A stretch of DNA of 40,493 nt, from IMG/VR virus record IMGVR_UViG_3300022074_000114, positions 1 through 40,493 of that record. The stretch is one strand, 5' to 3'. A program made the translations under genes and the position numbers. Under the pieces are notes generated by a model. The model had not been told where the DNA came from. It made no database searches and saw only the letters and a list, made by a program, of their open reading frames with translations. The stretch is from a virus. Of the stretch, positions 1-40,493 are shown piece by piece (within the stretch, counting starts at the first letter, position 1; every line of letters starts with the position of its first letter).

Positions 1-1
1 A

Positions 2-9
2 TATTTATA
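2..9 (+). promoter_or_regulatory. Candidate late promoter core TATTTATA
   Basis: The octamer TATTTATA is followed by TGAAAAG and lies 24 bases before the first ATG. The same octamer with an A-rich downstream flank recurs in front of many structural genes in this window. The T4 late core is TATAAATA, its reverse complement, so assignment as a late promoter is inference from recurrence and position. Confidence 0.45.
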
Positions 10-33
10 TGAAAAGGACTATGTATTAAAACA

Positions 34-888
34 ATGAAAAATTTAAAACATTCAAAATATAAAAATACAGCAATACTTTTTGAAATACTAGTTAGAAAAT
101 TAACTTCTGAATCATTGACATCCGATAAATCAGTAACTATTAATATTATCAAAAAATATTTTGGTAAAAATACTGAACTATCAAAAGAATTACAATTATA
201 TAATTCTTTAATTAAAGAATCAATTAATTCAGAAGCAAAAGCATTAGAATTTGTACGAACATGTAAAACTGTTCATACACAATTAAATAAATCTGTATTG
301 AAAAGACAACGATATAATTTAGTAAAAGAAATTTCAGAAAATTTTAATTTTAATAAAATATCAAAAATTAGAATAAATAATTATAAAACATTGGCATCTG
401 TATATAAAATATTTGAATATAATGAAGCAGATAATCCAAAACAATTATTTGAGTGTAAAAATGAAATTGTAAATCATATGTTACCTAAAGAAGTTAACGA
501 AAAGCCTAGCGTTGATAAATTAATGGAAATGTATAAAACACAATCTACTGATACTAGACTATTAGCATATAAATTAATGATTGACAAATTTAATAAAAAA
601 TATTCTGGTTTAAATGAAAATCAAAAAAATTTATTGAACAAATATATTACACACGTTAATGATACAGAAAGATTGAAAGAATATTTTGGTAAAGTTATTC
701 CATTAATTAAAAAACAATTAAAAGAGCAGGTAACAAAAACAACAGATAAAGCTACTCAAATTAAAGTTGATAATTTATCAAAAATGTTGTGTAACATTGA
801 AACTATTAAATTAGTAAAAGAATCTCATATTTTATCATTATTAAGATATTATGATTTATTAGATGAACTAGCAAGGGTAAATAAATGA
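34..888 (+). CDS. Unknown protein at the head of the prohead gene cluster
   Basis: A 284-residue, Lys- and Asn-rich, probably all-helical protein with no signal peptide or membrane segment. I do not recognise a domain. It is the first gene after a candidate late promoter, and its stop overlaps the next start (ATGA at 885-888), so it is translationally coupled to the acidic core-like protein and then the prohead protease. That position, where T4-like phages carry portal and core genes, suggests a head-assembly or virion role, but this is inference from neighbours only. The start codon has no close Shine-Dalgarno sequence; the nearest purine run, AAAAGGA, lies about 15 bases upstream. Confidence 0.8.
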   Translation: MKNLKHSKYKNTAILFEILVRKLTSESLTSDKSVTINIIKKYFGKNTELSKELQLYNSLIKESINSEAKALEFVRTCKTVHTQLNKSVLKRQRYNLVKEISENFNFNKISKIRINNYKTLASVYKIFEYNEADNPKQLFECKNEIVNHMLPKEVNEKPSVDKLMEMYKTQSTDTRLLAYKLMIDKFNKKYSGLNENQKNLLNKYITHVNDTERLKEYFGKVIPLIKKQLKEQVTKTTDKATQIKVDNLSKMLCNIETIKLVKESHILSLLRYYDLLDELARVNK

Positions 889-1613
889 AATCATTTTTAA
901 AAGAAATAGAATCCAAGTTTAAAGAAATACAAGAGCAAGATCAGGATGGAGATAAAGATCAAGATTTTGCAGATGTTCAAATTTCAAGAATGGTAGCATC
1001 AGGAATGTCTAAAGAAGATGCAATAAAAAAAGTAAAAGGTAAAAAATACAATGAAGATGCTAAACCTGACTTTTTAGATTTAGACGGAGATGGTGATAAA
1101 AAAGAGCCAATGAAACAAGCAGCTGCCCAAGCTAATGAAGTTATTAAAACTTCCAATCCAGATGATGCTGTAGAAATGCAAAAAAACAATCTAGAAATGG
1201 ATATTGAATTAACAGAAGATGAATTAGCTGAAATGAGTACAACTGCAGGTGTTCCTGGATATCAAACACCATATGCATTTTCAACAAAGGCTCAAGCTAA
1301 AAAGAAAAAGAAAATGAAATATGAATCAGTTCAACAAGCAATGGATCAAAAATATTCAGCAATGATTGAATCATATTCTAAGTTTTCAACCGGAAATCCA
1401 AAATCTACTCCTTCTCAAACAGTTAATGGTACTATAAAAGAAGTAGCAAAAAAATTACAAGAAATTGAACAATTGGTTAGATATACATCTAGATTAAAAA
1501 ATGAATCTGGAATTGCTGGATCAACTTATGGTAAATCTACTCATAACGCATTACATAAAATATCTGAAAGATTATTAAAAATATCTGAACGAGTTAGAAG
1601 TTTAGGAGAATAA
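885..1613 (+). CDS. Acidic prohead core-like protein with Asp-rich Ca-binding-type loops
   Basis: The 242-residue protein has an acidic N-terminal half and a basic, helical C-terminal half. Two Asp-rich segments are visible: DQDGDKDQDF at about residues 19-28 and DLDGDGDKKE at about 65-74. Both have the spacing of EF-hand or dockerin-type calcium loops. A poly-Lys patch (KKKKK) lies near residue 140. The gene sits directly before the prohead protease, where T4 has the small core proteins gp67 and gp68, so a prohead core or scaffold-accessory role is inferred; no direct T4 homology could be confirmed. Translation is coupled to the upstream gene by an ATGA overlap, with AGGG about 8 bases before the start. 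Confidence 0.75.
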   Translation: MKSFLKEIESKFKEIQEQDQDGDKDQDFADVQISRMVASGMSKEDAIKKVKGKKYNEDAKPDFLDLDGDGDKKEPMKQAAAQANEVIKTSNPDDAVEMQKNNLEMDIELTEDELAEMSTTAGVPGYQTPYAFSTKAQAKKKKKMKYESVQQAMDQKYSAMIESYSKFSTGNPKSTPSQTVNGTIKEVAKKLQEIEQLVRYTSRLKNESGIAGSTYGKSTHNALHKISERLLKISERVRSLGE

Positions 1614-1614
1614 T

Positions 1615-2241
1615 ATGAATAAAGCGTTGTTGGTAGAATATATGCCATTTAAGCCATTAGGGCCAGTTAATGAACAAATGGCTAAAAAATTCGGAGTTCC
1701 TGGAGGCTTAGTTGTACAAGGTGTATTACAACGAGCAGGAGCTAAAAATCAAAATGGTCGTGTATATCCAAAAAATATATTAGATCGTGAAGCTAAAAAA
1801 TATCAAAAAGATTATATAGATCAAAACAGAGCATTAGGCGAACTTGATCATCCAGAATCATCTGTTGTTAATTTAAATAATGTTTCACATAATGTTTTAA
1901 AAATGTGGTGGGATGGAGATGATTTATGCGGAGCTGTACAAGTATTGGATACTCCAGCTGGTAAAATATTGAAATCATTATTTGGTGCAGGTATTACATT
2001 AGGTATATCTAGTAGAGGTTTAGGAAGTGTAAAAGAATTATATAAAGAATCAGCAGTAGAAGTTCAAGAAGACTTTGAATTAATATGTTTTGATTTTGTA
2101 TCTAATCCGTCAACCCATGGAGCGTTTTTAAAACCAACTCATATGAATGAATCTGTTAATAAAACAAAGATTAACAAATATAATAAAGTAAATAAAATTA
2201 TAACATCGATATTATGCGATGATGGAAAGTGTAGGATATAA
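1615..2241 (+). CDS. gp21: Prohead maturation protease (T4 gp21-like, peptidase family S77)
   Basis: A 208-residue serine protease expected to assemble inside the prohead, cleave scaffold, core and capsid proteins, and degrade itself. The family signatures are clear. NGRVYP occurs near residue 47, GELDHPESS near 75-83 supplies the presumed catalytic His79, and GISSRG at 130-135 supplies the nucleophilic Ser (132 or 133). Its length is close to T4 gp21 (about 212 residues). AGGAG lies 6 bases before the ATG, which comes two bases after the previous TAA. The position upstream of scaffold and capsid genes matches T4 order, although a two-gene unit with its own promoter intervenes here. The C-terminal tail after about residue 180 is Lys/Asn-rich and likely dispensable. 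Confidence 0.95.
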   Translation: MNKALLVEYMPFKPLGPVNEQMAKKFGVPGGLVVQGVLQRAGAKNQNGRVYPKNILDREAKKYQKDYIDQNRALGELDHPESSVVNLNNVSHNVLKMWWDGDDLCGAVQVLDTPAGKILKSLFGAGITLGISSRGLGSVKELYKESAVEVQEDFELICFDFVSNPSTHGAFLKPTHMNESVNKTKINKYNKVNKIITSILCDDGKCRI

Positions 2242-2242
2242 C

Positions 2243-2608
2243 ATGAATATTAAAGCTTTGATGGAAGCACTTGAACGTGAACCAGTACAAATAACAAAAG
2301 AAGACAAAAAAGCATTTCTTGAATCAGTTAAATCATTTTCGCAATTAGGTGAAGGAGTATACGGAAGAACTAATTTACAAGAATTATGTGAAAAAGTAAA
2401 GTATATGGTAGAAATGGCAAATCAAGTAACATTGTCTGAAGGAGATTGGTTTGATGGAATTACTGTTAATCGTAATATGAAAGAAATTGCAAATTCATAT
2501 AAAGTATTTGAAAAAACAGCACAAGAAATGTCTCAATTACAAGAAAGGCTTTCTGCGGCATATGAAGATATCGGCCAAGGCTTGGGTAGATATTTTGAAA
2601 TAAATTAA
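2243..2608 (+). CDS. Small unknown protein, last gene of the prohead unit
   Basis: A 121-residue, mostly helical, acidic protein that I cannot assign. The ATG at 2243 is preferred over the in-frame ATG at 2219. It follows TAGGAT at a normal spacing and starts one base after the protease stop, whereas the upstream ATG would lie inside the protease gene. The C-terminal half looks like a short coiled coil with repeated Gln, Glu and Leu. It is the last gene before a sigma70-like element that begins at the base after its stop codon. A virion or assembly role is inferred only from operon position. Confidence 0.75.
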   Translation: MNIKALMEALEREPVQITKEDKKAFLESVKSFSQLGEGVYGRTNLQELCEKVKYMVEMANQVTLSEGDWFDGITVNRNMKEIANSYKVFEKTAQEMSQLQERLSAAYEDIGQGLGRYFEIN

Positions 2609-2640
2609 TTGGATAATTGAAATAAAATTATTATAATAAA
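2609..2640 (+). promoter_or_regulatory. Sigma70-like promoter element, copy 1
   Basis: TTGGAT at 2609-2614, a 17-base spacer, then a perfect TATAAT at 2632-2637. The 32-base block begins at the base after the preceding stop codon and matches a second block at 37663-37694 in 27 of 32 positions. Both precede non-structural gene units. The predicted start of transcription is only a few bases before the ATG at 2649, so the leader would be very short or the true start lies elsewhere. The function is inference. Confidence 0.5.
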
Positions 2641-2648
2641 GGAAATAG

Positions 2649-3047
2649 ATGTCAAATTTTGATAACATGTATCATGATTTTTTTGGTATGAAGCTAAAAT
2701 TAAACGAAGCTGATTTATTAAATAAATTAACTGATTATAAAGGAGGATTTTTATATAAATTAATAGATCCAGCAACATCAGGTAATGTAAAAGCAGATAT
2801 TCAAGCTTTTTTAAATAAAAAACAAATGCATGTTATAAAAACAAAATTTGATGATGCTAATGGTAAAGGTTTTTTTTATGTTAGATTAGGAGAAGATCCT
2901 GCAAAAGAATCACAAAGAATACAAGGCTTTATAAGTCAATTACCAGAAGTTGAAAAATTTTCATTTACATTAAAACCAATACAAAAACAAGTTACACCAG
3001 ATGAGCAAGAAGCACAAGCAACACCAAAGTATAATCCCAGGGCATAG
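2649..3047 (+). CDS. Unknown protein, first gene of the bS21 unit
   Basis: A 132-residue protein with no recognised domain. It reads as a small alpha/beta protein and ends in a polar tail. A good Shine-Dalgarno sequence, AAAGGAAAT, precedes the ATG. It follows the sigma70-like element and overlaps the start of the bS21 homolog by 47 bases, so the two are probably co-expressed and coupled. Because this pair has its own promoter and terminator within the head genes, an early or regulatory role is possible; nothing in the sequence proves it. Confidence 0.75.
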   Translation: MSNFDNMYHDFFGMKLKLNEADLLNKLTDYKGGFLYKLIDPATSGNVKADIQAFLNKKQMHVIKTKFDDANGKGFFYVRLGEDPAKESQRIQGFISQLPEVEKFSFTLKPIQKQVTPDEQEAQATPKYNPRA

Positions 3048-3240
3048 CGTAGGAGCAAAAGTAGTTAATAAAGATATTAATTTTGCTTTAAGGACTTGGA
3101 AAAGAAAAATTAAATCTTCAAATATTTTAAATACTCTTAAAGATAAAAAAGAATTTATAAAGCCTAGTTTTATAAATCGGCAAAAATTAATATCAGCTTG
3201 TTACAAGCAACGATTAAGATCATTAGAAGAAAAAAATTAA
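3001..3240 (+). CDS. rpsU: Phage-encoded homolog of small-subunit ribosomal protein bS21
   Basis: A 79-residue, strongly basic protein. From about residue 26 it follows the bS21 pattern: INFALRTWKRKIKSSNIL matches the bacterial FDVALRRFKRSCEKAGVL block, then a charged stretch, EFIKPS (bacterial FYEKPT), and a basic helix ending in LRSLEE. Bacterial bS21 is about 70 residues and sits on the 30S platform near the anti-Shine-Dalgarno sequence, assisting initiation. bS21 homologs are reported from several aquatic phages, including a Pelagibacter myophage. The ATG at 3001 lies inside the upstream gene without a clear ribosome site, implying coupled translation; no better start was seen. A strong terminator follows directly. 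The likely role is exchange into host ribosomes to favour phage mRNAs, which is inference. Confidence 0.85.
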   Translation: MSKKHKQHQSIIPGHSVGAKVVNKDINFALRTWKRKIKSSNILNTLKDKKEFIKPSFINRQKLISACYKQRLRSLEEKN

Positions 3241-3246
3241 TATATG

Positions 3247-3276
3247 GGCCTAACAATAAAAAGTTAGGCCTTTTTT
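3247..3276 (+). terminator. Rho-independent terminator after the bS21 unit
   Basis: Perfect 8-bp stem: GGCCTAAC (3247-3254), an 8-base A-rich loop, GTTAGGCC (3263-3270), then TTTTTT. It separates the bS21 unit from the scaffold and capsid unit. The tract is followed by ACTG, as at the other two terminators in the window. Confidence 0.92.
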
Positions 3277-3298
3277 ACTGATTTTTTGTACTGCTCTA

Positions 3299-3306
3299 TA
3301 TTTATT
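3299..3306 (+). promoter_or_regulatory. Candidate late promoter of the scaffold-capsid unit
   Basis: TATTTATT preceded five bases upstream by TACTG (3289-3293) and followed by GTAAATA. It differs from the common octamer in the last base. The next ATG is 99 bases away, giving a leader much longer than at the other candidate promoters. Confidence 0.45.
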
Positions 3307-3312
3307 GTAAAT

Positions 3313-3363
3313 ACGTTATTAATCTATATAACGTCATAAAACAAAATTAATCTTATTAAGATT
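3313..3363 (+). promoter_or_regulatory. Structured 5' leader of scaffold-capsid mRNA (two hairpins)
   Basis: Hairpin 1 pairs ACGTTAT (3313-3319) with ATAACGT (3328-3334) across an 8-base loop. It would begin close to the transcription start predicted from the octamer. Hairpin 2 pairs AATCTT (3349-3354) with AAGATT (3358-3363). Such 5'-terminal stems can protect mRNA ends from decay; that role here is inference. Confidence 0.4.
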
Positions 3364-3405
3364 CTCAATAATCTTATTTCCAAAACAAATTTAAGGAGAA
3401 CAATT

Positions 3406-4482
3406 ATGGCAAAATCTGATTTGCTAAAAGAAGCAATTGCGGATGCTAAAGCTGTTAAAGAAACTGCATTAGCCAACGCTAAAATTGCATTAGAAGAAGC
3501 GTTTGCTCCTAGAATTCAAAATATTCTTACAACAAAATTATCAGAAGATTTAATGGACGAAGAAGAATTACCGGAAGAAGAAGGAATGGAAATGGACATG
3601 GAAGTTCCAGCACCTGCTCCAGAAATGGAAATGGACATGGAAGCCCCTGCTCCTGAAGCACCAGCACCAGCACCTGCTCCAGAAATGGAAATGGACATGG
3701 AAGCACCTGCTCCTGCACCTGAAGTTCCAGTAGAAGCTCCAATTGAAGATGGAATGATGTATGCTCAGGACGAAAATCCTGCAGACGAAACTCCAGCTCC
3801 AACTGATATGACAGAAGAAGATTTAGAATTAGAAGCAATTATACGTGAACTTGAAGAAGATCTAAATGAAGAAGATCTTTATGAAGAAGAATTAACTGAA
3901 GATGAAACAATCGATGAAATGCATTGTGGCAAAGGTGGAGAACACGAAGAGCCTAGCGATGATAAAAAAGATGAAAAAGATATTGAAGAATCTTTTAATA
4001 TCGATGAAATTATCGAAGAAATTCTTTCTGAAGATGAAGTTAATAAAGAAGAAGTAGTAGCAGAAGGCGAACATGAAGAAGAAGAAAAAGAATCCAAAGA
4101 AAAAATGGATGAATTATCTGAAGAACTTACAGAAGCTTATGATACTATTGAATCTTTAAGAGGCACAATCAACGAAGTTAATCTTTTAAATGCAAAACTT
4201 CTTTACACGAATAAATTATTCAGAAATTTTGAATTATCAGAAAATCAAAAAATGACAGTAATTGAAAATTTTGATAGAGCTGGTAATACAAGAGAAGTAA
4301 AATTAGTGTTTAGTACTTTAGCTGAAAGCTTTCAACTTCCTGTTAAGAAAAAAGCGATTGTAAAAGAATCTTTTGCATCGAAAGCAGCAGGAACAACAGC
4401 TCCAAGCGAACCAACTAAACAAATTATTAATGAAGGCAACGAATTAGCTAATAGATGGAAAAAATTAGCTGGGTTGCTTTAA
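3406..4482 (+). CDS. gp22: Prohead scaffold protein (T4 gp22-like)
   Basis: A 358-residue, very acidic scaffold expected to form the prohead core and be cleaved by gp21. The N-terminal 45 residues are an Ala/Lys/Leu helix. Residues about 50-125 are a Pro/Ala/Glu/Met-Asp low-complexity region with repeated EMEMDME and PAPAPE units. Residues about 140-235 are Glu-rich. The C-terminal third (NAKLLYTNKLFRNFELS near residues 264-280, then a helical tail ending in WKKLAGLL) is the part that resembles scaffolds of marine T4-like phages. The start has a strong AAGGAG site. It lies directly upstream of the capsid gene, as in T4, with an 18-base gap. Size is larger than T4 gp22 (269 residues), mostly because of the repeats. 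Confidence 0.88.
   Translation: MAKSDLLKEAIADAKAVKETALANAKIALEEAFAPRIQNILTTKLSEDLMDEEELPEEEGMEMDMEVPAPAPEMEMDMEAPAPEAPAPAPAPEMEMDMEAPAPAPEVPVEAPIEDGMMYAQDENPADETPAPTDMTEEDLELEAIIRELEEDLNEEDLYEEELTEDETIDEMHCGKGGEHEEPSDDKKDEKDIEESFNIDEIIEEILSEDEVNKEEVVAEGEHEEEEKESKEKMDELSEELTEAYDTIESLRGTINEVNLLNAKLLYTNKLFRNFELSENQKMTVIENFDRAGNTREVKLVFSTLAESFQLPVKKKAIVKESFASKAAGTTAPSEPTKQIINEGNELANRWKKLAGLL
3601..3720 (+). repeat. 60-bp tandem duplication inside the scaffold gene
   Basis: Two adjacent 60-base units (3601-3660 and 3661-3720) match at 52 of 60 positions, including an identical 38-base core (3607-3644 and 3667-3704). Each encodes a 20-residue acidic Pro/Ala and Glu-Met-Asp unit. A partial third copy of the EMEMDME coding part lies just upstream. 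The repeat keeps the reading frame. Confidence 0.85.
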
Positions 4483-4500
4483 AAAAAGGAAAATATAAAA

Positions 4501-6150
4501 ATGGAAATTTCATCTTTATTAGAAGACAATAACCCTTCCCAAAGATCTGCCGCTAAAGGTTTAGTGACAAAATGGGAAAGAACAGGACTTCTTGAAGGAT
4601 TAAATGGAGATACAGAAAAAGCTGGTATGTCTCAGCTTCTTGAGAATCAAGCTAGACAACTAGTAAAAGAATCTTCTACTAATGCTAACGCTAACTCATC
4701 TGAAGAGTGGGCTGGTGTTGCTTTACCGTTAGTAAGAAGAATTTTTGCTGAATTTGCAGCAAAAGAATTTGTTTCTGTACAACCAATGAATCTACCTTCA
4801 GGTCTTGTATTTTATCTAGATTTTAAATACGGTACTGCTCAACCAGGCTTTGACACAACTGGTGGTACATCAAATGAGTTTAAATTTGGTTCGCCAAATG
4901 CTAATAACTCTATGTTTGGTGTAACATCTGATGCTGCTGATGCATCTGGTGGTTTATATGGTGCTGGAAGATTTGGATATTCAATTAACGAAACATCATC
5001 AATCACAACTAATGCTACATTAGGTACAATTGCATCATCATCTGTAAATTATGATTCAACATTTACTGGTGCAACTGTTGGATTAGGTGATTTTGCAATA
5101 GTGCAAGTACCATTAACAAATCTATCTTCATCTGATTTAACTGCGGTTAGATCATTTACGATCGAAACTGGATCAGGTGCTTTAGTACAATATTCAGCAT
5201 TCACAAAAGTAGTTGGTACAAACTTAGAATTTGTAGTATCAGGATCTAACTCAGCAATTGCTGCAGCTGGAGAATATACTATTAAGTATAGCAAACAACC
5301 AACTGACACTACAAGAGGTGACTTTGAAGACTTGAATCCATTTAATGGTTCTGGTGCTGATAGTGGTATCGATAATGGTACTGATATTGATATTCCAGAA
5401 GTAAATCTTGAAATGCAATCAGATCCAATAGTAGCTAAGACTAGAAAGTTAAAGGCTGTTTGGACTCCTGAATTTGCACAAGATTTAAATGCATATCACT
5501 CAATTGACGCTGAAGCTGAATTAACTTCAATGTTAAGTGAATATGTATCAATGGAAATTGATCTTGAAATTTTAGACATGTTAATCAATGGTGCAGTAAC
5601 AACTGAATATTGGTCAGCAGTATCTAATCAATTTATAAACGCTGCTGGTACGGCTTTCGAAGGAAAAGGCGTAGCTGATGGTGGATATTATAATACACAA
5701 GGAGAGTGGTTCCAAACTTTAGGAACTAAACTTCAAAAAGTATCTAATAAGATTCATCAAAAAACCCTAAGGGGTGGCGCTAATTTCTTAGTAACATCAC
5801 CTGCTGTTGCAACTATCCTAGAATCAATTCCTGGATTTGCTGCCGACACAGATGGTACTAAAATGGAATTTGCTGCTGGTGTTCAAAAAATTGGTGCAAT
5901 CAATAATAGATACACAGTTTATAAGAATCCATACATGAAAGAGAACGTAATCCTTATGGGTTATAGAGGAGCTCAATTCCTTGAAACTGGTGCAGTTTAT
6001 GCTCCATATGTTCCATTAATCATGACTCCACTTGTATACGATCCTGTTAACTTCACCCCAAGAAAAGGTGTAATGACAAGATATGCTAAGAAAATGGTAA
6101 GACCAGAATTCTATGGTAAAGTATATGTTGCTGGATTAAATTCTATTTAA
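4501..6150 (+). CDS. gp23: Major capsid protein (T4 gp23-like, HK97 fold)
   Basis: A 549-residue capsid protein. The N-terminal pro-region includes LLE at residues 46-48, which fits the T4 protease rule (Leu/Ile-X-Glu) and is a plausible maturation site. It is followed by the conserved capsid start EEWAGVALPLVRRIFAEF at about 68-85. Residues about 140-275 are a Ser/Thr/Gly-rich beta segment that looks like the inserted domain of the gp23 family. The C-terminal half keeps family motifs such as TRKLKAVWTPE, QDLNAYHSIDAE, YVSMEIDLEIL and the closing FTPRKGVMTRYAKKMVRPEF. AGGAAAA precedes the start. It follows the scaffold gene and is closed by a terminator, which suits very high expression. Confidence 0.96.
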   Translation: MEISSLLEDNNPSQRSAAKGLVTKWERTGLLEGLNGDTEKAGMSQLLENQARQLVKESSTNANANSSEEWAGVALPLVRRIFAEFAAKEFVSVQPMNLPSGLVFYLDFKYGTAQPGFDTTGGTSNEFKFGSPNANNSMFGVTSDAADASGGLYGAGRFGYSINETSSITTNATLGTIASSSVNYDSTFTGATVGLGDFAIVQVPLTNLSSSDLTAVRSFTIETGSGALVQYSAFTKVVGTNLEFVVSGSNSAIAAAGEYTIKYSKQPTDTTRGDFEDLNPFNGSGADSGIDNGTDIDIPEVNLEMQSDPIVAKTRKLKAVWTPEFAQDLNAYHSIDAEAELTSMLSEYVSMEIDLEILDMLINGAVTTEYWSAVSNQFINAAGTAFEGKGVADGGYYNTQGEWFQTLGTKLQKVSNKIHQKTLRGGANFLVTSPAVATILESIPGFAADTDGTKMEFAAGVQKIGAINNRYTVYKNPYMKENVILMGYRGAQFLETGAVYAPYVPLIMTPLVYDPVNFTPRKGVMTRYAKKMVRPEFYGKVYVAGLNSI

Positions 6151-6192
6151 TAGTTTTATAACTAATTAAATATTATTTTAAACTAATACCGG

Positions 6193-6220
6193 AAGGGATG
6201 ATTTATTTCATCCCTTTCTT
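6193..6220 (+). terminator. Rho-independent terminator after the capsid gene
   Basis: Perfect 9-bp stem AAGGGATGA (6193-6201) with TCATCCCTT (6208-6216), a 6-base loop, then TCTT, a weaker U-tract than the other two terminators. It is followed by ACTG and a candidate late promoter ten bases downstream. Confidence 0.85.
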
Positions 6221-6230
6221 ACTGTTTTGA

Positions 6231-6238
6231 TATTTATA
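6231..6238 (+). promoter_or_regulatory. Candidate late promoter TATTTATA + TAAAAAG
   Basis: The octamer lies 6 bases after TACTG (6220-6224) and 23 bases before the next ATG. The 15-base string TATTTATATAAAAAG is identical at 23887 and 29170. Confidence 0.5.
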
Positions 6239-6261
6239 TAAAAAGAAACTAAGTAAGTATT

Positions 6262-6537
6262 ATGGCAGTCCCTAGAACAAAATATTCAATGCAAGTTCGT
6301 ATCCGTTATAAAGGAAATCTAGTTGATGTCTTAGATAGGATTAGAGCAATACGTATGGTACTAATGGTTCATATAGAACAAGATTTAGGAAAAGGAGCAG
6401 AATTAATAACAATTAAAGTTATGACTCCATATCCTCCTAGAAAAACATTTCATGGTATTAGAAAAATTTCTGTAGGAAAAATAGAATCATTGGAACAAAT
6501 GCAATTATTAGAAACTACCCTAACAAAACTTCAGTAA
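6262..6537 (+). CDS. Small unknown protein between capsid and neck genes
   Basis: A 91-residue basic protein, predicted as alternating beta strands and helices (VRIRYKGNL then a helix with DVLDRIRAIRMVLMV, then ITIKVMTPYPP). The order is compatible with a small ferredoxin-like fold, but no family is recognised. It has its own candidate promoter directly after the capsid terminator and is followed by another octamer, so it may be transcribed as a short unit or read through to gp13. No strong Shine-Dalgarno site is visible. A head-associated role is guessed from position only. Confidence 0.72.
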   Translation: MAVPRTKYSMQVRIRYKGNLVDVLDRIRAIRMVLMVHIEQDLGKGAELITIKVMTPYPPRKTFHGIRKISVGKIESLEQMQLLETTLTKLQ

Positions 6538-6545
6538 TATTTATT
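6538..6545 (+). promoter_or_regulatory. Candidate late promoter TATTTATT before gp13
   Basis: TATTTATTATAAAGG overlaps the end of the preceding gene region and lies 16 bases before the gp13 start. The last base of the octamer deviates, and the A-rich flank merges with the AAAGG ribosome site, so it could be chance in an A+T-rich gap. Confidence 0.35.
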
Positions 6546-6561
6546 ATAAAGGTAATTACAG

Positions 6562-7785
6562 ATGGCAGATTATAGTGAAAATAAACCAATTTGGCCCGGA
6601 AGCTCATCATTTACAGCTGGTGATACTCCATTTGGATTTTTTGATAACGATACAATGTTTCAAAGTCAAGCAGATAGCTTTGCATCTTTTGCAGCACAAA
6701 ATGTTGGATATCCAATAATGGACGTTGAATTAATAGATAAAAATTTTTATACTGCCTTTGAGTCTGCAGTTATTGAATATTCTAATCAAGTTAATCAAGT
6801 TAACATAACAAATAATTTATTAAGTACATTAGGAATACAAACAGGATCTGATTTTCTTGTTAGTGAAAGTTTTTCAGATACTTTAGTAGGAGGATCATTA
6901 GCATATATTACTAAATTATCAAAAACATATGGTGCAGAAGCCGGATCTGGAGGAAATGAAAAATGGCATACAGTAAAAGTATCAGCTGTTCCAGGACAAC
7001 AAAGTTACAATATTAAAACAGCAATATCTGAATCTGGACTACCATTATCTGCAACTAGTTCTATTGAAATAAAACAAGTATTACATCATGTACCACCAGC
7101 AATAATAAGATATTTTGATCCTTTTGTTGGAACAGGATTAGGTTCTCAAAATTTATTAGATGCATTTGATTTTGGTGGATTTTCACCATCTGTTAACTTT
7201 ATGATGATGCCATTACATCAAGACTTATTAAGAATACAAACAATTGAATTTAATGATCGAATTAGAAAATCACATTGGTCATTTGAAATACATGGAGATG
7301 ATATAAAAATTTATCCAATTCCATCTAGATCTGGATCAATAGCAGATTTACATTTTGATAATTTTTATGTAAAATATACATATGAAGACCAAAAAGCAGA
7401 CCAATCATTATTATTTGGTAATACGGCAGCAATGTCTGGAGTAGTTAGTGATGCATCAAATATTCCATATACATATCAAAAATTTAGTCAAATAAATGAT
7501 ATGGGAAGAGCATGGATAATTAAATATGGATTGGCTTTAGTTAAAGAAATGTTAGGATATGTACGTGGAAAATATTCAACAGTGCCAATTCCAAACTCAG
7601 AAGTTACACTAAACGGATCAGAATTAGTCACACAAGGCCAATCAGAAAAAGATGGATTAATAACACAACTTCGAGAATTTTTAGAAAAAATGACAAAAGA
7701 AAGTATGGTAACAAGACAACAAGCAGAAAATGATGCAATGAATGAAGTGTTGTCAAGAATACCAACTAAAATATATGTAGGATAA
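6562..7785 (+). CDS. gp13: Neck/head-completion protein (T4 gp13-like)
   Basis: A 407-residue protein expected to form the neck ring that closes the filled head and receives the tail. The N-terminal part has GYPIMDVELIDKNFYTAFES at about 49-68, the typical start of phage neck adaptor proteins. The C-terminal part (GRAWIIKYGLALVKEMLG at about 315-332, then VPIPNSEVTLNG) is the characteristic gp13 ending, with a closing helix. It is longer than T4 gp13 (309 residues), mainly in the middle. AAAGG precedes the ATG, and two bases separate it from gp14. The gp13-gp14-gp15 order supports the call. Confidence 0.85.
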   Translation: MADYSENKPIWPGSSSFTAGDTPFGFFDNDTMFQSQADSFASFAAQNVGYPIMDVELIDKNFYTAFESAVIEYSNQVNQVNITNNLLSTLGIQTGSDFLVSESFSDTLVGGSLAYITKLSKTYGAEAGSGGNEKWHTVKVSAVPGQQSYNIKTAISESGLPLSATSSIEIKQVLHHVPPAIIRYFDPFVGTGLGSQNLLDAFDFGGFSPSVNFMMMPLHQDLLRIQTIEFNDRIRKSHWSFEIHGDDIKIYPIPSRSGSIADLHFDNFYVKYTYEDQKADQSLLFGNTAAMSGVVSDASNIPYTYQKFSQINDMGRAWIIKYGLALVKEMLGYVRGKYSTVPIPNSEVTLNGSELVTQGQSEKDGLITQLREFLEKMTKESMVTRQQAENDAMNEVLSRIPTKIYVG

Positions 7786-7787
7786 AC

Positions 7788-8312
7788 ATGGCATTATTTG
7801 GAACACAAAGAGATGCAAAATTTTTAGCATCAATTAATGCAGAATTATTAAATGCAATAATTGATACTGAAATTGAATTTTTTAAATTAGTAGTTGAAGA
7901 ATCTAATTCTAATATATATGGTGAATCAACATCTAAAACATATTTTGATTCTATTTTAATTCCAGTACTAATTACAAAAGAGACAAAAAATGGAACAATG
8001 GATGATTATGGACATTCATATACAAGAACAGCTCAATTTGGTATCTCTAGAGATATTTTAGAAAAAGCATCATTTTATCCAGAAGTTGGGGATATTGTAA
8101 AATGGGATGAAGAATACTATGAATTAGATAATGTTGATGCAAATCAATATTTTGCAGGAAAAAATCCAGATACATGGCCTAATGGAACTTCATTTGGTTA
8201 TAGTGTTTCAGTATTATGTGACGCTCATGTAACAAGACAAACGCCAACAAATATTAGAAAAATGAGATTTGGATCTCCAGATAATGGACAAACATATAAA
8301 GGATTTGGTTAA
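7788..8312 (+). CDS. gp14: Neck protein (T4 gp14-like head-tail connector)
   Basis: A 174-residue protein. The central block FGISRDILEKASFYPEVG (84-101), continuing into DIVKWDEEYYELDNV (102-116), has the family pattern of an Arg-containing strand, then P-x-x-GD-I and a hydrophobic strand with Tyr/Glu. That pattern is typical of gp14 and related head-tail stopper proteins. It is shorter than T4 gp14 (256 residues). AGGATAA precedes the start, and the stop overlaps the next start (TAATG at 8310-8314). It would act with gp13 at the head-tail joint. Confidence 0.78.
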   Translation: MALFGTQRDAKFLASINAELLNAIIDTEIEFFKLVVEESNSNIYGESTSKTYFDSILIPVLITKETKNGTMDDYGHSYTRTAQFGISRDILEKASFYPEVGDIVKWDEEYYELDNVDANQYFAGKNPDTWPNGTSFGYSVSVLCDAHVTRQTPTNIRKMRFGSPDNGQTYKGFG

Positions 8313-9553
8313 TGTCAAGAATAAATAGACAAAATATTGATAGAAAAACAAATAAACCTTCTTTGTCATCAACTGAATCTACAAGAAAAGATTTAATATT
8401 AAATAGAGCACAAGAGATAAGAAGAGATAATGACATTGTTAAAACTCCTAAGCGAACTGTTTATGATATTGATTATGCAATTAAATGGTTTATTGAAAAT
8501 GAAATACAACCTCAAATAGAAGCAAATGGAGAATTAATTGATGTTCCTGTAATATTTTCAAATGGAGAAAAATGGGATAATGTTCGAAGATTAGGATATT
8601 TACGTGATCAAAAAGGAATGTTACAATCTCCAATTATAATGATTAAAAGAAATTCTATACAAGAAAGAGATCAATTAAAAAAACTAGATATCAATAGACC
8701 AGCTGCAGGAAATCAAATAGTATATAAAAATAAATTTAATAAACAAAATGCATATACAGAAGATTTATTTCCTATACCAGTAAATGAACCAATGACTTCA
8801 GAAGAATTATATGCAATAAATATTCCAGAATATGTTGATATAGAATATGACTTGTTAGTATGGACAGATTTTACTACTCAAATGAATGAATTAGTTGAAC
8901 AAATTATGCCATATGGAACATTTGCATGGGGCAATAATTTTAATAAATATAGAACTTTCATCCGGTCTTTAAGTTTTGAAACAATTAATACTGTTGGCGA
9001 AGATAGATTAGTTAGATGTACAATGCCACTAACTGTTAATGGAACATTAATGGCAGAGCAAGAATATAGAAAATCAACTATACAAAAAAGATATTCATTA
9101 AAAAAAGTATCTTGGGCACAAGTTATTGATACAGATATTAATATATTTAATAGTACTACAATTCCACAAAAAATATTAAACGTGCAACAGCAAGTATTAT
9201 CAGGAGGCTCAATAGTATTATCAGGAGCATCAGGTGGTGGCGGCGGAACTACAATTAATGCATCATCAATGAATTATATTATAACATTAACAGATAAATC
9301 AGCTGATTTTTCAAATTTAACTACAGTTACTGTTTCTGCTTTAGCAGCAATAAATCCAACAACTAATGCAACTGCTACAAAAAATGAATTTGATATATAC
9401 ATTAATGGACAATATATAGATAAAGAATTATATACATGGACACCAAGTGATATTAATTCTCCACAATCAATTGTATTTGATACAACTGAATTGGGATATA
9501 ACATAGAATCTACAGATACAATAATTATAAATGGAAGATGGAAAACTAGTTAA
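8312..9553 (+). CDS. gp15: Tail terminator/completion protein (T4 gp15-like) with an extra C-terminal domain
   Basis: A 413-residue protein. Residues about 50-265 follow gp15: VPVIFSNGEKWDNV at 78-91, then EYVDIEYDLLVWTDFTTQMN at 173-192 and LVEQIMPY at 194-201. T4 gp15 (272 residues) caps the tail tube and sheath and docks to the neck. A Gly-rich linker (308-312) then leads to an extra domain of about 95 residues with FDIYINGQYIDKELYTWT. That domain resembles the C-terminus of the next gene, which has IEIFINGLRMRYDVDF. The fusion to a fibre-type domain is unusual. The gene overlaps its neighbours at both ends by single-base stop/start junctions, indicating coupled translation. Confidence 0.8.
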   Translation: MSRINRQNIDRKTNKPSLSSTESTRKDLILNRAQEIRRDNDIVKTPKRTVYDIDYAIKWFIENEIQPQIEANGELIDVPVIFSNGEKWDNVRRLGYLRDQKGMLQSPIIMIKRNSIQERDQLKKLDINRPAAGNQIVYKNKFNKQNAYTEDLFPIPVNEPMTSEELYAINIPEYVDIEYDLLVWTDFTTQMNELVEQIMPYGTFAWGNNFNKYRTFIRSLSFETINTVGEDRLVRCTMPLTVNGTLMAEQEYRKSTIQKRYSLKKVSWAQVIDTDINIFNSTTIPQKILNVQQQVLSGGSIVLSGASGGGGGTTINASSMNYIITLTDKSADFSNLTTVTVSALAAINPTTNATATKNEFDIYINGQYIDKELYTWTPSDINSPQSIVFDTTELGYNIESTDTIIINGRWKTS

Positions 9554-12500
9554 TGGGAAGATTATTTGATAGCAAACAGTTTCGTACAGATTTACAACTA
9601 TCTGGATCATTTTCTGGATCATTCCAAGGCGACGGATCAGGATTAACAAATATACCAGCAGCTGGTATTGTTGGATTAAATTTATCACAAATATCATCAG
9701 GATCATCTACAGCTACTATATCTCCCAATAACGGATTACAAGTTAATACTTCTATATCTGGTAGTATAATATCCGGTAGTACATTGGTTGTTGCTCCTAC
9801 TGGATCATTTAAACATATTATTACAGATGGCGAAACTATAGAATTTCGAAATAACTCTACTGGCGCACAAATAGGACGATTAAAATTTGATCCAACAACA
9901 GGATTTAATATTCAAGATAATACAGGAGCTAGAACAAAAATAAGAGCAGGCCGTGGAGAATTTTTATCATTAGAAGCTGGACAAGTAGGATTCAATAGTA
10001 TAGGACCAATAACTGGATCTATTATAAGTGCTAGTTCAACTATATTTGCAAATGATATTGAAGCATTTAGAATGAATGTTACTCATTTAACATCATCATT
10101 TATTACTGCTTCAACCATAGAAACATCTGGATCAAATATATTTGGTGACGAAGCATCTGATACTCATACATTTATTGGAAATATAATTGCTCGAAATAAT
10201 ATTAGTTCAAGCGGATATATTTCTGCATCTAATTTTGTAGGTGATGGTTCTCAATTATCTGGCATAGATTCAATATATACTGCAAATGGTAATATATTAG
10301 AAACTAGAACTATAAATGATAGAGACGGAGGCTTTACCGGATCAGCTGGAAGTAATGCTCTAAAAATGAACGTTAGAAATTCTGGAGCACTTCTTGTTGC
10401 TGGTTATCAAAATAACGGTGATCCTGGAACTACTAATCATCTTATCCAATGGGGACCTGGTGCAACTAATGGCGGTATGAACGTTAGAGGTAAATTAGGT
10501 TTAACATCTGGTGGCGGTAGAATAGACTTAACAAATAGCGGAGGTAGTCAATATTTTACTGTAGCACAATCCGGAATAACATCTACTGTACCATTATCTG
10601 CAACTAATATAACAGGTTCGAATATTAGTGCAAGTGGTATATTTACTGGAGATGGATCAGGTTTAATTAATATACCAGCATCAGGAATAACTGGACTTAA
10701 TTTATCCCAAATAGCATCTGGATCTGCAACAGCTTCAATATCTCCTGATAAAGGATTTCAAGTAAATACAGATACTGGTATAACAGGATCATTAATAGTA
10801 TCTGGTAGCGGTATAACTATAGATTCTGGATCATTAAATTTAGATGATAATGATTCTACTCAATTAAATATACCTGCAAATCCAGGAGTTTATGAAGCTT
10901 CATATCATGGATTAACTGCTGGAGGTAGTGGTAATGTAGTATCATTTTCAGCTAATAATGTTGGTCAAATGGCTGCAATAGAAACATCTGGTAGACTAGG
11001 ATTATTACGATTAAATAATTGGACTTCCGGTAATAATGGAGTTTTATTGCATGGATATTATTCTACTAGTCCATTAAATTCTATTTACTATAGAAATTTT
11101 ATTGGAGGTAGTTTAGTTGTAAATAGACCACATGGATCAACTGTGGCAACAAATACTATAGCATTAGATGTTGCAGGCCCTGTATTAATAACTGGATCTA
11201 ACGCAAATGGACATGTTGGATTACATGTTTCTAGTTCTGCCGGCTCTGGCTCTATGAAACTAGAAGGAGATGCTCAAATAACAGGATCATTATCAGTATC
11301 TGGATCTGTATCGATAAATGACTCTTTAAGTAATATTATTATATCTACTATTGGATCTGGATCTTCAAATGCTACCACAGTAACTGGAGATCATAATATT
11401 GTTATAGGAATGAATGCAGCCGAAGATTTAGGAGCTTCTAGTGATAATGTTATTATAGGTAATAGAGCAGCATCAGGTTCAGTATTTTCATCTACAAGAG
11501 AAAATAATGTTATAATAGGAACTGAAGCCGGCGCAGATGCGGATATGGTAGATGGTGCAAATGTTGTTTATATAGGATATAGAGCAGGATATGAAACAAC
11601 AGGATATGGAGCTATACATATAGGAGCAAATGCCGGTCAATACGCCGACGGAAATGGAAATGTATCAGTTGGTCAAAACTCAATGATGGGACATGCTTCT
11701 TATGGCGGAACTCCTTTATATAATGTTGTTATAGGTTATAATGCAGGTCAACAATTTTGGGATGGAGATAATAATGTAGCTATTGGTTCTTATGCCATGG
11801 CTAACACAGCTCAACATTATAATACATCTACAGGAACAGTTGCAATTGGCTCTGGCGCAATACGTAACAATAGAAAAAATAATTATACTACGGCAATAGG
11901 ATTTAATGCATTATATGCATTAAAAGGCAATGATACTGCTGCAGGAAATCAAATAACTACAGTTGGTGCATATGCAGGGTATACTGAAGAATATGGTTAT
12001 AACCATACACTTATAGGATATAGAGCTGGATATGACTTAACAGCTTCAACGGGTAGTATAGTAATAGGACATGATGCTGGTAGTGGTATTTCTTATATGG
12101 ATCGTCAATTATTTATAGGTTCGGGTTCAACTGCTTTGATATCTGGTTCTTTAAGCGGTGGATTAAAATTATTAGGTCAAGTGTCTGCCTCATCTTATAT
12201 AGGAGACGGATCTTCACTAACTGGAGTACAAGCATTCCCATTTTCAGGATCAGCAGTTATAACTGGATCTTTAACAGTATCAGGATCTGTAGTAGACTTT
12301 ACATCAGCATCTGCAGTTAATTTAAATATAGAATCTATACCATTAGTAAATCCTATAGTAGAATACGTAAATTGTGGAGCAATAACAGCATCTGGTGCTA
12401 CGGTACCATTACCGAACAGTTTAACATTTGTATCTTCTTCGGTATATGAGTATATCGAAATATTTATTAATGGGTTACGTATGCGTTATGATGTGGATTT

Positions 12501-12588
12501 CATGCCAGCTTCTACCTCAACAATAAAATATTTTGTAACAATTCCGTCAGGATCAGAAATAACATATAAATCATTAAAAAGGCCATAG
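9553..12588 (+). CDS. Long tail fibre/adhesin-like protein with YadA-type head repeats
   Basis: A 1011-residue Ser/Gly/Thr-rich fibre. Residues about 26-68 and 367-410 are two copies of a block beginning GDGSGLTNIPA or GDGSGLINIPA, a common phage-fibre module. Many ITGSLxVSGS units follow. Residues about 615-855 hold roughly a dozen (V/I)xIGxxAG repeats, such as NVVYIGYRAGYET and NVVIGYNAGQ. This is the pattern of the left-handed beta-roll head of trimeric autotransporter adhesins (YadA/Hep_Hag). The C-terminus (about 937-1011) is a compact domain with FINGLRMRYDVDF. No S74 intramolecular chaperone is seen. A trimeric adhesin on the tail is likely; the receptor is unknown. Its start overlaps the gp15 stop. 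Confidence 0.85.
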   Translation: MGRLFDSKQFRTDLQLSGSFSGSFQGDGSGLTNIPAAGIVGLNLSQISSGSSTATISPNNGLQVNTSISGSIISGSTLVVAPTGSFKHIITDGETIEFRNNSTGAQIGRLKFDPTTGFNIQDNTGARTKIRAGRGEFLSLEAGQVGFNSIGPITGSIISASSTIFANDIEAFRMNVTHLTSSFITASTIETSGSNIFGDEASDTHTFIGNIIARNNISSSGYISASNFVGDGSQLSGIDSIYTANGNILETRTINDRDGGFTGSAGSNALKMNVRNSGALLVAGYQNNGDPGTTNHLIQWGPGATNGGMNVRGKLGLTSGGGRIDLTNSGGSQYFTVAQSGITSTVPLSATNITGSNISASGIFTGDGSGLINIPASGITGLNLSQIASGSATASISPDKGFQVNTDTGITGSLIVSGSGITIDSGSLNLDDNDSTQLNIPANPGVYEASYHGLTAGGSGNVVSFSANNVGQMAAIETSGRLGLLRLNNWTSGNNGVLLHGYYSTSPLNSIYYRNFIGGSLVVNRPHGSTVATNTIALDVAGPVLITGSNANGHVGLHVSSSAGSGSMKLEGDAQITGSLSVSGSVSINDSLSNIIISTIGSGSSNATTVTGDHNIVIGMNAAEDLGASSDNVIIGNRAASGSVFSSTRENNVIIGTEAGADADMVDGANVVYIGYRAGYETTGYGAIHIGANAGQYADGNGNVSVGQNSMMGHASYGGTPLYNVVIGYNAGQQFWDGDNNVAIGSYAMANTAQHYNTSTGTVAIGSGAIRNNRKNNYTTAIGFNALYALKGNDTAAGNQITTVGAYAGYTEEYGYNHTLIGYRAGYDLTASTGSIVIGHDAGSGISYMDRQLFIGSGSTALISGSLSGGLKLLGQVSASSYIGDGSSLTGVQAFPFSGSAVITGSLTVSGSVVDFTSASAVNLNIESIPLVNPIVEYVNCGAITASGATVPLPNSLTFVSSSVYEYIEIFINGLRMRYDVDFMPASTSTIKYFVTIPSGSEITYKSLKRP

Positions 12589-12590
12589 TT

Positions 12591-12881
12591 ATGACAAACT
12601 TTGAATTACTAAACAATATATTTACACCAGAACAATTATTCTTTATTTCAGCAACAGCTATTCCAGAAATAGATATTAATTTTTCTGAAGAAACAATAAC
12701 ATTTAATACCACAAAAACATATAATAGAGATGAAATATCAAATTTTTTAGCTTCATCAAACAATAGTATACAAGAATATAAAAACTCATTTGGATCTGAA
12801 CCAATGGATGAAACAACAAGAAATAATATAACATGGATCACTGATCAATTAAGAAAATTAGAAGTTTATTTGAATACATAA
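12591..12881 (+). CDS. Small unknown protein between fibre genes
   Basis: A 96-residue protein with AAAGG before the ATG, two bases after the fibre stop and three bases before the next gene. It has a hydrophobic N-terminal segment (LFFISATAI) too short and polar-flanked to be a confident membrane helix, and a helical C-terminal half. Not recognised. Tight packing between two adhesion genes suggests a fibre-assembly or attachment role, as small chaperones are often placed this way, but there is no sequence proof. Confidence 0.65.
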   Translation: MTNFELLNNIFTPEQLFFISATAIPEIDINFSEETITFNTTKTYNRDEISNFLASSNNSIQEYKNSFGSEPMDETTRNNITWITDQLRKLEVYLNT

Positions 12882-12884
12882 TAT

Positions 12885-15800
12885 ATGGCAACAATATACG
12901 CAAAATACAATTCATCGTCAGTAGCAATGAATCCATTAGATCCAGATACATGGGTAGGAGGCGTTGTACCAGGCCCTGATGACATAGCAAGATTTTATTA
13001 TTATGAAAATACCGGCGCTGGGAGTTCATTTAATGCTACTAGTGCTTACACTAGCACCTATATGTATTTAGGCACCAGTCAATTCTCCCATGTAGATTCA
13101 AATTTCAATATAAATACTCCAATATCTAGAAATAGATTTACATCTGGAAGTCAAGGAGCATTCACTTCAAGTGTATGGTCTTCGGACTATTATAGAAATG
13201 TGATCGGACGACATGCAGCTGAAACACAAAGTAACGGAAATGCTTACACATATGGGGCTAATACATCTCCATTAAAATATCAAAAAGGATTTTATTCTAC
13301 CCAACTAAGTTTAAATTCAGTAGGTACTCCAGCTAGTTATAACAAAACATCAGATAACTATTACAACAATAATTATAAAGATCGCCTACAAATGTATAGC
13401 CCACATTTTGGACCATATTATTATAGAGCCAGAATGAGAACATTTTACAATTATAATAGTTATGGCAATGTTACATCTAAATTTACTTTTGATGGAGTTA
13501 CTATAACAGTAACAGGATCGGTAGACGGAGATTATGCAACAGGTAGTCGTACCTTTGGCGTATCAAAAACAGAGTGGTTAGCAGCTGGTAATCCATATAC
13601 AAGAACTGACAGAATGTTTGATATTATTACCGGATCTTCGTTAAATATAGAAAATGGTGGTCGATGGAAAATCTACGGACCTCATAACGGTAGAGGTCAA
13701 CATGTTGGTAATGTACTAAATCATTACAGTCATATTTCATTTTGGTTAGTTTCTGAAAGTATTAATAGTACTCCTACAATGACAAGCATGACCAATGGTA
13801 CTAGTTATGATCAATCATGGCACGTTGCAGCAAAGTATAATTATATGCCCGGGCATCAATATCCGCCATTTACAGAACCCAATGTATTTCATGCAGATTC
13901 AGGAAGTTTATTTATATTTCAAGAAGCATCTGGTAGTATGAAATATGGGTCTGCTTCAATAAATACTGATGGAGATACAGTTTATAATAGCGATAATGGA
14001 AATCATTACAATTACTTTTTCTCTGGATCTGATAATGCGTGGTATCAGAAACTTAATAGCTATTATGGTGTAGGTATAGGACCAGGAAATCCTGGCCAGG
14101 TAAAAATGTTATTTGATGATATAGGATATGGTAGTACCATACAAAATCCTAGAATTGATTCAACTTATAGTACATGGGTATCTGGTTCAACAACTGGCTC
14201 TACCGGTTATTCTACTGCATTTAATGAAGAAAATGATATAACCAATGAAGTAGTTGGTGGTATCAAAATGAGCTTGATGTGGCACAATGATAGATTATTA
14301 CAAAAATATGTATTATCAGGAAGCCAACATTGGAACGTAGGTAGAATTGAATTAGGCTCATTTAATCACTTTCATGTAAAAGATCAAGCAAAAATAACAT
14401 TGCATGATATGCAATCAGGAACTAATCACCCATCAATAGATTTTGCTCATTATGGTGGAGAAGATGCAACATTATTATTAACTGATGAAGTTACTATAGA
14501 AACATCGTCTAGCAGAACAAGTTTAGCATCTACCCAAGAATGCGGTATATGGCATTATAGAGCCGACTGTTCATTATTAATATCTGGATCTGCAAATTAT
14601 TCAAGATCATTAGCTCCGTCGGCATCTATCGCCGGCGATTCCACAATAGCTGTATCTAATTTACAAAATTCATTTGGAATTGGAGATTATATTTCAATTG
14701 AATCTACTGGTTCAGTAAAAACCAAAGGAATTTCAGAAGATGTATCATTACATTTTACTGGATCAGAATGGAATAATGGTGTATACGATAGTGGGTCCAT
14801 GGCTATGTTTAGAGGCAGAAGTTCAGATCCTACTAATGTAACTTCACGTGGAGTAAATCCACAAGTTGGTCCTGGTTATACTACACAATATAAAAATAAT
14901 AATAATTGGTTTGTTTCTAGATATTACACAAATACATGCGAAACAGATGAAATTGTACAAATTGCATCAATGAGTGGAGATTATGCAACTGTTATTAAAA
15001 TGCATGGTAAAGAAGGAGAAATACAATCGGATATGGGATTGTATACACATGATCAATTTGTTGAAACATTTGGAGAATCTTCTGATACCATGTATAATGG
15101 CAATAAACGTGTTGTGTTAGTTGATAGCAATCATTTAAATTTTAAAACTGGAGACAATTTAGTAATAAGTGGTAGTAGTTACACTGTATTAAATGCAACA
15201 TCATATTTATCACAATCACATTTTTATGAATTTACATCATCAAATCAACCTGCACTAGAAGATGTATTTGATTTAGAACCTGCAGTTTATTCTGGGTCTA
15301 GCATATGGCCAGTTACCTTAGGAACATATGGCATAACATCTCCAACTACATATTATACAGAAGTATTTAAAAAAGATAGACTATTAATAACAGGATCATT
15401 TAAAGGATCAGAGTTTTATCAAGACAAATATAAAACATCAAATGCATATAACAATACTAGATATGGAGGCTCATCAGGATCTTCTAATGGATATAGAGCA
15501 TTGCGATTAGATCCTACATTGACTTATGGATGGAGAAATTGGAATGGTACAAGTTATTATGATTATCATAGTGTTGAAAGTACTGAACATTTATGGGGAA
15601 AATATAATTTAAAAGACACATTTAATTTTAGAGACGGTGAAATTATCGTGTCTGGTAGTTTATTACGAGACGGTAATTTTGATCCTACTAGTAGTGAAGC
15701 ATGGGATTATCGAAATGGATTCAATGTTAGTTGGGGAGAAACTAGTATTCATGGCCCTCATAATTCTTCACAAGATAGTTATTATGGTAAGCAAGCATAT

Positions 15801-18800
15801 TATGATTATAACCCACCATATCCATATACACATAGAGTTTCATTTACTTATCAAGGTGGACCTTCTATTAATCATGGAACCTATAATGTTCATGCAAATT
15901 TACCATTAAGTAATGGTAGAGTATTTAATGGAGGAACAGATGCAAATTCTTCTGGAAGTTTCATGATACATAAACAAACAAATAATCCAAATGCCCCATA
16001 CCGATACATATATAGTGCAGCTAGAACACCAATACAAGATGATCCATCATTCCCTGCAGGATTAGATTTTGATTCGTTATGGTTAAGCGGCTCTGCTACG
16101 TATAGTGATGCAACAGCATCGCTAAATCCTGGTACCGGTCATATAAAAGTTGCAATAAATAAAGGACATGGCAAAGTATATGTTGGAGCAAATGGCCAAG
16201 AAATATTATTTAATAAATTTTTCAATGAAATGGGAAGAGGTTATGTTCGTTTAGGATTAAACATGTACTCATCTATATATAGTGTCAACATTAAAACTAG
16301 ATGGCAACAATTAATTTTAGATACAACAGATTCATTTAATTATCGTGATAGAATTAAAGAAGGCGGATTATTATATAACCATTATCCAAATCATGAAGTA
16401 AAACATATTGCTTCTGAAGTTGTTGATGCAAAAGGATTTAAAAATTTATTATGGGAAGAACAATACACAAAAGGTAACACAAACAGAAAACCTTATATGT
16501 TTGCAAATTGTTATTCGGGAGCAACAGCAGGAGCTCCAGGTATTAATGGTCAAAAATATGTATCAGAACAATATAATCCTGGACGACCTTTAGTACCTGG
16601 CGGATTTATTTCTTCACAATTATATGCCTACTATCAAAATTCAGATAATTTTTATATTATTTATGACTTGCGTGAGCAAACACAATTTGACACTGTTGGA
16701 ATGGTATTTTTTGATACCGCAACAATTGGATATGAAAATGATGTTAACAATAAAATGAATAATATTCGATTTGAAGTTACAGATGATGTAGGAGTTGATT
16801 CTCCATCATGGACAACTGTTGTTGCAACATATGATGATACAAGATTAAATACAGGTGATGGAGGTATTAGATTTTATACTTTTCCATCTGGTTCTGTAAC
16901 CAAACGATTTATAAAATATCATAGTAGAGGCGGAACTTCAAATGCAGCTTATGCACAACATTCATTCTTTGGATTGTATAATATGTCTGCATCGTGTGCT
17001 GATACATTAACTCCAGCACCAAACGAAGACTACACAGATTCATATGGCGGACCGTCTGGATCATTATGTCAAGTAGAACTAGGCGATGCAAAAAATTTCA
17101 AAGTTGGCGATCTAGTTTATTTTTGGAGTAAACAAATGAGCTCCGGAGCTAGACTAAACAAATCATCTACGACATATTATGGTTATAAAAATATGCATTC
17201 CACAACAGGATATTTCGATAAATCAACTCCAGATGATGGATTCCTAGGCGGAGTATGGAATATACATAAAATAACTGCTAAGAATGGAAACACAATAACA
17301 TTGAATAAACCTATTACTCATAATCATGTAGGTGTAGGAACAATGTGTTACAAATATAATCGTGGTAATATTACTCTTAAAGGCGATAGAGCTGCACCAT
17401 TTATGATTTACGGTACTAGTCAAACTAATTATAGAGCAATTAAAAATGCAACATTTATAAATGGGTTTTCCAGAAAAGATCAGATAGCTTACAACAAATA
17501 TCCAGACTTAATTGAAGATGTTGGCATGATGATGAATCATGACAGTTACTATGGGTATCATGGCCATGGATTATATAAAAATATAGTAGGAAATGGTCCG
17601 CAATGTGGAGGAAATACAAATGTTATGTCTGATATTTACAATACTCAAAGATTCAATGTCATGCAAACTTATGGTGCTACTAATTTCAATACTAGCGCAG
17701 AGATAATGGGAGGCGGTCATAAATATGTACAAAGCTTTGGAGTAGATCTAACCTATAGGAACTATACTGCATATATTTATAGTAATGCATATTATAATGC
17801 AGTTGGAGCAAATTCACCATATTACTTAAGAAATAATTTTATATTAGGAGGTCAAAATTTTAGTTTAGCAGATTATGCCGGGGGCGGATGGATAAATACT
17901 CATCAACAAACTTATAATCTAAATGATTTTATTTTTAGTGAAGGTAATGTAATGGGCCAAAGAACAAATAGAGGTGATTTATATGAGCCTAATGATACAC
18001 ATAATCTTCGAAGAGATAAAAATGGAGAACTTAGGTCTATAACAGGTGAAATAGCACAATGGAATCAATGGTTTTTTCCAGGTAACACAAATCCAAGAAT
18101 GAGACCAGGCATATATACTTGGAATCAGCATCAAACCAGAAGATACGGCAATCTGGATAGCGTTGGTAGATATGGTGCTAGATTATATAGTGGAAAAGTT
18201 CATGATTTATTTGAAGGACATGACTTTTTGCTAATTAAAAATCAATATTATAAACACACATTTATTTTGAAATCTGAAAATTATGCAACTGATGGGTTAT
18301 ATGATATTTATCCACATTCGAGTAACACATTAGATATCAATCAAAATGGTTATAGTGATGTTATGATTTCTTGTATATTTCTTGTTAAAGAAGAATGTGA
18401 TGTTCGAGTTGATATAGATTTCACTTATATAATTGATGCACTCAATGTTATATATGGTAATGCAGATACTGTTAGTTATTATGGTAACAAAGAATACAAT
18501 CAATTTGGTAGATCTCATCCATATATCAGTGTTATTAACAATGATACTACAGATCATGTAGACGTAACATATCTTGATAAAACCACATTAACAACCTTGG
18601 AAAAACGAGATGTACATACACTAGAACCAGGATCATACTCTGTAAATTTACATGGAAGAAGTAGTTATAATCAAACAGTTCACCATTTAATGCGTATCAA
18701 AGATATTGATTTAAAATTAGTAACTTCTGATTTATCTAAAGTTAGTGTGATTCAATCTAATTGGGATGCATTAAAATTATTTGATAATGTAGAACATAAT

Positions 18801-18908
18801 ATCAATTATAATTCACTTCCATACACTGAAAATGCTGGAAAAAACAGAGTATTAAAACAATCTTCAGATTTATCAACTAATTATAAATTCAATAAGATTA
18901 AATTGTAA
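12885..18908 (+). CDS. Giant 2007-residue virion adhesin or polysaccharide-interacting protein
   Basis: The largest gene of the window. The N-terminus (NPLDPDTWVGGVVPGPDD, 16-33) resembles the start of G8-type and related beta-helix proteins (W-x-G-x-VP-x-x-DD). Aromatic (Tyr, Trp, His) content is high throughout. Turn-like motifs with a Gly-Asp recur, for example FGIGDYISIES, FKTGDNLVISG and FKVGDLVYFWS. Residues about 1175-1370 look like a discoidin-type (F5/8C) carbohydrate-binding domain. Near residue 1475 the segment TITLNKPITHNHVGVG is followed by ITLKGDRAAP, resembling the G8/PbH1 beta-helix architecture. No catalytic residues can be named. A receptor-binding or capsule-interacting tail protein is likely. 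Confidence 0.75.
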   Translation: MATIYAKYNSSSVAMNPLDPDTWVGGVVPGPDDIARFYYYENTGAGSSFNATSAYTSTYMYLGTSQFSHVDSNFNINTPISRNRFTSGSQGAFTSSVWSSDYYRNVIGRHAAETQSNGNAYTYGANTSPLKYQKGFYSTQLSLNSVGTPASYNKTSDNYYNNNYKDRLQMYSPHFGPYYYRARMRTFYNYNSYGNVTSKFTFDGVTITVTGSVDGDYATGSRTFGVSKTEWLAAGNPYTRTDRMFDIITGSSLNIENGGRWKIYGPHNGRGQHVGNVLNHYSHISFWLVSESINSTPTMTSMTNGTSYDQSWHVAAKYNYMPGHQYPPFTEPNVFHADSGSLFIFQEASGSMKYGSASINTDGDTVYNSDNGNHYNYFFSGSDNAWYQKLNSYYGVGIGPGNPGQVKMLFDDIGYGSTIQNPRIDSTYSTWVSGSTTGSTGYSTAFNEENDITNEVVGGIKMSLMWHNDRLLQKYVLSGSQHWNVGRIELGSFNHFHVKDQAKITLHDMQSGTNHPSIDFAHYGGEDATLLLTDEVTIETSSSRTSLASTQECGIWHYRADCSLLISGSANYSRSLAPSASIAGDSTIAVSNLQNSFGIGDYISIESTGSVKTKGISEDVSLHFTGSEWNNGVYDSGSMAMFRGRSSDPTNVTSRGVNPQVGPGYTTQYKNNNNWFVSRYYTNTCETDEIVQIASMSGDYATVIKMHGKEGEIQSDMGLYTHDQFVETFGESSDTMYNGNKRVVLVDSNHLNFKTGDNLVISGSSYTVLNATSYLSQSHFYEFTSSNQPALEDVFDLEPAVYSGSSIWPVTLGTYGITSPTTYYTEVFKKDRLLITGSFKGSEFYQDKYKTSNAYNNTRYGGSSGSSNGYRALRLDPTLTYGWRNWNGTSYYDYHSVESTEHLWGKYNLKDTFNFRDGEIIVSGSLLRDGNFDPTSSEAWDYRNGFNVSWGETSIHGPHNSSQDSYYGKQAYYDYNPPYPYTHRVSFTYQGGPSINHGTYNVHANLPLSNGRVFNGGTDANSSGSFMIHKQTNNPNAPYRYIYSAARTPIQDDPSFPAGLDFDSLWLSGSATYSDATASLNPGTGHIKVAINKGHGKVYVGANGQEILFNKFFNEMGRGYVRLGLNMYSSIYSVNIKTRWQQLILDTTDSFNYRDRIKEGGLLYNHYPNHEVKHIASEVVDAKGFKNLLWEEQYTKGNTNRKPYMFANCYSGATAGAPGINGQKYVSEQYNPGRPLVPGGFISSQLYAYYQNSDNFYIIYDLREQTQFDTVGMVFFDTATIGYENDVNNKMNNIRFEVTDDVGVDSPSWTTVVATYDDTRLNTGDGGIRFYTFPSGSVTKRFIKYHSRGGTSNAAYAQHSFFGLYNMSASCADTLTPAPNEDYTDSYGGPSGSLCQVELGDAKNFKVGDLVYFWSKQMSSGARLNKSSTTYYGYKNMHSTTGYFDKSTPDDGFLGGVWNIHKITAKNGNTITLNKPITHNHVGVGTMCYKYNRGNITLKGDRAAPFMIYGTSQTNYRAIKNATFINGFSRKDQIAYNKYPDLIEDVGMMMNHDSYYGYHGHGLYKNIVGNGPQCGGNTNVMSDIYNTQRFNVMQTYGATNFNTSAEIMGGGHKYVQSFGVDLTYRNYTAYIYSNAYYNAVGANSPYYLRNNFILGGQNFSLADYAGGGWINTHQQTYNLNDFIFSEGNVMGQRTNRGDLYEPNDTHNLRRDKNGELRSITGEIAQWNQWFFPGNTNPRMRPGIYTWNQHQTRRYGNLDSVGRYGARLYSGKVHDLFEGHDFLLIKNQYYKHTFILKSENYATDGLYDIYPHSSNTLDINQNGYSDVMISCIFLVKEECDVRVDIDFTYIIDALNVIYGNADTVSYYGNKEYNQFGRSHPYISVINNDTTDHVDVTYLDKTTLTTLEKRDVHTLEPGSYSVNLHGRSSYNQTVHHLMRIKDIDLKLVTSDLSKVSVIQSNWDALKLFDNVEHNINYNSLPYTENAGKNRVLKQSSDLSTNYKFNKIKL

Positions 18909-18916
18909 TATTTATA
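18909..18916 (+). promoter_or_regulatory. Octamer TATTTATA close to the start of the second fibre gene
   Basis: The octamer occupies the 12-base gap between genes and ends only 4 bases before the ATG. If it were a promoter core, the transcript would lack a leader. It may be non-functional, but it is one of few intergenic sequences inside the fibre region. Confidence 0.25.
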
Positions 18917-18920
18917 TTAA

Positions 18921-21722
18921 ATGAAATATCAATTATTAAATAACGAACCACTCCAATTTTTTAATGCCGAAGGAGTATTAATAGGAACTATAGAAATTTC
19001 TGGTTCTGGAGATATGCTTATTAGACCAGAATCTGGATCAAGCAAGGATATCATTTTAGGTAATCGTGACACAGTTGGAGATGTAGAAATTGGATTACCA
19101 TCTGCAGAAGCTAATTTAAAATTAATGGGTGGAGGACTAATAACTGCCAATGGTAACACTCTAACTATAGGAGATTCTACGGTAGGAGATCAATTGATAT
19201 TTGGAGCTCCAATTACTGCTTCAAATGTACAAACAGCATCGTTTGCAATATCAGCATCTCATTTAATTGGCGGAGGCGGAGGTAGCGTTCCAGCTGGCAC
19301 TGTATCTGGATCTGCGCAGATTGCATTGTTAGGATTTGTATCAAGTTCTATAACTTCTTCAATGTCAGTATTTTCTGCAAGTAATGCAGTTACAGCATCT
19401 CATGCGTTAAATCCAGGAACAACAGTAGTAGCTAATCCAGGATCATCAGGCGACGGAGCATTATCAACAGTTACAATTGGAGCTCAAAATTTTAGCGTAG
19501 GTGGCGGAGGCGGAGGAGGCGGTGGTATATTTACTGCATCTGCAGGATATCAACAAACTATAAACAATTTAATTATATCTGAATCAAATGCCACATCATC
19601 ATTATCTGTAATTAATTCTGGATCTACAATATTTGATGTTCAAGGCTCTGTAGGACAATTATTTGAAGTACAAGACGGATTAGATGGTATATTAATGTCT
19701 GTTAATGATATATCAGGTATTCCTATATTAACAGTGTCATCATCAGGAGATGTGATATTAGCAGCAGGATCAACTTTACAAGGCACAGCAGCAACTGCAT
19801 CATTTGTAGCTGGCGTATCTGCAGCATTTCCATTTGCCGGAGCAGGAGTTATAACAGGATCATTAGACATAACAGGTTCTGGAGACGATATATTCAAAGT
19901 AAAATCATCATCAGGATCATTGTTTTCAGTCGATGATGGATTAGATGGTATTTTAATGTCAGTTAATGACATATCTGGATTACCATTATTTGAAGTATCA
20001 TCATCTGGAAATGTTTTACTACATGGAGATATATCTGGATCTATTGAATCGACTGCATCATTTGGACATTTACTGGTTAACGGAGTTTCAATATCAGGTT
20101 CTGGAGCAGGCGGCGGTGGAGGATCATCATTTACAGCTGCAGGTATATCAGGATCATTCGGAGCACCATCTGCATCATTTTCAACAAGAGTTACTGCAAA
20201 TGAATCTAATGTAACAACATTAACATCAAATATTAGTTCATTAACAGGAGCAACTGGAAGTTATGCAACTACTGGATCTGTTTCATTAAATACTTTAACT
20301 ATAAGTAATTTATCAGGAAGTTTAATACCAGGTAATGGATCTACATCGTCAATAGCAGTAACAGTTGATGGCAATCAAAAATTTGTGTTAGATGGGACAG
20401 TAACAGCATCTATAAGTTTAACTGCAGGTAATGCATATCGATTTGATCAATCAGATAATACTAATAACAATCATCCAATTGCATTTAAAATATCAGGAAG
20501 TAGTGATAATTACACAACTTTAGTAAGTGCATCAGGAGTACCAGGAAATGCTGCAGCATCAACATTAATATCAGTTACTAATGCTACTCCTAATTTAACT
20601 TATTATTGTACCGTTCATGGAACAGGAATGGGTGGTGATGGCAAAGGAGTATTAACTATTATAACTGGCTCTCAAATACAAAATGGATTCTTAGAAGTAT
20701 CTGGATCAACAAGATTATCAGGTTCATTTAAGGTAGTAGAAGGAGAAATTTCAAGTAGTAGATTTTTCTTTAAAGGTGCATCAGATCCAGGATTATTTCA
20801 TATTGGATTGGGAGCTAAAAATTCTTCTAATACAAATGTTGTAATAGGACCAGGGGCATCCGCTACTGTGGGAAGTTATAGAAATGTTGTTATAGGAAAT
20901 TCAACTACTGTTGGAGGAGGTTATAGAAGTGTACTTGTTGGTGAATATATTGATGCTCCAATTAATCATGGGGTTCTAATTGGAGATCGAGCTGATGCAA
21001 CTGTAGGAGGATCTATTAGTATAGGTTCATTAGCCGGAAATGGTGTATCCGCCCAAGGTATTAATATAGGATATCAGGCTAAGGGAAGTGGAGTTAGCAA
21101 TATTGTTTTAAATTCTACTTATGTTAGTGTTACTCCAACCAAAGCACATACTTTTGGGGTATATACTCATGGTACTCAACCTGTTTTGGAAATTGAAGCA
21201 ACAGGATCTTCACTTTTAACTGGCTCATCATTTACAATAGAAAAATCAGGTTCAACATTATTTGAAGTAATAGGATCAGAAGGAACAATATTTTCATTAG
21301 ATGATAATCTGGATGGAGAATTATTTACAGTTAATGATAGATCAGGTATTCCACAACTGCTAGTATCTTCATCAGGTAGAATTGAAGCAGAAGAGGGCGA
21401 ATCAGTAATAAGATCTCAAAGACCAATAGTTACCGTAGCAACAAATCCATTTACAGCATCAGCAGCAAATGTAGGACAATATTTTAGAGTGGGAGGTAAC
21501 ATTACATGTTCAATATTTGTTACAGCTTCGGCTCATTGTCCAATTGGAGCAGAGTTTGATTTCTTTCAAACATCATCTGTAGGAAACATGTTATTTGAAA
21601 CAGGATCTGGAGTTACATTGAATAGCAAAAACAGTAATCTAAATTTGGCAGGACAATTTTCATCAGCAACATTAAAATACATTGGTCTTGATGAATGGGA
21701 CTTAATGGGTGATCTAACATAA
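18921..21722 (+). CDS. Tail fibre/adhesin-like protein with cupredoxin-like module
   Basis: A 933-residue Ser/Gly-rich fibre. A unit with the form LFxVxDGLDGILMSVNDISG occurs twice (near residues 250 and 335) and in a variant form near 790. Residues about 476-580 look like a cupredoxin domain: FDQSDNTNNNHP places His518, and YYCTVHGTGMGG places Cys563, His566 and Met570, the His-Cys-His-Met set of type 1 copper sites. Residues about 640-735 carry YadA-like (V/I)xIG repeats. The C-terminal 90 residues end in a fibre-tip domain with ATLKYIGLDEWDLMGDL. Gly-rich linkers separate modules. No ribosome site is visible before the ATG. A tail adhesin role is likely; copper binding is not shown. Confidence 0.82.
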   Translation: MKYQLLNNEPLQFFNAEGVLIGTIEISGSGDMLIRPESGSSKDIILGNRDTVGDVEIGLPSAEANLKLMGGGLITANGNTLTIGDSTVGDQLIFGAPITASNVQTASFAISASHLIGGGGGSVPAGTVSGSAQIALLGFVSSSITSSMSVFSASNAVTASHALNPGTTVVANPGSSGDGALSTVTIGAQNFSVGGGGGGGGGIFTASAGYQQTINNLIISESNATSSLSVINSGSTIFDVQGSVGQLFEVQDGLDGILMSVNDISGIPILTVSSSGDVILAAGSTLQGTAATASFVAGVSAAFPFAGAGVITGSLDITGSGDDIFKVKSSSGSLFSVDDGLDGILMSVNDISGLPLFEVSSSGNVLLHGDISGSIESTASFGHLLVNGVSISGSGAGGGGGSSFTAAGISGSFGAPSASFSTRVTANESNVTTLTSNISSLTGATGSYATTGSVSLNTLTISNLSGSLIPGNGSTSSIAVTVDGNQKFVLDGTVTASISLTAGNAYRFDQSDNTNNNHPIAFKISGSSDNYTTLVSASGVPGNAAASTLISVTNATPNLTYYCTVHGTGMGGDGKGVLTIITGSQIQNGFLEVSGSTRLSGSFKVVEGEISSSRFFFKGASDPGLFHIGLGAKNSSNTNVVIGPGASATVGSYRNVVIGNSTTVGGGYRSVLVGEYIDAPINHGVLIGDRADATVGGSISIGSLAGNGVSAQGINIGYQAKGSGVSNIVLNSTYVSVTPTKAHTFGVYTHGTQPVLEIEATGSSLLTGSSFTIEKSGSTLFEVIGSEGTIFSLDDNLDGELFTVNDRSGIPQLLVSSSGRIEAEEGESVIRSQRPIVTVATNPFTASAANVGQYFRVGGNITCSIFVTASAHCPIGAEFDFFQTSSVGNMLFETGSGVTLNSKNSNLNLAGQFSSATLKYIGLDEWDLMGDLT

Positions 21723-21726
21723 TGTT

Positions 21727-22437
21727 ATGGCTGGCGTTAAAACAGGCATATCAGGACAAATAAATAATAATATTGTCACGGATGGATTAGTATTTTATAT
21801 AGATCCTGCTTATAAATCATCGTATACAGGTACTGGTACTACATTAACAGATTTAGAAGGATCAAATAATTTAACATTAATAAATGGTCCTACATTTAAT
21901 TCTAGCGGTAATGGAAGTATTAATTTTGATGGTCCTTCAGATTATGCTGAAACAGAATCAAATATAGGAATTTCTAGTAATGATTCAAGAACTTTTGAAG
22001 GCTGGTATTATATCGACGACACTACAAATAAAAATATTGCTGGATATGGTGCTTCTGGAGGTGCAATTTTATATGATACAATGATATTTAATAATGGTGG
22101 ATATGTTAATGCTATAGGACATTATTATGGAGGAGGAAATGATACTATTAGTACTCTTCCTAGTAGAAATACTATTAATGTAAATCAATGGAATCAAATT
22201 GTACATTTATATGATGGATCCGATGTTTCAATATATACTAATGGAGAATTTAGTAATTCTAAAACTTTAAGTCTGAATACAACAAATAGTAAATTAAGAA
22301 TAGCAGCCGGCCATTATGCCGGAGCATATAATTATTTTCTTGGTAAAGGAAGTACATTTAAAATATATAACCGTGCTTTATCAGCAGGAGAAGTTCTTCA
22401 AAACTATCAAGCACAAAAAGAAAGATTTGGATTATAA
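21727..22437 (+). CDS. LamG/concanavalin A-like lectin-fold protein 1 of 6
   Basis: A 236-residue protein. It begins with NNIVTDGLVFYIDPAY (14-29) and ends with YNRALSAGEVLQNYQAQK plus ERFGL. Both are hallmarks of the Laminin_G_3 / concanavalin A-like jelly-roll domain found in phage tails and bacterial surface proteins. The central WNQIVHLYDGSDVSIYTNG is the usual strand pair. There is no signal peptide. It opens a run of six adjacent genes of similar size and fold. Binding to host-surface glycans as a tail protein is inferred. Its stop overlaps the next start (TAATG). Confidence 0.85.
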   Translation: MAGVKTGISGQINNNIVTDGLVFYIDPAYKSSYTGTGTTLTDLEGSNNLTLINGPTFNSSGNGSINFDGPSDYAETESNIGISSNDSRTFEGWYYIDDTTNKNIAGYGASGGAILYDTMIFNNGGYVNAIGHYYGGGNDTISTLPSRNTINVNQWNQIVHLYDGSDVSIYTNGEFSNSKTLSLNTTNSKLRIAAGHYAGAYNYFLGKGSTFKIYNRALSAGEVLQNYQAQKERFGL

Positions 22438-23150
22438 TGGGTATACGTAGAGGTGAAATAACAACTAAAATTGTTTCTGACGGATTGGTATTCAATATGG
22501 ATGCTGCAAATAGAGCAAGTACTATACCAAGTACTGCTACAACAAAAACATTTAATACAGTAAATTTATCTCAATCTGGAAGTTTTATAAATGATACTAT
22601 ATATGATTCTAGTACTGTTACACCAAGTTATGCTTTAGATGGAAATGGAGATAGAATTCAATTAATACCAAATGATTTAGATTTTAGCAGTTTTACTAAT
22701 GGGTTTACTATGTCTACTTGGGTAAAACTAGCAAATAATACACAGACAGGTACTTACATTTATAGTAGAAGAAATTCTTCTAATAGTGATAATATATTTT
22801 CTATAATATATGGATATGTCTCCCAAAAATACGAAATATATAATGGTGCAGGAGGTGTTTTACGAGCCAATTCCCAAATTACTGTTAGTGATACTAATTG
22901 GCATAACATATGCTACAGTATAGGAACATCAGCAAAAGGATATTTAGATGCTTCCTTAACAACTAATGTAAGTTATGGATCTATGGTTGTATTAGGTTCT
23001 AGCACAGGAGATAATATTATAGGAGATTTTGGTAATGGAGTACATGATGTATATGGTAATATAGGACCAGTACATGTATACAACCGTGTATTATCAGCAG
23101 AAGAAGTGTTATACAATTATAATGGATTACGAGGGAGGTTTGGAGTATGA
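22437..23150 (+). CDS. LamG/concanavalin A-like lectin-fold protein 2 of 6
   Basis: A 237-residue paralog of its neighbours. The start motif IVSDGLVFNMDAANRAS, the middle strand STWVKLANNTQTGTYIYSRR and the ending YNRVLSAEEVLYNYNGLRGR identify a Laminin_G_3-type domain. The N-terminal region is closest to the next protein in the run (shared GLVFNMDAANRAS), pointing to a relatively recent duplication of this pair. The start overlaps the preceding stop by one base, and its TGA overlaps the next ATG, so translation through the array is coupled. Confidence 0.85.
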   Translation: MGIRRGEITTKIVSDGLVFNMDAANRASTIPSTATTKTFNTVNLSQSGSFINDTIYDSSTVTPSYALDGNGDRIQLIPNDLDFSSFTNGFTMSTWVKLANNTQTGTYIYSRRNSSNSDNIFSIIYGYVSQKYEIYNGAGGVLRANSQITVSDTNWHNICYSIGTSAKGYLDASLTTNVSYGSMVVLGSSTGDNIIGDFGNGVHDVYGNIGPVHVYNRVLSAEEVLYNYNGLRGRFGV

Positions 23151-23884
23151 GAGTAGGTAGCATAACAACAGATATTATAGCGGATGGGCTAGTATTCAAC
23201 ATGGATGCTGCTAATAGAGCTAGCTATGTAGAATTCAATACAACATCTTATAGTACTATTAATACAACAAATACAGGAAGTGTAGAAAATGATGCTGCTG
23301 TAGATTCTTTAGGTAATCCTAAAGCATGGGATTTTGACGGAATTGATTCAGCTGTTAGATGTTCTAATGTAGGAGATGAAATTGGAAAACCTTCAGAATA
23401 TACTTTTGAAGTATGGTTAAAACCAACTGATAGGGGAACAAATGCATATCAAATTTTCGGACAAAATTATGCAGCTTTTATACATAATACTTATAATCCT
23501 CCCCAATTCTCTTGGAGTACTTATCAAACCGGCGGAGGCGGCTCATATCAAGGTACACCTTTAGTATCATTAGACATAGTTGATAAGTGGACACATATGG
23601 TAGCTACATACCAAACTGCTTCAATGGGATTTGTTGATGGAACTAGTTATTCAGGAAACGTTTATTATAGAACCGCAGACGGAACAGTAGATGTGCATAG
23701 CACTGCAAATATGAATGGTACTATAGGAAGCTTTTACTATAAGGATTTTGGGTTTGGAAACGCTCAATCAGGGGTTTCAACGTTCGTAGGACAAATAGCA
23801 TGTGGAAGAGTATATAATAGAGCTTTAACCAAATCAGAAGTCCTACACAACTACAACGCATTAAAAGGTAGATTTGGCCTATAA
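23147..23884 (+). CDS. LamG/concanavalin A-like lectin-fold protein 3 of 6
   Basis: A 245-residue member of the array with DGLVFNMDAANRASY near the start, FEVWLKPTDRG and WTHMVATYQTASMGFVDG in the core, and VYNRALTKSEVLHNYNALKG plus RFGL at the end. ATGA overlap with the previous gene. It is the last of the first group of three, because a 25-base gap holding a candidate late promoter follows. The core loops differ strongly from genes 1 and 2 while the two ends are conserved, as expected if the ends hold the fold or attach to the virion and the loops bind varying ligands; that reading is inference. Confidence 0.85.
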   Translation: MRVGSITTDIIADGLVFNMDAANRASYVEFNTTSYSTINTTNTGSVENDAAVDSLGNPKAWDFDGIDSAVRCSNVGDEIGKPSEYTFEVWLKPTDRGTNAYQIFGQNYAAFIHNTYNPPQFSWSTYQTGGGGSYQGTPLVSLDIVDKWTHMVATYQTASMGFVDGTSYSGNVYYRTADGTVDVHSTANMNGTIGSFYYKDFGFGNAQSGVSTFVGQIACGRVYNRALTKSEVLHNYNALKGRFGL

Positions 23885-23886
23885 CA

Positions 23887-23894
23887 TATTTATA
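23887..23894 (+). promoter_or_regulatory. Candidate late promoter inside the lectin array
   Basis: TATTTATATAAAAAG, identical over 15 bases to copies at 6231 and 29170, lies 15 bases before the ATG of lectin gene 4. It is the only clear promoter-like site between 18921 and 26034. Confidence 0.5.
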
Positions 23895-23909
23895 TAAAAA
23901 GAACAGATT

Positions 23910-24611
23910 ATGGCATTTCATCATTCACCGAGAATAGTATCAGACGGATTAGTATTTGTCTTGGATGCAGCAAATATTAAAATGTATCCTGGGTCTGGAA
24001 CTACAGTAACAGATACTATTAGTGATACTTCTGGTACATTTACTGGTGCTGGATTTTATGATACTTCAACATTTGCAACTCCAGTATTTTCTTTTGATGG
24101 AAGTAATGATTATCTAACATATACTGATAGTACTATTCCAACACTAGGATCAGCGTTAACATGCGGGTTATGGATCAAATCATCTGATTCGCAAGCTGAA
24201 TTATTTTGTACATTTGAAACAGCTAATCCATTCAAAGGATTTTTATTTGGTATTGGATTTTCTGGAAATAATGGGAAATTAGATCTATACTGTTCACCAA
24301 CAGATGGATCCGGTGGAACAGCAGCTGCTGATACAGGTGTAGCTGTCAATGATAATACAATAAAATATGTTGTAGTTACTTATGATGGATCTAATGCAAG
24401 ATTTTATCATGATGGAGTATTATCATCAACAGTAAGTTTTACAAAAACAGCAGGCGCTTCAACTCAACCATTTAGAATAGGAGCTTCAAATAATTCCCCT
24501 GCTAATAGAATTTATTCAGGATTGATGGGTCCAGGACATATATACAATAGAACATTGACAGATGCAGAAGTACTTCAAAACTACAACGCAATGAAAGCGA
24601 GGTTCGAGTAA
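23910..24611 (+). CDS. LamG/concanavalin A-like lectin-fold protein 4 of 6
   Basis: A 233-residue member with PRIVSDGLVFVLDAANIKMY at the start, FSFDGSNDYLTY, CGLWIKSSDSQ and VVTYDGSNARFYHDG in the core, and YNRTLTDAEVLQNYNAMKAR at the end. This is the most typical Laminin_G_3 sequence of the six. It has its own candidate promoter 15 bases upstream and overlaps the next start by TAATG, so genes 4-6 may form a separately expressed group. Confidence 0.86.
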   Translation: MAFHHSPRIVSDGLVFVLDAANIKMYPGSGTTVTDTISDTSGTFTGAGFYDTSTFATPVFSFDGSNDYLTYTDSTIPTLGSALTCGLWIKSSDSQAELFCTFETANPFKGFLFGIGFSGNNGKLDLYCSPTDGSGGTAAADTGVAVNDNTIKYVVVTYDGSNARFYHDGVLSSTVSFTKTAGASTQPFRIGASNNSPANRIYSGLMGPGHIYNRTLTDAEVLQNYNAMKARFE

Positions 24612-25303
24612 TGGCAACGAATTATGGAACAGTTATACCATTAAATGGAGTAGCATCTTATTTTGATTCTAAAAAAGGAATATCAGATGCATTAGGAATT
24701 GCAGATCCATTAATAGCAAGAAATTCTGCATTTATTGATTCTGGATCATATCAAACATATTATGATGTTGGTGTGAGTAACAGATATTATCATACCAATA
24801 GTACGCCAGATACGTTGAAGGGAAATTCTAATTTTACAGTTTGTGGAGTATTTCGTCGAACTGCAGGATTCACAAGCAAAGGATGTTGGGGGATAGGAGC
24901 TGATGTAAGTGGACAAGGTATTTGTTCTTGGAATAGTACTGCTAATGGAAAAATTACAATAGACTTATGGGGTACAGCGACTTTCTCTACTGATCAAGTA
25001 TATCCTGAAGATGAATGGTGTTTTGCAGCATGGACAAAAGCAGCTGGCGTTTTTAGTAGAGCAAATATTGCTATGTGGAAAAATACTGTAAAATATACTG
25101 GATCTGATTTAGTAATACTGCGTGGAGGCGAATCTTCAGCAGTTAACATAAACGATAATGGATTAACCATAGCATCTATCAATGACTCAACTACATATGT
25201 ATGTCCAATAGAAATAGGATTCATAATATTTTATGACAGAGTGTTAACTGATACAGAAATTCTTAAGATGCATACTTTTGCACAAGGAAGGGGATACTTA
25301 TAA
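24611..25303 (+). CDS. Divergent LamG-like protein 5 of 6
   Basis: A 230-residue protein whose ending IIFYDRVLTDTEILKMHTFA keeps the (Y/F)-(N/D)-R-x-L-(T/S)-x-x-E-(V/I)-L signature of the array. The N-terminal motif is replaced by GVASYFDSKKGISDALGI. Core segments such as FTVCGVFRRTAGFTSKGCWG and WCFAAWTKAAG still fit a concanavalin-like sandwich. It contains several Cys residues, unlike its neighbours. Start and stop overlap the flanking genes (TAATG at both ends). It is probably a diverged member or one acquired from another phage lineage. Confidence 0.78.
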   Translation: MATNYGTVIPLNGVASYFDSKKGISDALGIADPLIARNSAFIDSGSYQTYYDVGVSNRYYHTNSTPDTLKGNSNFTVCGVFRRTAGFTSKGCWGIGADVSGQGICSWNSTANGKITIDLWGTATFSTDQVYPEDEWCFAAWTKAAGVFSRANIAMWKNTVKYTGSDLVILRGGESSAVNINDNGLTIASINDSTTYVCPIEIGFIIFYDRVLTDTEILKMHTFAQGRGYL

Positions 25304-26034
25304 TGGCAGTAATAGGCGGACGTAAACCACCACATCAAGAAGATATGATACTATACATCGATGGAGCATCGCCATCCACTGTTAGCTCAAACGGAACTCA
25401 ATTTAGTAGTATGGTTAAAAATGGAGTAGTAAATCGAGATGTATTAACCAATGACAATGCTCCAACATATGTAGAAGCAGGATTAGGTAGTTACATGGCA
25501 TTTGATGGTGTTGATGATGCTCTTCGTTGGAATAATACTGGATTTTCGAGTACCTATGAAATAACAGTTGCAATGTGGATGAAACCAAGATCTCATTCTG
25601 GAGGAACATATTGGAGAGGATTTTTTAGTGCTAGATCAACAGACGGAGGAAATGATCATAATACTGGTGTTTCCATGGATATGAGGAATGTAGCTAGAAG
25701 TTCATTTGATACTTTCAATATTGAAACTGGCGGAGGTTCAGGTAACACAGATCAAATGACTTCAAATATTGCATGGAACACATGGACTCACGTAGTTGGA
25801 GTTGTTTCAACAAGTCAAACCATTCCTTACATAAACGGTTCTGCAGAGAATACAAAAAGTAAAACTCAAGCTTACATTAATCTAGATTATTTGGTTTTTG
25901 GAGCAAGAACATACGGAGGCAATACAGGATATGCTCATGTTGATATAGCATCATGGAGTGTATTTAATAGAGTATTAACGCCTGCAGAAATATCAGACTT
26001 ATATACTCAAAATAAATGGCGGTATGGTTTGTAA
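25303..26034 (+). CDS. LamG/concanavalin A-like protein 6 of 6
   Basis: A 243-residue protein with EDMILYIDGASPS near the start, YMAFDGVDDALRW and ITVAMWMKPRSHSGGTYWRG in the core, WTHVVGVVSTSQTIPYING, and FNRVLTPAEISDLYTQNK at the end. All are standard Laminin_G_3 features. It closes the run of six. The gap after it contains a candidate late promoter, so the downstream small genes and tail genes are separately controlled. A ligand is not predictable. Confidence 0.83.
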   Translation: MAVIGGRKPPHQEDMILYIDGASPSTVSSNGTQFSSMVKNGVVNRDVLTNDNAPTYVEAGLGSYMAFDGVDDALRWNNTGFSSTYEITVAMWMKPRSHSGGTYWRGFFSARSTDGGNDHNTGVSMDMRNVARSSFDTFNIETGGGSGNTDQMTSNIAWNTWTHVVGVVSTSQTIPYINGSAENTKSKTQAYINLDYLVFGARTYGGNTGYAHVDIASWSVFNRVLTPAEISDLYTQNKWRYGL

Positions 26035-26043
26035 TATTGAAAA

Positions 26044-26051
26044 TATTTATA
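26044..26051 (+). promoter_or_regulatory. Candidate late promoter after the lectin array
   Basis: TATTTATA followed by TATTAATAATAAAGG, 26 bases before the next ATG. The downstream flank is less A-rich than in the best copies. Confidence 0.4.
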
Positions 26052-26077
26052 TATATTAATAATAAAGGATAATAAAA

Positions 26078-26338
26078 ATGGACTATTCAGATAGAACATA
26101 TGCATTTGCCAAATGGGCAGATATAGGATCAGTAGACTTTTCCCAAGTAATGGAAACATCTGCTGCAACCGTAAGAAAATCATTAGATAGTGATTTATTT
26201 ATATTGAAATGGTATACTGCCAACGAACCAACATTTATCACAGACGATAGTGTTACATTGTCTTGGTCAGGTTCTCATTCGCAATGCTTACAACATTTAA
26301 TAGGTCCAAATTGGACAGACACAGGCTCAATGCCTTAA
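26078..26338 (+). CDS. Small unknown protein between lectin array and tail genes
   Basis: An 86-residue protein beginning MDYSDRTYAFAKWADIGSVD, with AAAGGATAA before the start. Short proteins opening with a similar YSDRTYAF motif occur near tail-fibre genes in other myophages as far as I recall, but no function is known to me. It is Ser/Thr-rich with several Trp residues and no membrane segment. Placement after the lectins suggests a tail-associated role. Confidence 0.72.
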   Translation: MDYSDRTYAFAKWADIGSVDFSQVMETSAATVRKSLDSDLFILKWYTANEPTFITDDSVTLSWSGSHSQCLQHLIGPNWTDTGSMP

Positions 26339-26357
26339 TTTAACATAGGTTATAAAA

Positions 26358-26630
26358 ATGGAAAAGAAAAAATTAGAAAAAACAGATTTAGATGCTTTAA
26401 CAGAAATTAGACAAAAGTATCAAGAAAACAATATGCAGATAGGTATAATATCTTCTGATGAATATTTTATCAATCAACAATTAAAACAAATTGAACAAGT
26501 AAAAGAAAATTGTTTTAATACGTTAGAAGATTTAAGAAAACAAGAATCAGAATTAGTTAAGTCATTAGAAGATAAATACGGCGAAGGACAAATTAATTTA
26601 GAAGAAGGTGTATTTATATCCAATTCATAA
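26358..26630 (+). CDS. Small coiled-coil protein upstream of the tail sheath
   Basis: A 90-residue, Lys/Glu/Gln-rich protein. The middle (about residues 38-72) is a predicted coiled coil, and the ending KYGEGQINLEEGVFI is a pattern seen in small phage proteins that combine a coiled coil with a short terminal strand. AGG lies 10 bases before the ATG. Such proteins are common neighbours of late structural genes in aquatic T4-like phages. No function is assigned; a virion or assembly role is possible. Confidence 0.72.
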   Translation: MEKKKLEKTDLDALTEIRQKYQENNMQIGIISSDEYFINQQLKQIEQVKENCFNTLEDLRKQESELVKSLEDKYGEGQINLEEGVFISNS

Positions 26631-26651
26631 AGGTTTTGGAAATTATACCTA

Positions 26652-26659
26652 TATTTATA
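26652..26659 (+). promoter_or_regulatory. Candidate late promoter of the tail sheath gene
   Basis: TATTTATAATAAAAAAA lies 25 bases before the sheath ATG. GGGAG, a good ribosome site, lies between them. Confidence 0.5.
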
Positions 26660-26684
26660 ATAAAAAAATTATGGGAGTATTTTA

Positions 26685-29153
26685 ATGGCAGAAAGAATAG
26701 TATCGCCAGGTGTATTTACTAATGAAAAAGATCAATCCTTTTTACAAAGAGGAGTTAGTGAAATTGGAGCATCAATTATTGGGACAACAATTAAAGGTCC
26801 TGCATTAATACCAACACAAGTAAATTCATTTTCAGAATTTGAAGAAATATTTGGATCATATACTGATGATTCGTATGTACCATTTACAGTACAAGAATAT
26901 TTAAAAAATGCTGGTGTGGTAACAGTAACAAGATTATTATATGAAGATGGATATGATTTAGATAGAGGTTTATTAGCAGTTATAGCAAAATCTGCTAGTA
27001 TAGAAGTTGTAACACATGTATTACATCCATCGGCTCCTGTATCTACAGTAGGATCATCAAGTCCAGTTTTTGAAGCTTCTAATATTTCAGATCTTACATC
27101 AGGAAGTTTTGTTTTAAACGTTTCTGGATCATTTGCTAATGATAGTTCATTACCAGGATTTAGTGGAGCTTATACAGCAGAACAAGGAATTAGCGCATCA
27201 ATTGATTCAAATGCTAATAATTATATAACAAAAATATTTGGAACTAATCCTAAATCAGTAAATTATCCAGTATATGTTCAATATGAAAACACATCTGCTA
27301 CTAGTTTATTTAATAGTATGGCTGATGTTTCAATGTTTTTAGGAGTTGTAGATTATACAAATACATTAGATGGTCAAAACGGATTTGCGTCCAGTACAAT
27401 GATTACATCTCAAAAAATTGGATCAACTGCAGTTAATTTATTTCAAGTTCATACATTGTCTCATGGTAATGTAGAAAATTTTGATGTTAAAGTAGGGGTT
27501 CGTGATATAAGATTAGCATCAGAAGTTGCTGATCCAAATGGATATGGAACATTTACATTAGAAGTAAGAAGAATTAATAGTACAAATTTACCAAATTCAC
27601 CATTTGATTCAGACGACACAGACAAATCACCAGATATATTAGAAACATTTACTAATTGTAATTTAGATCCTGATTCTCCAAATTATGTTGCAAGAAAAGT
27701 TGGAGATCAATTTATTACTATAGATTCAGAAGGAAAAATTAGAGATAATGGTGATTATCCAAATTTATCTAAATATATAAGAATTAGTGTTACCGAAGGT
27801 GTTAAAAATAAAACCGAAAGTAAAACATTAGTACCATTTGGATTTAGAGCAATGACTTCTCCAATTCCAGATGCATCTGGTTCGGCTGGAGATCAACAAA
27901 TAGTTGCAACTTCATATCAAACATCACAAGAGCCAGGCGGAGCATTTAGTGCTAAGAATTATTTTGGATTTGATTTTACAAATACAAATAACTTAAATTA
28001 TTTAGCACCAGTACCAACTACAGGTGCAACTACTGGTAGCAATAGTGATTTTTATTTAGGAGATATGTTACAATCAACTGGATCTAATTTCCCAAGTGTA
28101 ACTGCTCCATATACCGGATCATTTCAATCAGTATTAAATGCAGGAACATTTGATTCAAATGTTTCATTAGCATCAAGAAAATTCATGGTAGCATTAAATG
28201 GAGGATTTGATGGAGCTAGACCAAATTTACCAAAATTATCAGGAACAAATATAACAGCTACTAATACATTTGGATTTGATTGTTCTGGTAATCAAACAAC
28301 TGGTACTAAATCATATAGAAAAGCATTTAATGCATTATCAAATACAGATTATTATGATATTAATATGTTAATAACTCCAGGTATATTACATAGCAAACAT
28401 ACATCTGTAACAGCCGATGCTAGACAATTAGTTGAAGATAGACAAGATACGTTCTATGTAATGGATGTACCAGCATTAACAGATAGTATTGCAACTACTA
28501 TTAATAATGTTACTAGTATAGATTCAAATTATACTGCAACATATTTCCCATGGGTAAGAATAATTGACCCAGCTAAAAATAAACCAATATTTGTACCACC
28601 ATCAGTATTGATTCCAGGAGCATTATCATTTAATGATGCAACATCAGCACCATGGTATGCACCAGCTGGTTTAAATAGAGGCGGATTAACATCAGCAATT
28701 AATACATATGAAAAATTAACTCAATCAGATAGAGATGATTTATATGAAGCCAGAATTAATCCTATAGCAAATTTTCCAAATCAAGGAATATGTATATGGG
28801 GACAAAAAACATTACAGTCTAGACCAAGTGCGTTAGATAGAGTTAATGTTAGAAGATTATTAATAACAGTTAAGAAATTTATTGCATCTGCAACCAAGTT
28901 TTTAGTATTTGAACAAAACACTGATGCAACTAGATTAAGATTCTTAAGTATTGTTAATCCTTATTTAGAAGGAGTAAGATCACAACAAGGTTTAAGCGCT
29001 TTTAGAGTTGTAATGGATGATAGTAATAACACACCAGATCTAATAGATCAAAATATTTTATATGGACAAATATTTTTACAACCAACTAGAACCGCAGAAT
29101 TTATTGTCTTAGACTTTAATATTCAGCCAACTGGTGCTTCTTTCCCTGAATAG
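26685..29153 (+). CDS. gp18: Tail sheath protein (T4 gp18-like)
   Basis: An 822-residue contractile sheath protein. The N-terminal SPGVFTNEKDQSFLQRG (7-23) and SIIGTTIKGPALIPT are the family opening. The C-terminal region from about residue 719 (VNVRRLLITVKKFIASATKF, then FLSIVNPYLEGVRSQQGL, then ILYGQIFLQPTRTAEFIVLD) is the conserved sheath core that forms the strand-exchange contacts. It is longer than T4 gp18 (659 residues). The extra length lies in the middle, where sheath proteins carry surface-exposed domains. The gene has its own promoter-like site and precedes the tube gene, as in T4. Confidence 0.95.
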   Translation: MAERIVSPGVFTNEKDQSFLQRGVSEIGASIIGTTIKGPALIPTQVNSFSEFEEIFGSYTDDSYVPFTVQEYLKNAGVVTVTRLLYEDGYDLDRGLLAVIAKSASIEVVTHVLHPSAPVSTVGSSSPVFEASNISDLTSGSFVLNVSGSFANDSSLPGFSGAYTAEQGISASIDSNANNYITKIFGTNPKSVNYPVYVQYENTSATSLFNSMADVSMFLGVVDYTNTLDGQNGFASSTMITSQKIGSTAVNLFQVHTLSHGNVENFDVKVGVRDIRLASEVADPNGYGTFTLEVRRINSTNLPNSPFDSDDTDKSPDILETFTNCNLDPDSPNYVARKVGDQFITIDSEGKIRDNGDYPNLSKYIRISVTEGVKNKTESKTLVPFGFRAMTSPIPDASGSAGDQQIVATSYQTSQEPGGAFSAKNYFGFDFTNTNNLNYLAPVPTTGATTGSNSDFYLGDMLQSTGSNFPSVTAPYTGSFQSVLNAGTFDSNVSLASRKFMVALNGGFDGARPNLPKLSGTNITATNTFGFDCSGNQTTGTKSYRKAFNALSNTDYYDINMLITPGILHSKHTSVTADARQLVEDRQDTFYVMDVPALTDSIATTINNVTSIDSNYTATYFPWVRIIDPAKNKPIFVPPSVLIPGALSFNDATSAPWYAPAGLNRGGLTSAINTYEKLTQSDRDDLYEARINPIANFPNQGICIWGQKTLQSRPSALDRVNVRRLLITVKKFIASATKFLVFEQNTDATRLRFLSIVNPYLEGVRSQQGLSAFRVVMDDSNNTPDLIDQNILYGQIFLQPTRTAEFIVLDFNIQPTGASFPE

Positions 29154-29169
29154 AATTTAGGTTAGGTAA

Positions 29170-29177
29170 TATTTATA
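29170..29177 (+). promoter_or_regulatory. Candidate late promoter of the tail tube gene
   Basis: TATTTATATAAAAAG, 24 bases before the ATG and identical over 15 bases to the copies at 6231 and 23887. Confidence 0.5.
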
Positions 29178-29201
29178 TAAAAAGAATATAGGAAATAGAA
29201 A

Positions 29202-29711
29202 ATGGCATTAGAACAAAATTTACCAGGTATTAATCAAAATGATTTATTTTTGAATGCATTTGATTGGGAACCTAAATATACTAATCGATTTATTATGTAT
29301 ATTGCAGATATACCAACATACATAATAAAAGCAGCTGCAAGACCATCTTTAACTAATGGTGAGATTGTATTAGATCACATTAATGTTGATAGAAAAGTTA
29401 AAGGTAAAACAAGATGGAACGATGTTTCAATTACATTGTATGATCCAATTGTACCATCAGGAGCACAAGCAGTTATGGAATGGGTTAGATTACATCATGA
29501 ATCATTAACTGGTAGAGATGGATATAGCACTCAATATAAGAAAGACATTACATTTCATTCATTATCACCAACGGGTGAAAAAATTGAAGAATGGTGTTTA
29601 AAAGGTGCATTTATTTTAGACTCTAATTTTGGTCAAATGGATTGGGGTACAGAAGAGTCAGTTCAAATTGAATTAACATTGAAATATGATTACGCTGTAT
29701 TAGAATATTAA
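29202..29711 (+). CDS. gp19: Tail tube protein (T4 gp19-like)
   Basis: A 169-residue protein, close to T4 gp19 (163 residues). The pattern KYTNRFIMYIADIPTYIIKA followed by RPSLTNGEIVLDHINVDRKV and WNDVSITLYDPIVPSG is that of T4-type tube proteins. The ending GQMDWGTEESVQIELTLKYD is the usual final strand pair. AGGAAAT precedes the ATG. Promoter-like site upstream and a strong terminator downstream isolate it as a single-gene unit, in keeping with the many copies needed per tail. Confidence 0.95.
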   Translation: MALEQNLPGINQNDLFLNAFDWEPKYTNRFIMYIADIPTYIIKAAARPSLTNGEIVLDHINVDRKVKGKTRWNDVSITLYDPIVPSGAQAVMEWVRLHHESLTGRDGYSTQYKKDITFHSLSPTGEKIEEWCLKGAFILDSNFGQMDWGTEESVQIELTLKYDYAVLEY

Positions 29712-29720
29712 TTTATTTAT

Positions 29721-29752
29721 AATGGGAGTAGTAATTTTATACTCCCATTTTT
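29721..29752 (+). terminator. Rho-independent terminator after the tail tube gene
   Basis: Perfect 10-bp stem AATGGGAGTA (29721-29730) with TACTCCCATT (29740-29749), a 9-base loop and a T run. It is followed by ACTG and a candidate late promoter at 29764. Confidence 0.92.
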
Positions 29753-29763
29753 ACTGTTTACAA

Positions 29764-29771
29764 TATTTATA
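29764..29771 (+). promoter_or_regulatory. Candidate late promoter TATTTATA + ATAAAG
   Basis: The octamer lies 7 bases after TACTG (29752-29756) and 23 bases before the next ATG. Terminator, TACTG and octamer repeat the arrangement seen at 3247 and 6193. Confidence 0.5.
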
Positions 29772-29794
29772 ATAAAGTTTTAAAAAGGAAAGTT

Positions 29795-30550
29795 ATGGCA
29801 AAATTAACAGATCGTTATGAAAATCAAAATTTAATAAATTTAGCTAAAGACAAATACGAGCAAAAACAAAAAAGTACTATTCCATCAGAAATTGTAACAT
29901 TAACAAGTCAAGGAAAAGTATATCCAGAAAATAGTCCGTTAAGTTCTGGAAAAATTGAAATGCGATACATGACAGCATATGATGAAGATATTTTAACTAA
30001 TAGTTCATATATATCAGAAGGAGTTGTATTAGATAAACTAATTGATTCACTAATCATTACAGATGTAAATTACAATGACATTGCTCAGGTAGATAAAGAT
30101 GGATTAGTTTTAAATGCAAGAATATTAAGCTATGGCTCTGAATATCCAGTTACAGTTACAGATCCAAAAACAAAAAAACAAATTAAACAAACTGTAGATT
30201 TATCAAAAATTCAATCAAAAACAATTGACATTGAAAGTAATGATCAAGGAGAATTTACATATGAAACTGAATCATTACAAATAAAATTTAAATTTTTAAC
30301 AAACAATAAATCAAATAAAACTATCAGCGAATATTTATCAAATATTATAACAGAAGTAAACGGAAAAAGAAAACAATCTGAAATAGATAATTTTATACGA
30401 TATGAATTTCTTGTTAAAGATAGCAAAGATTTTCAAAAGTTTATACTTAATAATACTCCATCACTTATTTTAGAATATGAATTCCAAGGCGAGGACGGGA
30501 GCGCTTTTACTGCCGGGTTTCCGGTTGGCCCAGACTTTTTTTGGATTTAA
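29795..30550 (+). CDS. T4_baseplate-family protein (gp26-like), possible tail assembly chaperone
   Basis: A 251-residue protein. Residues 33-90 (IVTLTSQGKVYPENSPLSSG, then IEMRYMTAYDEDILTNSSYI and VVLDKLIDSLI) match the opening of T4_baseplate (PF12322) proteins, which include T4 gp26. The C-terminal VGPDFFWI matches the family's usual DFFW ending, so this frame can end naturally here. It lies between the tail tube and tape-measure genes, the classical place of tail assembly chaperones, and its last codons overlap a second frame at a T7 run. It may act as baseplate hub factor or as tape-measure chaperone; sequence alone does not decide. AAGGAA precedes the ATG. Confidence 0.85.
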   Translation: MAKLTDRYENQNLINLAKDKYEQKQKSTIPSEIVTLTSQGKVYPENSPLSSGKIEMRYMTAYDEDILTNSSYISEGVVLDKLIDSLIITDVNYNDIAQVDKDGLVLNARILSYGSEYPVTVTDPKTKKQIKQTVDLSKIQSKTIDIESNDQGEFTYETESLQIKFKFLTNNKSNKTISEYLSNIITEVNGKRKQSEIDNFIRYEFLVKDSKDFQKFILNNTPSLILEYEFQGEDGSAFTAGFPVGPDFFWI

Positions 30551-30764
30551 GCCAGAAGATAGACCAAAGTTACACGACGCATTATTTGAACTAGTATGGG
30601 CTGGAGAAGGTCGATGGGATTGGAATACTGTATATCATATGCCAATCTTTCTTAGAAATTTTTGGATACGAAAATTAAACAAACTTCATGACATAAAAAA
30701 GAAGGCTCAACAAAAATCTAATCAAAAATATACTAAACCAAAAATACAAAAACCTCCTATGTAG
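30477..30764 (+). CDS. Overlapping downstream frame, possible frameshift extension or gp51-like small protein
   Basis: The open frame runs from an ATG at 30477 for 95 codons. Only the part after about residue 22 looks protein-like: LHDALFELVWAGEGRWDWN followed by VYHMPIFLRNFWIRKLNKL, a pattern I associate with small proteins encoded after T4_baseplate genes. The first 22 codons are simply the other reading of the conserved end of the upstream gene. The ATG has no ribosome site and no other ATG follows before the conserved part. Expression by a +1 shift in TTTTTTT at 30536-30542 would give a fused protein of about 322 residues. The C-terminal tail is Lys/Gln-rich. Confidence 0.7.
   Translation: MNSKARTGALLLPGFRLAQTFFGFKPEDRPKLHDALFELVWAGEGRWDWNTVYHMPIFLRNFWIRKLNKLHDIKKKAQQKSNQKYTKPKIQKPPM
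30536..30544 (+). other. Candidate +1 ribosomal frameshift site (T7 followed by GG)
   Basis: In the upstream frame the codons are TTT TTT TGG, two codons before the TAA. A peptidyl Phe-tRNA slipping one base forward on the T run would read GGA next and enter the downstream frame. A -1 slip leads to an early TAG and does not join the frames. Inference from sequence arrangement only. Confidence 0.4.
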
Positions 30765-30765
30765 A

Positions 30766-30773
30766 TATTTATA
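30766..30773 (+). promoter_or_regulatory. Candidate late promoter of the tape-measure unit
   Basis: TATTTATAATAAAAG lies 15 bases before the tape-measure ATG, in the 24-base gap after the overlapping frame. Confidence 0.45.
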
Positions 30774-30788
30774 ATAAAAGATATCTAT

Positions 30789-32720
30789 ATGAATATTCTG
30801 AATTCACATATTTTATATTTAAAAACATTTCCTAATCAAGGTCAAAAAAAAGATAAAGAATTAAAAGATAAAGCTTTATCTAAGGCTACTTTACAACAAC
30901 AATTCAAAGACTTTGATGCTGAAAAACAAGCTAAAGCAACAAAACAATTGTTTGATCAGATAGCACAAGGATCAACCGAAGCACAAGTAGGAGTAGAAAA
31001 ATTAGTTGGCCAACAAGAAAAATTAGGAATAACATTAATTGACCTAGCAAAAAAGTCGACTTTTTTAGAACAAAGAAATAGAGAGTTAAATAAAACATTT
31101 GGCATTAATTCGGGAACTGCAGGCGAATTAGGAGAAAAATATGATAAATTAGGCACGTCATTTAATACTGGCGGAAAACAAATTCGAAAATACGCTCAAG
31201 AATTAAATAGATTACTTCCGTTACAAGCTCAAAATTTAACTGATACAGATAAAGCTAATAAATCTGGATTTACATTTAATTCTAGATTAATTAAAACAGC
31301 AAAATTATTTCGTGAAAATTTAGGGTTATCTGCAGAAAATGTACAAGGCTTTGCAAAATTTACTGCAGGATTAGGAGAAGCTGGCGGAAGCACTCAAGAC
31401 GTAGCTGCTCAATTAACAGCTTTTGCACCAGCATTAGAAGAAACAACTGGTTTAGTTGGTACTACTAGATCAATATTACAAGATGTATCATCATTATCAT
31501 CAGATGTGCAGTTACAATTTAGGAATTATCCAACTCAACTAGGATTAGCAGTTTTAAAAACAAGAATGTTAGGAACTAGTTTAGGCGAAGTATTTAGTAT
31601 AGGAAAAAATTTATTAAATATAGAGCAATCAGTTGGAAATGAATTAGAATATCAATTATTATCAGGAAAGCGATTAGTTAATCAAGACGGCGAAAGTTTA
31701 ACTCAAAAATTTCGTGAAGCAACATTAATGGGCGATGCAAATGCAACTGCAGATGCAATGAATGAAATATTAGAAACTCAAGGCGACACAATAAAAGATA
31801 ATTTCTTTGCAAGAAAAAAATTAGCTGAAACATTAGGTATATCTGAAGAAAAATTAGCTGGCATGGTTCAACAGCGAGAATTGTTAGAAAAAGCAGGACC
31901 GCAAGCTGAAAAAATACTGAGTTATCAAGGAGACCAGTTAGCAGGAGCAGTTGATGAATTTAAAAAAACAGCAACTGAAGATCAATTAAAAGCATTTAAT
32001 AAATTAGTACAAAATCAAGCAAATCAATTAACAACTGATGAAAAGATGGTATACTATCTTGAAACTTTAACAACAGGATTAATTGGAGAACAATTTGCAT
32101 TACCTGGAAGTCAAGCACAACAAATACGAGATACACAAAACGCATTTGCAGGAACTGGTTCTGCTGCAGTAGGCAGAGGTAATTTAAAATCAGTTATGGA
32201 CCTTCCATCTGACTTAACTGGTTTGAGTAATACTGGTTTAGCTGAGACATTAGGAGCATTTGGTGATACTGCAAATAAATTTGGAGCAGCTGCAGATGCA
32301 TTCAATGCAACAGTAGAAATTATTCCTATTGCTGGTGACTTAGCAAAAAAAGCTGGAGATTTAGCAAATGCAGCTGTATTTAAAGGAATTAATTCAATTA
32401 GAGCAACTACTGTGGAATCTATTAATATAGGAACAGCACAAAATATAAATGACAATACAGGTGGCGGCAATCCAGATCAAGACTTTATTTCTAGACCAGG
32501 AGGCGAAAAAATATCATTTAGTTCCAAAGACACAGTGGTAGGAGCTAAGCCAGGAGGACCAATTGATCAAATGTTAGCAATGTCTAGCGGCGGAGGAGGA
32601 GCATCAATTGATTATAATGCCATGGCAGCAGCAGTAGCATCAGCAATGAGTAACGTACAAATAGTAGCACCAACCGATATTTACAGAGATTCAGAAATGA
32701 ATATGCAATCAATAACATAG
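30789..32720 (+). CDS. Tail tape measure protein (T4 gp29 position)
   Basis: A 643-residue, strongly helical Ala/Leu/Lys/Gln-rich protein. Residues about 275-345 (LLNIEQSVGNELEYQLLSGK, then EATLMGDANATADAMNEILE and FFARKKLAETLGISEEKLAG) resemble a conserved block in tape measures of aquatic myophages. A glycine-rich segment lies near the C-terminus. T4 gp29 has 590 residues, so a tail of broadly T4-like length is expected. The position after tube and chaperone-like genes and before baseplate tube-initiator genes is the standard one. No convincing membrane helix was seen; the region near VEIIPIAGDLAKKAGDL is only weakly hydrophobic. The ATG lacks a clear ribosome site. Confidence 0.85.
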   Translation: MNILNSHILYLKTFPNQGQKKDKELKDKALSKATLQQQFKDFDAEKQAKATKQLFDQIAQGSTEAQVGVEKLVGQQEKLGITLIDLAKKSTFLEQRNRELNKTFGINSGTAGELGEKYDKLGTSFNTGGKQIRKYAQELNRLLPLQAQNLTDTDKANKSGFTFNSRLIKTAKLFRENLGLSAENVQGFAKFTAGLGEAGGSTQDVAAQLTAFAPALEETTGLVGTTRSILQDVSSLSSDVQLQFRNYPTQLGLAVLKTRMLGTSLGEVFSIGKNLLNIEQSVGNELEYQLLSGKRLVNQDGESLTQKFREATLMGDANATADAMNEILETQGDTIKDNFFARKKLAETLGISEEKLAGMVQQRELLEKAGPQAEKILSYQGDQLAGAVDEFKKTATEDQLKAFNKLVQNQANQLTTDEKMVYYLETLTTGLIGEQFALPGSQAQQIRDTQNAFAGTGSAAVGRGNLKSVMDLPSDLTGLSNTGLAETLGAFGDTANKFGAAADAFNATVEIIPIAGDLAKKAGDLANAAVFKGINSIRATTVESINIGTAQNINDNTGGGNPDQDFISRPGGEKISFSSKDTVVGAKPGGPIDQMLAMSSGGGGASIDYNAMAAAVASAMSNVQIVAPTDIYRDSEMNMQSIT

Positions 32721-32729
32721 AAAGATATT

Positions 32730-34436
32730 ATGCCATTACAACCATCTCCATATAACTTTGAATCAACTAATTTTAATCTTTGGGGTCCAAAAGGTGTTAT
32801 TACATTAAGATATTCTGATTGGTCTAAATCAGTTGGAACTACTGCATATTTACAAAACACTCCAGCAAATCCTCCATATATAATTGGAAGTACCACAATA
32901 CAAGATCCAAGCACAAGATTTCCAAGAATGGCATCACCATTATCAAGGCCAGCTAATAATGAAGAAGGCATTAAATCATTACCGCGCGGTAAAAGATTTA
33001 AAAAAGTAACTATTAAAAAAACTTTAAATGGAGTTAGTGGAATATATAATATTGGAGCTAATTCTTACGTTGGAACAACAGAAAATCCAGATAAATCTAA
33101 TTCTATATTGTTAACTAACGGTGTAAGTTCTAATAGAAATATTTCAATTGAAGACACTGCTAAAAGAGCAGCTGCTATAATAGGATTAGGAGCATTATCT
33201 GGATTTACCGGTTCTCCAAGATTAATTCAATTAGGATCTTCTGCAATACAAACATTAGAAAATGAATCTGCTGCATATATTTCAACCTCATTTGAAAATC
33301 TTAAAAAACCAGACTATATACCATACAATGATTTTAGAAATGATCTTGAGCAAGGAAGATTTCGGTTAGATGGCGCTTCGTCATTGATCCGAGCTGCAAT
33401 CTTTCATAAAGGAAAAGGAGCTGTTTCTTCAGGAGCATACGCAGGAGCATCTGCTATAGGAGGAGCATATTCTGTATTTAATTTGGAAGCTACATATGGA
33501 TTTGGAGAACATGGTACCCCATATGCATTAAGAAAAGACTTTACAGCTAGAAGTCATGTTGCAACAAGATGGAATAAACGAAAAGACAGATGGCAACCTG
33601 CAGGCATATTAGACCCAGCTGCAAAAGTTACTGCATTTAGAGGAGATAAAGTTAGTGTTATTGATTTTAAAAAAACAAAATTAGCAGCTGCATATCGTTG
33701 GATACCTCAAAAAGATGAAAGTAAAGTTAAAGCAATTGGAGCAGCACTAGATAAATTATCTGGTAGAATAACAAAAGACTTTATTAAATTCTTTTTTACA
33801 GGTCCAAAATTAACTCCATGGGATGATGATGCTGTAGATGATGTAATGGTGTTTAGAGCTATTATAACTAGTTTAACTGATTCATATAATCCTAGTTGGT
33901 CACCTGTACAATTTATAGGAAGAGCAGATCCTTCATATAATTACGGCGGATATTCAAGAGATTTAAATTTAGATTTTACTGTGTATGCAACAGATAGAGA
34001 TGAATTAAAACCAATCTGGAGAAAATTAAATGCATTAGCTGGATATACAGCACCAGAATATGATGCAAGTAGTATTGCATTAAAAGGGCCGTATCTTCGA
34101 TTAACTATAGGAGACTTATTTTATCAACAACCAATAATACTTAATAATTTATATTATACATTGCAAGATTCAGAGACGACATGGGAAACTAATATTGAAG
34201 ATGATCATGGAAATATGCAAGTACCAAAACAAATACAAGTTTCTATGGGTGCAACAGTTATAACAGATTATGTACCACAAAAAGGAGGCAGATTCTATAC
34301 ATTGGCTCATAAAGAACATTTAAAATCAGATTCTCCAGAGTCAGGAAATGGTAATTGGTTGAGTGATATGAAAACTAATAAAAAAATGGAAAATATTTCC
34401 GCAACGGCTAATCCAGAAAATGTTACTGGTGAATAG
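32730..34436 (+). CDS. Baseplate tail-tube initiator-like protein (T4 gp48/gp54 role)
   Basis: A 568-residue protein. The C-terminal part (about 373-445: VFRAIITSLTDSYNPSWSPV, then GRADPSYNYGGYSRDLNLDF and ELKPIWRKLNALAGYTAPEY) has the strand-rich pattern of tube-like baseplate proteins that nucleate the tail tube in contractile tails. The remainder is Gly/Ser-rich with Ala segments (AAAIIGLGALSGF). It is much longer than T4 gp48 (364) or gp54 (320), so equivalence is by role and position rather than clear homology. It lies between the tape measure and a LysM-like wedge protein. The ribosome site AGAAAG is weak. Confidence 0.7.
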   Translation: MPLQPSPYNFESTNFNLWGPKGVITLRYSDWSKSVGTTAYLQNTPANPPYIIGSTTIQDPSTRFPRMASPLSRPANNEEGIKSLPRGKRFKKVTIKKTLNGVSGIYNIGANSYVGTTENPDKSNSILLTNGVSSNRNISIEDTAKRAAAIIGLGALSGFTGSPRLIQLGSSAIQTLENESAAYISTSFENLKKPDYIPYNDFRNDLEQGRFRLDGASSLIRAAIFHKGKGAVSSGAYAGASAIGGAYSVFNLEATYGFGEHGTPYALRKDFTARSHVATRWNKRKDRWQPAGILDPAAKVTAFRGDKVSVIDFKKTKLAAAYRWIPQKDESKVKAIGAALDKLSGRITKDFIKFFFTGPKLTPWDDDAVDDVMVFRAIITSLTDSYNPSWSPVQFIGRADPSYNYGGYSRDLNLDFTVYATDRDELKPIWRKLNALAGYTAPEYDASSIALKGPYLRLTIGDLFYQQPIILNNLYYTLQDSETTWETNIEDDHGNMQVPKQIQVSMGATVITDYVPQKGGRFYTLAHKEHLKSDSPESGNGNWLSDMKTNKKMENISATANPENVTGE

Positions 34437-34448
34437 GAAAAAATAATT

Positions 34449-34748
34449 ATGAGTAGATATGCAACAACTAAACAAATAAAAGGATCAGATAGAAAACGTA
34501 AAGCTGAAACTACAATTATATCTGCAACTCCTCCTACTGATTTAGACACATATATTGAAATTACTTCGCCAGAAAGATTAGATCAATTAGCAAATCAATT
34601 TTATGGAGATGCTAGTAAATGGTGGATTATTGCTACAGCTAACGCATTAGGAAAAGGAACATTATTTACTCCAGAAGATATTATATTGCGTATTCCACCA
34701 GCAGCCGATATTCAAAAATTTATTGACTCTGAAAACAAACAAAGATAA
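34449..34748 (+). CDS. LysM-like baseplate wedge protein (T4 gp53-like)
   Basis: A 99-residue protein. SPERLDQLANQFYGDASKWW (40-59), followed by IIATANALGKG and a final PPAADIQKFI, is the LysM-like pattern shared by phage tail protein X, P2-type tail proteins and the C-terminal part of T4 gp53. These join hub and wedges in the baseplate. T4 gp53 is about twice this length, so only the LysM-like core is present. AGGA lies before the ATG. Neighbours are the tube initiator and hub genes, which supports a baseplate role. Confidence 0.8.
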   Translation: MSRYATTKQIKGSDRKRKAETTIISATPPTDLDTYIEITSPERLDQLANQFYGDASKWWIIATANALGKGTLFTPEDIILRIPPAADIQKFIDSENKQR

Positions 34749-34756
34749 GGTTACAA

Positions 34757-37051
34757 ATGGCTGGAGATATTTTTTATTCACAGGTCGACGAAAATTTAGC
34801 TCATGAATTAAATGCAAGAGCAGCTGCAGGATTTTTTAATAAATCAAAAAAATCTGTTGATTTTATGCTTAGTAAAATGACTAACGTTGAACTTAAAGCA
34901 TACAAAGGACCGCTTTTAGATGATAATGAATTAGTTGAATCTAAAGATGGCGGAGATAATAGATTTGCAATTTTAGGAGGAACTAAAACAAGAAGAGAAT
35001 CATATCGTGCATCTTCTTTAAAAGGTCAAGACAACGGATTTGCTGGTGGCTATTTAACAAATGATAGACCAGCAAATAGAATACCACCAGTTATAACATT
35101 AGTAGAAGTTAATTATGGAGATCATTCTATGGGTCTTTTAAATAATGCATCTATAAATGTATTAATATCAGATCCAACAGCTGATCTAGAAGATTTTGAA
35201 AAAATTTGGTTTAGGCCTGGTCGACATGTAACTATAAAAATATTAGGTAATCCAGAATCTATAATTACAAATGGCGAATATAAACAGCCTGATCCAAGTA
35301 GTACAATGGGACCTCCAGCTCCAGAAACATATGGATTATTAACTCCAATTAAATCAAGAACATATGATCAACTAGTTGAAAAATATGGATCTAATGCTAA
35401 AACTAGAGAATATGATGATAGAAAAATGAATGAAGTATTCTTTTCTGGAATTATAACTTCATTTACATTTTCATATCAAATAGATGGTACTGTAGAAGCG
35501 TCAATACAATTTAAAGGTACAAGCAATGTATATACTGACATTACATTAACATTGCCAACAAAGAAAAAAGAAGATGATACAAATGAATCAACAAAATCAG
35601 AAAATGAAGATGTTACTACATTTGATCAATATATTGATAATTATGTTAATGAAATTATAAAATCAAATTCAAATCAAGATGTTCCAAATTTTGAATATTT
35701 AATAACAGGCGAACCTGGACCAATACCAAGTATTGGTAGAGCAGATTTAGGTGTAATAGTTGGAGAATTATATGACGAAACACCAGTTAATCTTGAAGTT
35801 TTTGAGCGTCTTGATTCATCAGATAATACAATGGGTCCTCCATTACCTCCTGGGGCAACACCACAAAATCAATACAAATATATAACATTAGGATTATTTA
35901 TAAAGTTATTAAATGATAACATTATAGAAAAATTAAATGTAACTCCAAAAGATCCTAAAAATCCTCCTTTTCTGTTGAATGCAGAAATTATATGTAATGA
36001 AGCTGTTTGTCTAGGAGTTTCATATCCAGATTTAGTATCAGCAGATCCTAGAAATGTTTTATTGTGGTCAGGTAATAATGATTCAACTACATGTACATAT
36101 CCATCATCAACTATTTCATTACCTCCAGCATCAGGAAGTACTGATCTTGGACCATCAATAGAACCAGTACGAGTTTTGCCAAATGTTAAAGGAGTTAGTC
36201 CTGGATATCAAGTTGGAGATGTTACATTTCCAAGTAGAATTTATTTAGGAATGGAAAAATTAGAACAACTTATTAAAGAATCAGAAAATGGAACTGTGAA
36301 TGTATTGCTAAAAAAAGTATCAAGTTTAATATATTCACATACAGGCGGAGCAATAAAAATGTCGTTAGTAAGTGATCCATTAGCACAAGATAAATTATTG
36401 TATTATAATTCAAATTTTATAGGAACAAATGAATCTGTAAAACAAGTAGGCGTAAATCCATTTCTTATTCCGATGTCAGCAAAAGATAATTTAGATGATA
36501 ATTCTAGTAAATTAATTGGAACTATTGTTATTGACGCAAAAATATCATCAAAACTACCAGGTGATTTGCAAAGTTTAGCATATGTATTAAATCAAGGAAC
36601 AGAAATTTCAAAATTAAAAATATCTCCATTTACAACATATATGTATGCAGACGAAGAACAACGTGAACAATTACGTAAACAATATGCAGATCAACACAAA
36701 GATGCTAAAGAAGAATTAGAACAAGCAAAAGCATTACTAGCAAATGATGATTGGGAAGATGACGACAATCATGCAAGATTAAGAAAAACATTACTAAAAT
36801 ATATACAATATCCAACTTCTGATATTACACAATCAAATGTTTTAGATTCGCCTATATATCCATTTGATGCTGAAATAACTATAGAAGGAATACAAGGATT
36901 TAGATATGGAGATGTAGTACAACTTCCTGTATTGCCAACGAGATATAGAACACAAGCAGTTTTTAGTATAATACGAGTGTCACATACTATTGACTCAGCT
37001 GGTGTTTGGCAAACAAAACTAAAATTAGTAATGAGAGGTAAAGCAGAATGA
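34757..37051 (+). CDS. Large baseplate hub protein (gp27/gpD-like)
   Basis: A 764-residue protein. Residues about 109-162 (IPPVITLVEVNYGDHSMGLL, then ASINVLISDPTADLEDFEKI and WFRPGRHVTIKI) and about 218-255 (VFFSGIITSFTFSYQIDGTV) form the tube-like hub domains. The C-terminus (about 704-764: AEITIEGIQGFRYGDVVQLP, RTQAVFSIIRVSHTIDSAGV, WQTKLKLVMRG) is the standard closing strand set of gp27 and late-control gpD hub proteins. It is about twice the length of T4 gp27 (391). Acidic, Ser/Asn-rich and Pro-rich insertions fill the middle. No lysozyme or spike repeat is visible, so a separate spike (gp5-like) is expected outside the window. Its stop region overlaps the next gene. Confidence 0.8.
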   Translation: MAGDIFYSQVDENLAHELNARAAAGFFNKSKKSVDFMLSKMTNVELKAYKGPLLDDNELVESKDGGDNRFAILGGTKTRRESYRASSLKGQDNGFAGGYLTNDRPANRIPPVITLVEVNYGDHSMGLLNNASINVLISDPTADLEDFEKIWFRPGRHVTIKILGNPESIITNGEYKQPDPSSTMGPPAPETYGLLTPIKSRTYDQLVEKYGSNAKTREYDDRKMNEVFFSGIITSFTFSYQIDGTVEASIQFKGTSNVYTDITLTLPTKKKEDDTNESTKSENEDVTTFDQYIDNYVNEIIKSNSNQDVPNFEYLITGEPGPIPSIGRADLGVIVGELYDETPVNLEVFERLDSSDNTMGPPLPPGATPQNQYKYITLGLFIKLLNDNIIEKLNVTPKDPKNPPFLLNAEIICNEAVCLGVSYPDLVSADPRNVLLWSGNNDSTTCTYPSSTISLPPASGSTDLGPSIEPVRVLPNVKGVSPGYQVGDVTFPSRIYLGMEKLEQLIKESENGTVNVLLKKVSSLIYSHTGGAIKMSLVSDPLAQDKLLYYNSNFIGTNESVKQVGVNPFLIPMSAKDNLDDNSSKLIGTIVIDAKISSKLPGDLQSLAYVLNQGTEISKLKISPFTTYMYADEEQREQLRKQYADQHKDAKEELEQAKALLANDDWEDDDNHARLRKTLLKYIQYPTSDITQSNVLDSPIYPFDAEITIEGIQGFRYGDVVQLPVLPTRYRTQAVFSIIRVSHTIDSAGVWQTKLKLVMRGKAE

Positions 37052-37662
37052 GACAAAAAGCATATTATACTGAAAATGAAATAGAAACTAATTTATATAC
37101 AACAGGTAAACAATTCATGTTAACAGACAGAACTGAATATATAGGTTTATATCATCGTTACATAGTTACAAATGAAGTATATACCTTAGCATCCTGGAGT
37201 AAATCTAAATCAAAAAAATTAATTAAATTCGAAGAATTAGACCCTAAAGTTATTTCTTATAAAACTGCTAAACCAAAAATAAAAACAAAATATAAAATTC
37301 CAATAGTGCATAATATTATTATTACGCCAGAAGATAAAAAAGCTAGAACCATTACAAGATATTTTTTAAAAAAAATAAATAGTACTGAAATTATTGAAAT
37401 TGACCAACAACAATTTAAAGATTTTAATAATGAAAAAATAGACCCTAATTTATATACTATAACTTCATTACCATGGCATATTACAGGAGAAATATCTGAT
37501 ATTCAAAATGGTAGAATAATGACCATTGGAGTTCGTTCAAAAAATAAAAAAATTGTAAATAATACAAATAAAACGATGCCAGGAATAAATAAATATTTAA
37601 CAAATTTTACTGAATTTCACTCTGATGTAGATTTCCTAGTACCTAAGTCAATTAATGAATAA
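37048..37662 (+). CDS. Baseplate-associated virion protein of unknown function
   Basis: A 204-residue protein. The opening YYTENEIETNLYTTGKQFML, followed by EYIGLYHRYIVTNEVYT, is a pattern that I recall in proteins encoded beside baseplate genes of uncultured aquatic myophages, without a known function. It is basic (many Lys), strand-rich, with no membrane segment. The start overlaps the hub stop by four bases, so the two are coupled and probably act together. It is the last late-type gene before the sigma70-like element that begins at the base after its stop. Confidence 0.75.
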   Translation: MRQKAYYTENEIETNLYTTGKQFMLTDRTEYIGLYHRYIVTNEVYTLASWSKSKSKKLIKFEELDPKVISYKTAKPKIKTKYKIPIVHNIIITPEDKKARTITRYFLKKINSTEIIEIDQQQFKDFNNEKIDPNLYTITSLPWHITGEISDIQNGRIMTIGVRSKNKKIVNNTNKTMPGINKYLTNFTEFHSDVDFLVPKSINE

Positions 37663-37694
37663 TTGGATATTTGAAAAAAAATTATTATTATATT
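37663..37694 (+). promoter_or_regulatory. Sigma70-like promoter element, copy 2
   Basis: TTGGAT (37663-37668), a 17-base spacer, then TATTAT (37686-37691). It matches the 2609-2640 element in 27 of 32 positions and likewise starts immediately after a TAA stop. The polymerase ATG is only 8 bases past the -10-like hexamer and has no ribosome site, so a leaderless or nearly leaderless mRNA would result. Confidence 0.5.
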
Positions 37695-37699
37695 AATGT

Positions 37700-39028
37700 A
37701 TGATAATAGTAGACGATTCAAAAGAACTAGATTCGTTATTACAAGATATTAAAAAAGAAGAAGTTGTTTTAGTTGTTCCTATATTAACTGATCATCAGAT
37801 TCATCCATCAATTAACAAAATATCGTGTATATACGTATATTCAAGCAATGAAATTGAATTCATTGTTCCTATACATCATACTGAACAAATAACCGGCTTT
37901 AAAGAACATCTAAATAAACTACTTGAATTGGAATCTATATTTGTTCATGACAAAAAGTTATGGTTACAAATGGGCGGAAATAACAAAGTTTATGATGTAA
38001 AAAGTTTGTGGTGGTATACATATAATGAAGCTTATGATGATAATCATTATTATACAGATGCACATACTTTCTATTGGAGACGTCATACTAATTTACAACA
38101 TGTTAATACAATTATCCCAATAATGAAACATGTAGAAATGTGTCAAAAAATACAAAAGTATGCAATGCCAATGATTATTAATTCTAAATTATCTGATTCA
38201 TATAAAAAATTTAATACATATTATCCAAAAATATTTGCTGACATTGAATCTAACGGAATGCAAGTTAATAATTCATTTAAAATGAAAGAGTTAATTACTG
38301 ACGGACGAGCTTATTCAAATTATCATTATCATACAACTACAGGTCGTCCTTCAAATGCATTTCGTGGATTCAATTTTGCAGCAATGAATAAACAAGATGG
38401 AACGAGAGATGCATTTTGTAGTAGATTTGAAAATGGAGCATTAGTCGAATTTGACTTTGATGCATATCATGTAAGACTGATTGCAAGACTAATTGGATAT
38501 GAACTACCTAAAGGATCAGTACATACGTATTTTGGTAAATTTTATTTTGGAACTGATTCTTTAACTCCAGAACAATATGAACAAAGCAAACAAATAACAT
38601 TTAGACTGTTATATGGTCATATTGAAAAAGAGTTTTTAAAGATTCCATTCTTTGAAGAAGTAAATAATTTTGTATATTCATTATGGAATATATGGAAAAC
38701 AAAAGGATGTATAAAAACGCCAATATTAAAAAGGCTGATGTGTAAAGATAGTTTATCTGATATGAATCAAAATAAATTATTTAATTATTATCTTCAATCA
38801 TTTGAAACAGAATTTACTGCGAATCGATTAAATCAATTATCATACTTATTAAATGATTATGATACATTGATGATATTATACACATATGATTCTATATTAT
38901 TTGATGTTCCAATTCATGAAGCTAAACAAATATTAACAAAAATAAAATCATGTTTAGAAGGCAATAATTTCCCTGTTAAATGTAAAGTAGGCAATATTTA
39001 TAGTAAAATGAATGATATTGCGTTATGA
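37700..39028 (+). CDS. Family A (Pol I-type) DNA polymerase lacking an active 3'-5' exonuclease
   Basis: A 442-residue polymerase. Motifs in order are TTTGRPSNAF (212-221), motif A EFDFDAYHVRLIARL (250-264) with catalytic Asp252, motif B SKQITFRLLYG (296-306) with Lys297, Phe301 and Tyr305 in the Pol I spacing, and motif C LYTYDSILF (393-401) with catalytic Asp397. The usual motif A Glu is His257, and the Glu after the motif C Asp is Ser398. The first 150 residues resemble a shrunken exonuclease-like domain without its DxE residues. At 442 residues it is far shorter than Pol I. T4 itself uses a family B enzyme, so this is a different replication lineage. An ATGA overlap couples it to the next gene. 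Confidence 0.9.
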   Translation: MIIVDDSKELDSLLQDIKKEEVVLVVPILTDHQIHPSINKISCIYVYSSNEIEFIVPIHHTEQITGFKEHLNKLLELESIFVHDKKLWLQMGGNNKVYDVKSLWWYTYNEAYDDNHYYTDAHTFYWRRHTNLQHVNTIIPIMKHVEMCQKIQKYAMPMIINSKLSDSYKKFNTYYPKIFADIESNGMQVNNSFKMKELITDGRAYSNYHYHTTTGRPSNAFRGFNFAAMNKQDGTRDAFCSRFENGALVEFDFDAYHVRLIARLIGYELPKGSVHTYFGKFYFGTDSLTPEQYEQSKQITFRLLYGHIEKEFLKIPFFEEVNNFVYSLWNIWKTKGCIKTPILKRLMCKDSLSDMNQNKLFNYYLQSFETEFTANRLNQLSYLLNDYDTLMILYTYDSILFDVPIHEAKQILTKIKSCLEGNNFPVKCKVGNIYSKMNDIAL

Positions 39029-40095
39029 TAGATAAAATTATAAATGAATGGACATACCAATTAGATTCTGGATATCCAATTAAAGATTCAGATTATGAAA
39101 TTCTACGTACGGTATTGCAAGAAACGAATATTCTTTCTGATTCTGAAATTAATAAAACTATACTTCAAGCAAAAGGAGTTATAAATGAACAATTGGAAAT
39201 AAATGATTCAAAAGCTTTTGAACAATTTATATATTCAGAGTATGCAATGGATGGACAACAATTTATGGGATTGTCGTTATTATATGAAAAAATTAATCAA
39301 TCTGCAAATCGATCGCAATTAATATCATTGATTACTAATTTAAATAAAGAACCATTAAAAGCTGGAGATTATAAAATTGAAGGTATTTCAAAAGAATTAT
39401 ATCAATTAATTTCTGAAACAATAAGAGTTCCAAACGGGCATTATTCAGAATTATGGTTTGCAATAAAATTTAATGGAGAAGTTAAAGGAGGCGTAGCTGG
39501 AGATAGTATAGTATCAGACGTAGATGTTGACTCAGCCGGCGTTTCTTTAAAAGATTATGAAAAAATTTCAACAGTAGATTTTGGTAATCTAACAGCTGAT
39601 ACTGCTACATTATTAAAAATAGCTGTTAATTCTTTTGAAATGTTAACTGGTATGCAAATTAACAAATCAATGACAAGAGATTCAATAAATGCAGTACTAG
39701 AAAATCTAGATTCAGAAGAATTAAGAAATGATATTAGAGCATTAATGCAAATATCAAAAGACACAGAAATAAAAGTTATTCGAAGATTCGTTGATAAATT
39801 ACAAAGATTTATGCCAGATGGAGATTCAGAAAGAATTGTTGAAAATTTTTGTAAACAACTAGATAATACAATTAGAGCAAAATTATCTGACGGAAATGTT
39901 AGATGGTGGGGTATTATTAGTAAAGGAATATTACATTTAGAAACAAGTGATGAAATGTTTCAAGTATTAAAATGTAAAAATAGTAGAATATCACCTGCAG
40001 TTGGCAACTTTAAAGGATTTCATTTATTTGTAAACGGAAATAGAATTAATGCTGCAGTTAAAGATATACGAATAGCACAAGCGACAGAAGGATAA
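39025..40095 (+). CDS. Unknown protein coupled to the DNA polymerase
   Basis: A 356-residue acidic protein that I do not recognise. The N-terminal third is helical. A Gly/Val/Asp patch (VKGGVAGDSIVSDVDVDSAG) lies near residues 154-173 and precedes a KDYEKISTVDFG segment. That arrangement, together with later WGIISKGILHLE and GNFKGFHLFVNG strands, could be a nuclease-like or DNA-binding fold, but no catalytic motif can be named with confidence. Overlap with the polymerase stop by four bases indicates co-translation and suggests a replication or repair partner. No signal peptide or membrane helix. Confidence 0.75.
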   Translation: MIDKIINEWTYQLDSGYPIKDSDYEILRTVLQETNILSDSEINKTILQAKGVINEQLEINDSKAFEQFIYSEYAMDGQQFMGLSLLYEKINQSANRSQLISLITNLNKEPLKAGDYKIEGISKELYQLISETIRVPNGHYSELWFAIKFNGEVKGGVAGDSIVSDVDVDSAGVSLKDYEKISTVDFGNLTADTATLLKIAVNSFEMLTGMQINKSMTRDSINAVLENLDSEELRNDIRALMQISKDTEIKVIRRFVDKLQRFMPDGDSERIVENFCKQLDNTIRAKLSDGNVRWWGIISKGILHLETSDEMFQVLKCKNSRISPAVGNFKGFHLFVNGNRINAAVKDIRIAQATEG

Positions 40096-40097
40096 TT

Positions 40098-40481
40098 TTG
40101 AGAACTCAATTATTGTGTACATTTGCACATAAAACTAATCTAGATATTGTAACAGAATATATCAAACAAAATTTTGAAATTCCAGAAAATCGTATTTTTG
40201 TTTTTGCAAACTATGAAAAACGTAATGAATTATATTGTACATTTAATGCAACAGATAATGGCCATCGAGGTAAAAATACAATATCTATACATAGAAAAAA
40301 AGAAACTAATACATTGTATACAGTTAATGCATTAAATGAAGTTATTAAAGATTTAAATAATGGTATATTAGATAAATCAATGATTATTCCATGGGAAGCA
40401 TTTGAAAATTCTTTTATATTAACCGAAGAAAATGGATATAGAAGAATAGATTTGGTATTTGTTCGAAGAATTAACTTTTAG
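40098..40481 (+). CDS. Unknown protein with TTG start
   Basis: A 127-residue basic protein of mixed strands and helices. It starts at TTG 40098, supported by GAAGGATAA a few bases upstream and by close packing after the previous stop; the first in-frame ATG would remove most of the protein. The ending NGYRRIDLVFVRRINF and the opening LLCTFAHKTNLDIV recall a short conserved hypothetical found in aquatic phage genomes, function unknown. It closes the polymerase unit, as a promoter-like octamer follows immediately. Confidence 0.72.
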   Translation: MRTQLLCTFAHKTNLDIVTEYIKQNFEIPENRIFVFANYEKRNELYCTFNATDNGHRGKNTISIHRKKETNTLYTVNALNEVIKDLNNGILDKSMIIPWEAFENSFILTEENGYRRIDLVFVRRINF

Positions 40482-40484
40482 ATA

Positions 40485-40492
40485 TATTTATA
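40485..40492 (+). promoter_or_regulatory. Candidate late promoter at the window end
   Basis: TATTTATA begins 4 bases after the preceding stop, at the end of the window, suggesting that a further late gene follows. Confidence 0.4.
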
Positions 40493-40493
40493 T

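Follow-up and report, generated by a model that had tools for sequence, protein, structure and literature searches.

The window, by which we mean the whole stretch of 40,493 bases analysed here, is an uncultivated virus record that contains a T4-like head and tail module. Its head genes follow one another as a 284-aa ORF, a 242-aa ORF, the protease, a 129-aa ORF, a 132-aa ORF, the gene for ribosomal protein bS21 (rpsU), a terminator, a putative scaffold gene and the capsid gene. The features needed below are listed here, with Shine-Dalgarno (SD) strength scored as the pairing of the 20 nt before a start with the 16S tail (kcal/mol):

1615-2241, + strand, prohead protease (Peptidase_S77; PF03420, E 3e-33), SD AGGAG at about 1604-1608, -7.8
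2649-3047, + strand, 132-aa ORF sharing 47 nt with bS21 (family search, nothing above cut-off)
2981-3000, + strand, SD-less leader of the bS21 gene, 16S-tail pairing 0.0 kcal/mol
3001-3240, + strand, bS21, 79 aa, ATG start (PF01165, TIGR00030; 7jil is the best solved relative)
3001-3060, + strand, N-terminal tail of bS21, outside the family profiles and conserved in relatives
3246-3271, + strand, strong intrinsic terminator directly 3' of bS21
3406-4482, + strand, putative scaffold gene, so called from its position before the capsid gene (family search, nothing above cut-off), SD AAGGAG at 3393-3398, -8.2
4501-6150, + strand, major capsid protein gp23 (PF07068, E 8e-77), SD AAGGA at about 4486-4490, -6.2

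Elsewhere in the window, 21727-26034 holds a tandem row of six ORFs, each of 230-245 codons, that look alike by eye: IVSDGLVF is an example of their shared openings and RFGL of their shared endings. Most of these ORFs overlap the next start, and several starts carry very strong SDs, to -13.4.

Judged by its sequence, ORF 3001-3240 does encode a true bS21, as the preliminary description had proposed. Residues 23-71 match PF01165 of Pfam significantly (E 6e-9, 35.9 bits vs a cut-off of 27), the NCBIfam equivalog TIGR00030 is matched at 29.7 bits (cut-off 28.95), and the best solved relatives are bS21 of F. johnsoniae (7jil, E 8e-5) and, next, 9i5v. A profile built from 28 phage homologues likewise found F. 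johnsoniae bS21 as its best match (7jil_z, E 3.8e-14, 55.7 bits), with 9i5v at 53.1 bits and every other chain at or below 40.9 bits. Profiles were needed for the phage bS21 search because the sequence is too diverged for tblastn, which gave no match between window bS21 and phages. The predicted structure, the best of five models (pLDDT 91, pTM 0.55; the remaining four at pLDDT 77-81), has helices at residues 3-10, 26-40, 42-50 and 55-78, and a Foldseek search of this model against the PDB returned no match.

The alignment with bacterial bS21 had been described as nearly full-length; it holds from residue 22-24 onwards and fails for the ~20 N-terminal residues, and since the family match begins only there, these first residues constitute a tail outside the profiles. 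The tail is conserved among the 28 relatives, with K3, K6 and G14 invariant and H8, I11 and P13 present in at least 90%. At the other end of the protein, the C-terminal helix retains a Tyr that aligns with Tyr54 of F. johnsoniae, a position at which 47 of the 76 bS21 representatives scored (72 of them with a callable start) have an aromatic residue. Loss of Tyr54 in the phage was considered as a switch of ribosome behaviour and is ruled out, the residue being kept. As far as profile scores go, the likeness of the phage protein to Bacteroidia is confined to this helix, the 16S-binding part: window bS21 scores 39.8 bits with a Bacteroidia profile vs 27.2 with an Arg54-type profile, and 5.2 vs 5.7 bits once the C-terminal part is removed.

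bS21 sits between protease and capsid on the same strand in 142/142 complete cassettes that carry it (redundant loci included). A terminator follows it in 45 of 86 bS21-carrying (bS21+) representatives, while none follows the protease within 90 nt (0/85), the background being 8 of 480 random stretches. Since terminators follow bS21 and none the protease, bS21 appears to close the transcript of the head genes upstream of it, and a structured leader to start the scaffold-capsid mRNA. The gene had been thought to form a unit of its own, set between a sigma70-like promoter and a terminator and expressed early. The terminator stands, and the separate unit is not supported, in view of the 0/85 terminators after the protease. 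A promoter-like TGGATA-16-TATAAT is indeed present at 2610-2637, yet a scan of positions 1-9000 found 41 promoter-like sites vs 53.9 in shuffles, and a promoter of its own for bS21 was rejected, such sites being no commoner than in shuffles. Early expression also loses ground, given the invariant same-strand site between protease and capsid and the late expression described for related phages in the available text of Chen et al. 2022 (PMC9723584).

The tail of the terminator (window 3266-3275) often continues into TTTTACTG in relatives. Downstream of it, within 3272-3405 on the + strand, the leader of the scaffold-capsid mRNA contains one hairpin at 3313-3334, a second at 3357-3376 and a UUCC/GGAG helix formed between 3378-3381 and 3395-3398, which covers the scaffold SD and is invariant in 21 sequences. 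Compensatory changes among these 21 relatives fall in the two hairpins only, with 0/500 shuffles reaching the covariation score, and an Rfam search gave no match in the window. Control of capsid translation is a possible role for it.

The 132-aa ORF upstream had been suggested to share the function of bS21, a proposal that fares poorly: among 105 loci, the ORF has a homologue in 0/22 loci without bS21 (bS21-) and is missing from 24/83 bS21+ loci, and nothing ties it to translation. L002 and L003, which are near relatives, retain the 47-nt overlap; in more distant relatives it is shorter or gives way to a gap. Similarity of its start to a T4-like targeting start gave p 0.007-0.05 in two relatives and 0.12-0.67 in the window (24 comparisons), and a protease-site-like motif occurs in 36/55 homologues vs a background of 37%; as signs that the ORF encodes an internal protein of the head, targeted in the manner of T4, these values are weak. 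Starts of this ORF are often miscalled in relatives and its SD counts were left out.

Relatives were collected in seven scans of viral contigs. One used window bS21 and yielded two loci; the other six used the capsid or the protease as query, each of these six giving the best 80 of 429 to at least 600 candidates, and therefore all proportions describe the sampled relatives. The 361 loci include 232 with a complete protease-to-capsid stretch, 142 of those with bS21. Representatives were collapsed at 90% capsid identity and scored by the cassette mean over protease, scaffold and capsid, with a threshold of -4.5. Starts were set through alignment or as the 5'-most ATG, which leaves a few bS21 starts ambiguous (in L049, the pairing is -7.4 or +1.9 depending on the ATG), and RM378 (L561), for which no start was callable, has no score and is omitted from the 160 representatives. 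Classification was consistent with a PF01165 search of 30 whole records, which agreed in 30/30 (a match in 0/15 classed as bS21- and 15/15 classed as bS21+); the bS21- records included the complete Flavobacterium phage immuto and three of 162-183 kb.

In this sample of an uncultivated T4-like lineage, the presence of bS21 tracks SD use. Cassettes at or below -4.5 were found in 82/86 bS21+ representatives (mean -6.9) vs 1/73 bS21- representatives (mean -1.2), the latter including Flavobacterium phage immuto. These 159 comprise a first set, in which the counts were 73/76 vs 1/70 (rank test p 9e-25), together with the last scan and LR756508; before clustering, 166/178 bS21+ vs 6/99 bS21- loci passed the threshold. 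At <=-5, each gene of the first set behaves in the same manner, with SDs on the capsid gene in 72/76 vs 2/70, on the scaffold gene in 74/76 vs 17/70 and on the protease gene in 65/73 vs 15/64. The internal-ATG background is equal in both groups (-3.22 in bS21+, -3.28 in bS21-) and G+C is similar. Such a pattern might arise if SD strength simply followed, whatever the host, the output needed from each gene, much for capsid and scaffold and little for rpsU, terminase and portal. Terminase (0/7) and portal (13% of 30) are indeed SD-poor in bS21+ phages, and rpsU is therefore not the sole SD-less head gene; this tuning of expression nevertheless leaves the same capsid genes of bS21- relatives, almost all SD-less, out of account, and we find it scarcely credible.

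Genome-wide, SDs occur in four bS21+ phages on 50-65% of virion-gene relatives vs 28-33% of other genes (p 0.002-0.047), and in three bS21- phages on 0-21% and 9-14%, respectively. Microcystis phage Mel-JY01 resembles the bS21+ phages, with 56% of virion-related vs 34% of other genes (p 0.09). In T4, whose host uses SDs, the same gene calling puts SDs before 76% of the 34 genes of a single 20-kb stretch rich in non-structural genes.

Much of the raw p value of the tie reflects one deep split of the tree. Mapped on the capsid tree, presence or absence of bS21 requires 6 to 7 changes, of which at least 5 fall on supported branches. Averaged over the 5 supported independent pairs, SD use moves with bS21 in 3.2-3.6 and against it in 0.1-0.2; with only 5 pairs, a sign test cannot reach 0.05. 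Three bS21- rows nested inside the bS21+ part (L255, L305, L258) also lack SDs. The exceptions are four bS21+ representatives without SDs (L557, L308, L350, L347) and one bS21- representative with them (L081). Together with L270, L280 and L282, the last belongs to a bS21- clade within the bS21+ part that shows intermediate SD values (-3.3 to -5.4) and is possibly in transition. A phage of another kind, LR756502 (L558, 642 kb), carries a host-like, Tyr-type bS21 with no capsid gene detected nearby; the genes around its bS21 are SD-poor, and bS21 alone therefore does not imply SD use.

Cells present a different picture. Among 30 further cell loci, the best-scoring from 99 genomes of the phylum, 6 are of the Tyr54 and 24 of the Arg54 type. 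In all 6 Tyr54 genomes, SDs are avoided on ordinary genes, with 0-12% of these at <=-5 in 20-kb samples, each below its own background, and in 12 Arg54 genomes, sampled likewise, SDs stand on 21 to 80% of genes, 9/12 being above background. Keeping in mind that 46/47 aromatic-54 phage representatives carry SD-bearing cassettes and that Tyr54 cells avoid SDs, Tyr54-type bS21+ phages show the opposite of the pattern of Tyr54 cells. This bears directly on the possibility that host range confounds the tie, in that bS21+ phages would infect SD-using bacteria and use bS21 as a late accessory of initiation, while their bS21- relatives would infect SD-blind Bacteroidia. One bS21- member is known to infect Flavobacterium, and Microcystis is the stated host of a bS21+ member; Arg54-type bS21+ phages have SDs, the corresponding cells being variable and mostly above background; and bS21 and SD use coincide mostly in the one deep split of the tree. 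On the other hand, a difference in hosts fits ill with SDs in nearly all aromatic-54 phages when Tyr54 cells avoid them, and with the preference of bS21+ phages for SDs on virion genes, T4 having 76% in its non-structural-rich stretch, and it leaves an SD-less rpsU beside SD-bearing neighbours unexplained. We regard host range as a serious contender, close behind our best reading.

As to the host of the window itself, a capsid match was found in 0/395 Bacteroidota genomes. Short DNA matches to the first 20 kb of the window occur in 98/395 of them (E <=0.01), the best being 56 nt at 84%, and no spacer-repeat array lies near the eight best. The Bacteroidota promoter motif was discarded as a host marker: it is not enriched upstream of genes even in a Flavobacterium phage, and is therefore uninformative on the host. 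A possible Bacteroidetes host is indicated only by the type of the bS21 sequence and by relatives.

The leader of rpsU sets this gene apart from its neighbours. Within loci, its pairing averages -0.26 vs -5.99 for the other cassette genes (n=83, redundant); beside SD-bearing neighbours, phage rpsU pairs more weakly than even the internal-ATG background. None of 47 aromatic-54 representatives has an rpsU SD at <=-5, vs 7/25 of the others, a difference that is not significant (rank test p 0.14). Pelagibacter phage Mosig (L559), unlike the window lineage, has an rpsU SD of -17.7 before a TTG start. In cells, the pairing is -18 to -23 in 80/80 loci closest to F. johnsoniae bS21, and among the further cell loci it is <=-12 in 4/6 of the Tyr54 type and strong also in many of the Arg54 type; window rpsU, at 0.0, is without the extended SD of the autoregulated Bacteroidota rpsU (threshold -13 kcal/mol). 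The phage protein might serve merely to keep ribosomes complete while late translation is heavy, an SD-less start evading the rpsU feedback and the choice of mRNA staying unchanged. The extreme SD of the host gene in 80/80 loci, its autoregulation according to the available text of PMC9976891, the SD-less phage gene and the Bacteroidia-like, 16S-binding C-terminal helix would all suit such a supply. We nonetheless consider it improbable, as it predicts neither the bS21-capsid SD tie nor the conserved N-terminal tail.

The reading that we prefer, tentatively and with less than even confidence, is that phage bS21, made late, enters the host 30S and favours SD-bearing virion mRNAs. Late in infection, unmodified SD-blind host ribosomes would make the first phage bS21, which would then take the place of the host protein on the platform of the 30S. 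Either its tail or a change in how it contacts the 3' end of 16S would let the anti-SD pair with SDs, and scaffold, capsid, protease and other late mRNAs would be favoured over SD-less host mRNAs. With the ribosomes altered in this way, the SD-less rpsU start would limit further synthesis of bS21, opposite to the manner in which host rpsU regulates itself. F. johnsoniae ribosomes whose bS21 is altered or absent gain in translation of an mRNA with a strong SD, that of rpsU (PMC9976891), and a phage bS21 in that site could free the anti-SD. The conserved tail is a candidate part of this mechanism because Chen et al., in the text available, place the N-terminal helix of bS21 over the anti-SD and mRNA (PMC9723584). 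Several observations speak against this preferred reading. Tyr54, which helps hide the anti-SD, is retained, the likeness to Bacteroidia lies in the C-terminal helix, phage SDs are ordinary (-6 to -9), and the F. johnsoniae mutants did not favour a weak-SD mRNA. Further, Arg54-type bS21+ phages, among them one whose stated host is Microcystis, have SDs as well, and in some of these rpsU is SD-less. An earlier proposal that phage bS21 re-specialises host ribosomes gains from the comparative tie with SD use; its early timing is not supported.

A switch in the full sense, from SD-blind Bacteroidia ribosomes to ribosomes that read SDs late, with SDs on virion genes and none on rpsU, is to our mind rather unlikely. 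If such a switch did operate, a single 79-residue phage protein would reassign the translation of a cell. The conserved place between protease and scaffold could alternatively mean that bS21 is built into the head, injected and active as infection begins, as is suggested in the available text of PMC9723584, with the conserved tail as a targeting signal. As for any likeness between the tail and the starts of T4 internal proteins, there is a single low value among 24 comparisons, and packaging in the virion seems to us very improbable.

Cumulatively, our findings suggest, and do not prove, that the virus retunes host ribosomes through bS21. Aquatic phages often carry bS21, and the tie with SD use makes the role of the protein testable. 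If phage bS21 does alter the choice of start sites by Bacteroidia ribosomes, a virus would here be producing a specialised ribosome, and SD-dependent expression in Bacteroidia might be a practical use of it.

The kind of gene and its location are known, and the tie between bS21 and SDs in phages appears to be new; in a literature search, no title or abstract opening was found that reports an SD link in bS21 phages. A phage bS21 beside head genes, with the aromatic residue and late expression with structural genes, has been published by Chen et al. 2022 (PMC9723584), and the window resembles those phages in having bS21 near terminase, portal, protease and capsid and an aromatic position 54; these authors also propose late expression and ribosome takeover. 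In the phages of Chen et al., however, bS21 lies on the opposite strand in genomes of 293-331 kb, whereas in the window it shares the strand of the structural genes and is placed between protease and scaffold, and the available text of that paper contains no SD analysis of phage genes and no description of the N-terminal tail.

The F. johnsoniae rpsU system, as set out in the accessible portion of PMC9976891, is similar in that bS21 controls access to the anti-SD and hence the choice of mRNA. Ribosomes with altered or absent bS21 there translate more of the strong-SD rpsU mRNA and did not favour a weak-SD mRNA; in that system a single host gene, one whose SD is extended, profits from the loss of bS21, whereas here an SD-less phage bS21 gene accompanies virion genes with ordinary SDs. 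Mel-JY01 (PP395634.1) has RpsU between protease and capsid on the same strand and a capsid 55% identical to that of the window, but position 54 of its RpsU is not aromatic, and an SD of -5.9 precedes its rpsU. Pelagibacter phage HTVC008M bS21, which we liken to window bS21 by description and not by sequence, can enter E. coli ribosomes (PMC6375957; the entry as cited in the available text of PMC9723584 and PMC9976891). Finally, the T4 RegB endoribonuclease, going by its annotation, is likewise a T4-type tool that acts on GGAG in mRNA, and differs from bS21 in being a nuclease that cleaves the mRNA.

Follow-up and report, generated by a model that had tools for sequence, protein, structure and literature searches.

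Two overlapping open reading frames, ORF1 and ORF2, in a 40,493-nucleotide stretch of DNA from a marine T4-like phage (hereafter, the window) likely constitute a single recoded gene, in which a programmed +1 frameshift yields a short and a long tail assembly chaperone. We assign this reading a probability of about 0.8; the evidence is comparative, and there are no protein or reporter data.

ORF1 (29795..30550; plus strand, as are ORF2, the slip site, the hairpin and the tube and tape measure genes) encodes 251 residues and was identified through profile matches and relatives as a candidate gp26-like tail assembly chaperone, the putative short form. ORF2 as listed (30477-30764, 95 residues) starts at an ATG at 30477, lies in the +1 frame relative to ORF1 and overlaps the last 74 bases of the latter. 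The window contains seven consecutive T residues at 30536-30542, and the two frames meet at GAC TTT TTT TGG ATT TAA. The slip site TTT TTT TGG occupies 30536..30544, with YTT/TTT in the P site and TGG in the A site, and the +1 frame goes on with GGA, so that a +1 shift would produce ...GPDFFGFKPEDRPKL.... The body of ORF2 after the slip (30543..30764), delineated by conservation and dN/dS, would form a C-terminal extension unique to the long form. When the two ORFs are joined by the +1 shift (29795..30764), the spliced product, which was analyzed with AlphaFold2 and hhalign, is exactly 322 residues long and includes FFGFKPEDR. The predicted +1 junction peptide, ...GPDFFGFKPEDR, is of the DFFGF type, whereas a −2 slip would read ...DFFFGF. 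The initial annotation had given these ORF coordinates, the +1 relation and the T7 run, all of which held, and had proposed a product of about 322 residues from a slip on TTT TTT TGG; its length and the FFGFKPEDR peptide were borne out on splicing, and its production remains an inference.

The gene order in the window is sheath, tube, the ORF1/ORF2 pair and tape measure. The tail tube gene (29202..29711) matches phrog_4542 (E 1.2e-22), and its product shares 48% identity with the protein that Flavobacterium phage immuto has at the tube position. The probable tape measure gene (30789..32720, 643 residues) was assigned because its product resembles the protein annotated as tape measure in the same phage (29% identity over 224 residues, E 1e-15). 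Location between the major tail protein and tape measure genes is a criterion for a programmed-frameshift tail assembly chaperone, and the pair meets it. The reading of the pair as tail assembly chaperones, already suggested in the initial annotation from this position, gained independent support from the comparisons below, with expression still inferred.

Relatives of ORF1 were found in 80 viral contigs; these 80 loci and three from annotated phages made up the comparison set, from which duplicates were then removed. The counts given below are of distinct sequences and do not represent independent evolutionary events. The motif NNN-YTT-YTT-TGG is kept in frame 0 in all 60 distinct relatives that have TGG at the junction, so the pair also satisfies the criterion of a conserved, overlapping second ORF and a conserved slip site close to where the first one ends (60/60). 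The motif is not a common one: in 309 kb comprising 40 representative loci, YTTYTTTGG occurs 42 times, with one occurrence at the junction of each locus. It is therefore nearly absent elsewhere, and its presence at the junction is far above chance. Many relatives have a C in place of the first T and hence T6 instead of T7, with the frame offset unchanged. In two relatives, the run is broken altogether: CTTCTTTGG (CTT CTT TGG) in L069 and TTTCTTTGG (TTT CTT TGG) in L001, which is Flavobacterium phage immuto, have no T run longer than three at the junction. A C precedes the run in 58 of the 60 relatives. The Asp codon before the run is GAC in 33 of 33 representatives, whereas elsewhere in ORF1 GAC accounts for only ~19–20% of Asp codons (~80% are GAT). 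The invariance of the slip motif is a direct observation; that the shift occurs, and how efficiently, is inferred.

The +1-frame tail is conserved from the T run onward in 57 distinct close relatives as well as in a distant group (L001-L003) that consists of phage immuto and Microcystis phage Mel-JY01, both of which have been cultured, and a 484-kb phage (L003). In the latter, the site differs (AAC TTT CTA TTC) and the +1 tail is present. The initial annotation's claim that the downstream frame is protein-like only after the T run therefore held. The median dN/dS is 0.17 for ORF2 after the slip, compared with 0.23 for ORF1, and synonymous constraint reaches 0.85 in the last ten codons of ORF1 versus 0.47–0.78 in earlier ten-codon windows. 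Both frames are thus conserved and under selection at the protein level. The G+C content of the overlap upstream of the run (30477-30535) is 59%, compared with 15–32% in 60-base blocks across the rest of ORF1. In the deposited annotation of phage immuto, ORF2 is represented by just a 36-residue fragment (2351-2461) labeled "hypothetical protein"; the open frame extends back as far as the slip site.

In the proposed mechanism, most ribosomes would terminate at the ORF1 stop codon and produce the 251-residue short form. A minority would stall when the A site holds TGG, a scarce Trp codon, and the P-site tRNA would move forward by one base from YTT onto the overlapping TTT (+1); these ribosomes would then read GGN and proceed through ORF2 to make the 322-residue long form. 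TGG is about five times rarer than GGA (9.2 vs 48.8 per 1000 codons), and a slow A-site codon favors a +1 shift (PMC5009743). The bacterial RF2 shift takes place on CUU_U, and UUU_U also occurs (PMC5009743); the CTT TGG variants fit a CUU_U shift as in RF2. We infer that the C before the run suppresses slipping in the −1 direction, since a T there would create the −1 heptamer T TTT TTT. Downstream of the site, there is no sign of a stimulatory RNA structure (in four sequences, the 97 nt that follow the site gave z values of 0.0 to 0.6), and a Shine-Dalgarno stimulator directly upstream of the slip site is not consistently present in the clade of the window. If an analogy with lambda gpG/gpGT holds, coating of the tape measure protein would fall to the short form, and the C-terminal extension would enable the long form to recruit tube subunits, in which case the ratio of the two forms would matter for tail assembly. 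The chaperone role is inferred from gene position, T4 genetics and this analogy, with no data on binding to the tape measure or tube.

Upstream of the slip site, the mRNA contains a conserved hairpin that the initial annotation had missed. In the window, it spans 30485..30508, with 7-bp arms at 30485-30491 and 30502-30508, about 30 bases upstream of the slip codon; the 10-nt loop is purine-rich and contains GGGAG/GGAGG. The arms are GAAGGTG and CACCTTC in most relatives and CAAGGCG and CGCTTTT in the window. RNAalifold predicted no other substantial helix. The five core pairs are intact in every one of the 58 sequences (the window and 57 relatives), and 97.6% of the hairpin cells are paired, compared with 40–60% when one arm is slid. 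As a control, the region was recoded 500 times, keeping the amino acids unchanged and following the codon usage of ORF1. The observed mean is 6.875 of 7 pairs, against 5.11 (SD 0.13) for the synonymous recodings, none of which exceeded 5.58; in two pairs (3 cells), both sides have changed. The hairpin is therefore maintained beyond what the protein requires, which shows that an RNA element is under selection. A stimulating role in the shift is only inferred, and the location of the arms, which end ~30 nt 5' of the slip codon and hence beyond the reach of known Shine-Dalgarno stimulators, counts against a function of that type. The hairpin might stop backward slipping by refolding behind the ribosome, mask an internal start (many relatives, but not the window, have an ATG in the loop) or serve as the binding site of a regulator; each of these remains a possibility. 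Inspection by eye did not reveal it at the corresponding position in the distant relatives L001-L003.

ORF1 is a member of the T4 gp26/gp51 family, as shown by its matches to PF12322 (T4_baseplate; 41.0 bits, cut-off 24.5) and phrog_150 (E 8.5e-14), the latter of which includes both T4 gp26 and T4 gp51. The C-terminal part specific to gp51 corresponds to phrog_634 and to positions 227-281 of phrog_150; neither ORF2 nor the spliced product matched phrog_634 in hmmscan searches. In profile-profile comparison, ORF2 alone has a moderate match to cyanophage gp51 (P 70, 36 columns), and a direct single-sequence comparison with T4 gp51 gave no signal. An AlphaFold2 model of the spliced 322-residue protein, built from an alignment of the window and viral-contig sequences only, has a mean pLDDT of 91.3 and is confident over residues 246-310, with helices on both sides of the junction. 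Such a prediction fits a single joined protein and does not prove that it is produced. A Foldseek search of BFVD matched the model to T4-like baseplate hub (assembly) proteins; against the PDB, Foldseek with the long-form model returned nothing below E 0.6, and a sequence search of the PDB yielded no credible match.

The connection to gp51, also absent from the initial annotation, emerged from searches with phrog_150 and phrog_634. In P-SSM2, S-PM2, HTVC008M, phiM12 and phiW-14, the gp26-like ORF is followed by an overlapping ORF in the −1 frame that matches the last part of T4 gp51. When the two parts are joined in silico, the cyanophage product aligns with T4 gp51 over nearly its full length (E 1e-8), and its first part aligns with all of T4 gp26 up to the end of the latter (E 1e-15). 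The +1 product of the window clade, in turn, aligns with the cyanophage −1 product over profile columns 34-313, through the junction (hhalign P 98.3, E 1.6e-14; E 0.42 for the reversed control). Natural homologues of the joined product are thus shown to exist, with the link between ORF2 of the window and T4 gp51 being indirect, via the cyanophages. In the P-SSM2-like loci, NNT TTT TTC (T TTT TTC) is invariant (73 of 73 distinct loci), the sequence in P-SSM2 itself being AGT TTT TTC GTA TAA, and most of the loci have GGAGG or GAGGG ~10 bases 5' of it. The −1 site of E. coli dnaX is arranged in the same way. Re-initiation is a rival explanation in this clade because an ATG sits just after the gp26 stop codon.

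The pairs in the cyanophage, Pelagibacter phage, phiM12 and phiW-14 loci (L094, L095, L115, L097, L098 and L117-L196) look like −1 frameshift genes at T TTT TTC/T, with "gp51" annotated in them as a short gene of its own. A further gp26-like gene, in PQ819873 (L099; recorded as Streptococcus phage GXN1), is followed by an unannotated +1-frame extension of ~90 residues, with a possible shift at TTT CGT or CCC CGA.

We compared the ORF1/ORF2 pair with four known systems. Like lambda gpG/gpGT, it comprises two ORFs between the tube and tape measure genes, the second of which is in another frame near the end of the first, with short and extended forms predicted. In contrast to lambda, the slip site is different, and there is no sequence homology between lambda GT and the window product (hhalign P 0.2). 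Homology is not required for membership in this class: frameshift chaperones of different phages have low sequence similarity and use −1, −2 or +1 shifts (PMC5009743). Through the cyanophage products, the joined protein resembles T4 gp51 and the short form T4 gp26, both of which are hub assembly chaperones; in T4, however, these are two separate, diverged genes, and gene 26 ends with GAG TTC TTT GAG TTA CTA TAA, which contains no slippery run. The gp26 and short gp51 of the cyanophages, Pelagibacter phages and phiM12 make up the same two-part protein in overlapping frames, and the joined products align end to end; the differences are the −1 frame at T TTT TTC, the upstream GGAGG/GAGGG and the ATG after the gp26 stop. 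The proposed site has in common with that of bacterial RF2 (prfB) a slip on CUU_U or UUU_U and a slow codon next in the A site, but this codon is UGG rather than UGA, there is no close Shine-Dalgarno stimulator, and no regulatory loop is expected.

The principal alternative to the frameshift is that ORF2 encodes a separate protein whose translation starts internally, before the T run and in the +1 frame, and that the junction is kept simply because both frames are coding. Nearly all relatives do keep some candidate +1-frame start upstream of the run: at positions relative to TGG, GTG −53 is present in 38, ATG −65 in 30 and ATG −47 in 28 of 40 relatives, and the ATG at −47 is usually preceded by AAGGTGAAG (AAGG), so internal initiation cannot be dismissed for these 28. 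However, no single start is universal, and the window has neither GTG −53 nor ATG −47. Its ATG at 30477 lacks a Shine-Dalgarno-like sequence (catcacttattttagaat), as the initial annotation had stated, whereas AGGA-type ribosome sites precede most neighboring genes (for example, aaaaaggaaagtt before ORF1). The suggestion that ORF2 has no start of its own consequently held only in part; it is true of a usable conserved start, and most relatives have an upstream +1-frame ATG or GTG. Furthermore, synonymous substitutions in frame 0 that change the +1 residue occur freely before about codon 240 (F238 TTC/TTT, G235 GGG/GGA, D234 GAT/GAC), and the last codons are fixed. Finally, the fused product that a frameshift would be expected to give exists naturally as T4 gp51. 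We therefore consider internal initiation unlikely as the sole explanation; it may take place in addition to the shift in relatives with AAGGTGAAGATG.

Entry into the +1 frame by a −2 slip, which would add one extra Phe, is permitted by the T run and has a precedent in the tail chaperone of phage Mu (PMC5009743). It is very improbable here, since for the CTT codons of L069 and L001 re-pairing is good at +1 (CTT to TTT, the RF2 case) and poor at −2 (CTT to TTC); our inferred preference for +1 over −2 is based on these variants. The 7-base homopolymer in the window also raises transcriptional slippage on the T/A run, a sequencing error or a decayed gene. All of these are virtually ruled out: the same frame relation recurs in 60 distinct sequences from many metagenomes and from isolates, and ORF2 is under purifying selection. 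With the T run broken in two relatives, neither of which has a run above three, a homopolymer error is excluded and polymerase slippage is unlikely. The initial annotation had named two findings that would refute a programmed +1 frameshift, namely relatives encoding the second part without overlap and with its own ribosome site, and a 6- or 8-base sequencing error. Neither was found: the relatives overlap at the run in the same frame relation, and the T run is real.

The G-T frameshift has been called conserved in long-tailed phages "except T4" (review, PMC5009743). T4 gp51 is essential and of unknown function, being required yet absent from the final particle (PMC3004832), and a comparison of 26 T4-like genomes noted that cyanophage gp51 lacks the first ~200 residues, with no mechanism given in the sections that bear on it (PMC3037559). 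A frameshifted gp26-gp51 protein would account for the T4 exception, the unknown function of gp51 and the truncated cyanophage gp51. We infer that T4 replaced the recoded gene by two genes, gp26 and gp51 being its counterparts of gpG and gpGT, which would explain the residues seemingly absent from cyanophage gp51. A gp26/gp51 frameshift was not found in the open-access literature searched (subscription papers were outside the scope). We also lean, with less confidence than for the pair itself, towards a bolder reading in which gp26/gp51 represents the frameshift-type tail chaperone that has long been missing from the T4 superfamily as a whole. The shift would be +1 here, biased forward by an upstream hairpin of a new kind, and −1 in cyanophages, Pelagibacter phages and their relatives; in T4, gene duplication would have left gp26 as G and gp51 as GT, with the slip site lost. 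The family would then offer a case of a shift switching direction between −1 and +1 and finally being replaced by two genes. Such a protein would give two classical T4 genes testable roles and correct the annotation of many marine phages.

Two other regions of the window were recorded. A 2007-residue ORF (12885-18908) has no PHROG match. Positions 21727-26034 contain six consecutive ORFs of 230–243 residues, five of which are mutual paralogues (about 24–32% identity) matching the virion structural protein family phrog_8510; the ORF at 24611 is marginally related.
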